DNA from: a virus
Virus record (IMG/VR): IMGVR_UViG_3300032086_000116
Span: 1 to 43,132 of that record
Direction: 5' to 3' (one strand)
Length of the DNA: 43,132 nucleotides
This document shows positions 1-43,132 of this stretch, piece after piece. Made by a program: the position numbers and the translations under genes. The first letter of the stretch is position 1. Each line of letters starts with the position of its first letter. The notes beneath the pieces are model-generated. The model searched no databases. It had not been told where the DNA came from and worked only from the letters and a program-made list of their open reading frames with translations.

Positions 1-2
1 AG

Positions 3-134
3 CCGAGTATGCGTAAGAGGCTTTTCGAAAAGATTAAGGCTGGTTCTCGTGGTGGTAAACCCGGTCAATGGTCTGCTCGAAAAGCCCAGCTTTTAGCAAA
101 AGAATACAAAGCAGCCGGAGGAGGGTATAAATAA
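3..134 (+). CDS. conserved basic phage protein, 5'-truncated
   Basis: The reading frame is open from base 3 to a TAA at 132-134; the true start may lie before the window, although an ATG is present at 9. The visible 43 residues are very basic and glycine-rich, with the stretch SRGGKPGQWSARKAQLLAKE and a GGGYK C-terminus. I recall this as a short conserved protein of marine phages, sometimes given a DUF name, but I cannot assign a function. Its last codons contain a strong Shine-Dalgarno sequence (GGAGGAGG, about 117-124) suited to the ORF that starts at 134, so the two are probably translationally coupled. Confidence 0.7.
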   Translation, partial: PSMRKRLFEKIKAGSRGGKPGQWSARKAQLLAKEYKAAGGGYK

Positions 135-247
135 TGTTTTTTGGATTAAACGATATAATGGATAAAGCAAAGAAAGCTTATCAAAAACTTTTAAAAAAAT
201 GTTTAACGTGGAAAAATGGCACTAGCAAAAAGTCAAAGAAGTCTTAG
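134..247 (+). CDS. small lysine-rich ORF, 37 aa, function unknown
   Basis: ATG at 134 overlaps the stop of the preceding gene (TAATG) and follows a GGAGGAGG Shine-Dalgarno at good spacing. The product is 37 residues, starts MFFGLNDIMDKAKKAYQKLL and is strongly basic towards the end. It overlaps the start of the next gene at 216 in another frame. The ribosome binding site is the main evidence; the sequence itself is not recognised. The alternative is that the Shine-Dalgarno-like bases only encode the glycine-rich C-terminus of the upstream protein. Confidence 0.4.
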   Translation: MFFGLNDIMDKAKKAYQKLLKKCLTWKNGTSKKSKKS

Positions 248-455
248 AGCTTGGACTAAACAAAAATGGAGAACTAAATCCGGTAAACCATCTGGTGAAA
301 CTGGAGAACGTTACCTACCTGAAAAAGCTATCAAAGCTTTAAGTTCATCTGAATACGCAGCTACTACCAAAGCTAAACGTGAAGGCACCAAGCGTGGTAG
401 ACAGTTTGTCAAGCAACCTAAAAAAATAGCAAAGAAAACAGCTAAGTATCGATGA
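216..455 (+). CDS. conserved basic phage protein, 79 aa
   Basis: This 79-residue, lysine/arginine-rich protein carries the block LRAWTKQKWRTKSGKPSGET, then GERYLPEKAIKALS and a KKIAKKTAKYR tail. I recognise the pattern from many marine phage contigs, where it sits beside the terminase genes, but no function is known to me. Its charge suggests nucleic acid binding, which is inference. It ends in an ATGA overlap with the gene at 452, so it belongs to the packaging operon. Confidence 0.8.
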   Translation: MALAKSQRSLRAWTKQKWRTKSGKPSGETGERYLPEKAIKALSSSEYAATTKAKREGTKRGRQFVKQPKKIAKKTAKYR

Positions 456-751
456 CACTATTACCTGACGGATATATTAAAAGAGTTACCTCAACCATAC
501 CTTTTGGTTATGAGTTAAGTAATGAATACGATACGTTTCTCAAACCCATCCCTGAACAAATTGCAGCGTTAGAAATTGCAGAAGCTATGATAGTAGATGA
601 GGGTATCTCGCTTCAAGCTGCATGTGATTGGTTAGAATACAAAACAGAAAGACGTATCTCTGTACCCGGTTTAAAAAAACACATAGATAAGAAATATGGA
701 ACACGAGACGAGAGACTGGGAAATCAATCCTCATCTCTACTTGCAAGATGA
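452..751 (+). CDS. terminase small subunit-like HTH protein
   Basis: A protein of about 99 residues directly before TerL, starting in an ATGA overlap with the gene at 216. Residues about 33-80 (PIPEQ...IAEAMIVDEGISLQAACDWLE...RRISVPGLKKHI) look like a helix-turn-helix of the kind that recognises pac or cos DNA in small terminase subunits. The last 16 residues (TRDERLGNQSS onwards) look unnatural because they overlap the TerL frame. As I recall, this HTH is often fused to the TerL N-terminus in related marine phages, and a one-base shift around 700-715 would produce that fusion here. Function is by position and pattern only. Confidence 0.7.
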   Translation: MTLLPDGYIKRVTSTIPFGYELSNEYDTFLKPIPEQIAALEIAEAMIVDEGISLQAACDWLEYKTERRISVPGLKKHIDKKYGTRDERLGNQSSSLLAR

Positions 752-2354
752 TGAAGGTAACTTCGTCTTAAAGAAAGACGGAACTCCTAAAAAGAAAGCA
801 GGTAGACCAGTCACCACAACCGAGAAAGCTGTCAAAGCTGCTCGGGCTACTATAGGGCGTAAACAACGCAACATCAAAAAGCTTGAGGAAAAACTCAACA
901 ACGCTAGAAAATCTTTTAAAAAACAAAAAGAAACACTTCAAAAACTTGACAAGAAAGAAGAAGGTCCTGTCACAACCGATGAACTTGACAACCTTCCAAA
1001 AGCTGTACGTGAAGATTTAAAAGATCGTAAAGTTTTATTCCATCCTAACGAAGGTCCACAAACAGAATTCTTAGCAGCCGGAGAGAAAGATGTTCTCTAC
1101 GGTGGTGCTGCGGGTGGTGGTAAATCGTTTGCAATGATTGTTGACCCATTAAGATATTGTCACATAAAAGAACATCGTGCATTAATCTTACGTAGGTCTA
1201 TGCCAGAGTTACGTGAGATGATTGACAAGTCTCGTGAGCTATACCCACAAGCGTTTCCCGGTGCTAAGTTCCGTGAAGTTGAAAAGCTTTGGAACTTTCC
1301 ATCCGGTGCCAAGGTTGAGTTTGGGTTTTTAGAAAGAGACGCAGACGTGTATCGTTATCAAGGACAAGCGTATAGTTGGATAGGATTTGATGAAATCACT
1401 CACCTACCCACAGAATTTGCATGGAACTATTTAGCATCACGTCTGAGAACCACCAATCCAGAAATCCAAACTTACCTTCGCTGTACCGCTAACCCCGGTG
1501 GTGTTGGTGCACATTGGGTAAAACAACGTTACATTCAACCAAGCGAAGAGAACAAATCGTTTCTTGGTAAAGATGGACTTACTCGTAAATTTATACCGGC
1601 TAAGTTAGCAGACAACCCATACCTCGCAGAGGATGGGGTTTACGAGCAAATGCTTAAATCTTTACCACCGATTCAACGTAGACAGTTGCTTGAAGGTAAC
1701 TGGGATGTTGCAGAAGGTGCAGCCTTTGTAGAATTTGACCCACATATGCACGTAATCACTCCATTTCAGATACCTTTACCGTGGGAGAGAGTAAAAGGAA
1801 TCGACTATGGATATGCTTCAGAAAGCTGTTGTTTATGGGGAACTATCGATATAAATGACGGAACTTTGATAATTTATCGAGAATTATACAAAAAAGGCTT
1901 GACAGGTGAAGAATTAGGTGCTATAATAGGAGATATGGAGCTAGAGGACCCGTTTTCGGTTCCCGGTGTATTAGATACAGCAGCTTGGGCTAAAACCGGT
2001 ACAACCGGTCCAACTGTTGGAGAAGCTTTGATTCGTTCCGGTCATAAGCTCAGACGAGCAGACAAGAATCGTATACAGGGTAAAATTCAAATACACGAGT
2101 TCCTAAAGGTCAGAGAGAATGGTAGACCAAAGCTGCAAATATTTAATACTTGCCCTAATCTAATACGAGAACTCCAGAGTATACCATTATCCAAGACCAA
2201 CCCTGAAGACGTGGATACCCATGCTTCAGACCACGCATACGATGCGTTGAGATATATGATAATGAGCAGACCAAGAATGGAAAGCCCATTAGAGCGTATG
2301 AGGAATTTGAAAAGGGAGATATACTCTCCATCAGATTCTACATTTGGATACTAG
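696..2354 (+). CDS. terL: terminase large subunit (TerL)
   Basis: The ATPase-nuclease motor that packages DNA through the portal. ATPase domain: Walker A GGAAGGGKS at residues 136-144, Walker B IGFDEI at 229-234, and a TANPGG coupling-type motif at 264-269. Nuclease domain (RNase H fold): acidic residues in GIDYG (Asp370), VLDTA (Asp427) and SDHAYDALRY (Asp512). At 552 residues it has a normal TerL length plus a basic coiled N-terminal extension (about 35-95). The ATG at 696 lies inside the HTH gene, and an in-frame TAG at 684-686 prevents a longer start. A consensus promoter on the same strand lies inside the gene at 1899-1927. Identification is firm; the exact N-terminus is not. Confidence 0.96.
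   Translation: MEHETRDWEINPHLYLQDDEGNFVLKKDGTPKKKAGRPVTTTEKAVKAARATIGRKQRNIKKLEEKLNNARKSFKKQKETLQKLDKKEEGPVTTDELDNLPKAVREDLKDRKVLFHPNEGPQTEFLAAGEKDVLYGGAAGGGKSFAMIVDPLRYCHIKEHRALILRRSMPELREMIDKSRELYPQAFPGAKFREVEKLWNFPSGAKVEFGFLERDADVYRYQGQAYSWIGFDEITHLPTEFAWNYLASRLRTTNPEIQTYLRCTANPGGVGAHWVKQRYIQPSEENKSFLGKDGLTRKFIPAKLADNPYLAEDGVYEQMLKSLPPIQRRQLLEGNWDVAEGAAFVEFDPHMHVITPFQIPLPWERVKGIDYGYASESCCLWGTIDINDGTLIIYRELYKKGLTGEELGAIIGDMELEDPFSVPGVLDTAAWAKTGTTGPTVGEALIRSGHKLRRADKNRIQGKIQIHEFLKVRENGRPKLQIFNTCPNLIRELQSIPLSKTNPEDVDTHASDHAYDALRYMIMSRPRMESPLERMRNLKREIYSPSDSTFGY
1899..1927 (+). promoter_or_regulatory. perfect sigma70 promoter inside terL
   Basis: TTGACA at 1899-1904, a 17-bp spacer, then TATAAT at 1922-1927, with an extended -10 (TGC before TATAAT). 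Expected start near 1934. The transcript would first cover the 3' end of terL and then the portal gene at 2361 and the other structural genes. It lies within codons of the nuclease domain, so chance cannot be excluded, but a full 12/12 match with optimal spacing is rare. Confidence 0.55.
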
Positions 2355-2360
2355 GAACGA

Positions 2361-4556
2361 ATGGCAGATAACGAGAATACATTTTTAACAGCCGACAATC
2401 TCTACCAAGAAGTAGAAGGTGAAGCTGGAAAAAACTTAGCACTAGAACTGAATCAACGAGAAAATCTTGTTGGTATTATCAGAGGTAGATTTGCTAATGC
2501 TGAGACAGCTCGTGATATGGACGAAAGACGTTGGTTACGTGCTTACGAAAACTACAGAGGGTTATATAGTAAATCCATTAAGTTTAGAGATTCTGAAAAG
2601 TCTAGAATCTTTGTAAAGATTACAAAAACAAAAGTTCTTGCTGCCTTTGGACAATTAGTCGATGTAATCTTTGGTACCGGTAAGTTTCCAATAGGTATTG
2701 AAGAAACCAAAATACCTGAAGGTGAGTTAGGACAAGCTCATCTTGACCAAGGTGGTCTAGGTATTGAAAGTCCGGGTGAACAAGAAATCCCAGACGATAT
2801 TGGAAACAGAATTGACAATCCTTACGATGTTGGTTACGAAGGTGACGGTAGAGTTTTAAAACCCGGTGCAACCTTTAACAGAGGATTGTTTGAAGAATCA
2901 TTAGAACAAAAAGCTGAAGCAGCAGGAATGCTACAAGAAGGCTTCAGTCCTGACCCACAAAAGTTTGACCTTTCTCCAGCTCAACGTGCTGCAAGAAGAA
3001 TGGAAAAACTTATCCATGACCAAATAGAAGAGTCACACGGGTCTTCAGAAATACGTAACGCATTATTAGAATCAGCGTTACTTGGTACAGGGATTGTCAA
3101 AGGTCCTTTTAACTTTAACAAAAAACTTAACAAGTGGGATACAGACGAAGACGGTAATAGAAATTATAATCCGCTTGAAGTTAGAGTACCACGAATAGAA
3201 TTTGTAAGCTGTTGGGATTTCTATCCAGACCCATCAGCAACGAACATTGAAGAATGTGAATACGTAGTTCATCGTCATAAAATGAACAAAAGCCAACTTA
3301 GACAGTTGCGTAACATGCCTTACTTTGATGAGGATGCTATCAGAACTTGTTTAATGGACGGTCCTAATTACGCTGAAAAAGATTATGAATCACAGCTAAA
3401 AGACGATGCAAGAACAGACGATGTTTACGATAGTCACTTTGAAGTTCTTGAGTATTGGGGTATCATGGATGCTGAATACGCAAGAGAAGTAGGTATTGAG
3501 TTAGATGAAAGCATTGATGATTTAGATGAAGTACAAATCAATGCATGGGTATGTGGTAATCAATTACTCAGAGCAGTAGTTAATCCATTTACACCGTACA
3601 GAATACCTTACCACGCTTTTCCATACGAGAAGAATCCATACAACTTCTTCGGTATTGGAGTAGCTGAAAATATGGACGATTCACAGCAGATTATGAATGG
3701 TCATGCAAGAATGGCAATTGATAATCTAGCTATGGCTGGTTCGCTAGTCTTTGACGTAGATGAATCAGCGTTAGTAGGTGGACAGTCAATGGAAATCTAT
3801 CCCGGCAAAATCTTTAGAAGACAAGCTGGTATGCCCGGACAAGCTATACACGGGTTAAAGTTTCCAAACACTGCACCTGAGAATATGATGATGTTTGACA
3901 AGTTTAGACAACTTGCAGACGAACAAACCGGCATACCATCCTATTCACACGGTCAGACTGGTGTTCAAAGTATGACAAGGACTGCTTCGGGCATGTCTAT
4001 GTTACTTGGAGCATCTAGTCTTAACATTAAAACAGTTGTCAAAAACCTTGACGACTTTTTACTGAGACCAATGGGAGAAGCTTTCTTTCAATGGAACATG
4101 CAGTTCTTTGAAGGCTCTCTAGATGTAAAAGGCGATTTAGAAGTTAGAGCTACAGGTACTAATAGCTTAATGCAGAAAGAAGTAAGATCACAAAGACTTA
4201 CTATGTTCTTACAAACTGCACAAAGTCCAGCTATTGCACCGTTTGTTAAGATTTCTAAACTCGTTAGTGAACTTGCCTACAGCTTGGATTTAGACCCTGA
4301 TGAAATACTCAACGATCCTGAAGAAGCTGCAATGATGGCACAAATTATAGGAATGCAAAATGTTGGACAAACAAATGGCGAAGAGACTCAACCTGCTGGT
4401 GGGGAACAAGGAGCTATGGGAAGCCTTGCAGGAGTACCTGCTACACCTCAAGAACTTGGACCTACAGGCACTGGCGGTGGCAACATCGGAATCGGAAATG
4501 TTCCGGTTGCAGGGGAAAGTGAATTCTCTGGTACGCCTAGAGCAGTTGCCGGATAA
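2361..4556 (+). CDS. portal protein
   Basis: A 731-residue protein six bases after TerL, the usual position of the portal, the dodecameric ring through which DNA enters and leaves the head. Recognisable portal-like parts are the N-terminal RDMDERRWLRAYENYRG block, the middle ENMDDSQQIMNGHARMAIDN helix and the later TRTASGMSMLLGASSLNIKT segment with the adjoining RPMGEAFFQWN. An acidic, proline-rich insertion (about 115-200) and a Gly/Gln-rich C-terminus (about 665-731) are extra to the core. Family assignment is from pattern and gene order. A second frame is open across its 3' end (see 4498-4593). Confidence 0.88.
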   Translation: MADNENTFLTADNLYQEVEGEAGKNLALELNQRENLVGIIRGRFANAETARDMDERRWLRAYENYRGLYSKSIKFRDSEKSRIFVKITKTKVLAAFGQLVDVIFGTGKFPIGIEETKIPEGELGQAHLDQGGLGIESPGEQEIPDDIGNRIDNPYDVGYEGDGRVLKPGATFNRGLFEESLEQKAEAAGMLQEGFSPDPQKFDLSPAQRAARRMEKLIHDQIEESHGSSEIRNALLESALLGTGIVKGPFNFNKKLNKWDTDEDGNRNYNPLEVRVPRIEFVSCWDFYPDPSATNIEECEYVVHRHKMNKSQLRQLRNMPYFDEDAIRTCLMDGPNYAEKDYESQLKDDARTDDVYDSHFEVLEYWGIMDAEYAREVGIELDESIDDLDEVQINAWVCGNQLLRAVVNPFTPYRIPYHAFPYEKNPYNFFGIGVAENMDDSQQIMNGHARMAIDNLAMAGSLVFDVDESALVGGQSMEIYPGKIFRRQAGMPGQAIHGLKFPNTAPENMMMFDKFRQLADEQTGIPSYSHGQTGVQSMTRTASGMSMLLGASSLNIKTVVKNLDDFLLRPMGEAFFQWNMQFFEGSLDVKGDLEVRATGTNSLMQKEVRSQRLTMFLQTAQSPAIAPFVKISKLVSELAYSLDLDPDEILNDPEEAAMMAQIIGMQNVGQTNGEETQPAGGEQGAMGSLAGVPATPQELGPTGTGGGNIGIGNVPVAGESEFSGTPRAVAG

Positions 4557-4593
4557 AGTTAAAGAGGCTTTGACAAGAAAGGAAGAAGAATAA
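4498..4593 (+). CDS. small ORF overlapping portal 3' end, 31 aa
   Basis: This frame ends at 4593 in a TAATG overlap with the next gene and fills the otherwise unexplained 36 bases after the portal stop. ATG 4498 gives 31 residues starting MFRLQGKVNSLVRLEQLPDK and ending in a charged KEALTRKEEE tail; in-frame ATGs at 4360 and 4375 would give longer products read wholly through portal codons. The stop-start coupling supports translation. The sequence is not recognised and could be non-functional. Confidence 0.35.
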   Translation: MFRLQGKVNSLVRLEQLPDKVKEALTRKEEE

Positions 4594-5498
4594 TGATGTT
4601 AACAAACGATAAAGACAGATACGGTTTTGAAGAGGGTGGAGTTTTAACTCAAGAAACTTTAAAAGGTATGAACGAAAACCCTGCTATTTTATTATCTGGA
4701 ATGACAGCTGCTGTTGAAGCCAAGCAAAGAGAATATAATGATGCGGTTAAGAATAAGAATCAAGAACTTGCAGATTCACTTAACGAAGAAATTAATGCAT
4801 TAGACGAACAACGTATTTTACTACAGAACAAATTATCAGAACGTGGTGGAATGAAAGACGGTGGACCGGGAATAGAAGCACTACGTAAAGTGGCACCTGA
4901 CGTTGTAGAGCGTATGGGTTACGAAGAAGGCGGTGATGTAGAAAATCAAATGTCAATGCTTATGGGTCCACAAGAAGAACTTCCAGAAACCGAGATGGAA
5001 TCAGAAATGGAAATGGAGTCTGAAACTCCTATGGAGTCTGATTCTGAAATGGAAGATAACTATTTAGATTTTATAATTAATGAGGCATTAAGCGAAGAAG
5101 AAGAAGATATGCTTATGTCCAAACTAGAACAAGATGACGAACTTTCTATGCTATTTGATAAAGTTATAGAAGTCGCATCAGAATTTGCTGGTTCTGGTCC
5201 TGTTGAAGGACCGGGAACAGGAGTCTCTGACAGCATACCTGCACGGTTGTCTGACGGAGAATTTGTCTTCACTGCTAAAGCTGTAGAAGAAATCGGAGCT
5301 GATAATTTAATGGCAATGATGAAAGATGCAGAAATGAAAGCAGATGAAAGACAAGAAATGCAAATGGGAGGTCTAATGGCTAGGAATACCAAGCCAGAAG
5401 ATGAAATGAATCCCTACGCTATAGCAAAGGATGAATTAGATAATACTGACGATGCTATTAAGCGTGGAATGATTTATAATCAAATTCCCATTAGATAG
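4593..5498 (+). CDS. acidic conserved virion-region protein, 301 aa
   Basis: Placed between portal and scaffold. The N-terminal half has a predicted coiled coil (about 40-85). The middle is very acidic with repeated Glu/Met runs (EMESEMEMESE, about 130-150). The C-terminal part holds a motif I know from marine phage proteins, GPGTGVSDSIPARLSDGEFV followed by FTAKAVEEIGADNLMAMMK. The role is unknown; head assembly or scaffolding is inferred from position. The ATG at 4593 follows a GGAAG Shine-Dalgarno; a second ATG follows immediately at 4596. Confidence 0.85.
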   Translation: MMLTNDKDRYGFEEGGVLTQETLKGMNENPAILLSGMTAAVEAKQREYNDAVKNKNQELADSLNEEINALDEQRILLQNKLSERGGMKDGGPGIEALRKVAPDVVERMGYEEGGDVENQMSMLMGPQEELPETEMESEMEMESETPMESDSEMEDNYLDFIINEALSEEEEDMLMSKLEQDDELSMLFDKVIEVASEFAGSGPVEGPGTGVSDSIPARLSDGEFVFTAKAVEEIGADNLMAMMKDAEMKADERQEMQMGGLMARNTKPEDEMNPYAIAKDELDNTDDAIKRGMIYNQIPIR

Positions 5499-5634
5499 GC
5501 GATAAGGCTACCCAAGACGTCATAGGCACCTTATCATTATAATAACTGAAAGGCTACCTTTACAAGAACAAGCCCTGCAAGTGCACATCGCAGCTACCTT
5601 GTCAAGATAAAGCCCTGAGTAGGAGAAATAGAAT
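5499..5634 (+). other. 136-bp non-coding spacer before scaffold/capsid genes
   Basis: The longest gene-free stretch on the plus strand. It contains an inverted repeat GATAAGG (5501-5507) / CCTTATC (5529-5535), a TATAAT at 5538-5543 with only a poor -35 (AAGACG-like, about 5515), and two copies of a 25-nt repeat (5553-5577 and 5593-5617). A good Shine-Dalgarno (TAGGAGAAAT) precedes the ATG at 5635. A promoter or structured leader that raises capsid expression is plausible, since a terminator closes the unit after the capsid gene at 7562. Confidence 0.5.
5553..5617 (+). repeat. two-copy 25-nt direct repeat, 40-nt period
   Basis: Copy 1 is 5553-5577 and copy 2 is 5593-5617. Both begin GCTACCTT and end AGCCCTG, with 21 of 25 positions identical. 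A shorter, degenerate relative (GCTACCCAAGA) lies at 5507-5517. The repeats lie in non-coding DNA just before the scaffold gene. A regulatory RNA or protein-binding role is possible but not shown. Confidence 0.7.
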
Positions 5635-6522
5635 ATGACTACTGAAGTACAACAAGAGGATAATGCCAATCCTTACAATATGAATAAATCGTGGCATAAT
5701 GTGGATGAGCCGGAATTTGTATCCGCTGATGATGGACTCTTTTTTGAAAGAAAAACTCCGACAACTAATCAGAGTAAGAAATCAAAAATAGACCCGAAGG
5801 ATTTAGAAAATCCAAGTCAAGAAGCAAACGAATCATCAAAAGATGAACCGTATAAGCGACCTGACTACAAAAAGCGATACGATGATTTAAAGTCTCATTA
5901 CGATAGAAAACTTAATGAGTTCAAAGCTCGTGAGCAGGAGTTACTTGAAGAAGCTGCTAAAAACAGACAAGAGTACAAAGCTCCTAAGTCTCCCGAAGAA
6001 CTTGAACAATTTAAGAAGGAGTATCCGGATGTATACGAAGTTGTAGAAACCGTAGCACATCTTCAAAGTGAGGAGAAATCCAAAGTTTTAGAAGATAGAT
6101 TACAAGCTTTACAACAACGTGAACAAGAGATAATCCGTAAAGATGCTGAAAAGCGATTGATGGATAGACATCCTGATTTTGATGATATCAGAAACAGTGA
6201 CGACTTCCACAGCTGGGCAAAAGAGCAGCCACAGGCTATCCAAGATTGGGTATACAAAAACGCTGACGATGCTGACCTAGCTTCAAGAGCTTTAGATTTA
6301 TTTAAACGTGATGTTGGTATTGACGTTGCACCTAAGAAGTCAGATTCAAAGCAGTCTAAAAAGTCTGCTGCTGACATGGTTTCAACAAAGACAACTGCGG
6401 TGGAACCAAAGCAGGAGAAAGTTTGGACTGAAAGGGAGATTGCTGCTATGTCAATCGATGAGTTCGATAAGTACGAAGAGGAAATAAGTCGAGCAATGGT
6501 TGAAGGCAGAATCACAAAATAA
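5635..6522 (+). CDS. capsid scaffolding-like protein
   Basis: A 295-residue, highly charged protein directly before the major capsid gene, the classic scaffold position. It is mostly alpha-helical and coiled-coil in character (about 75-125 and 130-175: long Glu/Lys/Gln stretches), with a middle segment MDRHPDFDDIRNSDDFHSWA and a C-terminal helix-rich region. The N-terminal 65 residues look disordered. Scaffolds guide procapsid assembly and are then removed. Assignment is from position, size and composition; no protease motif was seen. Confidence 0.75.
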   Translation: MTTEVQQEDNANPYNMNKSWHNVDEPEFVSADDGLFFERKTPTTNQSKKSKIDPKDLENPSQEANESSKDEPYKRPDYKKRYDDLKSHYDRKLNEFKAREQELLEEAAKNRQEYKAPKSPEELEQFKKEYPDVYEVVETVAHLQSEEKSKVLEDRLQALQQREQEIIRKDAEKRLMDRHPDFDDIRNSDDFHSWAKEQPQAIQDWVYKNADDADLASRALDLFKRDVGIDVAPKKSDSKQSKKSAADMVSTKTTAVEPKQEKVWTEREIAAMSIDEFDKYEEEISRAMVEGRITK

Positions 6523-6551
6523 ACTATTAACTAAAAAAACGGAGTAATATC

Positions 6552-7526
6552 ATGGCACAATATTTTGAACCAAGTCCAGATACTAATGCAAACTTTGCTA
6601 ACTCTGTAAGTGGACAGGCTAATAGTTTCTTCCTACCATCCATCTACTCTAAAAAGGTTCTAAACTTCTTTAGAAAGGCATCGGTAGTTGAAGCTATTAC
6701 TAACACCGATTATTCTGGTGAGATTTCTGCTTACGGAGACTCAGTAAAGATTATTAAAGAACCTGTAATCTCTGTGTATGACTACACAAGAGGTTCAGAT
6801 ACAACTCAAACTAAGCTAACTGACCAAGAAGTATCTCTTGTTGTTGACAGTGCTAAAGCTTTTAAATTCATCGTAGATGATATCGAAAGCAACATGTCAC
6901 ATGTTAACTTCAAAGAAGTTGCTACTTCTTCAGCTGCTTACGCTTTGAGAGATTCATTTGACTCAAGCGTTATCGCTTCTATGTTCTCAGGAGTATCATC
7001 TTCTGCACCTGACCATGTCATCGGTGCTGATGCTGCTGCTGGTACTGGTGGTGTAGCTGAGACAACTGCTTCTGTCGACCTTTTAGGTTCTGACGGAACT
7101 GGTGTTGATGCTCTTGACCTTATGGCAAGAATGGCTAAGTTACTAGACGAGCAAAACATCCCTGAAGAAGGAAGATGGTTTGTAGCTCCTCCTTCATTCT
7201 ATGAAGAGTTGTCACAGTCTGGTTCTAAGCTTCTTTCTGTAGACTTTAACGCTGGTCAAGGTTCTATCAGAAATGGATTAGTATCAAGTGGAAAACTAAG
7301 AGGTTTCAGCATGTACAAATCAAATAACATCGCTGCAACTTCAACTGCTACTGGCAAATGTCTAGCAGGACACATTTCATCTACTGCTACTGCTCAAACT
7401 ATCATCTCAACTGAAGTCCTAAGAGACCCAAGTTCTTTCGGTGATATCGTTAGAGGATTGCATGTATATGGAGCTAAAGTCCTAAGAGACGAAGCTTTAG
7501 TATCAGCTTTCTACACAATTGACTAA
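6552..7526 (+). CDS. major capsid protein
   Basis: A 324-residue protein between the scaffold and a strong terminator. The N-terminal FLPSIYSKKVLNFFRKASVV and the SVKIIKEPVISVYDY segment are typical of HK97-fold capsid proteins of marine podoviruses, and the WFVAPPSFYEEL block (about 215) is also characteristic. Expected to form the icosahedral shell. The ATG follows a CGGAG Shine-Dalgarno. Codon use is even and the gene is free of odd insertions. HK97 fold is inference from family resemblance. Confidence 0.9.
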   Translation: MAQYFEPSPDTNANFANSVSGQANSFFLPSIYSKKVLNFFRKASVVEAITNTDYSGEISAYGDSVKIIKEPVISVYDYTRGSDTTQTKLTDQEVSLVVDSAKAFKFIVDDIESNMSHVNFKEVATSSAAYALRDSFDSSVIASMFSGVSSSAPDHVIGADAAAGTGGVAETTASVDLLGSDGTGVDALDLMARMAKLLDEQNIPEEGRWFVAPPSFYEELSQSGSKLLSVDFNAGQGSIRNGLVSSGKLRGFSMYKSNNIAATSTATGKCLAGHISSTATAQTIISTEVLRDPSSFGDIVRGLHVYGAKVLRDEALVSAFYTID

Positions 7527-7535
7527 TATCAATTC

Positions 7536-7562
7536 GGGGGGTCTTCGGACCCTCCACTTTTT
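7536..7562 (+). terminator. rho-independent terminator after capsid gene
   Basis: An 8-bp stem (7536-7543 with 7548-7555, one G-U pair) closes a stable C(UUCG)G tetraloop and is followed by A-C and five Ts at 7558-7562. It lies 10 bases after the capsid stop and 20 bases before the next ATG. It should limit read-through from capsid into tail genes, so capsid mRNA can be more abundant. Confidence 0.93.
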
Positions 7563-7582
7563 AAAATTTAAAGGAGAATAAC

Positions 7583-7876
7583 ATGAGTATGAAAGGAGCT
7601 GCAAAAGGAATTGCAAAAGGTTTAGCAAACGCAGCAACAGCTAAACAAAGAATGGCTGTAAAAGCTGCTTCCGGTATTTTAAAAGCTGCTGGTGTGGATA
7701 AGAAAGTAACTAAAAGAATGGATAAAGTTGCTAAAGGATTTTACAAAGGCGGTAAAGTATCTAGATACGCTAAGATGAAGCGTGAAGGTATGGCTAAAGG
7801 TGGTGTAGTACATCACAACTCTTTAAAAGATATTGACAAGTCTTACAACACCATGAAGATTAAAGGCGAAAAGTAA
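7583..7876 (+). CDS. small basic Gly/Ala/Lys-rich protein, 97 aa
   Basis: Starts after a strong AAGGAG Shine-Dalgarno at 7571. The N-terminal half is an Ala/Lys-rich amphipathic helix (AAKGIAKGLANAATAKQRMA), and the C-terminal half has KGGKV and AKGGVV motifs common in short marine phage virion-region proteins. Highly basic, so DNA or capsid interaction is possible. Not recognised as a named family. It ends in TAATG overlap with the next small gene. Confidence 0.8.
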   Translation: MSMKGAAKGIAKGLANAATAKQRMAVKAASGILKAAGVDKKVTKRMDKVAKGFYKGGKVSRYAKMKREGMAKGGVVHHNSLKDIDKSYNTMKIKGEK

Positions 7877-8052
7877 TGGCAAAAGGAGTCAACCATTATT
7901 TAAAAGATGGAACCAAATGGACAGGTTCTTATCACAAAATGCCAAATGGTAAATTACATACCAATAAGACTCACACAAAAACAAGTAAGCCTTTATATCA
8001 CATGAAAGAATTAGGTGAAAAGGCAAAACAAAAAGCTAGGAAAAGACAGTAA
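7876..8052 (+). CDS. conserved small basic phage protein, 58 aa
   Basis: A short gene with stop-start overlaps at both ends (TAATG at 7874-7878 and at 8050-8054). The 58-residue product contains GVNHYLKDGTKWTGSYHKMP, then NGKLHTNKTHTKTSKPL and a lysine/arginine-rich tail. I recognise this pattern (KDG...W.G..HKM..G.LH....HT..S) from head-neck regions of marine phages. Function unknown; the tight coupling suggests a structural or assembly role with its neighbours. Confidence 0.8.
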   Translation: MAKGVNHYLKDGTKWTGSYHKMPNGKLHTNKTHTKTSKPLYHMKELGEKAKQKARKRQ

Positions 8053-8819
8053 TGGCTACAACATATCTTGATTTAACTAACGAAGTTTTAAGAGAACTTA
8101 ACGAAGTGGCACTGACAGCTGGTAACTTTACAGATGCTATAGGTCTTCAAAAGTTTGTTAAAGATGCAGTTAATAAAGCTATCTTTGATATTGCAAACGA
8201 GGAACCACAGTTACCATTTTTCTCAGCAGGATTAAGCGGTTCTACTGACCCTTTTTATGGTAATGTTACAGTAGCCACAACAGCAGGTACCAGATGGTAT
8301 CTATTGAAAACAGGAAGCTCTAGTATTAAAGATGACTATGCTTCCGTAGACTGGGATGATTTTTATATTACTACTATAAATGTGAGTGGCGAATCAGCTC
8401 CGTATGTATCTAAAGGTTTAAGATTTTTAAACTTAGAAGATTGGAGAAGATATTACAGAGATGGTGAAAATGCTGACGATGCAGACACTCAAGCATATGG
8501 TGAACCAAGATATGTTATAAAGTCTCCCGATAATAGGAAGTTTGGATTGAGTCCAATTCCTGACAAAGAATACAACGTACATTTTTATGCGTTTACAAAG
8601 CCAACAAAGCTTAGTGCATATGATGATGAAATAGTATTCCCCGAACAATACAGTAACGTTATAACTTCAAAAGTGCGTTACTATGTGTGGCAGTTTAAAG
8701 AAAGCCCACAACAAGCTGCTTTTGCTTTGGAAGACCACAAGAAGTCAATGCGACATATGAAATCAAATCTTGTCAATCCAACACCACGAAGCATGACAGA
8801 CGATAGAGTTTATTTTTAA
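8052..8819 (+). CDS. head-tail adaptor / tail tubular protein A-like
   Basis: A 255-residue protein placed as T7 gp11 or P22 gp4-type adaptors are, next to the larger tail protein. The N-terminus (TYLDLTNEVLRELNEVALT) and the C-terminal helix (WQFKESPQQAAFALEDHKKS) match the pattern of marine podovirus neck proteins, in which these helices pack on the portal. The assignment comes from gene order and resemblance, without a diagnostic motif. Confidence 0.72.
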   Translation: MATTYLDLTNEVLRELNEVALTAGNFTDAIGLQKFVKDAVNKAIFDIANEEPQLPFFSAGLSGSTDPFYGNVTVATTAGTRWYLLKTGSSSIKDDYASVDWDDFYITTINVSGESAPYVSKGLRFLNLEDWRRYYRDGENADDADTQAYGEPRYVIKSPDNRKFGLSPIPDKEYNVHFYAFTKPTKLSAYDDEIVFPEQYSNVITSKVRYYVWQFKESPQQAAFALEDHKKSMRHMKSNLVNPTPRSMTDDRVYF

Positions 8820-8822
8820 TTT

Positions 8823-10418
8823 ATGGCACGTTCACAACCTTATACCATATCTTGCGATGGAGGTTTAATAAATACTTCTAACTCTTTAGAATTATTAAAG
8901 ACTCCGGGATTTGCGACAAAGTTAAGAAACTTTGAAGTTAATATTTCTGGTGGATACAGAAGAATTAATGGGTTTACAAAGTTTGGTGGAACTAGTGCAG
9001 TAAAACCAAATACAACTGAAAAAGTATTAGGTATTTTTGTATACGGTGATGGAGTTATAGTTTGTTCTGGAACTGATATATTTTTCAGTGAAGACGGAAC
9101 TAGCTGGTTACAAATAAATAAATTATCTGCTACAGGGGGTGATAACTATACAACCTTTACAGGTAAAGCAGCTACTACAAGAACAAATCAAGGTCAGTGT
9201 ACTTTCGCTCTTTACGAAGGTAATTTTGATTATGGAGAAGTTTTAATTTGTGATGGAGTGAACCAACCTTTTTCATTTAGAATGGAAGGTACAGGAGCTT
9301 TAACTACTCGAACATTTTTTACTTCGGAAATAACAGTATCAGGAAGCGTAGGTCCAACAAATGGAGTAATCCACGACCACCACTTTATTGTGGATGGAGG
9401 CTCAACAGCTCCAAATACTATCTATTATAGTGTTGATAATGACCCCGATAACTTTACTGGTGCAGGAGCAGGTAATATAGTATTATCTGACCAAATTGTA
9501 GGATTACACAGTTTTAGAGAAGATTTAATTGTTTTTTGTAAAAATAGTATACATAAATTAATTAATATAAATGATAGTGCAAATATTGCGGTTGTTCCGA
9601 TAACAACTAATGTAGGTTGTTTAAATGGACAAAGCATCCAAGAAATAGCTGGTGATTTGTTATTTTTAGCACCAGACGGTTTTAGAACAGTTGCAGGTAC
9701 GTCAAGAATTGGTGACGTAGAGCTTAGTACAGTTAGTAAACAAATACAAACTACTATTAAAAATATAGCTAATACTGTTTCTGATTATACAATTTCTAGT
9801 GTAGTCATTAGAGAAAAATCTCAGTACAGATTATTTTATAGTAAATCTACTGACCCAGCAGCATCTTCAAAAGGTGTTATAGGAGTTATAAGACCAAACG
9901 GTTTTCAATGGTCTGAAACATTAGGTATACAAGCAGCAGCTATAACATCTGGATTTAATGATGTAGGTATTGAAAAATATTATCACGGAGATAATAGTGG
10001 TAATATTTATGTTCACGATGCTGGTAACGATTTTGATGGAACAGCTATTGCTGCTGAGTATCAAACTCCAGATATTGATTATGGAGATTTAGGAACATTA
10101 AAAACTTTACATTTTGTAAAGATTTCTATTGGACCAGAAGGTTCGGTACAGCCAAGTTTAAAAGTAAGATACGATTACGACAGTAATACTATTCCACAAC
10201 CGGAAACATACACATTAAGTAATGTTCCAGCTCCAGCGGTTTTTGGTGAAGCTTTATTTGGTACAGCAATTTTTGGAGCAACAGAACAGCCTTTTGTACG
10301 TCAAGCGATACAAGGCAGTGGACACAGTAATTTTTTTAATATAAACAGTGAGGATTCAAACGCACCTTATACAATAAATGGATTATACATAGACTATATT
10401 CCATCAGGTAGGAGATAA
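8823..10418 (+). CDS. tail hub/stabilisation protein (gp12/P22 gp10-like)
   Basis: A 531-residue, beta-rich protein following the adaptor. The first 60 residues (CDGGLINTSNSLELL, then TPGFATKLRNFEVNISGGYR) are typical of marine phage tail proteins that build the tube or nozzle. Repeated short strands such as VYGDGVIVCSGTDIFFSEDG suggest a beta-propeller-like core. The ATG is 4 bases after the adaptor stop. T7 gp12 or P22 gp10 function is inferred from position. Confidence 0.7.
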   Translation: MARSQPYTISCDGGLINTSNSLELLKTPGFATKLRNFEVNISGGYRRINGFTKFGGTSAVKPNTTEKVLGIFVYGDGVIVCSGTDIFFSEDGTSWLQINKLSATGGDNYTTFTGKAATTRTNQGQCTFALYEGNFDYGEVLICDGVNQPFSFRMEGTGALTTRTFFTSEITVSGSVGPTNGVIHDHHFIVDGGSTAPNTIYYSVDNDPDNFTGAGAGNIVLSDQIVGLHSFREDLIVFCKNSIHKLININDSANIAVVPITTNVGCLNGQSIQEIAGDLLFLAPDGFRTVAGTSRIGDVELSTVSKQIQTTIKNIANTVSDYTISSVVIREKSQYRLFYSKSTDPAASSKGVIGVIRPNGFQWSETLGIQAAAITSGFNDVGIEKYYHGDNSGNIYVHDAGNDFDGTAIAAEYQTPDIDYGDLGTLKTLHFVKISIGPEGSVQPSLKVRYDYDSNTIPQPETYTLSNVPAPAVFGEALFGTAIFGATEQPFVRQAIQGSGHSNFFNINSEDSNAPYTINGLYIDYIPSGRR

Positions 10419-10423
10419 AATAA

Positions 10424-13400
10424 ATGGCAAGTTATACAAGACAAAGTACATTTGCAGACGGAGATACAATTACAGCTGCTTTATTCAATAATGAATTTAA
10501 TCAGCTTGTAAACGCTTTTAGTGCTACGACAGGTCACAAACATGACGGTACAGCTGGAGAAGGTCCAGTTATTGACCAAATAGGTGACTCAGGGAATACA
10601 CCTGTTAATAGAGTACTAATAGATACTACGAATAACTATATTGAATTTTGGGTTGATGTATCAACTGTATCTACACAACAGTTATACATTGCTGATGGTG
10701 CAATTATTCCTGTTACTGATAACGACATTGACTTAGGTACAAGCTCTCTTGAGTTTAAAAATCTTTACCTAGATGGTACAGCTACAATAGATACTCTTAC
10801 CGTTGATGAAGCTGCAACCGTTGGTACAACTCTAGGCGTTACCGGTGCTACAACACTATCAAGCACACTAGCAGTTACTGGTGCAGCTACCCTTAGTTCA
10901 ACATTAGCAGTTACAGGTAATACAACTGTAGGAGGTACACTTGGAGTTACTGGTGCTACGACATTAAGTTCTACACTTGCAGTCACTGGAACTTCAACTC
11001 TCACAGGTAATGTTACTGCTAGTAATGATTTATCTGTTGGAGGTAACTTAACAGTTACAGGTAACGCAACGATTTCAGGTAATCTTACATTTGGTGATGC
11101 AGATACAGACAGCATTAACCTAGCTGCTGAGATTGATTCTAATATTGTACCAAATACAGATGATACTTATGACATTGGTACAACTGCAAAACGCTGGAAA
11201 GATGCTTACATTGATGGTACAGCATATATTGATGCTATTATATTCAATGGAACTTCTATCACTTCAACAGCTTCAGAACTTAATTTACTTGACGGAGCTA
11301 CGGTCACAACTACTGAAATTAATATTCTTGACGGTGATACCGCAGCTACTGCAACAACTTTAGCAGATGCTGACAGAGTTATTGTAAACGATAACGGTAT
11401 AATGAAGCATGTTGCACTTACAGATTTTGAAGTCTACTTTGAAAACGTTTTAGATACTCTTGCAAGTGTTACAACTGTAGGAGCTTTAGGTGCTGGTTCG
11501 ATTACATCAGGATTTGGAGATATTGATAACGGTGGCTCTGCAATTACTACTACTGGCACCATTACTTATGGCTCACTTAGTGATGGCACCATAACAATAA
11601 CAGCCTTTGCAGATGAAGACGATATGGTCTCAAACAGTGCAACGCTTGTACCAACTCAACAATCTGTCAAGGCTTATGTCGATGCACAAGTCACAGCACA
11701 AGACCTTGACTTAACTTCAGACAGTGGTACTATTGCAATAGATCTAGACAGTGAAACATTAACAGTCGCAGGTGGCACAGGTATTGATACTTCTGCAACT
11801 GCAAATACTGTAACTGTTGCAATTGACTCTACCGTTGCTACACTAACCGGTACACAAACACTAACAAATAAAACACTTACAAGCCCTGTAATCAACACAG
11901 GCGTATCAGGTACCGCAGTGCTTGATGATGATACTTTTGCTACAGCTTCAGCAACTACACTAGCAACTTCAGAATCTATTAAAGCTTATGTAGATGCTAA
12001 TGTCCAAAGTGCTGATACTTTAGAAGAATTAGCCGACACTAATATTACCACACCTGCTGATGCAGCTATGTTGTTTTATGATACAACTACATCAAAATGG
12101 ATTGATAATGTGGTTAGTGGAGACATTACAATTGCTGATACTGGTGTTGCAGCTATTGGCTCTGGAGTTATTGTAAATGCTGATATAAATGCTAGTGCAG
12201 CCATTAGTGTTTCTAAGACTGCTTTAGTCGATGGTACAGGATTAACTTTAACAGGCGATACTCTTGCAGTAGATGCTTCATTGACTCATGTCACTGCTTT
12301 AGGAACTATTGCTACCGGTACATGGCAAGGTACAGCTATCGCAGACGCTTATGTTGCTAACGATTTAACTATTTCAGGTGGAACTATTGATAGTGCAACA
12401 ACTATTGATGCGTCTGTTATTGGAGGCACAACTCCCGCTGCTGGTACGTTTACTACGCTTACAGCAAATACATCTATTACAGGCACACTAGCAACAGCTG
12501 CACAAGGTAATGTTACAAGTCTTGGTACTTTGACAGGTTTAAGTGTATCAGGCGATGCAGCTTTTGATACAAATACATTGTTTGTAGATGTAAGTGCTAA
12601 CTCAGTTGGTCTTGGTACAATAACACCTTCTGCACAATTGCACATTGTGGGAACCGATACAACAAATCAAGTTATTATTGAGAATACTGATGCAGCAGCA
12701 GACACTGCACCAGACTTAATCTTGTTTAGAAATTCTGGTTCTCCAGCAGTAAACGATAATATAGGTAATATTCAATTTGATGGTGAAAACAGTGCATCAA
12801 CTCAAACAACTTATGGAGCTATCCGAAGTGTTATTCTTGATGCTACAGCTACAAACGAACAAGGTAGATTAGATTTTTATACAAACCAAAGCGGAACCTT
12901 AACCGCTGGACTATCTATTACTGCTGATGGTTTGACTGTTGATGGTGATGCAGAACTTGTAGGTAATGCTCTATCGTTTGATTTTATGGAGTCAGACCAA
13001 ACAGATAAAAATCTACGACTTCGTGCAAATGGCGGAGTTTTCTCAGTTCAAACACTTTCAGATGATAAGGGCACACAAACAAACAGACTACAGATTAGCC
13101 ATACAACAGGCGATGTAAGTTTCTACGAAGATACAGGTACAACTCAACAATTTTATTGGGATGCAAGTGCTCAAAGTCTTGGTATAGGTACGACTAGTCC
13201 ACAGCAAATGCTACACCTTGCAGCTGGAAGTTCAGTAATAAGATTAGAAGATACTGATGTTAGCTCTTATGGTGAAATAGTATATAACACCGCATCAGGT
13301 GGATTAGTTTTAAGAAGTGATGAAAATGCTGCTGCAGGTACATCAGGTAGTAATATAATTTTTGAAACTGATGGCTCGGAAACAGCTAGAGTTACTGCAA

Positions 13401-13855
13401 GTGGTATAACCTTCAACGGAGATACCGCAGCAGCAAACGCATTAGATGATTACGAGGAAGGTGCTGTAACTCTTACTTTTAGAGACGAATCAGGTAATAC
13501 CACAACAGGTTCTAGTGGAGCATATACTAAAATAGGTAGAACAGTTATATTTACAGGAGAAGAGGCAAACGTTCCTGTAACTGGTTTAGTTACTACAGAT
13601 AATATTCAACTTGATTTACCTTTTACAGCAGGAACTGGACAAACTGGTGATTCTGTTGGAACAACTTGGTGGCAAACTGTAAGTAATATTACTAATCCTG
13701 AGAGAGCAATTGTTATGACTGTTGGTGATGGTGCTAGTGAAGTTAATTTTCAACAAGTTTATACAAGCGGAACTGGTGTTAGCGTAAAAGTAAGCGACTT
13801 AAATGCTGGTGGTTTATCCGACCTTAGAAGGTTCTGTCTTGTTTATCATGTTTAA
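10424..13855 (+). CDS. large repetitive tail fibre protein
   Basis: An 1143-residue fibre likely to bind the host surface. The N-terminal about 60 residues (FADGDTITAALFNNEFNQLV, ATTGHKHDG) resemble fibre attachment domains. Residues 131-222 are six or more VTG-x-TTLSSTLA-type beta repeats. The middle has familiar fibre motifs (GTQTLTNKTLTSPVI, ATGTWQGTAI). Two LGIGT-TSP / LHI-type segments occur near 735 and 925. The C-terminal YTKIGRTVIFTGE domain is a typical tip module. Gene order places it before other virion proteins. No chaperone or peptidase domain was seen. Confidence 0.88.
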   Translation: MASYTRQSTFADGDTITAALFNNEFNQLVNAFSATTGHKHDGTAGEGPVIDQIGDSGNTPVNRVLIDTTNNYIEFWVDVSTVSTQQLYIADGAIIPVTDNDIDLGTSSLEFKNLYLDGTATIDTLTVDEAATVGTTLGVTGATTLSSTLAVTGAATLSSTLAVTGNTTVGGTLGVTGATTLSSTLAVTGTSTLTGNVTASNDLSVGGNLTVTGNATISGNLTFGDADTDSINLAAEIDSNIVPNTDDTYDIGTTAKRWKDAYIDGTAYIDAIIFNGTSITSTASELNLLDGATVTTTEINILDGDTAATATTLADADRVIVNDNGIMKHVALTDFEVYFENVLDTLASVTTVGALGAGSITSGFGDIDNGGSAITTTGTITYGSLSDGTITITAFADEDDMVSNSATLVPTQQSVKAYVDAQVTAQDLDLTSDSGTIAIDLDSETLTVAGGTGIDTSATANTVTVAIDSTVATLTGTQTLTNKTLTSPVINTGVSGTAVLDDDTFATASATTLATSESIKAYVDANVQSADTLEELADTNITTPADAAMLFYDTTTSKWIDNVVSGDITIADTGVAAIGSGVIVNADINASAAISVSKTALVDGTGLTLTGDTLAVDASLTHVTALGTIATGTWQGTAIADAYVANDLTISGGTIDSATTIDASVIGGTTPAAGTFTTLTANTSITGTLATAAQGNVTSLGTLTGLSVSGDAAFDTNTLFVDVSANSVGLGTITPSAQLHIVGTDTTNQVIIENTDAAADTAPDLILFRNSGSPAVNDNIGNIQFDGENSASTQTTYGAIRSVILDATATNEQGRLDFYTNQSGTLTAGLSITADGLTVDGDAELVGNALSFDFMESDQTDKNLRLRANGGVFSVQTLSDDKGTQTNRLQISHTTGDVSFYEDTGTTQQFYWDASAQSLGIGTTSPQQMLHLAAGSSVIRLEDTDVSSYGEIVYNTASGGLVLRSDENAAAGTSGSNIIFETDGSETARVTASGITFNGDTAAANALDDYEEGAVTLTFRDESGNTTTGSSGAYTKIGRTVIFTGEEANVPVTGLVTTDNIQLDLPFTAGTGQTGDSVGTTWWQTVSNITNPERAIVMTVGDGASEVNFQQVYTSGTGVSVKVSDLNAGGLSDLRRFCLVYHV
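10814..11089 (+). repeat. 36-nt coding tandem repeats in tail fibre
   Basis: Imperfect tandem copies encode 12-residue units of the form VTG-A-TTLSSTLA (residues 131-222 of the fibre). DNA copies share words such as GTTACTGGTGC and AGTTCAACA but differ at third positions, so the repeat is kept at protein level. Such arrays can change length by recombination and so change fibre length. Confidence 0.8.
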
Positions 13856-13864
13856 TTTATATTG

Positions 13865-13884
13865 CGTTAAGTAGATTCTTAACG
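13865..13884 (+). other. short inverted repeat between fibre and next gene
   Basis: CGTTAAG (13865-13871) and CTTAACG (13878-13884) form a 7-bp stem with a 6-nt loop in the 52-bp gap after the fibre gene. No T-run follows, so a classical terminator is unlikely. It may be an mRNA-stabilising or processing hairpin before the Shine-Dalgarno (TAGGAG) of the gene at 13908. Confidence 0.45.
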
Positions 13885-13907
13885 TGGACTTTATATAGGA
13901 GAAAAAA

Positions 13908-14183
13908 ATGGCTTTAACAAAAGAAATAAAAGTAGATAAAATAGAAGTATTAGAACTTGGTAACGTGCAAGTTCGTACAGCTACAGTCGTCAAAGAGGAT
14001 GACGTAGAACTTAGCAGAACTTACAGCAGACATGTTGTAAATCCATGTTGGTATAACAAATCAGATAGTACATGGAACGATACAGATATCTCAGGCGAAG
14101 ACGCAGAAGTACAAGCAATCTGTAATGCTAAGTGGACAGATGCTGTTAAAACAGCTTATAAAGCTTTTCACGCACCGGAGTAA
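13908..14183 (+). CDS. conserved small protein after fibre, 91 aa
   Basis: A 91-residue acidic protein with a TAGGAGAAAAAAA ribosome binding site. It contains IKVDKIEVLELGNVQVRTAT, an LSRTYSRHVVNPC segment and EVQAICNAKWTDAVKTAY. I know this pattern as a frequent neighbour of fibre genes in marine phages, but the function is not established. A fibre-associated or fibre-assembly role is inferred from position only. Confidence 0.8.
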   Translation: MALTKEIKVDKIEVLELGNVQVRTATVVKEDDVELSRTYSRHVVNPCWYNKSDSTWNDTDISGEDAEVQAICNAKWTDAVKTAYKAFHAPE

Positions 14184-14189
14184 TACTAC

Positions 14190-14432
14190 ATGGAACTATC
14201 AGCATACATCGTTTGGAACGTCTTTATAACGCTTGTTCTTGCTCCTCTACTCTACAGTATTAGACAGAACAGCAACGAGATACAACGTCTTGGTATATTA
14301 CTAAATAAGACTCGTGAAGACCTTGCAAGAGAGTATGTAACCAAACAAGAACTACGAGACGACATGACTTTGCTTATGGACCGTATTCAAAAAATTGACG
14401 AAAAACTTGACAAACTGTTTGAAAGACAGTAA
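14190..14432 (+). CDS. membrane-anchored coiled-coil protein, 80 aa
   Basis: Residues 5-23 form one hydrophobic segment (AYIVWNVFITLVLAPLLYS) followed by a continuous charged helix with heptad character (about 28-80), giving a short N-terminal anchor with the coil outside or inside the membrane. No signal-peptidase site is clear. Similar proteins occur in marine phages without known role. Size and topology would fit an inner-membrane spanin-like or holin-associated protein, which is inference. A promoter-like sequence overlaps its 3' end. Confidence 0.8.
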   Translation: MELSAYIVWNVFITLVLAPLLYSIRQNSNEIQRLGILLNKTREDLAREYVTKQELRDDMTLLMDRIQKIDEKLDKLFERQ

Positions 14433-14435
14433 AAT
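14407..14435 (+). promoter_or_regulatory. sigma70 promoter candidate before 14455 gene
   Basis: TTGACA at 14407-14412, 17-bp spacer, TAAAAT at 14430-14435 (11 of 12 consensus positions). Expected start near 14442, just upstream of the TAGGAG Shine-Dalgarno of the gene at 14455. The -35 lies in the codons for a Leu-Asp-Lys motif, so chance is possible in AT-rich DNA. Confidence 0.4.
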
Positions 14436-14454
14436 ATACATATAGGAGTAAACT

Positions 14455-14796
14455 ATGAAACTTAAAAGACCTAATAAGTCTGGAAACCAACCTACTAATC
14501 AAGGATACCCACATCCATCACCTAAGATTTCTGGTGATGCTAACTCAGGTACAAGAGTAGGCTTCGGTGGAAACGTTGGCGGTGAAAACCCAGTGGGTGG
14601 AGCTAATAACATTTATCTAAAAGATAACGCAGGAATCGGAGGAGATTCAAACTCCGGTACACAAGTTGGCTTTGGTGGTAATGTTGGTGGTGTTAATCCA
14701 GTAGGTGGCGTAAACGATATATACCTACCTGAAAATCAAAAGATTGCTGGTGGTGCCAACGACAATATCTATCTTAAAGATAATCAAGAAGTCTAA
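14455..14796 (+). CDS. Gly/Asn-rich tandem repeat protein, 113 aa
   Basis: After a basic 25-residue N-terminus, the protein has two 36-residue repeats (about 27-62 and 63-98) sharing NSGT-x-VGFGGNVGG, NPVGG and NxIYL, plus a partial third copy (GGANDNIYLKDN). Composition is low-complexity Gly/Asn, without signal peptide or membrane segment. I recognise no family. The location among virion genes suggests a structural or decoration role, but there is no direct evidence. Confidence 0.8.
   Translation: MKLKRPNKSGNQPTNQGYPHPSPKISGDANSGTRVGFGGNVGGENPVGGANNIYLKDNAGIGGDSNSGTQVGFGGNVGGVNPVGGVNDIYLPENQKIAGGANDNIYLKDNQEV
14533..14796 (+). repeat. 108-nt coding direct repeat (2.3 copies)
   Basis: Copies begin at 14533 and 14641 with a period of 108 nt; a partial copy occupies about 14746-14790. 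Third-position differences are frequent while the protein repeat is kept, which suggests selection on the protein. Confidence 0.75.
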
Positions 14797-14801
14797 CACA
14801 C

Positions 14802-15035
14802 ATGCCCTACAAACGTGAAGGCAATACTGTCTTTGTAAAGCGTGGAAATCGTTGGGTCAAAAAGGCAGAAGCTAAATCAGCAAAAAATGCTGAAAGCATG
14901 TTACGTTTGTTACGAGGAATAAAACACGGTATGAAAACTAGAAAAAAGAAAAAGCACGGTGGTCCTATCGTTATGATATTGCTTGGTAAACTTCAAAGTA
15001 GGAAAAAGAAAAATGGAAAAGAAAAGAAAAAATAA
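14802..15035 (+). CDS. small lysine-rich protein, 77 aa
   Basis: The product starts MPYKREGNTVFVKRGNRWVK and ends in runs of Lys/Arg (KTRKKKKHGG, RKKKNGKEKKK), giving an extreme positive charge. Similar MPYK-starting short proteins are common in marine phages. A short hydrophobic patch (PIVMILLG) lies near residue 57. DNA condensation or capsid packing is possible, unproven. Its 3' end overlaps the start of the next gene. Confidence 0.7.
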   Translation: MPYKREGNTVFVKRGNRWVKKAEAKSAKNAESMLRLLRGIKHGMKTRKKKKHGGPIVMILLGKLQSRKKKNGKEKKK

Positions 15036-17028
15036 AAAATTAGGTACGGAAGAAATTACACCAACTGTAAGAGAACGTGCAAGAGTTACTTCTGAACGTC
15101 AAGATTACCGTAACGGTGGTAGAGTTTCTTTAAGAATTGGTGGAGAGCCAGAAAATAATGACCCAAGAAGACCTCCTAGAAATCCAACTCCTTCTCCACA
15201 ACCAAGTCCTAGTATCAATCCAGATGCATTAGTAGACCCAGAAGAAAGACAAAAAAGAATTGAAGAGACAGCACAACGAGTAGAGACTGCTGCAGAAGGA
15301 GAAGTACCTGAAGCTGCTGTTATTCCAAAAGCCGAACAAGTTGGTGGTAAATTCACTCAAAGAAAAACAACTATGGCAGCTCCTACTGAGGTAGATGTCA
15401 CAAAGGCTAAAGCTGTAAAAGATGAACAGGTTGCTAAAGCCAAAGCAGTAAAAGCAGCTGCACCAGAAGAAATGGAAGCAGCTACAATGAGAGCAGCAGA
15501 GGTTTCTCCAAAAGTTAAAGTAGGAGTAGCAGAAGGAGAAATAGGAGAAGACGAATTAGCAAAAGCTGCGGGTGTTGAAAGAGTAGAACCTATTGAAGGA
15601 GTTGAAGTAGACATTGAAAAAGGAGCTTTAGCTAAAAGAGTAGTAGGCACATTATCACCACAGGCAAAAGCTACAGCAGCAGAAAATGCTGGAACAAGTT
15701 TAGCAAGAGTTACTAGAGCTAAAAAACAACTTTCAAAAGCTGGATTAAGCGATGCAGATATTGCAGAACTTGGTAACGACCCAGAAGCTTTAGAAGATAG
15801 GTTGGCAGATTTTAGTGAAGAAGAAAGAGGTTTAATTGCTGGATTACCTGAAGAAGCTTTAGTATCTAATCAGATTGACAGTTTATTAGCAGGTATTGAA
15901 GAGGGAGAAGTTCCTGTGTGGGCAAGACCTGCGGTAGCATCAGTTGAAACTATGTTAGCCAAAAGAGGTTTAAGAGCTTCTAGTGTTGCTAGAGATTCTT
16001 TACTTAATACTATTATTCAAGCAGCGTTACCTATTGCCCAGTCTAATGCTCAAGCCATACAGTCTAGTGTAGCTCAACAAAAAAGTATTGAGGCACAAGC
16101 TGCGGAAGCAGATGCACAGAGAAGACAACAAACAGCACTTAGTAACGCTGATAAAGTTTTTCAATTAGACATGGCTCAGTTTAGTGCTGACCAACAAACA
16201 GCTTTATCAAACAGTAAGTTTTTACAAACAGTTAGTTTAACAGAAGCAGGTTACGACCAACAAGCAGTAGTACAGAATGCTACGTTAATGTCACAAGCTA
16301 ATTTAGCTGAAGCTGATTTTTATCAGAAAGCTCAAATACAAAATGCTCAAGCATTCTTACAAATGGATATGGCTAATCTTAATAATCAACAACAAGCTAA
16401 TGTTTTAAAAGCTCAACAAACTCAACAAAGATTATTAAGTAATCAAGCTGCACAAAATGCTGCAAGACAGTTTAATGCTACAAGTGAAAATCAAATACAG
16501 CAGTTTGCAGCAAATTTAAATACACAAGTAAGTCAGTTCAATGCAAGTCAAATGACAGCAGTAAGTCAATTCAATGCTACACAGGCTAACGCTGCTGCTG
16601 CTAGAGATGCACAAAGAGAAGCAGATTTAAATAAGTTCAATGCTCAGTTAGTTACACAGGTTGACCAGTTTAACAGTCAACAAGACTTTGCAAGGAATCA
16701 ATGGAATGCACAAAACGCAGCAGCTGTTGAAGCTTCTAACGTCCAGTGGAGACGACAAGCTAATACAATTAACACAGCTGCACAGAATCAAATCAATATG
16801 CAGAATGCCATGAACGCATTTAATTTAAGCTCACAATCAATGGCTTTCTTATGGCAAGAGTTACGTGACCAAGCTGACTTTGATTTTAGAGCTGTTGAAA
16901 ATGAAGAAAACAGAGCTGCTCAGATACTTGCAACTGCGATTGCTAACGAAGGTAAGGCTGGTGAAAATTATGATGACTCAACGCTATCATTAATTTCACA
17001 ATTAGTCAGAAGTTTTGGAATAGGATAA
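15013..17028 (+). CDS. Gln/Ala-rich internal virion protein
   Basis: ATG 15013 is chosen because an AGGAAAAAG Shine-Dalgarno precedes it; a TTG at 14983 would add 10 residues. The 671-residue product has a basic N-terminus, a Pro-rich stretch (about 50-70), an Ala/Glu/Val-rich middle, and a long C-terminal half (about 340-640) of Gln/Asn/Ala heptad-like repeats with recurrent QFNA motifs. I recognise the QFNA/NAQ pattern from marine podovirus virion proteins. Ejection or internal-core function is inferred from its place just before the large LysM protein. Confidence 0.75.
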   Translation: MEKKRKNKKLGTEEITPTVRERARVTSERQDYRNGGRVSLRIGGEPENNDPRRPPRNPTPSPQPSPSINPDALVDPEERQKRIEETAQRVETAAEGEVPEAAVIPKAEQVGGKFTQRKTTMAAPTEVDVTKAKAVKDEQVAKAKAVKAAAPEEMEAATMRAAEVSPKVKVGVAEGEIGEDELAKAAGVERVEPIEGVEVDIEKGALAKRVVGTLSPQAKATAAENAGTSLARVTRAKKQLSKAGLSDADIAELGNDPEALEDRLADFSEEERGLIAGLPEEALVSNQIDSLLAGIEEGEVPVWARPAVASVETMLAKRGLRASSVARDSLLNTIIQAALPIAQSNAQAIQSSVAQQKSIEAQAAEADAQRRQQTALSNADKVFQLDMAQFSADQQTALSNSKFLQTVSLTEAGYDQQAVVQNATLMSQANLAEADFYQKAQIQNAQAFLQMDMANLNNQQQANVLKAQQTQQRLLSNQAAQNAARQFNATSENQIQQFAANLNTQVSQFNASQMTAVSQFNATQANAAAARDAQREADLNKFNAQLVTQVDQFNSQQDFARNQWNAQNAAAVEASNVQWRRQANTINTAAQNQINMQNAMNAFNLSSQSMAFLWQELRDQADFDFRAVENEENRAAQILATAIANEGKAGENYDDSTLSLISQLVRSFGIG

Positions 17029-17032
17029 AGCT

Positions 17033-17959
17033 ATGGGATTTTTAAGAAAAAAGTTTAAACAAATTAAAAAAGGCGTTAAAAGCGTAATTGGAAAGGTTGG
17101 TAAAGTTTTTGATAAGCTTGGTCCAATTGGTACCGTAGGATTAATGATGGCAATGCCTTACGCTGTTCAAGCTATACAGGGGGTGTTTAGCGGGGGAACG
17201 GCAGCAGCTTCGGCATCACAAGCAGGTGTTGGTTTGACTGAAGCAGCTGGAGAAAAATTAGCACAGGCTGCAACAGAAAAAGTAACTGAACAAGCTACCA
17301 CAAAATTAGCTGAACAAGCTACAACTCAATTAGCTGAAACTGCTACAACAAGTGCGTTGGAAACTGGTGCTGGTAATATGGCAAAAGCTGCATTAGACAC
17401 TAGCAATGTTATTGTTGATAACACTGTTTCTGGAACTTTAGATAAATTGGCAGATAATAGTATTACACAATTAAAAGGTAAAGTAGATTTATCAAGCGTT
17501 ACTGCTAAAGTTGCAACTGAACCTACTCGTACTTTTGCTCAAGCCACAGGCGATTTCTTTAGAGACATAGGAACAGCTTTAAAAGATCACTATACGGATT
17601 TATTAAAACCTGAGAGTATTACCGAAGGTGCTGTAGATTTAACAACTGGATACGTAGAGTCACAGGTACTGACAGGTGCTGGAAAAGCTTTAGGTTTAAT
17701 TGGTGATGAAGATGTATCAATTCCTAGGGGTGGACAGGTTATTAATCAGCCTACCCAAGAATCTGCTCAGTCTTATTATATGCAAGAAGTAGCACCTATG
17801 ATAAGTCAAACAACTGGACAACAATATAATAGTTTTCAAAATTTAAGTCAACAAAATTTATACGGTAATGTAACTCCTGATTTTTTAGGAGCATTTAGTC
17901 AGCCTTTATTTACTCAAAATATTTTACCGTTACCAAGTGTAGCATCAAATGTAGGATAA
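17033..17959 (+). CDS. virion protein with basic amphipathic N-terminus
   Basis: Starts MGFLRKKFKQIKKGVKSVIG, a basic amphipathic helix followed by a hydrophobic segment (about 29-55), then Ala/Thr/Gln repeats (EKVTEQATTKLAEQATTQLA, about 83-102). The C-terminus is Gln/Asn-rich. Proteins with this N-terminus occur in marine podovirus ejection modules. Membrane interaction during DNA delivery is a reasonable inference. No enzymatic motif was seen. Confidence 0.7.
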   Translation: MGFLRKKFKQIKKGVKSVIGKVGKVFDKLGPIGTVGLMMAMPYAVQAIQGVFSGGTAAASASQAGVGLTEAAGEKLAQAATEKVTEQATTKLAEQATTQLAETATTSALETGAGNMAKAALDTSNVIVDNTVSGTLDKLADNSITQLKGKVDLSSVTAKVATEPTRTFAQATGDFFRDIGTALKDHYTDLLKPESITEGAVDLTTGYVESQVLTGAGKALGLIGDEDVSIPRGGQVINQPTQESAQSYYMQEVAPMISQTTGQQYNSFQNLSQQNLYGNVTPDFLGAFSQPLFTQNILPLPSVASNVG

Positions 17960-17962
17960 AAC

Positions 17963-18547
17963 ATGATAGAATTAACATCAGATAAATTAGCAAGACAACA
18001 AAAAGGTTTAGATTTAATATCTAAATTTGATAGAGCTATACCCGGTCAGTCTTTAACCAATGATCCTGAACAAAAATATGCGTGGGAGCAACCTTCACAG
18101 TTTTCAACTGTTAAAGAATGTCTAATGTACATATATGATAATTTATTAGAAGAAGATGCTTTTGATAATTTAACTACTGCATTATCTAGGGAAGTTCCTA
18201 TCTTTGATATAGCTTCTGCTATTTTATACACAGGATTTTTAGAAGGTAAATGGAATCCTGATTTAATGTTGTTATTAGCAGAGCCTTTGACATATATGAT
18301 TATGTCTATTGGTGAAATGTACGGACTAGAATCAGATGAAATGGTTTTGTCAAGTGATGATAATCCATCTGTCGATGACCCAGAAACACAAATGAAAACT
18401 TTTCAACAAGCTATGGGAAAAGTAAAACTTTCGACAATGGAAAATAATTTTAAAAAAGAAAATAGTTTACCTAATGAAATAAAAGAAAAATTAGAAAAAA
18501 TGCCCGAAGTAAAAGGGCTTTTAGACAAAACAAAGGATGAAGCATAA
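17963..18547 (+). CDS. structural-region protein, 194 aa
   Basis: A 194-residue acidic protein between two internal virion protein genes, coupled to the next by TAATG. The segment IFDIASAILYTGFLEGKWNP, followed by DLMLLLAEPLTYMIMSIGEM, is helical and hydrophobic and is familiar from several marine phage groups. Its role is unknown to me. Tail, neck or core assembly is inferred from gene order. Confidence 0.75.
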   Translation: MIELTSDKLARQQKGLDLISKFDRAIPGQSLTNDPEQKYAWEQPSQFSTVKECLMYIYDNLLEEDAFDNLTTALSREVPIFDIASAILYTGFLEGKWNPDLMLLLAEPLTYMIMSIGEMYGLESDEMVLSSDDNPSVDDPETQMKTFQQAMGKVKLSTMENNFKKENSLPNEIKEKLEKMPEVKGLLDKTKDEA

Positions 18548-20154
18548 TGGCAAGTTTATTTGAACTACTTCAACAAAATACTAAAAGTACGAATCAAGAT
18601 TCTTTACTTGATAGAGGCACAGGCTCATTTAGGGATTTAGCTGGGCAGATACTTGGTTCTCGAAAGAAAAAAGAAAAAAAAGCTACAAAATATTTAGCAG
18701 GTGCTTTGTTTCTTGGTTTAGGTGATATACTCACACAGAATAAAATGCAAAAGAAATTTGATGCTTTTACGCAAAACGATACTGTGGCACGTTCTAAAAT
18801 TAAACAAGAGTTTGAAGACTACACAAACTTTATGGCTAAACATAATACTTACACAACTGGTGGACAAAGAAGTTGGGAAGAGGGATTACGTTTAGATATT
18901 ATGAATAAGTATGGTAATTTATCTGAAAATAAAATTCAAGAAGCTTATCAACAAGAAGCAGATAATTATGCAAAATTATTAGATAGATATACTACTGGTA
19001 AATTTGAAGGAAGTTTAAAAACTAAAAAAACTTACGAAGAGTTATTAGCTCCTTATGAAAAAATAGCATCAAAAGCTAAACGACAATTAAATCCTGAAAA
19101 TGCTGGGTTCTTAAAAAATGTATTTGGTAATGTGTTAGGAATTAGAGACAGTGCTGATGAAATTTTAGAAAAAACAGAAGCTGAAACTCAGCAATATTTA
19201 AATTCATTTAATGCTGCTGTAGCTAAAACAACTGCTAAATATGATATACAACCTAATGAATATTTAACAAGTGCACAGCAGTATAATAATACAGTAGCTG
19301 AATTAAAAAATAAAGCAGCTAGTAATAAAAATTTAACTGTAGCAGATGTTGAAGAGATGTACCAGTATGGGATTAATCCTTCAGGAATACCTGCGTTAAA
19401 AGATATTCAACAAACACAAATTGGTGATTTTATGGAAACATTTACAAAAGTAAAAGCTATAAAATCTTGGAGACCAGATGCAGACCCCACAGATTTTTTA
19501 ACTGCAAAAGAAAGAGATTTATACGATGTAGCTATGGGAATTACACGTGATGAAATAAATGCAAAAGATGAAATTACTGATGAGTTTAATAGAAAAGCAG
19601 TTGTTGCTTCTATTAATACGAAAATGGGAGAGGATTCAAAAGGTTTAAAAGGTGATTTAGCTTTATTAGATGGAGATTTTGGAACTGATGGTACCGATGC
19701 TACTGGACAATCTTCAGTATTTATATCAAATGTAATTCGAGGAGCAGTAGTTCTTCAGAATAAATATGATATGGGCGAAGTTGAAGCTTATGAAAAATCA
19801 TTTAATATGCAATTAAAAGGTATAAGCAAAAATACTGGTGGTAGCGAAGAAGACACAAGCCGGTGGTGGTTTGTTGGAGATAGAGCTACTCATTCAGTTG
19901 AATATGTAAATCCAGACGTAGAAAATTTACCAATTCTTCCTGAGACTGCACAACAATATGCTGATAATTTAAATCAATATAATTATATGCAACAAAATAA
20001 AAGCTACACTGATGAAAATGGAATAGAGCGAAATATGGTTCCAAAACAAGATAAGAAGTTTACAGTTGCAAAAGAAGGTTTTGAAATTGATTTTATAGCT
20101 CAACAAAAAGATAATGAATTTGTTTGGGTTCCTTTTGTTACAATAACTCAATAG
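18547..20154 (+). CDS. internal virion protein, 535 aa
   Basis: Starts in TAATG overlap with the previous gene. The N-terminus has a basic region (about 33-47, SRKKKEKKATK) and a short hydrophobic segment (AGALFLGLGDIL). The rest is helical, Lys/Glu/Gln-rich, with Tyr-rich C-terminal parts. Position before the 1395-residue protein corresponds to T7 gp15-type core proteins. No transglycosylase or peptidase motif is visible. Confidence 0.7.
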   Translation: MASLFELLQQNTKSTNQDSLLDRGTGSFRDLAGQILGSRKKKEKKATKYLAGALFLGLGDILTQNKMQKKFDAFTQNDTVARSKIKQEFEDYTNFMAKHNTYTTGGQRSWEEGLRLDIMNKYGNLSENKIQEAYQQEADNYAKLLDRYTTGKFEGSLKTKKTYEELLAPYEKIASKAKRQLNPENAGFLKNVFGNVLGIRDSADEILEKTEAETQQYLNSFNAAVAKTTAKYDIQPNEYLTSAQQYNNTVAELKNKAASNKNLTVADVEEMYQYGINPSGIPALKDIQQTQIGDFMETFTKVKAIKSWRPDADPTDFLTAKERDLYDVAMGITRDEINAKDEITDEFNRKAVVASINTKMGEDSKGLKGDLALLDGDFGTDGTDATGQSSVFISNVIRGAVVLQNKYDMGEVEAYEKSFNMQLKGISKNTGGSEEDTSRWWFVGDRATHSVEYVNPDVENLPILPETAQQYADNLNQYNYMQQNKSYTDENGIERNMVPKQDKKFTVAKEGFEIDFIAQQKDNEFVWVPFVTITQ

Positions 20155-20160
20155 AATTTT

Positions 20161-23100
20161 ATGACAACAGCAGCGGATTTTGACAAGAAAAAATATAAGT
20201 CTGATTTTTCAATAGGTACGTATACGCCTTCAAAAAAGTATACCTTATCAGACTTAAGAAAAGACCAAGAGTTCAACAAAGTTACTGAAAGATTTTTAGA
20301 ATCGTTAGGTGAAGGAGAAACGCCAGACGACTTGTTTGAATATTTCAGAGGCTCGGATTGGAATTTGGGCGATGCTATGGAGGTATATAGTAAAAGTAAA
20401 AAATTTACTCCACAGCAAAAATCAGACTATCAATATCTACGTAGTAAATTTGACAATGCTTCATTAGGAGGTTTTAAAGATTGGGCACTAGCTGCTGGTG
20501 ATATAAGTTATGAAATGGTTACAGACCCTACTATGTTGGCTAGTTTGTTATTGGTTCCTTGGACTGGCGGTGCTTCAGCAGCTACTAGAATTGCTTCAAG
20601 TAAAGTTGCTCAAACAGCTTTAAAAAAATTAGCAAATAAAGAAATTGCTGAAGGTGTAGCTAAAGGCGTTGCAAAAATTCCGGGGCAAAAATTAAAAGCA
20701 CCTTTAAGTAAAAATGCTCAAACAGCTTTGGCAAGTACGGAAGGATTTATATATGGAAGTACAAATAATTTTGCACAGCAAAGTATAGATGTAAACACGG
20801 ATAGACGAGAAGATGTTAATCTAACAGAAACCGCTGCGATTGGAGCATTAAGTGCTGCTGCTCCAGTGTTGTTTAGAGGAGCCGGTGCTGGTATTTCAAA
20901 ATTTGGTAAGTCTGTACAAGAGAGAAGAGCTGCAAGAATTGATGGTAATGAAGATTACAAAGGCGGTATATTTGATAAAGGAATTGAAAAGTTTGATGAA
21001 GTTGTAGATGCAGTAACACCTAACATTAGAAAGCTTTCAGCATTTGTAAATAAACCCACAACAAAGTTTGTTGAAAAGATGAGAGAAAGTGAAAAACTTG
21101 ACAAACTTATAAAATTATTTAGGTATGATACAGATAGAAGTATTACTGCTAAAGGATATGATTTAGCTCAAGAAGTTTCAGAAAGAAGTTTTTACGAGCA
21201 TGTTAATAGCATGGTTGGTAAACGAAGCGAACAATTAAAAGCTATTCTTGACCCTCTAAAAACCAAAGGGAAAATCATGGTACCAAAACTTGGGTCTAGA
21301 GATGCATTTTTTAAAATTCCTTTTAAAGATGCACCCAAAGCAGAAAAGGAAAGTTTTTTTAGATATCAAAGAATAGACGATAATACTAATGATGCATTGG
21401 CATATTATTTAAGGACAGGTCAAAATACTGTCAGAGTTGGTAAAGAAAATATATCGTTAGAAAAAGCTTTTAATCTTACAGATAAAACAACTGACGATAT
21501 CGTAAAAGCCGGTACAGATTTAAGAAAGCTTCTAGATGATATTAGAAATGATGCTGAAAGCAGTGGATTAGAAATTGGATTTATTAAAAATTATTTACCT
21601 AGAGGTTTTTCATATGGCGAAGTAAAAGCTGAAATACGTAATTTAGAAAAAGGCATTGAAGGAAAACTTGTCAAAGAATTAAAAGAAAAAGAAGGTTTAA
21701 AAACCAATCAAGAAGTTATTGATTTACTAACAGAGATAATTGACCCAAGTGTTGTAACGGGTAAAAGTTATGTTGAGTTAGCTACGCTTGGTAAAGGTGG
21801 TGCAAGGGCACCTGCGTTTGAAAAACGTGTTCCCGGTTTAACAAAGGAAAGAAAACTTACTAATATAGATGAAAATAATATTTCAGAATATTTAGATAAT
21901 AATGTAGAAAGTTTATTAGGAGATTACATACATCAAGCATCTTCTTTCATAGAGCGTAAAAAATATTTAGGAGAGGATTTAGATGAATTTGTAGAAAGAT
22001 TTATTAAGCCTATTCAAGATGATTTAAAAGCTAAAGGTAAATCTTTGACATCTTCAGAATTAAAAAGTTTAGAAAATATTTATCTTGTTACAACTGGACA
22101 AGTAAAACAAATTGATAATGCATTTTTAAGAGCTGCTAGTGATGTAGCACTTGTAGGAAACCAATTAGCATTATTACCATTTGCAACCATTACAAGTTTT
22201 TCAGAGATTGCGGTTCCTTTGGTTAGAGGAGCTGGGAAAAAACTTACTCAGAAAGGCGAGACAGAACTTGACAAAGGCGGTGTACGTATTTTATGGGAAA
22301 CTGCAAATGATTATAGAAAAATGTGGTGGAATGATGTTGTCAAAAAAGATGTTGCTGATGCTAGACCTGAAAGTTTAAAAGAATTAAATAGATTTAACAG
22401 GGCTGTCAATAGAGCAAATGAAGATAGGTCACTTGCTATGTATGGTCAAGGATTCAGCAGAAGAGCAACTCAAGCACAGAACAAATTTTTTAAATTAAAT
22501 ATGTTGCACGACTGGACAAGATTTGTTCAGCTTGTATCTTTCAATGTTGGTAAGTCTAAAATTTACGATAACTTATATGAATTATCTACAAGTAAAACTT
22601 TGAATAAAACTAAACGTACTAGACTAGAAAACGAATTAAAAGAATTGGGCGTTAATGTTGATGATGGTATTAAGTGGGTACAAGGTGGGGGAAAGCCAAG
22701 CGGTGTTTTTTACGATGAGCAACTTTTACCAAGTGCTGCACGTTATGTAGATGAAGTTGTTATGAACCCTACAGCTGCTGCTAACCAAAAACCATTGTGG
22801 CATTCTATGCCTTCAACAAGATGGGCATTTGGATTGATGGGATTCCCTACTGCTTTCAGTAATACTGTATTAAAAAATGCAATACGAGAAGTTTCTAAAG
22901 ATGTTAGGGGTAAAAACATTGATGGTATACCAAGAGCTATAGGAGGAACTACAGCTATGATTGGTATTGCTATGTTTGGTAATACTCTTAGAACAGGCGG
23001 TAAAAATTTAGAAGACATAGAAAGTGGCGAAAAAGATATTGGAGACGAAATTAAAGATGCTGCTATTAGAACTGGATTACTAGGACCAACTGAACAATTA

Positions 23101-24348
23101 TATAGAACACAGAAAGGCTTAGAATACGATAATTTTGCAAGGTCTATTATTCAAAGGTTTACAGGTCCTGCGGTAGATGATATATTTAGATTTTTTGATG
23201 ACTGGACAGGTCCACTAAGTTTTGCAGTTGATGAAGCTCCGGGCATTGCAGCACTAAGAAGTCTAGACCCTGAAGGATATAAAGCAATTAAAAAAGCTGC
23301 AAAAGATGTCGATGATTCACTAGGATTGACACGAGCAAAAAAACCTAAAGTAGAAAAACCTGTAGAAAATATCCCACTATTCGCAACAGGAGGTCTAGTA
23401 GAAGGACCTGATGTTGTCCCATATACAAAAGAAGACCCTGCTGATAGAGTTGACCCCTTTACAGGTTCTCCCTATTCTGAGCAAATGGATAGACTAGGTT
23501 TTAAAAAGGGTGGCTATGTGATTCAAAAAGGTGATACACTGTGGAGTTTATCTAAAAAGTTTGGTGTAAGCATTGATGAATTGTTAAATGCTAATAAAAA
23601 TATTGAAGATAGAAATGTTATATTTGCTGGACAGGAATTAAATGTTCCAACTAAAACGAAACAGGAAGATAAAAAAGTAAACAATATACCTGCTGAAGAT
23701 TATAAAAAATTACAAAACATTAAAAAACAATATCAAGAACGTGGTCAAGAAAGTTCATCTGACACTTTGGTAAATGTCAAGTCTGAGGTGGCTAAACAAA
23801 AATTACAGCAGGTTACTTCTAAAAATGAAAAACCAACTCAAAGGGAAAGACTGCTACCAATTAATGCTAGACAATTTATATATGATGTGTTTGGTGGTGA
23901 TGAAGATTTAACCGAACAAGCATTAGATTTAGACGAATTAAATGCCTTAAAAGAGGTTGTAAAACGAGCTAAAAGTAGAAACTCTAAAATAATTGAATAT
24001 AAAGATTATGCTACAACAAAAGAGGGTAACCAATACATGGATGTTGGAGGTGTTGGAAGTGGAGCAGTAGATGTTATAAAACGTTCTTTTGAAAATCCTA
24101 GTTATGCATTAAAAACAACAATAGGTCAAGCTAATTTTTATGAAGATTCTGATGGCAATACTATTATTGAAGACCAATATAATTTTAATGATGCTGATAC
24201 AAAAAGAGATTTTAATACTTTTGTAAATGATATGAAAACAATTATTAAAAATCCTTTAAGTTATGCAGGTTTACGTAAAATGGGTACTTACTTGGGAAGT
24301 GGTTCTGGTAGTGGAAGTAAAGTTAAAATTAATTTAGGTAAACTATGA
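20161..24348 (+). CDS. large ejection protein with LysM domain
   Basis: At 1395 residues it is the largest protein here and matches the size and place of T7 gp16-like ejection proteins. The N-terminal region (about 20-130) has DLFEYFRGSDWNLGDAMEVY and DWALAAGDISYEMVTDPTML, patterns I know from marine podovirus internal proteins. A LysM peptidoglycan-binding domain lies at about 1120-1162 (VIQKGDTLWSLSKKFGVSID onwards), after an ATGGLV...YTKEDPADRVDPF linker. No lytic active site is evident, so it may bind rather than cut the cell wall. The C-terminus is Gly/Ser-rich. It ends in an ATGA overlap with the next gene. Confidence 0.85.
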   Translation: MTTAADFDKKKYKSDFSIGTYTPSKKYTLSDLRKDQEFNKVTERFLESLGEGETPDDLFEYFRGSDWNLGDAMEVYSKSKKFTPQQKSDYQYLRSKFDNASLGGFKDWALAAGDISYEMVTDPTMLASLLLVPWTGGASAATRIASSKVAQTALKKLANKEIAEGVAKGVAKIPGQKLKAPLSKNAQTALASTEGFIYGSTNNFAQQSIDVNTDRREDVNLTETAAIGALSAAAPVLFRGAGAGISKFGKSVQERRAARIDGNEDYKGGIFDKGIEKFDEVVDAVTPNIRKLSAFVNKPTTKFVEKMRESEKLDKLIKLFRYDTDRSITAKGYDLAQEVSERSFYEHVNSMVGKRSEQLKAILDPLKTKGKIMVPKLGSRDAFFKIPFKDAPKAEKESFFRYQRIDDNTNDALAYYLRTGQNTVRVGKENISLEKAFNLTDKTTDDIVKAGTDLRKLLDDIRNDAESSGLEIGFIKNYLPRGFSYGEVKAEIRNLEKGIEGKLVKELKEKEGLKTNQEVIDLLTEIIDPSVVTGKSYVELATLGKGGARAPAFEKRVPGLTKERKLTNIDENNISEYLDNNVESLLGDYIHQASSFIERKKYLGEDLDEFVERFIKPIQDDLKAKGKSLTSSELKSLENIYLVTTGQVKQIDNAFLRAASDVALVGNQLALLPFATITSFSEIAVPLVRGAGKKLTQKGETELDKGGVRILWETANDYRKMWWNDVVKKDVADARPESLKELNRFNRAVNRANEDRSLAMYGQGFSRRATQAQNKFFKLNMLHDWTRFVQLVSFNVGKSKIYDNLYELSTSKTLNKTKRTRLENELKELGVNVDDGIKWVQGGGKPSGVFYDEQLLPSAARYVDEVVMNPTAAANQKPLWHSMPSTRWAFGLMGFPTAFSNTVLKNAIREVSKDVRGKNIDGIPRAIGGTTAMIGIAMFGNTLRTGGKNLEDIESGEKDIGDEIKDAAIRTGLLGPTEQLYRTQKGLEYDNFARSIIQRFTGPAVDDIFRFFDDWTGPLSFAVDEAPGIAALRSLDPEGYKAIKKAAKDVDDSLGLTRAKKPKVEKPVENIPLFATGGLVEGPDVVPYTKEDPADRVDPFTGSPYSEQMDRLGFKKGGYVIQKGDTLWSLSKKFGVSIDELLNANKNIEDRNVIFAGQELNVPTKTKQEDKKVNNIPAEDYKKLQNIKKQYQERGQESSSDTLVNVKSEVAKQKLQQVTSKNEKPTQRERLLPINARQFIYDVFGGDEDLTEQALDLDELNALKEVVKRAKSRNSKIIEYKDYATTKEGNQYMDVGGVGSGAVDVIKRSFENPSYALKTTIGQANFYEDSDGNTIIEDQYNFNDADTKRDFNTFVNDMKTIIKNPLSYAGLRKMGTYLGSGSGSGSKVKINLGKL

Positions 24349-24509
24349 TTGAATCGTTTTTTTATTGGTGTGTAGATGTATTATATTTTATAGGTAATAC
24401 TACAGGTATAGGATACTATTGGGCAAACATTTTAATTTTTGTAATTTTACAACCTGCTTTAATTTTACTATTCCTGTTCTTATGGTTAAAAGAGAAAAGA
24501 AAACAATGA
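24345..24509 (+). CDS. small membrane protein, candidate holin, 54 aa
   Basis: A compact gene with ATGA overlaps at both ends (24345-24348 and 24506-24509). The 54 residues contain an N-terminal aromatic helix (SFFYWCVDVLYFIG) and a strong membrane segment (about 26-48, WANILIFVILQPALILLFLF), ending in a KEKRKQ tail. The sequence looks like a conserved marine phage protein. Being coupled to the lysozyme suggests a holin or lysis regulator. A second, 3TM holin candidate at 25197 makes the division of labour uncertain. Confidence 0.8.
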   Translation: MIESFFYWCVDVLYFIGNTTGIGYYWANILIFVILQPALILLFLFLWLKEKRKQ

Positions 24510-24958
24510 ATAAAGAATTATGTAAAGCTGAAATAAAGAGACACGAAGGTGAGGTTTTGGCAATCTATGAAGATAGTCTAGGCTATAAAACTCTTGGTGT
24601 TGGACATCTATGTCAACCTAGTGACCCTGAATATGGATGGGAAATCGGAACACCTGTGAGTCAAGAGGTAGTTGACATGTACTATGAGGAAGACTTTGAC
24701 AAGCATTATATGGAAGCTATCCACGTTTTAGGTGGAGACCATGTCTTTCAAAACTTGCCAGAGCCTATTCAAAGAGTCATAGTTAATATGTGTTTTAATC
24801 TAGGTGGCACAAGACTTGCAAAGTTTCGTAACATGATAGCAGCTTGTCAAAATCATGACTGGGAAGAAATGGCTAGACAAATGGAAGACAGTCGTTGGTT
24901 CCATCAAGTAGGTAGACGTAGTAAAGAGCTACAGGCTATAGTTCTTGAGCAAGTCTAA
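24506..24958 (+). CDS. endolysin, T4-type lysozyme (GH24)
   Basis: A 150-residue muramidase that cuts the peptidoglycan glycan chain. Catalytic Glu14 (RHEG), Asp23 (EDSLG) and Thr29 (YKTLGVGH) have the same spacing as Glu11-Asp20-Thr26 in T4 lysozyme, and the length is close. There is no signal peptide, so export would depend on a holin. The start at 24506 is supported by the ATGA overlap and by the position of the catalytic motif; upstream extensions would read through the small membrane gene. Confidence 0.96.
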   Translation: MNKELCKAEIKRHEGEVLAIYEDSLGYKTLGVGHLCQPSDPEYGWEIGTPVSQEVVDMYYEEDFDKHYMEAIHVLGGDHVFQNLPEPIQRVIVNMCFNLGGTRLAKFRNMIAACQNHDWEEMARQMEDSRWFHQVGRRSKELQAIVLEQV

Positions 24959-25200
24959 TGTTGCTCTACACAGAGAAACAAATGGACGTAGCCTATCGGA
25001 TAGATTGTAAAGCCCGTACAAAGTCTGGACTAGCTTGGATAAAGCGTGAAGAGTTTAGACCGGTGTACGAAACTTTAGTAGAGGCATTCATGGTTGCATA
25101 CAATGAGGACAACCCATTGGCAGATGATGTTCCTGATTATTTATTAGATGCGGTCAATGATTTATTGGAAGGTACGATAACAACAGAGGAAATACAATGA
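24958..25200 (+). CDS. small acidic protein in lysis block, 80 aa
   Basis: Starts in TAATG overlap with the lysozyme and ends in ATGA overlap with the holin. The 80 residues (YRIDCKARTKSGLAWIKREE, then FRPVYETLVEAFMVAY) are soluble and acidic at the C-terminus. I recall similar proteins in marine phage lysis regions, without known function. A regulator of lysis timing is possible from context only. Confidence 0.75.
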   Translation: MLLYTEKQMDVAYRIDCKARTKSGLAWIKREEFRPVYETLVEAFMVAYNEDNPLADDVPDYLLDAVNDLLEGTITTEEIQ

Positions 25201-25676
25201 AATTTGGAAACGTTTTAAAGAAAGTCGTAGGTGCAGTAGCTCCAACACTTGGCACCGCATTAGGCGGTCCTATGGGTGGCATGGCAGCTAATGTTATCTC
25301 TGAAGTACTTGGTGTACCAAACACGCCTAAAGCAATTGAACAGGCTGTACAAAGTGCTACACCTGAACAAATGTTAGAACTTAAAAAAGCTGAACAAGCT
25401 TTTGAAGTTCAGATGAAAGAGTTAGAAGTAGATGTATTTGCATTAGAAGTTCAAGATAAACAAGATGCACGTGGTAAGTTTAGTAGAGATTGGACTGCAA
25501 GAATCATGGGTATTGCTACCGTTGGTGGTTTTCTTGGTTACATATTCTTAGTAACGTTACAACCACCCGAGCAAAACTCTGAAGCATTAATCAACCTTGT
25601 ACTTGGTTATCTTGGTGGTTTAGCATCAGCAGTTATCTCATTCTACTTCGGAGCTTCTAACACACCGGATAAATGA
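25197..25676 (+). CDS. 3TM-type holin (GTA holin-like)
   Basis: A 159-residue protein with an N-terminal Gly/Ala-rich hydrophobic stretch (11-38), a charged middle, and two membrane segments at about 99-121 and 130-153 ending FYFGAS. The pattern of RDWTAR before a membrane helix and an SFYFGAS end is that of the GTA/3TM holin family. It would permeabilise the inner membrane and release the lysozyme. It stands two genes after the endolysin with a tight overlap. Confidence 0.82.
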   Translation: MKFGNVLKKVVGAVAPTLGTALGGPMGGMAANVISEVLGVPNTPKAIEQAVQSATPEQMLELKKAEQAFEVQMKELEVDVFALEVQDKQDARGKFSRDWTARIMGIATVGGFLGYIFLVTLQPPEQNSEALINLVLGYLGGLASAVISFYFGASNTPDK

Positions 25677-26047
25677 AATGGTTGATTACAGTTTTGTTAA
25701 GCTTACCTTGTCTCGCTGAATGGCAAGACTGGAACACAACTGATAAATTATTATTTAAAACAAAAATAGTTTTAGATATTATAGATGTTGGGCAAACTTA
25801 TAATGTTATTACCTGCCAAAATACAAACGAATATTGTAGATATTATGAAGTAAATCCTTTGTTTGGAAGCACTCCTGATATAGAAGATATTATTGCTGCA
25901 AAAATTGTTGGTAATTTTTTTATTTATAAAATACTGGATAAAGTACCAGCTGCTAGGCGAAAGGGACTATTACTTGCAAATACCATGGAGTTAGTTGTTA
26001 TTTATCATAATCATAACATTGGACTAGAATTTAAAATAAATTTATAA
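25673..26047 (+). CDS. signal-peptide membrane protein, 124 aa
   Basis: Residues 1-15 (MKWLITVLLSLPCLA) look like a cleavable signal peptide. The mature part has the motifs DVGQTYNVI, YYEVNPLFGS and a hydrophobic stretch near 72-86, and resembles small membrane proteins with a D...QT / E.NPL.G pattern (DUF5658-like, low certainty). Placed in the lysis block by ATGA overlap at 25673, but no lysis activity can be claimed. Confidence 0.7.
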   Translation: MKWLITVLLSLPCLAEWQDWNTTDKLLFKTKIVLDIIDVGQTYNVITCQNTNEYCRYYEVNPLFGSTPDIEDIIAAKIVGNFFIYKILDKVPAARRKGLLLANTMELVVIYHNHNIGLEFKINL

Positions 26048-26397
26048 TGAATGAATTTGTAAGTCTTATTAATGAAGTAGGCTTTCCCATTGCAGCAGCT
26101 CTAGGATTAGGGCTTTTTATTTGGAAGCTGATTAATCGTATCATTGATGGTATGGAGACCAAGCTTGAAACATTGGACGATAAAGTTCAGACTGCGTTAG
26201 ATACTATGGAAGAAAGAGTATCTACTAAGTTAGACAGTCAGTACGGTATTATCGTTAGTTTGATTGATAGAGTGAGAGCTATGGATAATCAAAGTATAAG
26301 ACAAGACGTACTTTTAAAAACTTTACTGGGCGTTCCCAACTTAATAGACCTTGAGAAGATTGCAAAAGCAGAAAGAGATGATCAAAGAAAAGACTAA
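26047..26397 (+). CDS. YvrJ-like anchored coiled-coil protein, 116 aa
   Basis: The N-terminus (VSLINEVGFPIAAALGLGLF) matches the pattern of YvrJ-family short membrane proteins, with one membrane segment at about 12-28. Residues 33-75 form a coiled coil with repeated Glu/Leu/Asp heptads. The charged C-terminus overlaps the csgF start by 20 bases. The family has no established function. An inner-membrane coil next to holin genes could be spanin-like or a holin partner, which is inference. Confidence 0.75.
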   Translation: MNEFVSLINEVGFPIAAALGLGLFIWKLINRIIDGMETKLETLDDKVQTALDTMEERVSTKLDSQYGIIVSLIDRVRAMDNQSIRQDVLLKTLLGVPNLIDLEKIAKAERDDQRKD

Positions 26398-26851
26398 TTG
26401 GAACTTAGTAATCTGTAGTTTAATATTGGTATTCAGTATTTTTTTTACTATGTTTGTAACTGCTGACGAGATTACACACAAGTTTAAGAGTCCATCGTTT
26501 AGTGGCATCAATACCTCTAGTCATTACTTGACCATAGAGAACCAAGAGTTTAACAGAAAGGCTGCAATCAAAGCAGAGATAAAAGCTTACCAAGAAGAAC
26601 TAGAAAGAGAGGCAAACAACACCACACTTGCAAGATTTATACGTAACTTAGAATCAAGAATCTATGCACAGCTTTCACGACAGTTAGTAGAAAACTTGTT
26701 TGGAGAAACACCAAGCAGCAGTGGTTTTCTAGAACTAGAAGGTAACAGTATAGAGTATAGTGTTGATGGAGATTTTATAACTTTAAAGATAACAGATGCT
26801 GAAGGAAATGAAACGATTATTACTTTGCCTATCGGCAGTTTTACTTTCTAG
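26378..26851 (+). CDS. csgF: CsgF-like curli assembly factor
   Basis: In bacteria, CsgF is secreted through CsgG, caps the pore and helps attach curlin. The 157-residue product starts at ATG 26378 with a hydrophobic signal-like segment (9-28). The mature start has FKSPSFSG (36-43), corresponding to the conserved F-x-N-P-x-F-G motif that inserts in the CsgG barrel. A later IRNLESRIYAQLSRQLVENL helix and a C-terminal SVDGDFITLKITDAEGNETI strand pair also follow the CsgF pattern. It overlaps csgG by 56 bases. A TTG at 26351 could add 9 residues but lacks support. Confidence 0.85.
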   Translation: MIKEKTNWNLVICSLILVFSIFFTMFVTADEITHKFKSPSFSGINTSSHYLTIENQEFNRKAAIKAEIKAYQEELEREANNTTLARFIRNLESRIYAQLSRQLVENLFGETPSSSGFLELEGNSIEYSVDGDFITLKITDAEGNETIITLPIGSFTF

Positions 26852-27617
26852 TTGTGCCACATGGCATTACGATGAGCTTTTAGAAAACGGAGGTATCGCA
26901 GATATTCGTCTGCAAGGTACCTCAATTCTAGATTTACAATCAGAAACTTTAAAAAACTTACCAGCTGCACAAGTCAAACCAGTAGTTGCAATTTATAAAG
27001 ACAGCTTTCAGGACTTGACAGGGCAGAGGAAAAGTAATAGTCAATTCGCACTGTTTAGTACAGCAGTGAGCCAAGCTCCAGAAGCGTTGGTCATTCGTGC
27101 TTTTAAACACGCAGCGAATGGGCAGTTCTTTAGAGTGGTTGAACGAGTAGGGTTAGATAGTCTGACAAAAGAAAGACAGATTATTAGGTCGACTCGGGAA
27201 GACTTTAATGAAGAACAAAAACTTAAGCCATTACTTTTTGCAGGAGTATTGGTTCAAGGCGGTGTGATAAGTTATGACACCAATTTAAAGTCAGGCGGTA
27301 ACGGTGCTAGATATTTAGGCATAGGTGCTAGTCGTCAATACAGAGAAGATACTGTCACTATATCCATGCGATTAGTATCTATCTCTACAGGGGAAGTATT
27401 GATGGAAGTATTGGTTGCTAAAACTATTTTATCTATCGGCATATCGCAAGACTTGTTCCGTTTTATTGAAGCAGGTTCAGAACTTGTAGAGATAGAAAGC
27501 GGAGCAGCACAAAACGAAAGCGTGTCTATAGCTTTGCAAAAGGCAATAGAGACAGGGGTATTACAAATAATTGAAACAGGAATCGAGAGGGGATACTGGA
27601 AATATGAAACAAATTAA
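26796..27617 (+). CDS. csgG: CsgG curli secretion channel lipoprotein
   Basis: CsgG forms a nonameric outer-membrane channel for curli subunits. A lipoprotein signal ends in LSSC (Cys20). The core carries strong family signatures: VVAIYK and TGQRK (63-79), LTKERQIIRSTRE (123-135), SYDTNLKSGGNGARYLGIGA (159-178), SISTGEVL (195-202), SKTI-like AKTI (208-211), FRFIEA (221-226) and AIETGV (250-255). The constriction region (about 80-91) reads SNSQFALFSTAV, one residue longer than in E. coli and without its Tyr/Asn pair, while Phe87 is kept. It stops shortly after the core, without the longer C-terminal tail. ATG 26808 is an alternative start. Confidence 0.95.
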   Translation: MLKEMKRLLLCLSAVLLSSCATWHYDELLENGGIADIRLQGTSILDLQSETLKNLPAAQVKPVVAIYKDSFQDLTGQRKSNSQFALFSTAVSQAPEALVIRAFKHAANGQFFRVVERVGLDSLTKERQIIRSTREDFNEEQKLKPLLFAGVLVQGGVISYDTNLKSGGNGARYLGIGASRQYREDTVTISMRLVSISTGEVLMEVLVAKTILSIGISQDLFRFIEAGSELVEIESGAAQNESVSIALQKAIETGVLQIIETGIERGYWKYETN

Positions 27618-28305
27618 ATTACTTTTATTATTACCAATGTTGGCGTTGGCTGATAATGAAATCTATGTAAATCAATCCGGTGCTACTGCGAACATAGACT
27701 TAGAACAGCTAGGTTCAAGTAACATTATTGGTGGACTAGATGCAGTGTCAGGAACTATGACAGCGTTGGACTTAGACGGAGCAACACTAACTTTAGATAT
27801 CAATCAGATTGGAGACTTTAACAAGTTTCTAGGTGATATGTGGGCTGATACATTAACAGGTTTTTTTGAGTTTGATGGAGATAGCAACGAGTTTGAAATA
27901 CAAGTTGACCCTACAAATACTTATGGTGCTGATAGCAGTGACCTCAACGTAGATGTTACAGGTTCATCAAATACATTTGAATTAAACGTAGCTACAGCAG
28001 ACTTGGCAAGTGCTTTAGACCTTGACTGGACCATTAACGGTAGCAGCAACTCATTGACATTTGATATTGATTATGATTCAGCAACTAACTACGTCAACAT
28101 AGATGGAGACAGCAACACTGTAACGTTTGATGGAGACGGATATGCTAACGGATATTTTTATTTAGACCAAGACGGAAACTCTAGAACATTTAATATACAA
28201 CAACAAAGTACATTGGCAAGTGACTGGCTTAAGCTTGAAACAACTGGCAATGGTGGTACTGTTTGTGTCATTCAAAATGACTCAGGCACCACTACAAGCT
28301 GCTGA
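27604..28305 (+). CDS. secreted curlin-repeat protein
   Basis: A 233-residue protein starting at ATG 27604, overlapping csgG by 14 bases. Signal peptide MKQIKLLLLLPMLALA with cleavage near 16. The mature protein is acidic and made of strand-turn-strand repeats with a [D/S]-x-N turn: IYVNQSGATANIDLEQLGSS (20-39) is close to the curlin consensus, and INQIGDFN (66-73), DGDSNEFEIQV (91-101), TGSSNTFELNV (119-129), NGSSNSLTFDI (145-155) and DGDSNTVTFDG (167-177) follow at about 21-28-residue spacing. Two Cys (221, 233) near the end are unusual for curlins. Probably the CsgG substrate; amyloid formation is inferred. Confidence 0.8.
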   Translation: MKQIKLLLLLPMLALADNEIYVNQSGATANIDLEQLGSSNIIGGLDAVSGTMTALDLDGATLTLDINQIGDFNKFLGDMWADTLTGFFEFDGDSNEFEIQVDPTNTYGADSSDLNVDVTGSSNTFELNVATADLASALDLDWTINGSSNSLTFDIDYDSATNYVNIDGDSNTVTFDGDGYANGYFYLDQDGNSRTFNIQQQSTLASDWLKLETTGNGGTVCVIQNDSGTTTSC

Positions 28306-29326
28306 TATAGGTTCGATAACCGAAGTCAAAGGAGCAGGACAAGTTGTTCGTGACGATACGTTCCCGGCTGCATTACAGTTTGGTATAGAGAGTTACGATA
28401 ACGTCAAGACAGCAAACGGTAGGGTTGGAATTACCTTTCTTGACGATAGTAAAGTTAGACTAACAGAACACTCAGAGCTTATTATAGATGAGTTTATTTA
28501 TGACCCCAACCCCTCGAAGTCGAAAATGGCATTGCAGTTTGCTAGTGGTACTGCAAGATTCATCACTGGCAAACTTGCAACCATTGATAAAGAGAACATA
28601 TCTATAAAGACTCCAAGTGCCACTATAGGAATACGTGGTACAGATTTTACAGTTACTGTAGATGAACTTGGAAGAAGCTTGGTAATATTGTTACCGGATG
28701 AATTTGGTAACGCTAGTGGTGAGATAGTTGTCAACACTGCTATAGGACAGGCAGTATTGAATCAGCCTTACCAAGCTACCAGTGTATCGGTCTTTGAAAG
28801 TAAGCCAAGTAAGCCGGTTATCTTAGACATTACACTGGAGCTTATTGATAACATGTTGATTGTGCAACCTCCTGAACAGGTTGTAACAGAAACAGAAAAT
28901 GTTACAGAGCAGAAGAAGAGTATACTGGACGTAGACTTTTTAGAGTTTGATGAACTTGAACAAGACTATCTAGCAGAAGACAATTTAGAATTTAATGAGC
29001 TAGATATTAATTATCTTGATGTTAATTTTTTAGAAGACTTACTTGACATCATAGAAGAAGTAGACCAGCTGGAAAGTGAACAGCTTGGTCAAGTCTCAGA
29101 AACTGATATCAAAGGCACAGAGTTTGGCTTTGATGGTGAAACACAAATAAATACATTTATAACCGATGGAATGCTAACCGTTCTTAGAAGTGTACAAGAT
29201 ACGGTAAGACTAGAGATAGATAGCTCCGGTTCTTACACTGTTCTTTTAGTACAAGACGGAAAGAGTACACAGATTGTTATCAACGGTGGTAGTTCATCTA
29301 CAATTAAAATTAAACAGAGCAGCTAA
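28220..29326 (+). CDS. secreted FecR-domain protein with acidic repeats
   Basis: A 368-residue product from a GTG at 28220, which provides a signal peptide (Lys7, hydrophobic 9-18, cleavage near QAA-D); ATGs at 28250 and 28277 would shorten or remove it. A FecR domain spans about 30-165, with NVKTANGRVGITFLDDSKVR and TPSATIGIRGTDF (131-143). A Asp/Glu/Leu/Asn-rich repeat region (about 235-285) follows, then a second degenerate FecR-like piece (TDIKGTEF, 295-302) and a beta-rich end. The gene overlaps the curlin gene by 86 bases in another frame. FecR domains are periplasmic sensing or ligand modules. A link to the following CHASE2 cyclase is suggested by adjacency. Confidence 0.85.
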   Translation: MTGLSLKQLAMVVLFVSFKMTQAPLQAADIGSITEVKGAGQVVRDDTFPAALQFGIESYDNVKTANGRVGITFLDDSKVRLTEHSELIIDEFIYDPNPSKSKMALQFASGTARFITGKLATIDKENISIKTPSATIGIRGTDFTVTVDELGRSLVILLPDEFGNASGEIVVNTAIGQAVLNQPYQATSVSVFESKPSKPVILDITLELIDNMLIVQPPEQVVTETENVTEQKKSILDVDFLEFDELEQDYLAEDNLEFNELDINYLDVNFLEDLLDIIEEVDQLESEQLGQVSETDIKGTEFGFDGETQINTFITDGMLTVLRSVQDTVRLEIDSSGSYTVLLVQDGKSTQIVINGGSSSTIKIKQSS

Positions 29327-31074
29327 TGAAATGGGCAACACTTCTTATCGGCATCCTTACGCTACCCTTGTTGTTCAATGCTGTACCTTTAGAAATATTA
29401 CGACTTAAAACATTTGACACGTTTGTCAAGACTCCTGAACCTACAGGATATTTTTCTATTCTTAATATCACAGAAGAAGATATAGATAAAGAAGGTGGTT
29501 ATCCTTTACCACGTCAAACACTTGCAAAGATTCACAACACTTTACTAGAGAACGGTGCCCTAGGCGTTGGCTGGGTTGTATTGTTTCCACATCCTGACAG
29601 ACTAGGTGGAGACACAGAGTTTGCACAAGCTTTACAAAGTTCTCCAAGTGTCATAGCAATGCCTGAAGTTCCCAATAATTTATATCCTGAAACACACGGA
29701 ACTGTCATACTCGGAGAAGATGTCATACTTCCACAGGCACAAGGTTTCTTAAATAATATACCAATACTCAAGCAGTCAGCTACTCAAGGTGCAGTCTCTG
29801 TTCCTGTTGACGTTGATAATTTGGTAAGACAAATTCCTTTACTTCAACAAATTCCTGATGGGTGGGTAGCCTCATTCGGTACTCAAGTCTTAAAAATTTT
29901 AGGAGGTGGTTCAACGTATCAAATTAAAACAAACATAAACGGTATTGAACAGATACGAGTACGTGGGCTACCTCCCATTGCTACAGATAGTCTTGGTCGT
30001 AAGTGGATATCTTGGGTGGATACACCTGAGACTACGTTACAAGAGCTTGATGTGGCTGGTAAGTTTGTGTTCGTAGGTTTTACAGCTAAAGGAATTATGC
30101 AACAAGTTGCAACTCCAAAAGGTTTGTTAGAGCCTCATAAAATTCAAGCAGCACTAGCAGAAAGTATCCTGTTAGATACACCAAAAATACCTGACTATAG
30201 ATTGTTTGTAGAACTATTAATATTATGCCTCTCTGGTCTCGCTGTAGCCTCTGTAATCAACGCTTTTGGTATCACCTGGGGATTGGTATTGGCAGGAGTT
30301 TCAATGGCTTCTGTGGCTTATGGTGGATATGCTTTAATTCAAGCAAATATTCTTATAGATGTGACATGGTCATTACTATCTATGTTAGTTGTATCTACTC
30401 AGCAATTCTATTTAAACTTTAGAAAGCAGTACAAGCTTAGACAACAGATTAAGAAACAATTTGAACACTATCTTGACCCACGACAAGTCAAACAACTCCA
30501 GAAACATCCAGAGCTTTTGAAGTTAGGAGGAGTTCGTAGAAGATGTACTCTTTTATTTACAGACGTTAGAGGCTTTACAAGTTTGTCAGAACGTTTAGAG
30601 CCTGAACAAGTTACAGAGATTATGAACAAAGCATTGACGATTCAATCGGATGCTGTAAAGAAACATGGTGGAATGGTAGATAAATATATTGGTGATGCTA
30701 TGATGGCTATCTTCAATGCACCTATAGATCAAGAAGAACACGAAGAGAAAGCTGTGTTAGCTGCATTAGATATCATGCGTGGGATGAACGAAGCAGACAT
30801 TGGGGTAACGATTGGTATAGGAGTCAACACCGGAGATGCAGTCGTAGGAAACATGGGAAGTGAGACAAGGTTTGATTACACTGCGATAGGTGATGCAGTA
30901 AACCTTGCAGCTAGGTTAGAGAGTTCAACTAAAGAAGTTGGACAAGACTTAGTAATCGGGCATGAGACTGCCAAGAATATTACTCTACCTCTGATAGAGC
31001 TTGAACCTATCTTTGTAAAGGGAAAAGAAAAACCTGTAAAAATATTTACTATAAGTCTTGACAAATTGCTGTAG
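29326..31074 (+). CDS. CHASE2-domain class III adenylate cyclase
   Basis: Predicted inner-membrane sensor that makes cAMP. Order: N-terminal membrane segment (about 3-20), periplasmic CHASE2 domain (about 25-285), three membrane segments (about 293-313, 315-338, 343-365), then a cytoplasmic cyclase domain (about 400-580). Metal ligands are Asp413 (FTDVRGFT) and Asp457 (KYIGDAMM). Lys453 and Thr519 occupy the adenine-specifying positions (a Lys/Thr pair known from some bacterial enzymes), and Asn526 and Arg530 are the transition-state residues. All key residues are present, so the enzyme should be active. It starts in a TAATG overlap with the FecR gene. A promoter for hsp20 lies in its last codons. 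Confidence 0.93.
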   Translation: MKWATLLIGILTLPLLFNAVPLEILRLKTFDTFVKTPEPTGYFSILNITEEDIDKEGGYPLPRQTLAKIHNTLLENGALGVGWVVLFPHPDRLGGDTEFAQALQSSPSVIAMPEVPNNLYPETHGTVILGEDVILPQAQGFLNNIPILKQSATQGAVSVPVDVDNLVRQIPLLQQIPDGWVASFGTQVLKILGGGSTYQIKTNINGIEQIRVRGLPPIATDSLGRKWISWVDTPETTLQELDVAGKFVFVGFTAKGIMQQVATPKGLLEPHKIQAALAESILLDTPKIPDYRLFVELLILCLSGLAVASVINAFGITWGLVLAGVSMASVAYGGYALIQANILIDVTWSLLSMLVVSTQQFYLNFRKQYKLRQQIKKQFEHYLDPRQVKQLQKHPELLKLGGVRRRCTLLFTDVRGFTSLSERLEPEQVTEIMNKALTIQSDAVKKHGGMVDKYIGDAMMAIFNAPIDQEEHEEKAVLAALDIMRGMNEADIGVTIGIGVNTGDAVVGNMGSETRFDYTAIGDAVNLAARLESSTKEVGQDLVIGHETAKNITLPLIELEPIFVKGKEKPVKIFTISLDKLL

Positions 31075-31085
31075 GACATTATAAT
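31058..31085 (+). promoter_or_regulatory. consensus sigma70 promoter for hsp20
   Basis: TTGACA at 31058-31063, 16-bp spacer, TATAAT at 31080-31085; the -35 lies in the final codons of the cyclase gene. The expected start is near 31092, immediately before the hairpin at 31093. It would let hsp20 be transcribed independently of the late operon by the vegetative sigma factor. Confidence 0.75.
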
Positions 31086-31092
31086 AATAATA

Positions 31093-31149
31093 GACAGTAG
31101 GGCTAAATGCGTACTGTCATTTTAACTTGCTTAATAAAAGGAGTACATA
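31093..31149 (+). promoter_or_regulatory. hsp20 5' leader with ROSE-like RNA thermometer candidate
   Basis: The leader begins with a hairpin: GACAGTA (31093-31099) pairs with TACTGTC (31112-31118), 12-nt loop. A second element pairs TTGCT (31127-31131) with the Shine-Dalgarno AGGAG (31139-31143), including the G-G mismatch typical of ROSE thermometers, whose conserved anti-Shine-Dalgarno is U(U/C)GCU. The Shine-Dalgarno is 6 nt before the ATG at 31150. ROSE elements commonly control small heat-shock genes. The stem is short and the loop is 7 nt, so this is a candidate only. Confidence 0.4.
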
Positions 31150-31575
31150 ATGAGCAGAAATATATTGGACCTTAATGGTCTATTCACACCAACCTATGTG
31201 GGATTTGACAGACTCTTTAATGAGATGTTAAAAACACAATCTCGTGCTAAATCAGCACCAACATATCCACCTTATAATCTTATCAAGGATGGAGAAAACT
31301 ATACAATTGAAATGGCTATGGCAGGACTGACTGACAAGGACATTGATATTGTTCTTGAAGAAAGAACCTTGACAATATCTTATGAGAAATCAGAAGAGAA
31401 AGTTGATGGTGTTATTCATCAAGGACTAGCTCAACGTTCTTTCAAAAGAAGTTTTAATCTAGCCGATGATATTGAAATCAAAAAGGCAACACTTAAGAAT
31501 GGATTACTTTCTGTAGAAATGGAAAGAATTATTCCTGACGAAAAGAAACCTATTAAGATTAAGATATCTAAATAA
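31150..31575 (+). CDS. small heat-shock protein Hsp20/IbpA-like
   Basis: A 141-residue alpha-crystallin-type chaperone that holds unfolding proteins without ATP. The N-terminus (PTYVGFDRLFNEMLK) resembles IbpA. The alpha-crystallin domain runs from about 40 to 130 (YTIEMAMAGLTDKDIDIVLE, then ATLKNGLLSVEME), and a C-terminal I-x-I motif (IKI) is present. It is the last plus-strand gene before the convergent early genes, with its own promoter and leader. Phage Hsp20 genes are known in marine myoviruses; the role may be virion protein folding. Confidence 0.95.
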   Translation: MSRNILDLNGLFTPTYVGFDRLFNEMLKTQSRAKSAPTYPPYNLIKDGENYTIEMAMAGLTDKDIDIVLEERTLTISYEKSEEKVDGVIHQGLAQRSFKRSFNLADDIEIKKATLKNGLLSVEMERIIPDEKKPIKIKISK

Positions 31576-31581
31576 CTTTTA

Positions 31582-31602
31582 GGGGTAGTGTAATGCTACC
31601 CC
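31582..31602. terminator. hairpin between convergent operons
   Basis: A perfect 7-bp stem (31582-31588 with 31596-31602, GGGGTAG/CTACCCC, 7-nt loop) lies between the hsp20 stop and the last minus-strand gene, whose stop codon is inside the stem. There is no long T-run on either strand, so it is an imperfect bidirectional terminator or an mRNA 3'-end stabiliser. Its place at the meeting point of both operons supports a transcription-ending role. Confidence 0.55.
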
Positions 31603-31820
31603 AATTGCAAAGCTTGTAACTCTCTTCTAAAATATTCGTGAAGATTAGACATCTTATATTTACCTGAACGTAGTATAGCTTTTATTAAATCTCTTTCATC
31701 TATTTCAAATAGATTGTCTACTTCTTTTTCAGGTAGCATACTGAACTCGGTTACTATTTTATTGTCTCTAGTAAGTAAGACTTTGAAGCTGACTAAGTTT
31801 GCTTCAGATTTATTTATCAT
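31596..31820 (-). CDS. small protein after nrdB, 74 aa
   Basis: The last gene of the minus-strand operon. ATG 31820 is preferred because GGAG lies 7 nt upstream; ATG 31826 would add two residues. The product has EANLVSFKVLLTRDNKIVTE and LFEIDERDLIKAILRSGKYK. It overlaps the nrdB end by 11 bases. Not recognised; it may assist ribonucleotide reduction only by association. Confidence 0.7.
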   Translation of the reverse strand: MINKSEANLVSFKVLLTRDNKIVTEFSMLPEKEVDNLFEIDERDLIKAILRSGKYKMSNLHEYFRRELQALQLG

Positions 31821-32796
31821 CTTCATTCTCCAGTGAAGTAAAGTTTATCTTATCCTGTCTACCACGTAGACCGGCTTTCATATAAGACGTTGCCCTTCCC
31901 TCAAAGAAGTTTTGATGCTCCACACCCATCACTTCGTCTAACCAACCAAGAGGGTTTTCTCGTTGGTCGTAGTTTGTTTTTAATCCTAGTTGTAATAATC
32001 TTCGATCAGCTATGTATCTATTGTAAGCGTACATATCTTTCTTTGTCAACCCTTGTATGTCACCCATTTCAAATACTAAGTCAAGGAACTTATCTTCAAG
32101 CTTAACCATCTCTCTACATATCTCGTAGATTTCTTTTTTGAAATCATCTGTCCATATCTCTATGTTCTCTTTGATGAATTGTCTGAATAGTTTAGTCATT
32201 GCTTCCACGTGCATAGATTCATCACGAATAGAATAGGTAACAATCTGACCCATGCCTTTCATACGTCCAAAGCGTGGGAAGTTTAATAAGATTGCAAAGC
32301 TTGAAAAGAGTTGCAGTCCTTCTGTAAAGGCTGAATAAACTGCTAAAGTTTTTGCAATACTTCTCTTGTCTTTTAAAGTTGTTTTAATATCACTAATGTA
32401 TTCATGCTTGTCAGACATCTCCTCGTACTCTGAAAAAGCTTTGTACTCTATATCAGGCATACCAACAGTATCAAGCAGTAAGCTGTAGGCATGTTGATGA
32501 ATAGATTCCATGTTAGCAAACGAAGCCATCATCATACGTGCTTCAGGCTTTTTAAAGATACGCATGTATCTGTCTATGTATCCTGAACCAACATCAACAT
32601 CAGACTGAGTAAACAATCTAAAGATTTGTGTTAGTAAATTCTTCTCAGTTTCTGATAGCTCTTGCCAGTCTTTAACGTCTGTGTGCAGTGGTACAGACTC
32701 CGGCATCCAGTGCATTTGGTTTTGTAATACATAGTAGTCAAACATCCATGCATCATCAAACGGTTTGTAATATTCTCTTGTTCCTAATAAACTCAT
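31810..32796 (-). CDS. nrdB: ribonucleotide reductase class I beta subunit
   Basis: Supplies the tyrosyl radical for reduction of ribonucleotides to deoxyribonucleotides, with NrdA encoded just upstream. A 328-residue ferritin-like helical protein. The diiron ligands can be read as Asp66 (TQSDVDV), Glu97 and His100 (MESIH), Glu159 (AFTEG), and Glu193 and His196 (RDESMH). The radical Tyr104 lies four residues after His100 as in E. coli NrdB. All key residues are present. It starts in an ATGA overlap with the zinc-ribbon gene. Confidence 0.96.
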   Translation of the reverse strand: MSLLGTREYYKPFDDAWMFDYYVLQNQMHWMPESVPLHTDVKDWQELSETEKNLLTQIFRLFTQSDVDVGSGYIDRYMRIFKKPEARMMMASFANMESIHQHAYSLLLDTVGMPDIEYKAFSEYEEMSDKHEYISDIKTTLKDKRSIAKTLAVYSAFTEGLQLFSSFAILLNFPRFGRMKGMGQIVTYSIRDESMHVEAMTKLFRQFIKENIEIWTDDFKKEIYEICREMVKLEDKFLDLVFEMGDIQGLTKKDMYAYNRYIADRRLLQLGLKTNYDQRENPLGWLDEVMGVEHQNFFEGRATSYMKAGLRGRQDKINFTSLENEDDK

Positions 32797-32948
32797 TTCT
32801 CTTCCTTATTATTTGGTAAATAAACATACACCTCTGCATTGCAGTTTGGGCAGCTTAAGTTTGTTTCTAGTAGATAGCCCTCATCGACTTCTTCAATGTC
32901 GTGATCTCCACCCCATATTAATTTTGTATTACAGTGCCAACAATTCAT
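32793..32948 (-). CDS. small zinc-ribbon protein, 51 aa
   Basis: A 51-residue protein with two knuckles, CWHC (3-6) and CPNC (33-36), separated by an acidic linker (GGDHDIEEVDEGY). It would bind one zinc ion. It fits exactly between nrdB (ATGA overlap at 32793-32796) and the oxygenase stop at 32950. The pattern MxCWHCxxxLIWGGDHD is common in marine phages beside nucleotide-metabolism genes. The role is unknown; protein-protein contact or nucleic acid binding is possible. Confidence 0.85.
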   Translation of the reverse strand: MNCWHCNTKLIWGGDHDIEEVDEGYLLETNLSCPNCNAEVYVYLPNNKEEK

Positions 32949-32949
32949 A

Positions 32950-33528
32950 TTATTTAAAAGGCTTGATACCTTGAACCCAAGTTACCAAAGCCCATCGTTC
33001 TCCTTTTGTTATTGGTTTTACTTTATGCAGAACATAGCTAGGAAACAACAACATGTCGCCTACTTCCATATGTATTGGTCTATCTGCTCCTTGCTTTAAC
33101 ACTAAGTCTCCTCCCATACAATCATCAGAAAGTAATACAGAGACAGATATCTTTCTATTGGAATAGATGTTATCACCTATGTCCGTGTGCCAATCGTAAT
33201 GATCTCCTTCTTTGTAGTGTAACAGTTGAAGATTGTCAAAGATACCTGCAATGTCAAATCTAAAATGTTTGTCATTAAGTTCGGCTACTCTATCGTAAAT
33301 CATTTGGTAGATAGAATAATAATCTTCTGACATAGGTATAGGATAAACATCAACCGATCTAACACTTTTAGTTTTTATAGACTTAGTATCATTATCGTGT
33401 ACTTTACCTTCCCATTTAGGAATAATATCATGTAATCTTTTTATCATCAAGCATTCTGACTGACTCCAAAAGTGTTGCTCGTTGTGAAACATTTTTGGCT
33501 TTGGATTTACAGGTGGTTGTAAGTACAT
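32950..33528 (-). CDS. 2-oxoglutarate/Fe(II) dioxygenase
   Basis: A prolyl-4-hydroxylase-like oxygenase of 192 residues. Iron is held by His114 and Asp116 (YDWHTDIGD) and His168 (VLHKV), with Arg178 (KGERWALVTW) for 2-oxoglutarate, counted from ATG 33528. This start is chosen because it follows the nrdA stop by one base and a GAAGG Shine-Dalgarno; a GTG at 33540 would add four residues. The substrate is unknown: protein, nucleobase or small molecule. Such genes are frequent in marine phages. Confidence 0.9.
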   Translation of the reverse strand: MYLQPPVNPKPKMFHNEQHFWSQSECLMIKRLHDIIPKWEGKVHDNDTKSIKTKSVRSVDVYPIPMSEDYYSIYQMIYDRVAELNDKHFRFDIAGIFDNLQLLHYKEGDHYDWHTDIGDNIYSNRKISVSVLLSDDCMGGDLVLKQGADRPIHMEVGDMLLFPSYVLHKVKPITKGERWALVTWVQGIKPFK

Positions 33529-33529
33529 A

Positions 33530-35425
33530 CTAGCCTTCACATGCTATACATTCCACTTCATCAAGTTTGATACGTGGAACTTTTACGTTAACATTCTCTG
33601 CATTACGTGCAGCATTAGACCTAAAGTAATACAAAGACTTTAGTTTGTTTGCACCATACCAATGAACATCATTGACATACTGCATATATTCATCGTGAAC
33701 TTCTTGCGACTCTGTAGCTTTGGGAAGCACAAAGAATAAATTAACTGATTGTGATTGACATATAAAGTCTTGTCTCTTATATGCATGTTCAACAATCCAT
33801 ATTTGATTTATCTCATTAGCGGTTTTAAATATTTCTTTTTCATCATCAGTAAGAATATCTAGATGTTGTACAGAACCATCCATACCTGCAATGTCTTTCC
33901 AAAGGTTATCAAGTTCTTTACCTTTTAATCCTTTAGATTTAAGAAGCTTTTCTAAGTACCTGTTCTTGACTTGAAACGAACCTGAAAGAGTTTTGTGCGT
34001 ATAAACGTTAGCACGATATGGCTCAATCGAAGGAGACGTGCCACCACAAATGATACTACTAGAAGCGTTAGGAGCAACAGCCAAAAGGTGAGCATTGCGA
34101 AGACCAGTACCACTAATGTCAGGAGCCTCACCACGTTCTTCAGCGAGTCTACGAGAAGCTGATAGGGCTCTGTCTTTAATATGTGAAAAAGCTTGGTGGT
34201 TGAATCCCGTAGCGAAGATACCCTCAAAAGGGATATTATTTTTTTGTAGATAGGCGTGGAATCCCATTGCTCCAAGACCCACCGACCTTTCTCGGTAAGC
34301 AGAGTAAGCAGCTTTTGTAAAGCCTTCTTTATCTTCTTTGATATGCTTGATAAATCTTTTGAAGTTTGCATTGTATTCTCCAAGTTGTGTGGTATCAATG
34401 GCATTATCTATAAAGTGTTGTAGCACATTGTCCAACATAGTTATTAAATCATCTATGAATTGTTTGTCCTTTGACCACTTGTCAAAGTGTTCTAAGTTTA
34501 CAGAAGATAAACAACACACTGCTGTTCTTTCATCGTTAGTTGGTAATGTAATCTCAGAACATAAATTACTTTGTTTGATTTCTAATCCTAAGTCTTTTTG
34601 TTTTTGTGGTAAAGCTTTGTTACAATTGTCAAGATTAACAATATAAGGCTCACCTGTTTCTGCACGGGCATTAATAATTTGAAACCAAAGATCACGGGCA
34701 TTGACAACTCTTACTGCTTCGTGTGATTTTGGGTCAACCAATCTGTAATCTTCATCATTTTCTACAGCTTGTAAAAATTCATTGTTAATGTTTACAGCGT
34801 TATGAAGATTAAGATTCTTTCTATGGATATCTCCACCTGATTCTTTTCGCATGTTGATAAACTCTTCAATCTCCGGATGCCATACATCCATGTACGCAGC
34901 ATACGAACCACGTCTTGTAGTGCCTTGATTGAAGGCAATCATCTGAGAGTCTACAACGTGCATAAAGGGGATAGAGCCAGTAGATTTACTACCGTGAGTA
35001 GTAGATACGCCGTTACTACGAACATCTCCCCAGTATCCACCAATACCTCCACCTGAACTCGCCAACCATATATTCTCATCATAGTGAGCAGATAAGCCAT
35101 GACGACTGTCAGGTACATAATTAAGAAAGCAGCTGATAGGAAGCCCACGACTGGTTCCTCCGTTGCTAAGAATAGGAGTGCTGAACATAAACCAACAATC
35201 GGAGCTATAGTCATAAAGTCTCTGAGCAAGTTTAAAATCAGTGAGTCCTTTGTAGGTTGCTCCGAAGACGGAGGCTCTTGCGAATGCTTCTTGGGCATGG
35301 GTTTCTCCTTCTGAAAAATATCTATCTTTTAATGTATCAAGACTAAACTTGTCTAACAGTTTTTCTTTATTGTAATTTATTTTTATACCTAAATATTCTT
35401 TAGGTCCAACCTTATCTTCTACCAA
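33530..35425 (-). CDS. nrdA: ribonucleotide reductase class I alpha subunit
   Basis: The catalytic subunit that makes deoxyribonucleotides with NrdB. At 631 residues it lacks the N-terminal ATP-cone and is shorter than E. coli NrdA. Active-site features: Cys99 (PISCFLN), the NLCSE motif (Asn287, Cys289, Glu291), the second redox Cys in VCCLSS (304/305), the YY pair (SLYYFRS) for radical transfer and a C-terminal CIAC pair for re-reduction. The start codon is TTG at 35425, with a strong AGGAG Shine-Dalgarno 6 nt away and no usable ATG nearby. Promoter candidates lie upstream at 35482, 36565 and 37201. Confidence 0.96.
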   Translation of the reverse strand: MVEDKVGPKEYLGIKINYNKEKLLDKFSLDTLKDRYFSEGETHAQEAFARASVFGATYKGLTDFKLAQRLYDYSSDCWFMFSTPILSNGGTSRGLPISCFLNYVPDSRHGLSAHYDENIWLASSGGGIGGYWGDVRSNGVSTTHGSKSTGSIPFMHVVDSQMIAFNQGTTRRGSYAAYMDVWHPEIEEFINMRKESGGDIHRKNLNLHNAVNINNEFLQAVENDEDYRLVDPKSHEAVRVVNARDLWFQIINARAETGEPYIVNLDNCNKALPQKQKDLGLEIKQSNLCSEITLPTNDERTAVCCLSSVNLEHFDKWSKDKQFIDDLITMLDNVLQHFIDNAIDTTQLGEYNANFKRFIKHIKEDKEGFTKAAYSAYRERSVGLGAMGFHAYLQKNNIPFEGIFATGFNHQAFSHIKDRALSASRRLAEERGEAPDISGTGLRNAHLLAVAPNASSSIICGGTSPSIEPYRANVYTHKTLSGSFQVKNRYLEKLLKSKGLKGKELDNLWKDIAGMDGSVQHLDILTDDEKEIFKTANEINQIWIVEHAYKRQDFICQSQSVNLFFVLPKATESQEVHDEYMQYVNDVHWYGANKLKSLYYFRSNAARNAENVNVKVPRIKLDEVECIACEG

Positions 35426-35426
35426 C

Positions 35427-35726
35427 TTAGTCTCCTGTTCTAAAAAATCTTTTTACTTCATCATCGTGTATATGAAGCATTATTATACCATAATGTAATA
35501 TCTTCATCAAGTCTTTTCTGTTTTTACCGTCTTTGTTTCCATAGCGTTTAGCATACTTCATTATATTACCCATCGCAAAGCCCTCACCATGTCCACTATC
35601 AATGATAACATCCGTTGCTTGATACTTATCTGATGCATAGTGTTCACCGTAAGTATTATTAATATAATCTGTAAGTTCCTTAATAAGTTTATCTTCATTA
35701 AATTTATAATTAATTTTACTGCTCAC
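35427..35726 (-). CDS. DUF3310-family protein
   Basis: A 99-residue protein whose central part, YQATDVIIDSGHGEGFAMGN followed by IMKYAKRYGNKDGKNRKDLM, is typical of DUF3310, sometimes annotated as a nucleotide-kinase-like family without proof. The start is GTG 35726, 8 nt after a GGAGGA Shine-Dalgarno and overlapping the endonuclease I stop by 11 bases; a longer frame upstream has no such signal. Early-region location supports a DNA-metabolism role. Confidence 0.85.
   Translation of the reverse strand: MSSKINYKFNEDKLIKELTDYINNTYGEHYASDKYQATDVIIDSGHGEGFAMGNIMKYAKRYGNKDGKNRKDLMKILHYGIIMLHIHDDEVKRFFRTGD
35482..35510 (-). promoter_or_regulatory. sigma70 promoter candidate before nrdA
   Basis: On the minus strand, TTGATG (35510-35505), 17-bp spacer, TATAAT (35487-35482), with TGG in front of the -10 (extended -10). 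Expected start near 35475, about 50 nt before the nrdA start codon. It lies in the 3' part of the DUF3310 gene. The -10 and its GGTATAAT context match the promoters at 41761 and 42360. Confidence 0.55.
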
Positions 35727-36150
35727 TCTTCCATTCCTCCGGTAATGTTTCTTCACTGTACCAAGTAAAGTTGTTCGTCTCTGCCCACTCAGCATGGGTT
35801 CTTTTTGTTTTATCTTTTCTCATCTTAGCTCCCGGCATAGGTGAGTAAGGTTTTTGAAAAACAAATACTAATTCATAGTTGTCAGGTAAAGCATCTCGTA
35901 TATGTATGTATTTACTATACTCTGCATAATCCCAAAATCTACCTTTAGCCTCGATCAGAATTACCTTACCGTTAAACTCTCTTACAAAGTCAGCTTCGTA
36001 TTTATGTTTAACAACATACTCAATAGTATCCCAATGATGTTTCCAGTCTTTGAGAAAGTCTTGATGTAAATTGTATTCCCATAAACTATCATAGCCTTTC
36101 GGTGCTTTGATATCTTTTGGTCTTACCTTTCTTGGTTTTCTTCTCGGCAT
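35716..36150 (-). CDS. endonuclease I (Holliday-junction resolvase, T7 gp3-like)
   Basis: A 144-residue resolvase that cuts branched DNA and can degrade host DNA. The PD-(D/E)XK site is visible as Glu25 (SLWEYN), Asp54 (YEADF), Glu67 and Lys69 (LIEAKG), close to T7 Glu20-Asp55-Glu65-Lys67 in spacing. Lys/Arg-rich N-terminus for DNA binding. The ATG overlaps the preceding stop at 36150, and the end overlaps the DUF3310 gene. Confidence 0.92.
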   Translation of the reverse strand: MPRRKPRKVRPKDIKAPKGYDSLWEYNLHQDFLKDWKHHWDTIEYVVKHKYEADFVREFNGKVILIEAKGRFWDYAEYSKYIHIRDALPDNYELVFVFQKPYSPMPGAKMRKDKTKRTHAEWAETNNFTWYSEETLPEEWKSEQ

Positions 36151-36383
36151 TAAATTTTAAAATCAGGATTCTTTTTTACTTGTTTGTAAAACCAACGTAA
36201 ACTGTATGCACTTAATAAATATTTATTGTTTGCAAATACATGGGTTTGTTCAGGTAAAAATTCTTGTAGATTATTTTTATTAATCTTTGAAGTATCCTCG
36301 CCTTCCGGAACCATAGTCCTTAACCAATCAATTAGAAGTTCTTCACTTCTTCTTCTTAGCTTTTTAGCTTTTCGTCCATTCAT
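36150..36383 (-). CDS. conserved basic early protein, 77 aa
   Basis: A 77-residue basic protein starting MNGRKAKKLRRRSEELLIDW, with a LPEQTHVFANNKYLLSAYSL block and RWFYKQVKK near the end. I recall this MxGRKAK...R(R/S) pattern as a regular companion of the exonuclease and endonuclease I genes in marine podoviruses. Function unknown; its charge suggests nucleic acid binding. It overlaps the exonuclease by 20 bases. Confidence 0.8.
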   Translation of the reverse strand: MNGRKAKKLRRRSEELLIDWLRTMVPEGEDTSKINKNNLQEFLPEQTHVFANNKYLLSAYSLRWFYKQVKKNPDFKI

Positions 36384-37251
36384 CTGTAACCTCTATAACC
36401 TTTGGTTCGTTTGGGGTCTGTACTAAATATCTGAATCCATCAGAATATTTAAATACTCTTAATCCTTTACCCTCGTTGGCATCTTTGTGGCATTCAAACT
36501 TATGCCTACAATACGTACACTCACGTGGTAGTTTCATGTTGCCTGACTTACCATCAGGTATAGGATTATAACAAAGTTCAGGTGGTGTGTCAAGCTTTAC
36601 AAGCTTTTTAATCTCAGTAATTCTTTTCTTAATATTTGGTTTATCAAAATCATCAGGTCTGTAAAGCGTTAGCTCACCCGACTCTTTATTAAGTGCTAAG
36701 AATCCACCGTTATTGGTACCCTCTGCTGCTTCGTATCCTGCTAATTGTGCAAGATAACCAAACGTATCTTGTTCTGCTAGTGTGCCATCTTTAAATTTTT
36801 TGAAGGCATAACTTGATGCAGTTTTAATATCGACAACTTCACCATCAATCACACAATCCATGTGACCTTTGATGCCATTGACTTTAACTTCTTTTTGTTC
36901 GTTAGTTACTGTATGACCGGACAGTCTTATCAGAAACAAAACAATCTCCTCAAGCAAATGCCCGTAGAGAAATTTTATAAAGACATGAGCAGGTATGTTC
37001 TCTGATTGAGTGTCCTCTGCTCTTGTATCGAACCACAGTTGACGTGACTTCCTACCTATGTTAGACATACGGAGTTTGGCGTTGCCACGTGGTTCAGGGT
37101 GTGACCACTTATAGAGAATCTCTTTCATGGATTCTCCAAACTGTTCAATTGTGTCCTTGTCTAGATCAATGTGCTCACCTTTTCCAAGTACACTAATTTT
37201 ATTATATATGTCTTGGACTAAAGTGTCAATAGTTTTTGTTTTTTTCTTCAT
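36364..37251 (-). CDS. PD-(D/E)XK exonuclease, Cas4/RecB-like
   Basis: A 295-residue nuclease probably working in recombination or host DNA breakdown. Catalytic residues: Glu101/102 (GHLLEE), Asp132 (GHMDC), Asp141 and Lys143 (VVDIKTAS), and a QxxxY-type motif (LAQLAGYEA). Four cysteines, Cys227, Cys245, Cys248 and Cys254, could hold an Fe-S cluster as in Cas4 and AddB proteins. Two consensus promoters lie within the gene on the same strand (36565-36593, 37201-37229). Confidence 0.88.
   Translation of the reverse strand: MKKKTKTIDTLVQDIYNKISVLGKGEHIDLDKDTIEQFGESMKEILYKWSHPEPRGNAKLRMSNIGRKSRQLWFDTRAEDTQSENIPAHVFIKFLYGHLLEEIVLFLIRLSGHTVTNEQKEVKVNGIKGHMDCVIDGEVVDIKTASSYAFKKFKDGTLAEQDTFGYLAQLAGYEAAEGTNNGGFLALNKESGELTLYRPDDFDKPNIKKRITEIKKLVKLDTPPELCYNPIPDGKSGNMKLPRECTYCRHKFECHKDANEGKGLRVFKYSDGFRYLVQTPNEPKVIEVTDEWTKS
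36565..36593 (-). promoter_or_regulatory. perfect sigma70 promoter inside exonuclease gene
   Basis: On the minus strand, TTGACA (36593-36588), 17-bp spacer, TATAAT (36570-36565), with TGT before the -10 (extended). Expected start near 36558. The first complete gene downstream is the one ending at 36150, followed by endonuclease I, DUF3310 and nrdA. Confidence 0.6.
37201..37229 (-). promoter_or_regulatory. perfect sigma70 promoter at exonuclease 5' end
   Basis: On the minus strand, TTGACA (37229-37224), 17-bp spacer, TATAAT (37206-37201), just inside the exonuclease coding region (codons about 8-17) and touching the end of the endonuclease VII gene. Transcripts would lack the exonuclease start, so genes from 36383 onwards are the likely targets. 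Confidence 0.5.
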
Positions 37252-37675
37252 GCTTTTTTAAATATTGTATAGCTCTTTGTAAAATATCAGTGCTATCTTT
37301 GAACCCGCCTAGACATCTATTACAAGTATGACATAACCAACCCCTAAAGGATTCTGTCTCATGGCAATGATCGATAACCCAAGCTCCTAATTTTTTACCA
37401 CCTAATCCATTTACTTTATCTGCTGTTCCAAGACATATTGGACAAGTATAGTCATCTTCTTGTGGCATTCCATATTTTTCTTTTAATAATTTTCTAGCTT
37501 TGCTAAGATGATTGTTACAAGATTTACATTCCGGTCTTAAAAAGTTTCCTCCTGATGCAGGGCTGAATGCAGTAAGCGGAAGTTTCTTATCACATTTAAT
37601 ACATATCTTACCATCTTCAAAAAACAGTTCCTCGTGATCGTCGGGAAATAAACTTTGTTGATTAGTGTGTTTCAC
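37226..37675 (-). CDS. recombination endonuclease VII (HNH type)
   Basis: A 149-residue structure-specific endonuclease similar to T4 gp49. An N-terminal zinc site is formed by Cys25, Cys28, Cys50 and Cys53. A second set (Cys78, Cys81, Cys115, Cys118) frames the active site motif VIDHCHE (Asp102, His103, His105), followed by WLCHTCNRCLGGFKD. The start is GTG 37675, 7 nt after a GGGAGG Shine-Dalgarno and overlapping the polymerase end. The phage thus has two junction-cutting enzymes; this one could also be a free-standing homing-type nuclease, but its place in the operon argues for a standard role. Confidence 0.92.
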   Translation of the reverse strand: MKHTNQQSLFPDDHEELFFEDGKICIKCDKKLPLTAFSPASGGNFLRPECKSCNNHLSKARKLLKEKYGMPQEDDYTCPICLGTADKVNGLGGKKLGAWVIDHCHETESFRGWLCHTCNRCLGGFKDSTDILQRAIQYLKKHEEKNKNY

Positions 37676-39392
37676 TCCAGTTCCTCCCTATCTTAAACTC
37701 TCCATCAAGCGGACATCTAAGATTAAAATGATTACCGGCATCAATAATACTTTGTACTGCTAAAGTACCAACCTTATTGGCTCGGCATTCGGTTACTTCT
37801 ATTTGCCACTCATCGTGGATGTTGGCGACAAACTTGAAAGGTGTCATACTAAGTTCTAAACGATTGGCAAGTATGACCAATGCTTTCTTCATAACAATAG
37901 CACCTGCACCCTGCAATAAAGTATTCAGTGCAGCATGATTGTTTCTGATGTAAAGCTTTCTACCATCTAAACCTTTGAGGAATTTTTTATTTGCTGCTCT
38001 TTGAACTCTGTCTCTAAGAGATTTAAATGAAGGTTTATTATCGAAGAAATGTTCTCTAGCTCTGCGACCATCTTTTGTATTTCCTCCAACCACTTTGCCA
38101 AGCTTTTCATCTCCTGCTCCGTACATGAGGGCATAGATGAATGTCTTCGCCTGATTTCTTGATTCAAGTTGTGCAGCTCTTTGATTAGCTGTGTGTATAT
38201 CTCCATCCAATATCTCCTTTGTAAATTCTTCATCATCCATATAGTGTGCCAACATTCTAATCTCTAGACCACTGGCATCAACACCAACAAGCACGTTACC
38301 CTCATCAACCGTCCAGCAAGACCGACATTCCTTACCATACGGATTATTAACTGAGGGCACTTGTGCCATGTTAGGATTTCTGTGTGTCATTCTTCCGGTA
38401 ATGGTACCGTTAGGGATTACAAATCCATGTACACGTCCATCCTCTTTAACTGCTTCAACCCATGAGGTTACTTGAGCAATACGTTTTTGGAACATAAGAA
38501 AATCAGCAATGAGTTTAGCTTCATGTATATGAGTTATCTCTGATAATGTTTTTTCATCTACGATAGGTTGTCCTGTAGGTGTAAATCTATCAGGCTTCCA
38601 ACCAAAATCTGTAAGGTATTCTCCAATCTGTTTACGACTACCAAGATTAAACTCTTGTAAAGTTTGTCGCATGAAAGGTTCAAAATTATTTTGTGCAATA
38701 CATCTATCATACTCTTCATCCGTCAGTCCACGTTTGGAAAGTGTACCATCTTTCTTGATGTAAGGTGTAACCAACTTATCATCAACCCATTTAGGTTTGA
38801 AAGTTCTGTGTACCTCGTCTTCAATCGCTGTCATCTTCTCACGTAGTTCAGCAAGTAAAAGTTCTGCTGACATGGAATCAAACTTAAAACCATTGGTCTC
38901 TTGTTGTTTGATAACACGTGCAGTCTCGTGTTCAAGGGCAATACATTCTTTTGAAAATCCTGTGGACTCTTTACGAAGCTCACGAAATACTAATGTATTT
39001 AACTGTACGTCTCGGACACAGTACTCAAGCATCTGAGGCGAGTACTCTGTGTACTCCTCAAACTCAATCTTTTTATAGTTAAGTTTGTATCCCCAGTTCT
39101 CAAGACTGTGTCCACCTTCACGTGTTGGATTAAACAATCGTGATAGAACAAGCGTATCAATAATATCTTTCTTTGATAAATCAACTCCACCAAACTTTTG
39201 CACCATAGGAATATCAAATCCTACAATGTTATGTCCAATGAGTCGATCTGCTGTAGTTAGAAACTGGTATCCCTCTTCTAGTTTGTTAGGAGGGAACTTA
39301 AATATTTCTCCAGTGTCAGGGTTCTGTGCAACGATACACCAAACCTTGGTAGCATTAAGATCATCTGTCTCAATATCAAATACTAAATCCAT
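37662..39392 (-). CDS. DNA polymerase I-like (family A), T7 type
   Basis: A 576-residue replicative polymerase. 3'-5' exonuclease motifs: Asp6/Glu8 (FDIET), Asp60 (GHNIVGFD), Asp128 (YCVRD). Polymerase motifs: A at Asp372 (VDASGLEIR), B with Arg412, Lys416, Tyr420 and Tyr424-Gly425 (QAKTFIYALMYGAGDEKLG), C at His527-Asp528-Glu529. Tyr420 corresponds to E. coli position 762 and T7 Tyr526. There is no 5'-3' nuclease domain. Shorter than T7 gp5 (about 704). It overlaps its neighbours at both ends (ATG at 39392 shared with the primase stop). Confidence 0.97.
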   Translation of the reverse strand: MDLVFDIETDDLNATKVWCIVAQNPDTGEIFKFPPNKLEEGYQFLTTADRLIGHNIVGFDIPMVQKFGGVDLSKKDIIDTLVLSRLFNPTREGGHSLENWGYKLNYKKIEFEEYTEYSPQMLEYCVRDVQLNTLVFRELRKESTGFSKECIALEHETARVIKQQETNGFKFDSMSAELLLAELREKMTAIEDEVHRTFKPKWVDDKLVTPYIKKDGTLSKRGLTDEEYDRCIAQNNFEPFMRQTLQEFNLGSRKQIGEYLTDFGWKPDRFTPTGQPIVDEKTLSEITHIHEAKLIADFLMFQKRIAQVTSWVEAVKEDGRVHGFVIPNGTITGRMTHRNPNMAQVPSVNNPYGKECRSCWTVDEGNVLVGVDASGLEIRMLAHYMDDEEFTKEILDGDIHTANQRAAQLESRNQAKTFIYALMYGAGDEKLGKVVGGNTKDGRRAREHFFDNKPSFKSLRDRVQRAANKKFLKGLDGRKLYIRNNHAALNTLLQGAGAIVMKKALVILANRLELSMTPFKFVANIHDEWQIEVTECRANKVGTLAVQSIIDAGNHFNLRCPLDGEFKIGRNWSETH

Positions 39393-41077
39393 TAAAATGC
39401 TTCTCCTGCATTATCATCAATTGTTATATCGGCATCAGACAGTTCGTGAAGTCTGCCTGTGTCTCCATCGTATATCACACGACATGCCATACCAACGTCT
39501 CCTGTGTATCTTGATTTCAATACACGCATTCTCGTTGTCCTTGCTTCATCAGGGTCGTCAGATTGCTGATTTCTTTCCAGTGCAATAACACAATCAGATA
39601 ACTGAGCAATACTGTTGGACCCACGTAGGTGAGAGAGACTAACCTCAATACCGTTTTCGTGTCCTTTGTTTCCATCGACACGTCTCAAATGAGATACTAA
39701 GATTATTCCTGCTCCTGTTTCTTCTACGATACTACGAAGCCTTGTCATAATATTGTCAATGGCTCGTCTCTCGTCACCTTCACTAACTGCTGAGACTAAC
39801 ATGTGTAAGTGATCAACAACCACCCACTTGCAATCGCAACCGATAATCATAAAGCGTAGCTTACTAAAGATATCATCAATGTCGTTGGTGCCAAAGTGTG
39901 AATGAATCCATACTCTGTTTTTATTATCACCATCATACAAAATATCAAAGAACTTATCCAACTCTTCCGTTGAAAAGTTTTCTCTGATGTGATCGATATA
40001 TAATCTAGCGTTAGCTTCAATAGAAAGAATACCATCAACAGTTCTTCTCCAATCTTCTTCAAGTGCTATGATACCAACGTTGTCTGTGGTTTCTTTGATA
40101 AGCCAATGTTCTATCTCTCTAGTCACACTTGACTTACCAAGACCTGTACCGCCTGTCAATGTCACCAACTCACCCTGTCTCATGCCATAAAGTTTCTTGT
40201 TCAATCCCTCGTAAGGATAAGGAACTGATTCTTTCTTCTCTCTGTCATGGAACTTAGCACGTTGCTCCGTGATGTTGATAACACCGGAAGGTGTATAGAC
40301 TTTTGCAGACCACCAAGCTTCAACAAACTCTTTATGCTTGTTGCTCTTGAGCATATCGTTAGCATCTTTCCATCCGTTAGGAAAGCTGAGTACCTTTGCT
40401 TTGCCGGGCTTGAATAATCTTGCAACTTTAACCGCTGCATCTTTCCCTGCCTTGTCGTTATCAAAAGCAATGATAACGTTTTCAAAGTCGTCAAAGAACT
40501 CTAAACTTTCCTTGATGTCCGTGACTGCTCCTTGAGCACCACGTTTGATAGAAACAACAGCCCACTTACTACCTAGTAGTTCATAAGCTGCCATTGCATC
40601 GCACTCTCCTTCAGTGATAGTAATATACTTACCACTCTTGAAAAGTTGTTGACCAAATAATCCAGTACCATTATAGCCTCCTTGAATAAAGAAGTCTTTG
40701 GTGACACTGTTTCTGATCTTGGTTGCACCTAACTCGTGTCCGTTGTAGTAAGGGTAGAAGTGTTTGATAACTTCTCCCTTTAGATTCTGTACCGCTTTAA
40801 CTCCGTACTTCTGTGCAGTTTCCTTAGAAATACCTCTATCAGTTAAAGCAATATAGCTTCCTTCACCTACGGTATCAGGTGTTTTAATTTCAGGTTGATT
40901 ATTTGTTTTCATATCCTTTCCTCTACATGCTCCTTCGTAATCAAAGATAAATTCACCACAGCTAAAACACTTTGCTGAACCATCTTTATTAACACCGACA
41001 GCATCACTACTGCCACACATAGGACAAGGTTGATGTACCTTATCCCAAGTTTTATCGTCCATGTTAGCCCTCTCCAT
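39392..41077 (-). CDS. DNA primase-helicase (T7 gp4-like)
   Basis: A 561-residue bifunctional protein that makes RNA primers and unwinds the fork. Zinc finger: Cys18, Cys21, Cys37, Cys40 (CPMC...CFSC). TOPRIM primase domain: Glu157 (TEGECDA) and Asp206/Asp208 (FDNDKAG). RecA-like helicase: Walker A GGTGLGKSS at 309-317, a later Walker B-like WVVVDHLHML, and SHLRR towards the end. All functional motifs appear intact. It works with the polymerase and SSB next to it. Confidence 0.97.
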   Translation of the reverse strand: MERANMDDKTWDKVHQPCPMCGSSDAVGVNKDGSAKCFSCGEFIFDYEGACRGKDMKTNNQPEIKTPDTVGEGSYIALTDRGISKETAQKYGVKAVQNLKGEVIKHFYPYYNGHELGATKIRNSVTKDFFIQGGYNGTGLFGQQLFKSGKYITITEGECDAMAAYELLGSKWAVVSIKRGAQGAVTDIKESLEFFDDFENVIIAFDNDKAGKDAAVKVARLFKPGKAKVLSFPNGWKDANDMLKSNKHKEFVEAWWSAKVYTPSGVINITEQRAKFHDREKKESVPYPYEGLNKKLYGMRQGELVTLTGGTGLGKSSVTREIEHWLIKETTDNVGIIALEEDWRRTVDGILSIEANARLYIDHIRENFSTEELDKFFDILYDGDNKNRVWIHSHFGTNDIDDIFSKLRFMIIGCDCKWVVVDHLHMLVSAVSEGDERRAIDNIMTRLRSIVEETGAGIILVSHLRRVDGNKGHENGIEVSLSHLRGSNSIAQLSDCVIALERNQQSDDPDEARTTRMRVLKSRYTGDVGMACRVIYDGDTGRLHELSDADITIDDNAGEAF

Positions 41078-41080
41078 TAA

Positions 41081-41314
41081 TTAAGATTCCTCTTCAGGAG
41101 TCTTGGGTTCTACCTTTGCTTCATCACAAGTCTCAAGAAGCTTTTCTAAGTTAGCTCTATGAGTTCTTGATGCAAAGTCAAGGGCTTCGATGGTGGTACC
41201 AAGCGTACCTACTTTTTGTACTATGACTCCGGCTTCTTGTCTTTTTAATTCATCACCAATTTTAGTGATGTCAAAAAGAGTTTCACCATCATCATTTTTA
41301 ATTGTGACAATCAT
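41081..41314 (-). CDS. small acidic protein between SSB and primase, 77 aa
   Basis: A 77-residue protein starting MIVTIKNDDGETLFDITKIG, with an EALDFASRTHRANLEKLLET helix and an acidic tail. Stop-start overlap with SSB at 41314 and only 3 bases before the primase start. I recognise it as a common marine podovirus replication-module gene, but no activity is known. A replisome accessory role is inference from location. Confidence 0.78.
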   Translation of the reverse strand: MIVTIKNDDGETLFDITKIGDELKRQEAGVIVQKVGTLGTTIEALDFASRTHRANLEKLLETCDEAKVEPKTPEEES

Positions 41315-41727
41315 TAAAACTCCTCGTTATCAGAATCAGCCTCGGAATACTCAACCAAGTTGTCTACCTTTACAGCAATCAACTCAGCAAAGCTACCGTA
41401 GTTATTCTTATAAGGTTTAATTTTAACAGTAACCTCTGAACCATTACCAACTAATGAATCCAATGCGTTACCATCAGAGTCAAGAAGTTTAGGTGCATCG
41501 TTAGAAGTACCATCGTTTCTCTCTGCTCTCCTTGAAAAAGTAAAAGCAGGTTCTTCGTATTTAAGTTCTCCGGTTCTTGCTCTGACTTGAGACAACCCTA
41601 AACCTTCTAGCTTATCGGCAGTCTCTTGATCAGTAAGAACTGTCAAACCATATTTGTGAGGTTGAAACCTCGTATTAGGCGATGTGATGTTAGCCCACAT
41701 AGCCTTGCCTTTTACATACTCAAACAT
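41314..41727 (-). CDS. single-stranded DNA-binding protein (gp2.5-like)
   Basis: A 137-residue protein starting MFEYVKGKAMWANITSPNTR. It has an OB-fold-like beta pattern with aromatic residues (KYEEPAFTFSRR, IKPYKNNYGSFAELIAVKV) and an acidic C-terminal tail ending in EADSDNEEF, where the final Phe is typical of T7 gp2.5 and of bacterial SSBs. It coats ssDNA and recruits polymerase and primase-helicase. Preceded by a GGAGG Shine-Dalgarno and by the promoter at 41761-41789. Confidence 0.88.
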   Translation of the reverse strand: MFEYVKGKAMWANITSPNTRFQPHKYGLTVLTDQETADKLEGLGLSQVRARTGELKYEEPAFTFSRRAERNDGTSNDAPKLLDSDGNALDSLVGNGSEVTVKIKPYKNNYGSFAELIAVKVDNLVEYSEADSDNEEF

Positions 41728-41760
41728 ATTTTCCTCCGTATTGAGTTATTAAGTGCATAG

Positions 41761-41789
41761 ATTATACCACAGTTAAGACTTCTTTGCAA
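41761..41789 (-). promoter_or_regulatory. sigma70 promoter for ssb-primase-polymerase operon
   Basis: On the minus strand, TTGCAA (41789-41784), 17-bp spacer, TATAAT (41766-41761), with TGG before the -10 (extended -10). Expected start near 41754, about 27 nt before the SSB ATG. It shares the sequence GTGGTATAAT and a downstream GCACTTA-N-TAA with the promoter at 42360-42388. Confidence 0.75.
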
Positions 41790-42021
41790 GTCTTTTCTGT
41801 CTCTTTTTAAAATTAATTTGATCTCTAACGTATTGAATGCTGTCTTGCAAGTTATCCCATAACTCGTCTTTTGCAATTTGCATTTCATCTTTAGATAGCT
41901 TGGATAAGATTTTTAGATTCGACTTCTTGGGTATCCAAGTTTGCCAATAAGCCTTTTCCATGTCCGTCCAAATCCATTGGACATCTTGGTTTAGTGTTTC
42001 TGATTTAAAATAAAATTCCAT
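41773..42021 (-). CDS. small early protein, 82 aa
   Basis: ATG 42021 is chosen because GGAGGG lies 3 nt before it; an upstream extension to 42093 would run through the structured leader. The 82 residues have an aromatic, acidic N-terminal half (DVQWIWTDMEKAYWQTW) and a basic helical C-terminal half (FKKRQKRLAKKS). Not recognised. The close Shine-Dalgarno spacing and pairing of the leader to that site suggest regulated translation. Confidence 0.65.
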   Translation of the reverse strand: MEFYFKSETLNQDVQWIWTDMEKAYWQTWIPKKSNLKILSKLSKDEMQIAKDELWDNLQDSIQYVRDQINFKKRQKRLAKKS

Positions 42022-42139
42022 TTGCCCTCCAAATGTGATTCGGTTTTGGTGGCACAAGACCGAAAACTTGCCCGACCTAGTGCCGGATACCATGAGTTAA
42101 AGGAAGGTATTGTTTAGTGAGGGCATTCCCATGATACAC
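42022..42139 (-). promoter_or_regulatory. structured 5' leader, possible cis-acting RNA
   Basis: A 118-nt gene-free stretch on the minus strand with several complementary segments (plus coordinates): 42119-42125 with 42023-42029 (7 bp, covering the Shine-Dalgarno of the next gene); 42106-42110 with 42087-42091; 42081-42084 with 42051-42054 stacked on 42067-42070 with 42055-42058; and loop bases 42059-42064 with 42039-42044 (6 bp), which together would make an H-type pseudoknot. The 5' strand can alternatively pair with 42069-42073. I do not recognise a known riboswitch. Folding is judged by eye only. Confidence 0.4.
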
Positions 42140-42346
42140 CTAATCATCAATTACTATAGCCTCCAATATGTCAAACCAATTGACAACTGGGGAATCATCT
42201 AGCCTCACCTTAAAAGTTTCATCTAATTTTTCTACCATATAACCAACACGAAATTCATTGGCATTCATGTAGTCTACAAATCTGCGAAACTCATCTCTCG
42301 ATAATTCTTGAGTAAGAAATTGTTCTCTTTCAGCTAAGTAATTCAT
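42140..42346 (-). CDS. small early protein, 68 aa
   Basis: A 68-residue acidic protein (EREQFLTQELSRDEFRRFVD, then YMVEKLDETFKVRLDD). The consensus promoter at 42360-42388 should start transcription only about 7 nt before this ATG, so the mRNA would be nearly leaderless; no Shine-Dalgarno is visible. Not recognised. Early expression and possible host takeover role are inferred from place. Confidence 0.65.
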   Translation of the reverse strand: MNYLAEREQFLTQELSRDEFRRFVDYMNANEFRVGYMVEKLDETFKVRLDDSPVVNWFDILEAIVIDD

Positions 42347-42359
42347 TTAATAAGTGCGT

Positions 42360-42388
42360 ATTATACCACCGACTGTATTCAAAGTCAA
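42360..42388 (-). promoter_or_regulatory. strong early sigma70 promoter
   Basis: On the minus strand, TTGACT (42388-42383), 17-bp spacer, TATAAT (42365-42360), with TGG before the -10. It lies in the 49-bp gap between two early genes. Expected start near 42353. It has the same GTGGTATAAT core and downstream GCACTTATTAA as the SSB promoter, which suggests a phage promoter family read by host RNA polymerase. Confidence 0.8.
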
Positions 42389-42395
42389 GCACTTT

Positions 42396-42593
42396 TTAAA
42401 AATATTTAGTAAGCATCTCTAGCTTATCATCATACTCAGCTATGAATGCTAATTCTTTTTCAATCGTTTCAATGATATCAGGATGTTCTGCAACTCCTGT
42501 TGGTTGTTCTAGTAATACCTCTACATTAGCAACATGCTTGGCAATGTTTCCTCGTAGGTGTAGTCTAGCGTTTTCTAGTAGTCTTAGTTTCAT
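42396..42593 (-). CDS. small early protein, 65 aa
   Basis: A 65-residue, mostly helical protein (MKLRLLENARLHLRGNIAKH, later IETIEKELAFIAEYDDKLEM, ending TKYF). It starts in an ATGA overlap with the preceding nuclease-like gene. The pattern, a short protein with an N-terminal basic helix and a C-terminal acidic coiled coil, occurs in marine phage early regions. Function unknown. Confidence 0.75.
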   Translation of the reverse strand: MKLRLLENARLHLRGNIAKHVANVEVLLEQPTGVAEHPDIIETIEKELAFIAEYDDKLEMLTKYF

Positions 42594-43045
42594 ATTTCAT
42601 CTCCCTTTATTTGATTGTCTACTCTAAAGCAATATTGTTTAAACGTATTGATAGGAATAAGACATGCGATTTTTGTTTCACTATCTCCAAACCCAAGCAA
42701 CTCTCTAGAGCTAATATTATTAACAATAATACATTCTATAATTTTTATAGGTGTTGTCCATAAGAACTCTTGACCTGTATATATAATCCAGTAATCTGCT
42801 TTAGTAGTAAGTAATGCAGAAGGTTTACCAAACATCCTCAATTCAATTATAATATTTCCTGTCTCACAACTTTTATAATCTCCTTTAATTTCAACAGTCT
42901 TATTTGTTTCAGGAATAAACAAATCATAATCCTTAAAACTTCCATCAATTAAAACAGCACAGGGATATTTCTTTTTAATTAAATTTAGAATAGTCTCCTC
43001 AATTAATTTGCCCCTTGCTAAATCTTTTACGAAAGCAGTTGTCAT
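42590..43045 (-). CDS. PD-(D/E)XK nuclease-like protein
   Basis: A 151-residue protein from ATG 43045, preceded by AAGGAGG; a longer frame upstream lacks such a site. Restriction-nuclease-fold signs: an N-terminal helix with Glu (KLIEETILNLI), Asp in FKDYDLFIPE, then VEIKGDYKS (Glu and Lys of the E-x-K motif) followed by TGN and IIIELR. A DNA end-processing or protective nuclease in early infection is plausible. The overall pattern (EIK.D......TGN) is familiar from marine phages, where the activity is untested to my knowledge. Confidence 0.75.
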   Translation of the reverse strand: MTTAFVKDLARGKLIEETILNLIKKKYPCAVLIDGSFKDYDLFIPETNKTVEIKGDYKSCETGNIIIELRMFGKPSALLTTKADYWIIYTGQEFLWTTPIKIIECIIVNNISSRELLGFGDSETKIACLIPINTFKQYCFRVDNQIKGDEI

Positions 43046-43132
43046 GCAACCTCCTTGTGTTGTGTAGTCCACCAATCAGGCTTATCACGACCTCGTTCCC
43101 ATTTGGCGTAGTGTTTTTCGTTAATGCAATAA
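43042..43132 (-). CDS. C-terminal end of an early gene (cut by window edge)
   Basis: An open frame enters from the right edge and ends in a TGA that overlaps the next ATG (ATGA at 43042-43045). The visible 29 residues (YCINEKHYAKWERGRDKPDW, ending WTTQHKEVA) contain a small hydrophilic domain with four Trp/Tyr-rich positions. Not identifiable from this fragment. The AAGGAGG of the next gene lies within its last codons. Confidence 0.7.
   Translation of the reverse strand, partial: YCINEKHYAKWERGRDKPDWWTTQHKEVA

Follow-up and report, generated by a model that had tools for sequence, protein, structure and literature searches.

A curli-type gene cassette occupies positions 26378-31074 of the marine phage DNA examined here (the window, 43,132 nucleotides of the IMG/VR virus record IMGVR_UViG_3300032086_000116). 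Five overlapping genes, all on the plus strand, encode a CsgF-like factor, a CsgG channel lipoprotein, a curlin-like protein, a FecR-domain protein and a CHASE2 adenylate cyclase. We consider it probable that the cassette is a working phage-encoded secretion unit of the curli type (type VIII) that coats the infected cell, with adhesion as its most likely use. A first-pass annotation had proposed that the phage supplies both a pore and its own exported substrate, and this proposal is well supported by the co-conservation of the genes, by purifying selection and by their joint gain and loss. The five overlapping genes it described are all present on the plus strand, and lysozyme and holin-like genes indeed lie upstream of them, with hsp20 downstream.

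The cassette and its predicted products

The csgF gene (26378-26851) encodes a predicted exported CsgF protein (PF10614, E=1.2e-15). Its segment following the signal peptide, EITHKFKSPSFSG, aligns weakly with E. coli CsgF chain 6l7a_J, and by this weak alignment corresponds to the channel-inserting N-terminus of the E. coli protein. The csgG gene (26808-27617) encodes a putative outer-membrane channel lipoprotein (PF03783, E=3.3e-49; lipobox LLSSC) that aligns with E. coli CsgG structures (residues 45-266, E=8e-45). Thus, two hallmarks of type VIII secretion are found in the window: a CsgG channel lipoprotein recognized by profile, lipobox and structure match, and the accessory factor CsgF recognized by profile. 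The profile for the periplasmic gate CsgE (PF10627) has no match in the window. In E. coli, CsgE strongly boosts secretion, and it has also been called non-essential for curli (PMC7029224). Published phage modules likewise carry no CsgE, yet they are filed as type VIII systems (Wittmers et al., 2022; PMC9599517), and we treat its absence as non-defining for membership in this class.

In a profile search of the window proteins, the domains of CsgF, CsgG, FecR and the CHASE2 cyclase all pass curated Pfam cut-offs, whereas the curlin assignment made in the first-pass annotation finds no Pfam match. Four of the cassette proteins match PHROGs families of unknown function (phrog_35372, 20175, 37870 and 35576), so relatives of these proteins already exist in phage databases.

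The curlin gene (27604-28305) is the weakest assignment of the cassette, and we call its predicted product a degenerate curlin-like substrate. The protein carries a signal peptide, degenerate G-x-x-N repeats and a C-terminal cysteine pair that is invariant in 20 podophage homologues. It does not match PF07012 in the profile search, and its best curlin-type profile is that of CsgB (NF007506), at only E=0.007. Regardless, six G[DSNT]xN-type repeats are present where 0.46 are expected from shuffled sequences (P<=1e-4), and the protein aligns with curlin-annotated proteins of phages HTVC008M (32% identity) and Melnitz, the latter of which passes the Pfam cut-off for PF07012. An AlphaFold model predicts a beta-solenoid (pLDDT 79.5), and a Foldseek search of the PDB with this model returned no significant match. 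A profile built from five phage curlins matches the solved curlin 8c50 (E=6e-8) and one built from podophage members only does not, indicating that the match is probably driven by the myophage members.

The fecR gene begins at 28220 (GTG) or 28250 (ATG) and ends at 29326, such that its signal peptide is encoded within the overlap with the curlin gene. The sole domain of the protein is the PF04773 beta domain (E=2e-11), and the mature part has no transmembrane segment. FecR regulators of iron signaling possess a cytoplasmic N-terminal anti-sigma domain and a transmembrane segment ahead of their periplasmic C-terminal domain, and the phage protein has neither of the first two. Because it combines a signal peptide with PF04773 as its only domain, the label of iron-dependent regulator is unsupported; the published label looks wrong, and the protein is predicted to be secreted. 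The C-termini of these FecR proteins (VNGGGxSxITIxQ) are similar to those of the phage curlins, such as GDNHDIDIIQRD in HTVC008M, and this likeness hints that FecR may be an exported partner in the fiber. Structure prediction gave no usable model (pLDDT 36), and any position for FecR in a fiber is therefore a guess.

The last gene (29326-31074) encodes a class III adenylate cyclase with an N-terminal transmembrane segment, a CHASE2 domain (PF05226, E=1.5e-29), further transmembrane segments and a cyclase domain (PF00211, E=6.7e-20). The catalytic set that the first-pass annotation described as complete is indeed so, with metal-binding aspartates D413 and D457, the purine pair K453 and T519, and the asparagine/arginine pair N526 and R530. 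Among 22 viral cyclases, five of the six positions show little or no variation, and the sixth is threonine or serine in all but one.

A conserved gene overlooked in the first-pass annotation, at 26047-26397 on the plus strand, overlaps the start of csgF. Its product is a holin-like YvrJ-type protein of 116 amino acids with one N-terminal transmembrane segment, a coiled coil and the conserved C-terminus ...DDQRKD. A YvrJ-like gene immediately precedes csgF in every cassette seen (61 of 61 contigs with room, among the 80 closest). Its presence without csgF in 12 of 74 loci rules out an exclusive sixth cassette gene. According to Wittmers et al. (PMC9599517), one or two histidine kinase genes invariably precede the phage type VIII module. 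The proteins at this position in the window, HTVC008M and Melnitz are YvrJ-like, 92 to 116 amino acids long, with one transmembrane segment and a coiled coil, and no kinase domain was found among 19 YvrJ-like relatives. From the position of these genes and the two copies in HTVC008M, we infer that they are the published kinases, and that label looks wrong for what appears to be a small YvrJ-like protein.

Conservation, gain and loss, and exchange

A CsgG scan of IMG/VR viral contigs yielded at least 556 confirmed relatives. Gene counts were taken from the best 80, each gene being counted where the contig leaves room for it; because these 80 are the contigs closest to the query, the counts describe the window's branch. 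In this sample csgF is present in 72 of 72 contigs, the curlin gene in 68 of 68 and fecR in 59 of 59. The cyclase gene is found in 34 of 42 (31 on the same strand and 3 on the opposite strand). Thus, the gene set is not scattered among related phages, and csgF, csgG, curlin and fecR are inseparable in the 80 closest. Median dN/dS values of 0.13-0.18 for the five cassette genes, versus 0.07 for nrdB, indicate that every one of them is under purifying selection.

The boundaries of the unit are best seen where closely related phages differ by its presence. Specifically, an HTVC023P-like contig (L103, whose TerL is 58% identical to that of HTVC027P) carries exactly csgF-csgG-curlin-fecR between its YvrJ-like and holin-like genes. 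Two others (L114 and L102), with both flanks 92-96% identical to those of L103, have about 150 bases in place of the cassette, and in L158 the YvrJ-like and holin-like genes are 6 bases apart with no cassette between them. These near-isogenic filled and empty sites indicate that the four genes are gained and lost jointly, as a single unit.

The cyclase gene behaves differently. It is gained or lost alone between L021 and L027 (flanks 87% and 93% identical) and between L038 and L036 (86% and 93%). In several contigs it lies on the opposite strand, which is that of the nrd operon, sometimes together with hsp20 and still adjoining fecR. Given this independent gain and loss of the cyclase, fecR belongs to the curli unit rather than to the cyclase, and the cyclase is, on this distribution, an optional neighbor of a four-gene unit. 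The first-pass annotation had paired FecR with the cyclase for signaling; the difference between their counts in the 80 closest contigs, together with the inverted cyclases, rules out an obligate pair.

We place the window phage in the HTVC103P/HMO-2011-like lineage on the basis of its TerL and polymerase, which are 65-66% and 51-52% identical, respectively, to those of Pelagibacter phages HTVC103P, HTVC104P and HTVC115P. Membership in the HTVC023P-type group is ruled out by comparison with HTVC027P, whose TerL has no significant similarity and whose polymerase is distant (24%). Homologues of the cassette, YvrJ-like and holin-like genes were not found in the compared stretch of HTVC103P and HTVC115P, where a large virion protein gene is followed directly by hsp20. 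Genomes of HTVC103P type have a G+C content of 30.8-34.0%, and a related group of phages whose hosts are unknown spans 31.9-44.4% (PMC8528129). The window, at mostly 33-40% by segment, fits the latter group better, and its host therefore may not be SAR11. The window probably does not span the whole phage genome, because it measures 43 kb, its ends are classed as linear in IMG/VR, and more complete relatives extend to 53-57 kb.

In a tree built from 89 CsgG sequences, the phage proteins group together against the four Rhizobiales sequences included. The HTVC023P-like members are spread over several parts of the tree, some nested within the HTVC103P-like ones, and well-supported branches require the lineage label to change three times or more. 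Labels were assigned by TerL for L103 and L041, by polymerase for L075, and by gene order only for L049, L055 and L108; L103 and L108 form long branches whose placement is unsure. As read from these branches, the tree shows exchange of the cassette between podophage lineages.

Possible uses of the putative exporter and competing explanations

If the cassette functions as a secretion unit, we envisage that its genes are transcribed late together with the structural and lysis genes, which they follow on the same strand, and that CsgG-CsgF pores form without a CsgE gate. The Sec-exported curlin-like protein would then pass through the pore to the cell surface, with the FecR-domain protein perhaps acting as an anchor or minor subunit, such that the infected cell gains an amyloid-like coat. 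In what we regard as the most likely use, neighboring cells would stick to the dying cell, and released virions would thereby find hosts in dilute seawater. The cyclase, which we regard as an accessory and not as a component of the exporter, might monitor the envelope by means of its CHASE2 domain and increase cAMP. That a substrate is always present points to export rather than to a bare pore. The claim that the unit belongs to the type VIII class is limited by the mixed evidence for the curlin and by the missing CsgE; the claim that it works like one is stronger. What the phage gains from secretion is a guess, with clumping most likely, or else exclusion of rivals, and neither cytograms nor TEM revealed clumping in cultures infected with Melnitz (PMC9004378).

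Several other explanations fit parts of these data. Buchholz et al. (2022; PMC9004378) proposed for Melnitz that CsgG-CsgF forms a gated pore in the outer membrane that sets the timing of lysis or facilitates it. The cassette does follow the structural/lysis block in 46 of 48 podophage contigs with room (best 80 of at least 556), it comes directly after a holin-like YvrJ gene, and the window holds no CsgE gate. The phages with empty sites nevertheless retain their YvrJ-like and holin-like genes between 92-96% identical flanks, and the cassette is thus not needed for lysis. Moreover, a bare pore would require neither the curlin nor FecR, both of which are always kept in the 80 closest contigs, and in HTVC008M and Melnitz the cassette adjoins ssb, with no annotated lysis gene in the stretch covered. 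We therefore regard a lysis pore as improbable. Less probable still is uptake, in which an ungated CsgG channel admits larger nutrients to the periplasm and FecR and the cyclase act as regulators (PMC7029224; PMC9599517). A CsgG channel lacking its CsgE gate would suit this role, but obligate CsgF and curlin are left unexplained, and the phage FecR is secreted, without the cytoplasmic domain and transmembrane segment of FecR regulators. Nor did any gene resembling FecI or FecA come to notice in passing in the window.

Superinfection exclusion, by contrast, accepts the same anatomy as our preferred explanation and differs in the use of the coat, which would hide the receptors of the infected cell from rival phages. 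That the module is optional and exchanged is typical of such functions, and the unit has moved between phage lineages that may compete. Its late-operon position suggests expression after most of the risk of superinfection has passed. As an account of the whole cassette we think exclusion unlikely, although as a use of the coat it is nearly as likely as clumping. A more specific version of the secretion-unit explanation, which we advance tentatively and rate as unlikely, would make csgF-csgG-curlin-fecR a module for amyloid export that unrelated lineages of podophages trade among themselves, with FecR as a second fiber component (an anchor or nucleator replacing CsgB, rather than a regulator) and a coat that clumps cells around the lysing cell.

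Relation to known curli systems

The first-pass annotation knew of no phage with the full gene set. This novelty is ruled out by cassettes published for pelagimyophages, Melnitz and nine HTVC023P-type podophages (PMC7029224; PMC9004378; PMC9599517), for which capture of siblings, defense against superinfection, uptake and control of lysis have all been proposed. The roles suggested in the first-pass annotation, namely superinfection exclusion, clumping and lysis control, thus coincide with hypotheses that these papers had put forward. The records of HTVC008M and Melnitz are annotated in the order of the window, csgF-csgG-curlin-fecR-...-cyclase, and Wittmers et al. (2022; PMC9599517) give the order csgF, csgG, csgA/B, fecR and adenylate cyclase. 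The module they describe has upstream genes labeled HK, csgF, csgG, a csgA/B-like gene, fecR, an optional second curlin and the cyclase, with no CsgE or CsgD. The window holds its conserved csgF-csgG-csgA/B-fecR order together with the optional cyclase. Among the open-access papers searched, none mentions both HMO-2011 and curli, and the text of PMC9599517 does not name the HTVC103P group. Within those papers, the cassette appears to be unreported in the HTVC103P/HMO-2011-like lineage.

The window cassette differs from these relatives in several respects. Compared with the HTVC023P-type podophages, it resides in a phage with an unrelated TerL and a distant polymerase, has one curlin gene only, and sits at the end of the late operon by hsp20 and nrd genes rather than between YvrJ-like and holin-like genes. 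HTVC008M and Melnitz, both myophages, each carry a pair of curlin genes and a pair of YvrJ-like genes, and their csg regions share roughly 25-45% protein identity with that of the window. The Melnitz cyclase, unlike that of the window, has serine in place of the catalytic asparagine.

The phage curli module thus extends beyond the two groups from which it had been reported, and it emerges as a sharply bounded, exchangeable unit with a four-gene core and the cyclase as an extra. What was a list of auxiliary genes becomes a testable minimal set, for which near-isogenic phages with and without the cassette might serve as natural controls. Should the coat form in infected cells, such phages would turn streamlined planktonic bacteria into amyloid-coated, sticky ones.

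The curli systems of E. coli and Alphaproteobacteria share with the window the CsgG and CsgF families, the lipoprotein channel and an exported repeat protein. They differ from the phage unit, which has no CsgE, includes a FecR-domain protein and carries degenerate curlin repeats. A bacterial source operon containing fecR and the cyclase was not found beside the seven csgG loci that a scan of bacterial genomes yielded, although this is a weak test; the nearest Rhizobiales loci among those found have no match to either gene within 10 kb. Of 32 alphaproteobacterial loci examined, 5 have a FecR-domain gene no more than about 1.5 kb away from a CHASE2 cyclase gene; the lineage of the window differs from these pairs in that fecR stays with the curli genes also in phages that lack the cyclase.

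Coding across the curlin/fecR junction

The signal peptide of the FecR-domain protein is encoded at window positions 28220-28305, where its frame runs across the last, conserved part of the curlin gene in a different frame, and this overlap between the two genes is kept in relatives. The second curlin of the myophage HTVC008M (locus L002, 5639-6964) carries a PA14 domain N-terminal to its curlin repeats, a domain that could possibly serve as a carbohydrate-binding head on a fibre subunit.

Variation in the cyclase and its surroundings

In L047, L050, L052, L065, L067, L072 and L077, the cyclase gene still adjoins the cassette but has been flipped, so that it shares its strand with the nrd operon, and in some of these hsp20 is inverted along with it. 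Because of such inversions, the timing of cyclase expression probably varies among phages. In the cyclase of the myophage Melnitz (L003, 6826-8874), the transition-state Asn is replaced by Ser, and the enzyme may be inactive. In the window, the cyclase gene ends in the sequence TTGACA-16-TATAAT (31058-31085), immediately 5′ of hsp20, which matches the sigma-70 consensus at 12 of 12 positions; hsp20 may be transcribed from a promoter of its own.

Empty cassette sites and other records

In the empty cassette sites of L114 (3127-3273) and L102 (3084-3229), a unit that includes a palindrome, AAAATGACATTTTGTCAGTTTTT, is repeated four times in tandem, an operator-like arrangement. Toxin-activating lysine acyltransferases are annotated amid structural or tail genes of the pelagiphages HTVC115P (L092, 19011-19460) and HTVC026P (L197, 21400-21813). 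Finally, a 1.5-kb record labelled 'Salmonella phage' (OR851715.1, hit H7) matches CsgG at 43%; it probably represents DNA of the host and not a gene carried by a phage.

Follow-up and report, generated by a model that had tools for sequence, protein, structure and literature searches.

A probable degenerate curlin within a type VIII secretion cassette of a phage related to HTVC103P

Genomic context and organization of the cassette

We analysed a marine phage record of 43,132 bases (IMG/VR record IMGVR_UViG_3300032086_000116; hereafter the window), with a G+C content of 0.371 and no terminal repeat over its whole length. The nearest relatives of its terminase, portal and primase belong to the cultured Pelagibacter phages HTVC103P, HTVC104P and HTVC115P, with up to 65.9%, 59.7% and 48.6% identity, respectively, and not to HTVC023P or HTVC027P, which leaves the phage outside the HTVC023P type. 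The HTVC103P group has been described with more distant relatives whose hosts are unknown (PMC8528129), so that affinity to these phages does not fix the host of the present one; curli are not mentioned in the portion of that article accessible to us. All features considered here lie on the + strand:

24419..24958, + strand: phage lysozyme, upstream neighbour of the cassette (Pfam Phage_lysozyme, E 4.7e-8)
25197..25676, + strand: p8, small membrane protein whose gene travels with the lysozyme gene (phrog_1544, E 2.4e-27)
26047..26397, + strand: p7, 116 aa, one transmembrane segment plus a helix, constant first gene of the cassette, apparently holin-like
26378..26851, + strand: csgF (Pfam CsgF, E 1.2e-15)
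26808..27617, + strand: csgG, outer-membrane curli secretion channel (Pfam CsgG, E 3.5e-49; lipobox LSSC)
27604..28305, + strand: focal gene, 233 aa, very probable diverged curlin (CsgA/B-like; open reading frame, profile chain, model, fold matches, dN/dS)
27604..27651, + strand: predicted Sec signal peptide of the focal protein, residues 1-16 (read from sequence)
27655..27723, + strand: first curlin repeat, residues 18-40 (published core motif; Q24 and Q35 in 43 of 43 relatives)
28264..28302, + strand: C-terminal cysteine pair C221 and C233 (conserved in relatives)
28250..29326, + strand: exported FecR-domain protein bearing an additional beta domain at its C-terminus (Pfam FecR, E 2.1e-11)
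29234..29323, + strand: C-terminus of the FecR protein, residues 329-358, suggestive of curlin-like half repeats (motif counts)
29326..31074, + strand: CHASE2 sensor with class III adenylate cyclase (Pfam CHASE2, E 1.5e-29; Guanylate_cyc, E 6.7e-20)

The cassette runs in the order p7, csgF, csgG, curlin, fecR and CHASE2-adenylate cyclase, an arrangement nearly fixed in 142 sequences (140 fetched loci, the re-fetched region of the window and the window itself, some of the loci overlapping). Among 77 unique loci, fecR directly followed the curlin gene in 64 of 65 cases, the cyclase came next in 52 of 53, and p7 lay upstream of csgG in all 54 with room for it. A lysozyme gene was found near the cassette in 15 of the 19 loci with room on both sides, and a curlin gene in 64 of 66 CsgG-anchored viral loci, the remaining two ending at a contig edge. 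With a CsgG lipoprotein channel, 45.5% identical to CsgG of HTVC008M, and CsgF adjoining the curlin, the locus has the composition of a type VIII secretion system. CsgE, CsgC and CsgD, which Alphaproteobacteria are reported to lack (PMC3521004), had no match among the ten proteins scanned with Pfam, and the window holds one curlin and no separate nucleator. From the lysozyme gene (24419) to the end of the cyclase gene (31074), genes overlap by 1 to 56 bases when the starts chosen here for csgF, csgG and fecR are used, a layout that suggests a single late transcript.

Relatives of p7 measure about 90-120 residues with one membrane segment, and their gene is sometimes doubled. All 24 members matched phrog_18771 and seven of them the holin family phrog_4898 (best E 1.4e-5); no histidine kinase (HisKA/HATPase) stood among the 25 listed of 28 Pfam families matched by these 24 members at E <= 1. 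The gene before csgF was called a histidine kinase by Wittmers et al. 2022 (PMC9599517); judged by its position, that gene would be p7, which from its sequence looks holin-like rather than kinase-like. We also considered p7 as a spanin and abandoned the idea, since its match to a PHROG spanin had an E-value of 0.099 and the charges on either side of its membrane segment suggest an N-out topology.

Sequence features and homology of the focal protein

The focal gene is an open reading frame of 233 codons, and its product carries the signal peptide (N-terminal MKQIKLLLLLPMLALA, mature start DNEIY, read from sequence), the strand-turn-strand units, the strong acidity (net charge -32 across 216 residues) and the two terminal cysteines (C221 and C233) that the earlier note had attributed to a protein of this length. 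The first repeat, which had been placed near the curlin consensus, proved to be an exact curlin repeat, composed of N18-E-I-Y-V-N-Q24, an S-G-A-T arc, A29-N-I-D-L-E-Q35 and an L-G-S-S-N40 arc. It fits the curlin core motif N-x-psi-x-psi-x-Q with X-G-X-X arcs defined by Sleutel et al. 2023 (PMC10192328), with Ala replacing Asn in its second half. In composition-preserving shuffles, G-x-x-N occurred 2.12 times on average against seven in the protein (P 0.00175), and the four G-x-x-N spacings falling within 18-32 residues were likewise in excess (P 0.00035). Of the seven or so repeats with G-[DS]-S-N turns described at first, the repeats themselves stand, their count is revised to about eight rungs, and the turns with the sequence G-[DS]-S-N number exactly five. 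The spacing, said to shorten from 28 to 21 residues along the chain, is instead irregular (33, 22, 28, 26, 22 and 23 residues between turn glycines 37, 70, 92, 120, 146, 168 and 191). The dN/dS of the gene against three relatives (L002-L004) was 0.131-0.155, near the 0.092-0.113 of csgG, and on these ratios the curlin gene is under purifying selection.

Neither the focal protein nor any other part of the record matched Pfam Curlin_rpt (PF07012), a model reported to miss 47 of 401 CsgA/B proteins (PMC3521004), and 20 of 43 relatives reached it only below threshold (best E 0.0093). A single-sequence PHROGs search of the focal protein and a search of PDB sequences with the family profile also returned no curlin. 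Since the Curlin_rpt cut-off failed, we file the protein as a diverged curlin homologue and not as a member of Pfam Curlin_rpt.

Curlins were nevertheless reached from the focal family by a chain of two profile comparisons. Relatives of the focal protein are encoded by 207 viral-contig stretches, of which the best 80 were kept; the focal family aligned with the curlins of the myophages HTVC008M and Melnitz at E 2e-15, and with their first curlins at 1e-17. The myophage curlins aligned in turn with bacterial curlins at E 1.2e-9, the bacterial profile combining seven curlins from four alphaproteobacterial loci with CsgA and CsgB of E. coli. All reversed controls of these comparisons gave E 0.3 or worse. 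Aligned directly with hhalign, the focal family and the bacterial curlins matched weakly (33%, E 4.6e-4). Curlin_rpt was passed by the Melnitz orthologue located at the same place in its cassette (8.6e-6, four stretches) and by the second of the two HTVC008M curlins (5.2e-8), but not by the first (E 1.1). In addition, three alphaproteobacterial curlins begin alike after the signal peptide (ADNNYAYIDQ, ADSNSAYVDQ and ADSNAVYIEQ), to be compared with ADNEIYVNQ in the focal protein. The outcome of the curlin-repeat search suggested by the earlier note is divided, the profile comparison reaching curlins and the single sequence lacking a Curlin_rpt match. In substance, the claim of a diverged curlin encoded by a phage is supported by the profile chain together with the predicted beta-solenoid, and we consider the focal protein to be very probably a degenerate curlin.

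Predicted fold

Structure prediction, the check set beforehand for the fold, yielded a beta-solenoid. The AlphaFold2 model, built from 43 sequences, is all-beta with strand-arc-strand pairs (mean pLDDT 82.3, pTM 0.78) and is predicted to form an eight-rung two-sheet solenoid; the curlin (CsgA/CsgB) fold is a left-handed two-sheet beta-solenoid. Among 338 viral fold matches in BFVD at E <= 10, the top four are named 'Curlin associated', and these phage matches have a probability of 1.00 and TM values up to 0.76/0.79. Foldseek retained no PDB chain at E <= 1e-3, and realignment against PDB structures brought up beta-helices of a generic kind, among them SufB/SufD (best Z 16.9), from a list that follows Foldseek's own ranking, so that the missing curli fibre structures are uninformative.

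Glutamines of the end rungs and the cysteine pair

Across 83 unique relatives, the core glutamines Q24 and Q35 are invariant and Q68 is kept in 80, and toward the C-terminus Q189 is found in 66 (His in the other 17), Q200 in all 83 and Q224 in 81 of 81. Positions 90, 118, 144 and 166 are never Gln in these 83 relatives and are mostly Phe, Val or Ile, with Ala or Thr at position 118 in 11 of them. Four middle rungs are thus devoid of the core Gln, core-facing Gln being restricted to the end rungs; the curlin core motif, complete in the first repeat, extends along part of the chain only, a situation shared with the published degenerate curlins (PMC10192328), and the G and N of most turns are invariant. 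Because Gln is kept at the end rungs and lost in the middle, the ends are curlin-like and the middle resembles an ordinary beta-helix, and this alignment pattern suggests that subunits could dock end to end via their end rungs. In E. coli CsgA, aggregation is slowed by gatekeeper Asp and Gly residues of the inner repeats (PMC9900396), and the likeness of the focal middle rungs to these repeats is suggestive. Among the relatives examined (83), those uncut by a contig end all carry C221 (81/81) and C233 (80/80), and the second myophage curlins, as well as one alphaproteobacterial curlin, also have cysteine pairs near the C-terminus.

The FecR protein and the CHASE2-cyclase

The structural model of the FecR protein is weak (mean pLDDT 65). 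Among the matches listed from 289 genomes of the class, those of cellular FecR proteins extend no further than position 230 of 367, and only two contigs, both with this cassette, gave matches reaching the end. The motif [IVL]x[IVL]xQ lies near the end of 73 of 79 unique FecR proteins, the six misses all being cut by contig ends, compared with 18 of 739 background open reading frames and none of 12 cellular FecR ends (a control that left out 17 further frames running off their locus). Both motifs were present at 49 of 73 FecR ends, against one of 739 in the background, and shuffles of FecR ends gave P <= 0.05 in 14 of 18 rows, which are related and whose numbers are not independent. By hhalign, the FecR C-terminus did not significantly match curlin (E 0.014, against 0.019 for one reversed control). 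These motif counts make a curlin-like FecR C-terminus suggestive only, and a literature search judged by titles gave no report of such ends. Within about 9 kb of five alphaproteobacterial csg loci, phage profiles matched neither FecR nor the cyclase.

The cyclase of the window retains the class III catalytic residues, and the catalytic pattern, whose residues we take to be those of class III cyclases, fits 70 of 79 unique relatives. Class III cyclases were detected in two of 60 SAR11-family genomes, both on cassette contigs, and cNMP-binding domains also in two of 60, counts that apply to genomes which may be incomplete and to a family which may not be that of the host. A cAMP- or cNMP-binding domain was sought in the phage record and not found. 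The cyclase is therefore a puzzle, nearly all sampled SAR11-family genomes being without a cAMP receptor. The FecR protein and the CHASE2-cyclase probably act as reporters of the envelope or of the curlin. More speculatively, and in our view rather unlikely, FecR may be a curlin-tipped sensor whose C-terminal rungs would dock on, cap or nucleate the fibre, driving the CHASE2 cyclase in cells mostly devoid of their own class III cyclase and cNMP receptor; if true, a complete cAMP circuit that senses the fibre, and not the fibre alone, would arrive with the phage. A perfect sigma-70 consensus (TTGACA-16-TATAAT; window 31058-31085, + strand) lies at the end of the cyclase gene, just 5' of an Hsp20 gene.

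Proposed function and alternative explanations

The explanation that we favour, and hold to be quite probable, is that of a degenerate curlin exported as the subunit of a phage-encoded type VIII secretion cassette. For secretion, fibre formation and purpose, we infer the following course. The curlin gene would be expressed late, as its place in the overlapping chain from lysozyme to cyclase indicates; its product would cross the inner membrane by Sec, thread unfolded through the CsgG-CsgF pore and fold outside. There, the end rungs with their curlin Gln would dock subunits end to end, giving a thin acidic fibre on the infected cell, the middle rungs having presumably turned into an ordinary hydrophobic core. 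Fibre formation seems to us somewhat likely. Around the dying cell, such a fibre would most likely mediate adhesion or aggregation, involving siblings, debris or virions, or else mask the cell surface, aggregation as the purpose being a tentative proposal. An adhesive fibre is suited by the PA14 domain borne by the second curlin of HTVC008M. Against a fibre, polymerisation could be impeded by the strongly negative charge and by the cysteine pair, and E. coli CsgA stayed soluble when a disulfide was engineered into it (PMC7264389); against aggregation, the accessible text of Buchholz et al. (PMC9004378) reports no clumping with Melnitz.

A protein secreted via CsgG-CsgF might also stay monomeric, or remain a short disulfide-capped beta-solenoid, and coat or block the surface (superinfection exclusion, receptor masking). 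The hydrophobic middle rungs and the charge of -32 do look like those of a stable soluble solenoid, the invariant cysteine pair could cap its C-terminal end, and the single curlin of the window comes without a separate nucleator. However, the rungs at the two ends, by which subunits would dock, both conserve Gln, and the cassette has retained CsgF, which serves fibre nucleation in E. coli, so that we judge this outcome unlikely. The published lysis-pore hypothesis for Melnitz (Buchholz et al., PMC9004378) would turn the cassette into lysis machinery, with CsgG-CsgF opening the outer membrane at lysis and the curlin gating or plugging the pore. In its favour are the frequent proximity of a lysozyme gene (15 of the 19 loci counted above), the holin-like matches of p7 (7/24 members) and the gene overlaps from lysozyme through cyclase, but its premise of a pore without substrate fails, as Melnitz has two proteins over the Pfam curlin cut-off; moreover, the curlin is present in 64 of 66 CsgG-anchored loci, and the HTVC008M cassette is not beside annotated lysis genes. 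We find this hypothesis improbable. Still far less credible is a phage beta-helix of generic type, such as a virion adhesin, with GxxN turns made curlin-like by convergence: the unrelated beta-helices among the best solved-structure realignments and the missing Pfam match would agree with it, yet the signal peptide, the fixed place between csgG and fecR, the profile homology with clean reversed controls and the curlin annotation of the top four viral fold matches all argue against it.

For the exported degenerate curlin, its inseparability from the channel (64/66), the presumed docking ends that have been kept and the purifying selection argue for a real secreted substrate. On the possible adaptation to the neighbouring CsgG raised in the earlier note, the analysis bears through this linkage. 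Fibre formation is directly testable with one small protein.

Comparison with known systems

Phage csg genes were reported in 2020 (Zaragoza-Solas 2020; PMC7029224) and later together with curlins, FecR and adenylate cyclase (Wittmers et al. 2022; PMC9599517). The curli cassette of marine phages is already published (Wittmers 2022; Zaragoza-Solas 2020; Buchholz 2022), a fact of which the earlier note had no knowledge, and the roles put forward for it, sibling capture, import pore and lysis pore, conflict. With the cassette of HTVC023P-type podo- and myo-pelagiphages (PMC9599517), the present one shares CsgF, CsgG, a CsgA/B-like protein, FecR and the cyclase, as well as their order; by contrast with that type, the phage is nearest HTVC103P, HTVC104P and HTVC115P (terminase 65.9%) and encodes a single curlin. 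The curlins of HTVC008M and Melnitz share the cassette position of the focal gene, to which they are related by tblastn at 31.5% (E 2e-6) and 23.7% (E 0.03), respectively. Each of these phages has a pair of curlins, of which the second exceeds the Pfam cut-off, whereas the focal phage carries one, and their first curlins are without its C-terminal cysteine pair. The available text of PMC9004378 describes Melnitz as lacking csgA and csgB, but two of its proteins pass the curlin cut-off and its record names them curlin associated repeat proteins. Compared with bacterial CsgA/CsgB of the degenerate class (Sleutel et al. 2023, PMC10192328), the focal protein has in common the core motif of the first repeat, the X-G-X-X arcs, the solenoid fold and the mature N-terminus, and differs by its four middle rungs without core Gln, its strong acidity, its longer arcs and its escape from Pfam Curlin_rpt.

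Among the articles consulted, none describes the cassette for phages related to HTVC103P, and the accessible portion of PMC8528129 contains no such description either. New elements are the HTVC103P-related carrier, the end-rung Gln pattern, the curlin-like FecR C-terminus (suggestive only), the upstream gene of holin-like rather than histidine-kinase appearance, and the pairing of a cyclase with an almost complete lack of cAMP receptors among the SAR11-family genomes sampled.

In the second curlin of HTVC008M (L139:7708-9033), the PA14 domain forms an N-terminal fusion (Pfam E 2.7e-6; RsgI3 matched among PDB sequences at E 6.9e-6), which suggests a fibre displaying a binding domain.

Cassette genes in cellular genomes and other records

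CsgF was absent from 58 of 60 SAR11-family genomes, the two matches being contigs with the same phage cassette; this fits the earlier statement that the gene is not a copy of a host gene, provided that the host belongs to the SAR11 family. A CsgG search of genome contigs returned eight loci, seven of which contain multiple cassette genes and resemble phage contigs that were binned into metagenome-assembled genomes; the eighth (L148) holds a partial csgG only. One contig of a SAR11-family genome (L199, G429 contig 11) bears p7 twice, csgF, csgG and the curlin gene, plus a cyclase, and is either a binned phage contig or a copy integrated into the genome. At three loci (L131, L135 and L100), cassette genes are seemingly split into several open frames, probably through sequencing errors or decay. 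Finally, record OR851715.1 (1,499 bases, under the name Salmonella phage S.Kent 1-2-1) contains a CsgG gene 43% identical to that of the window.
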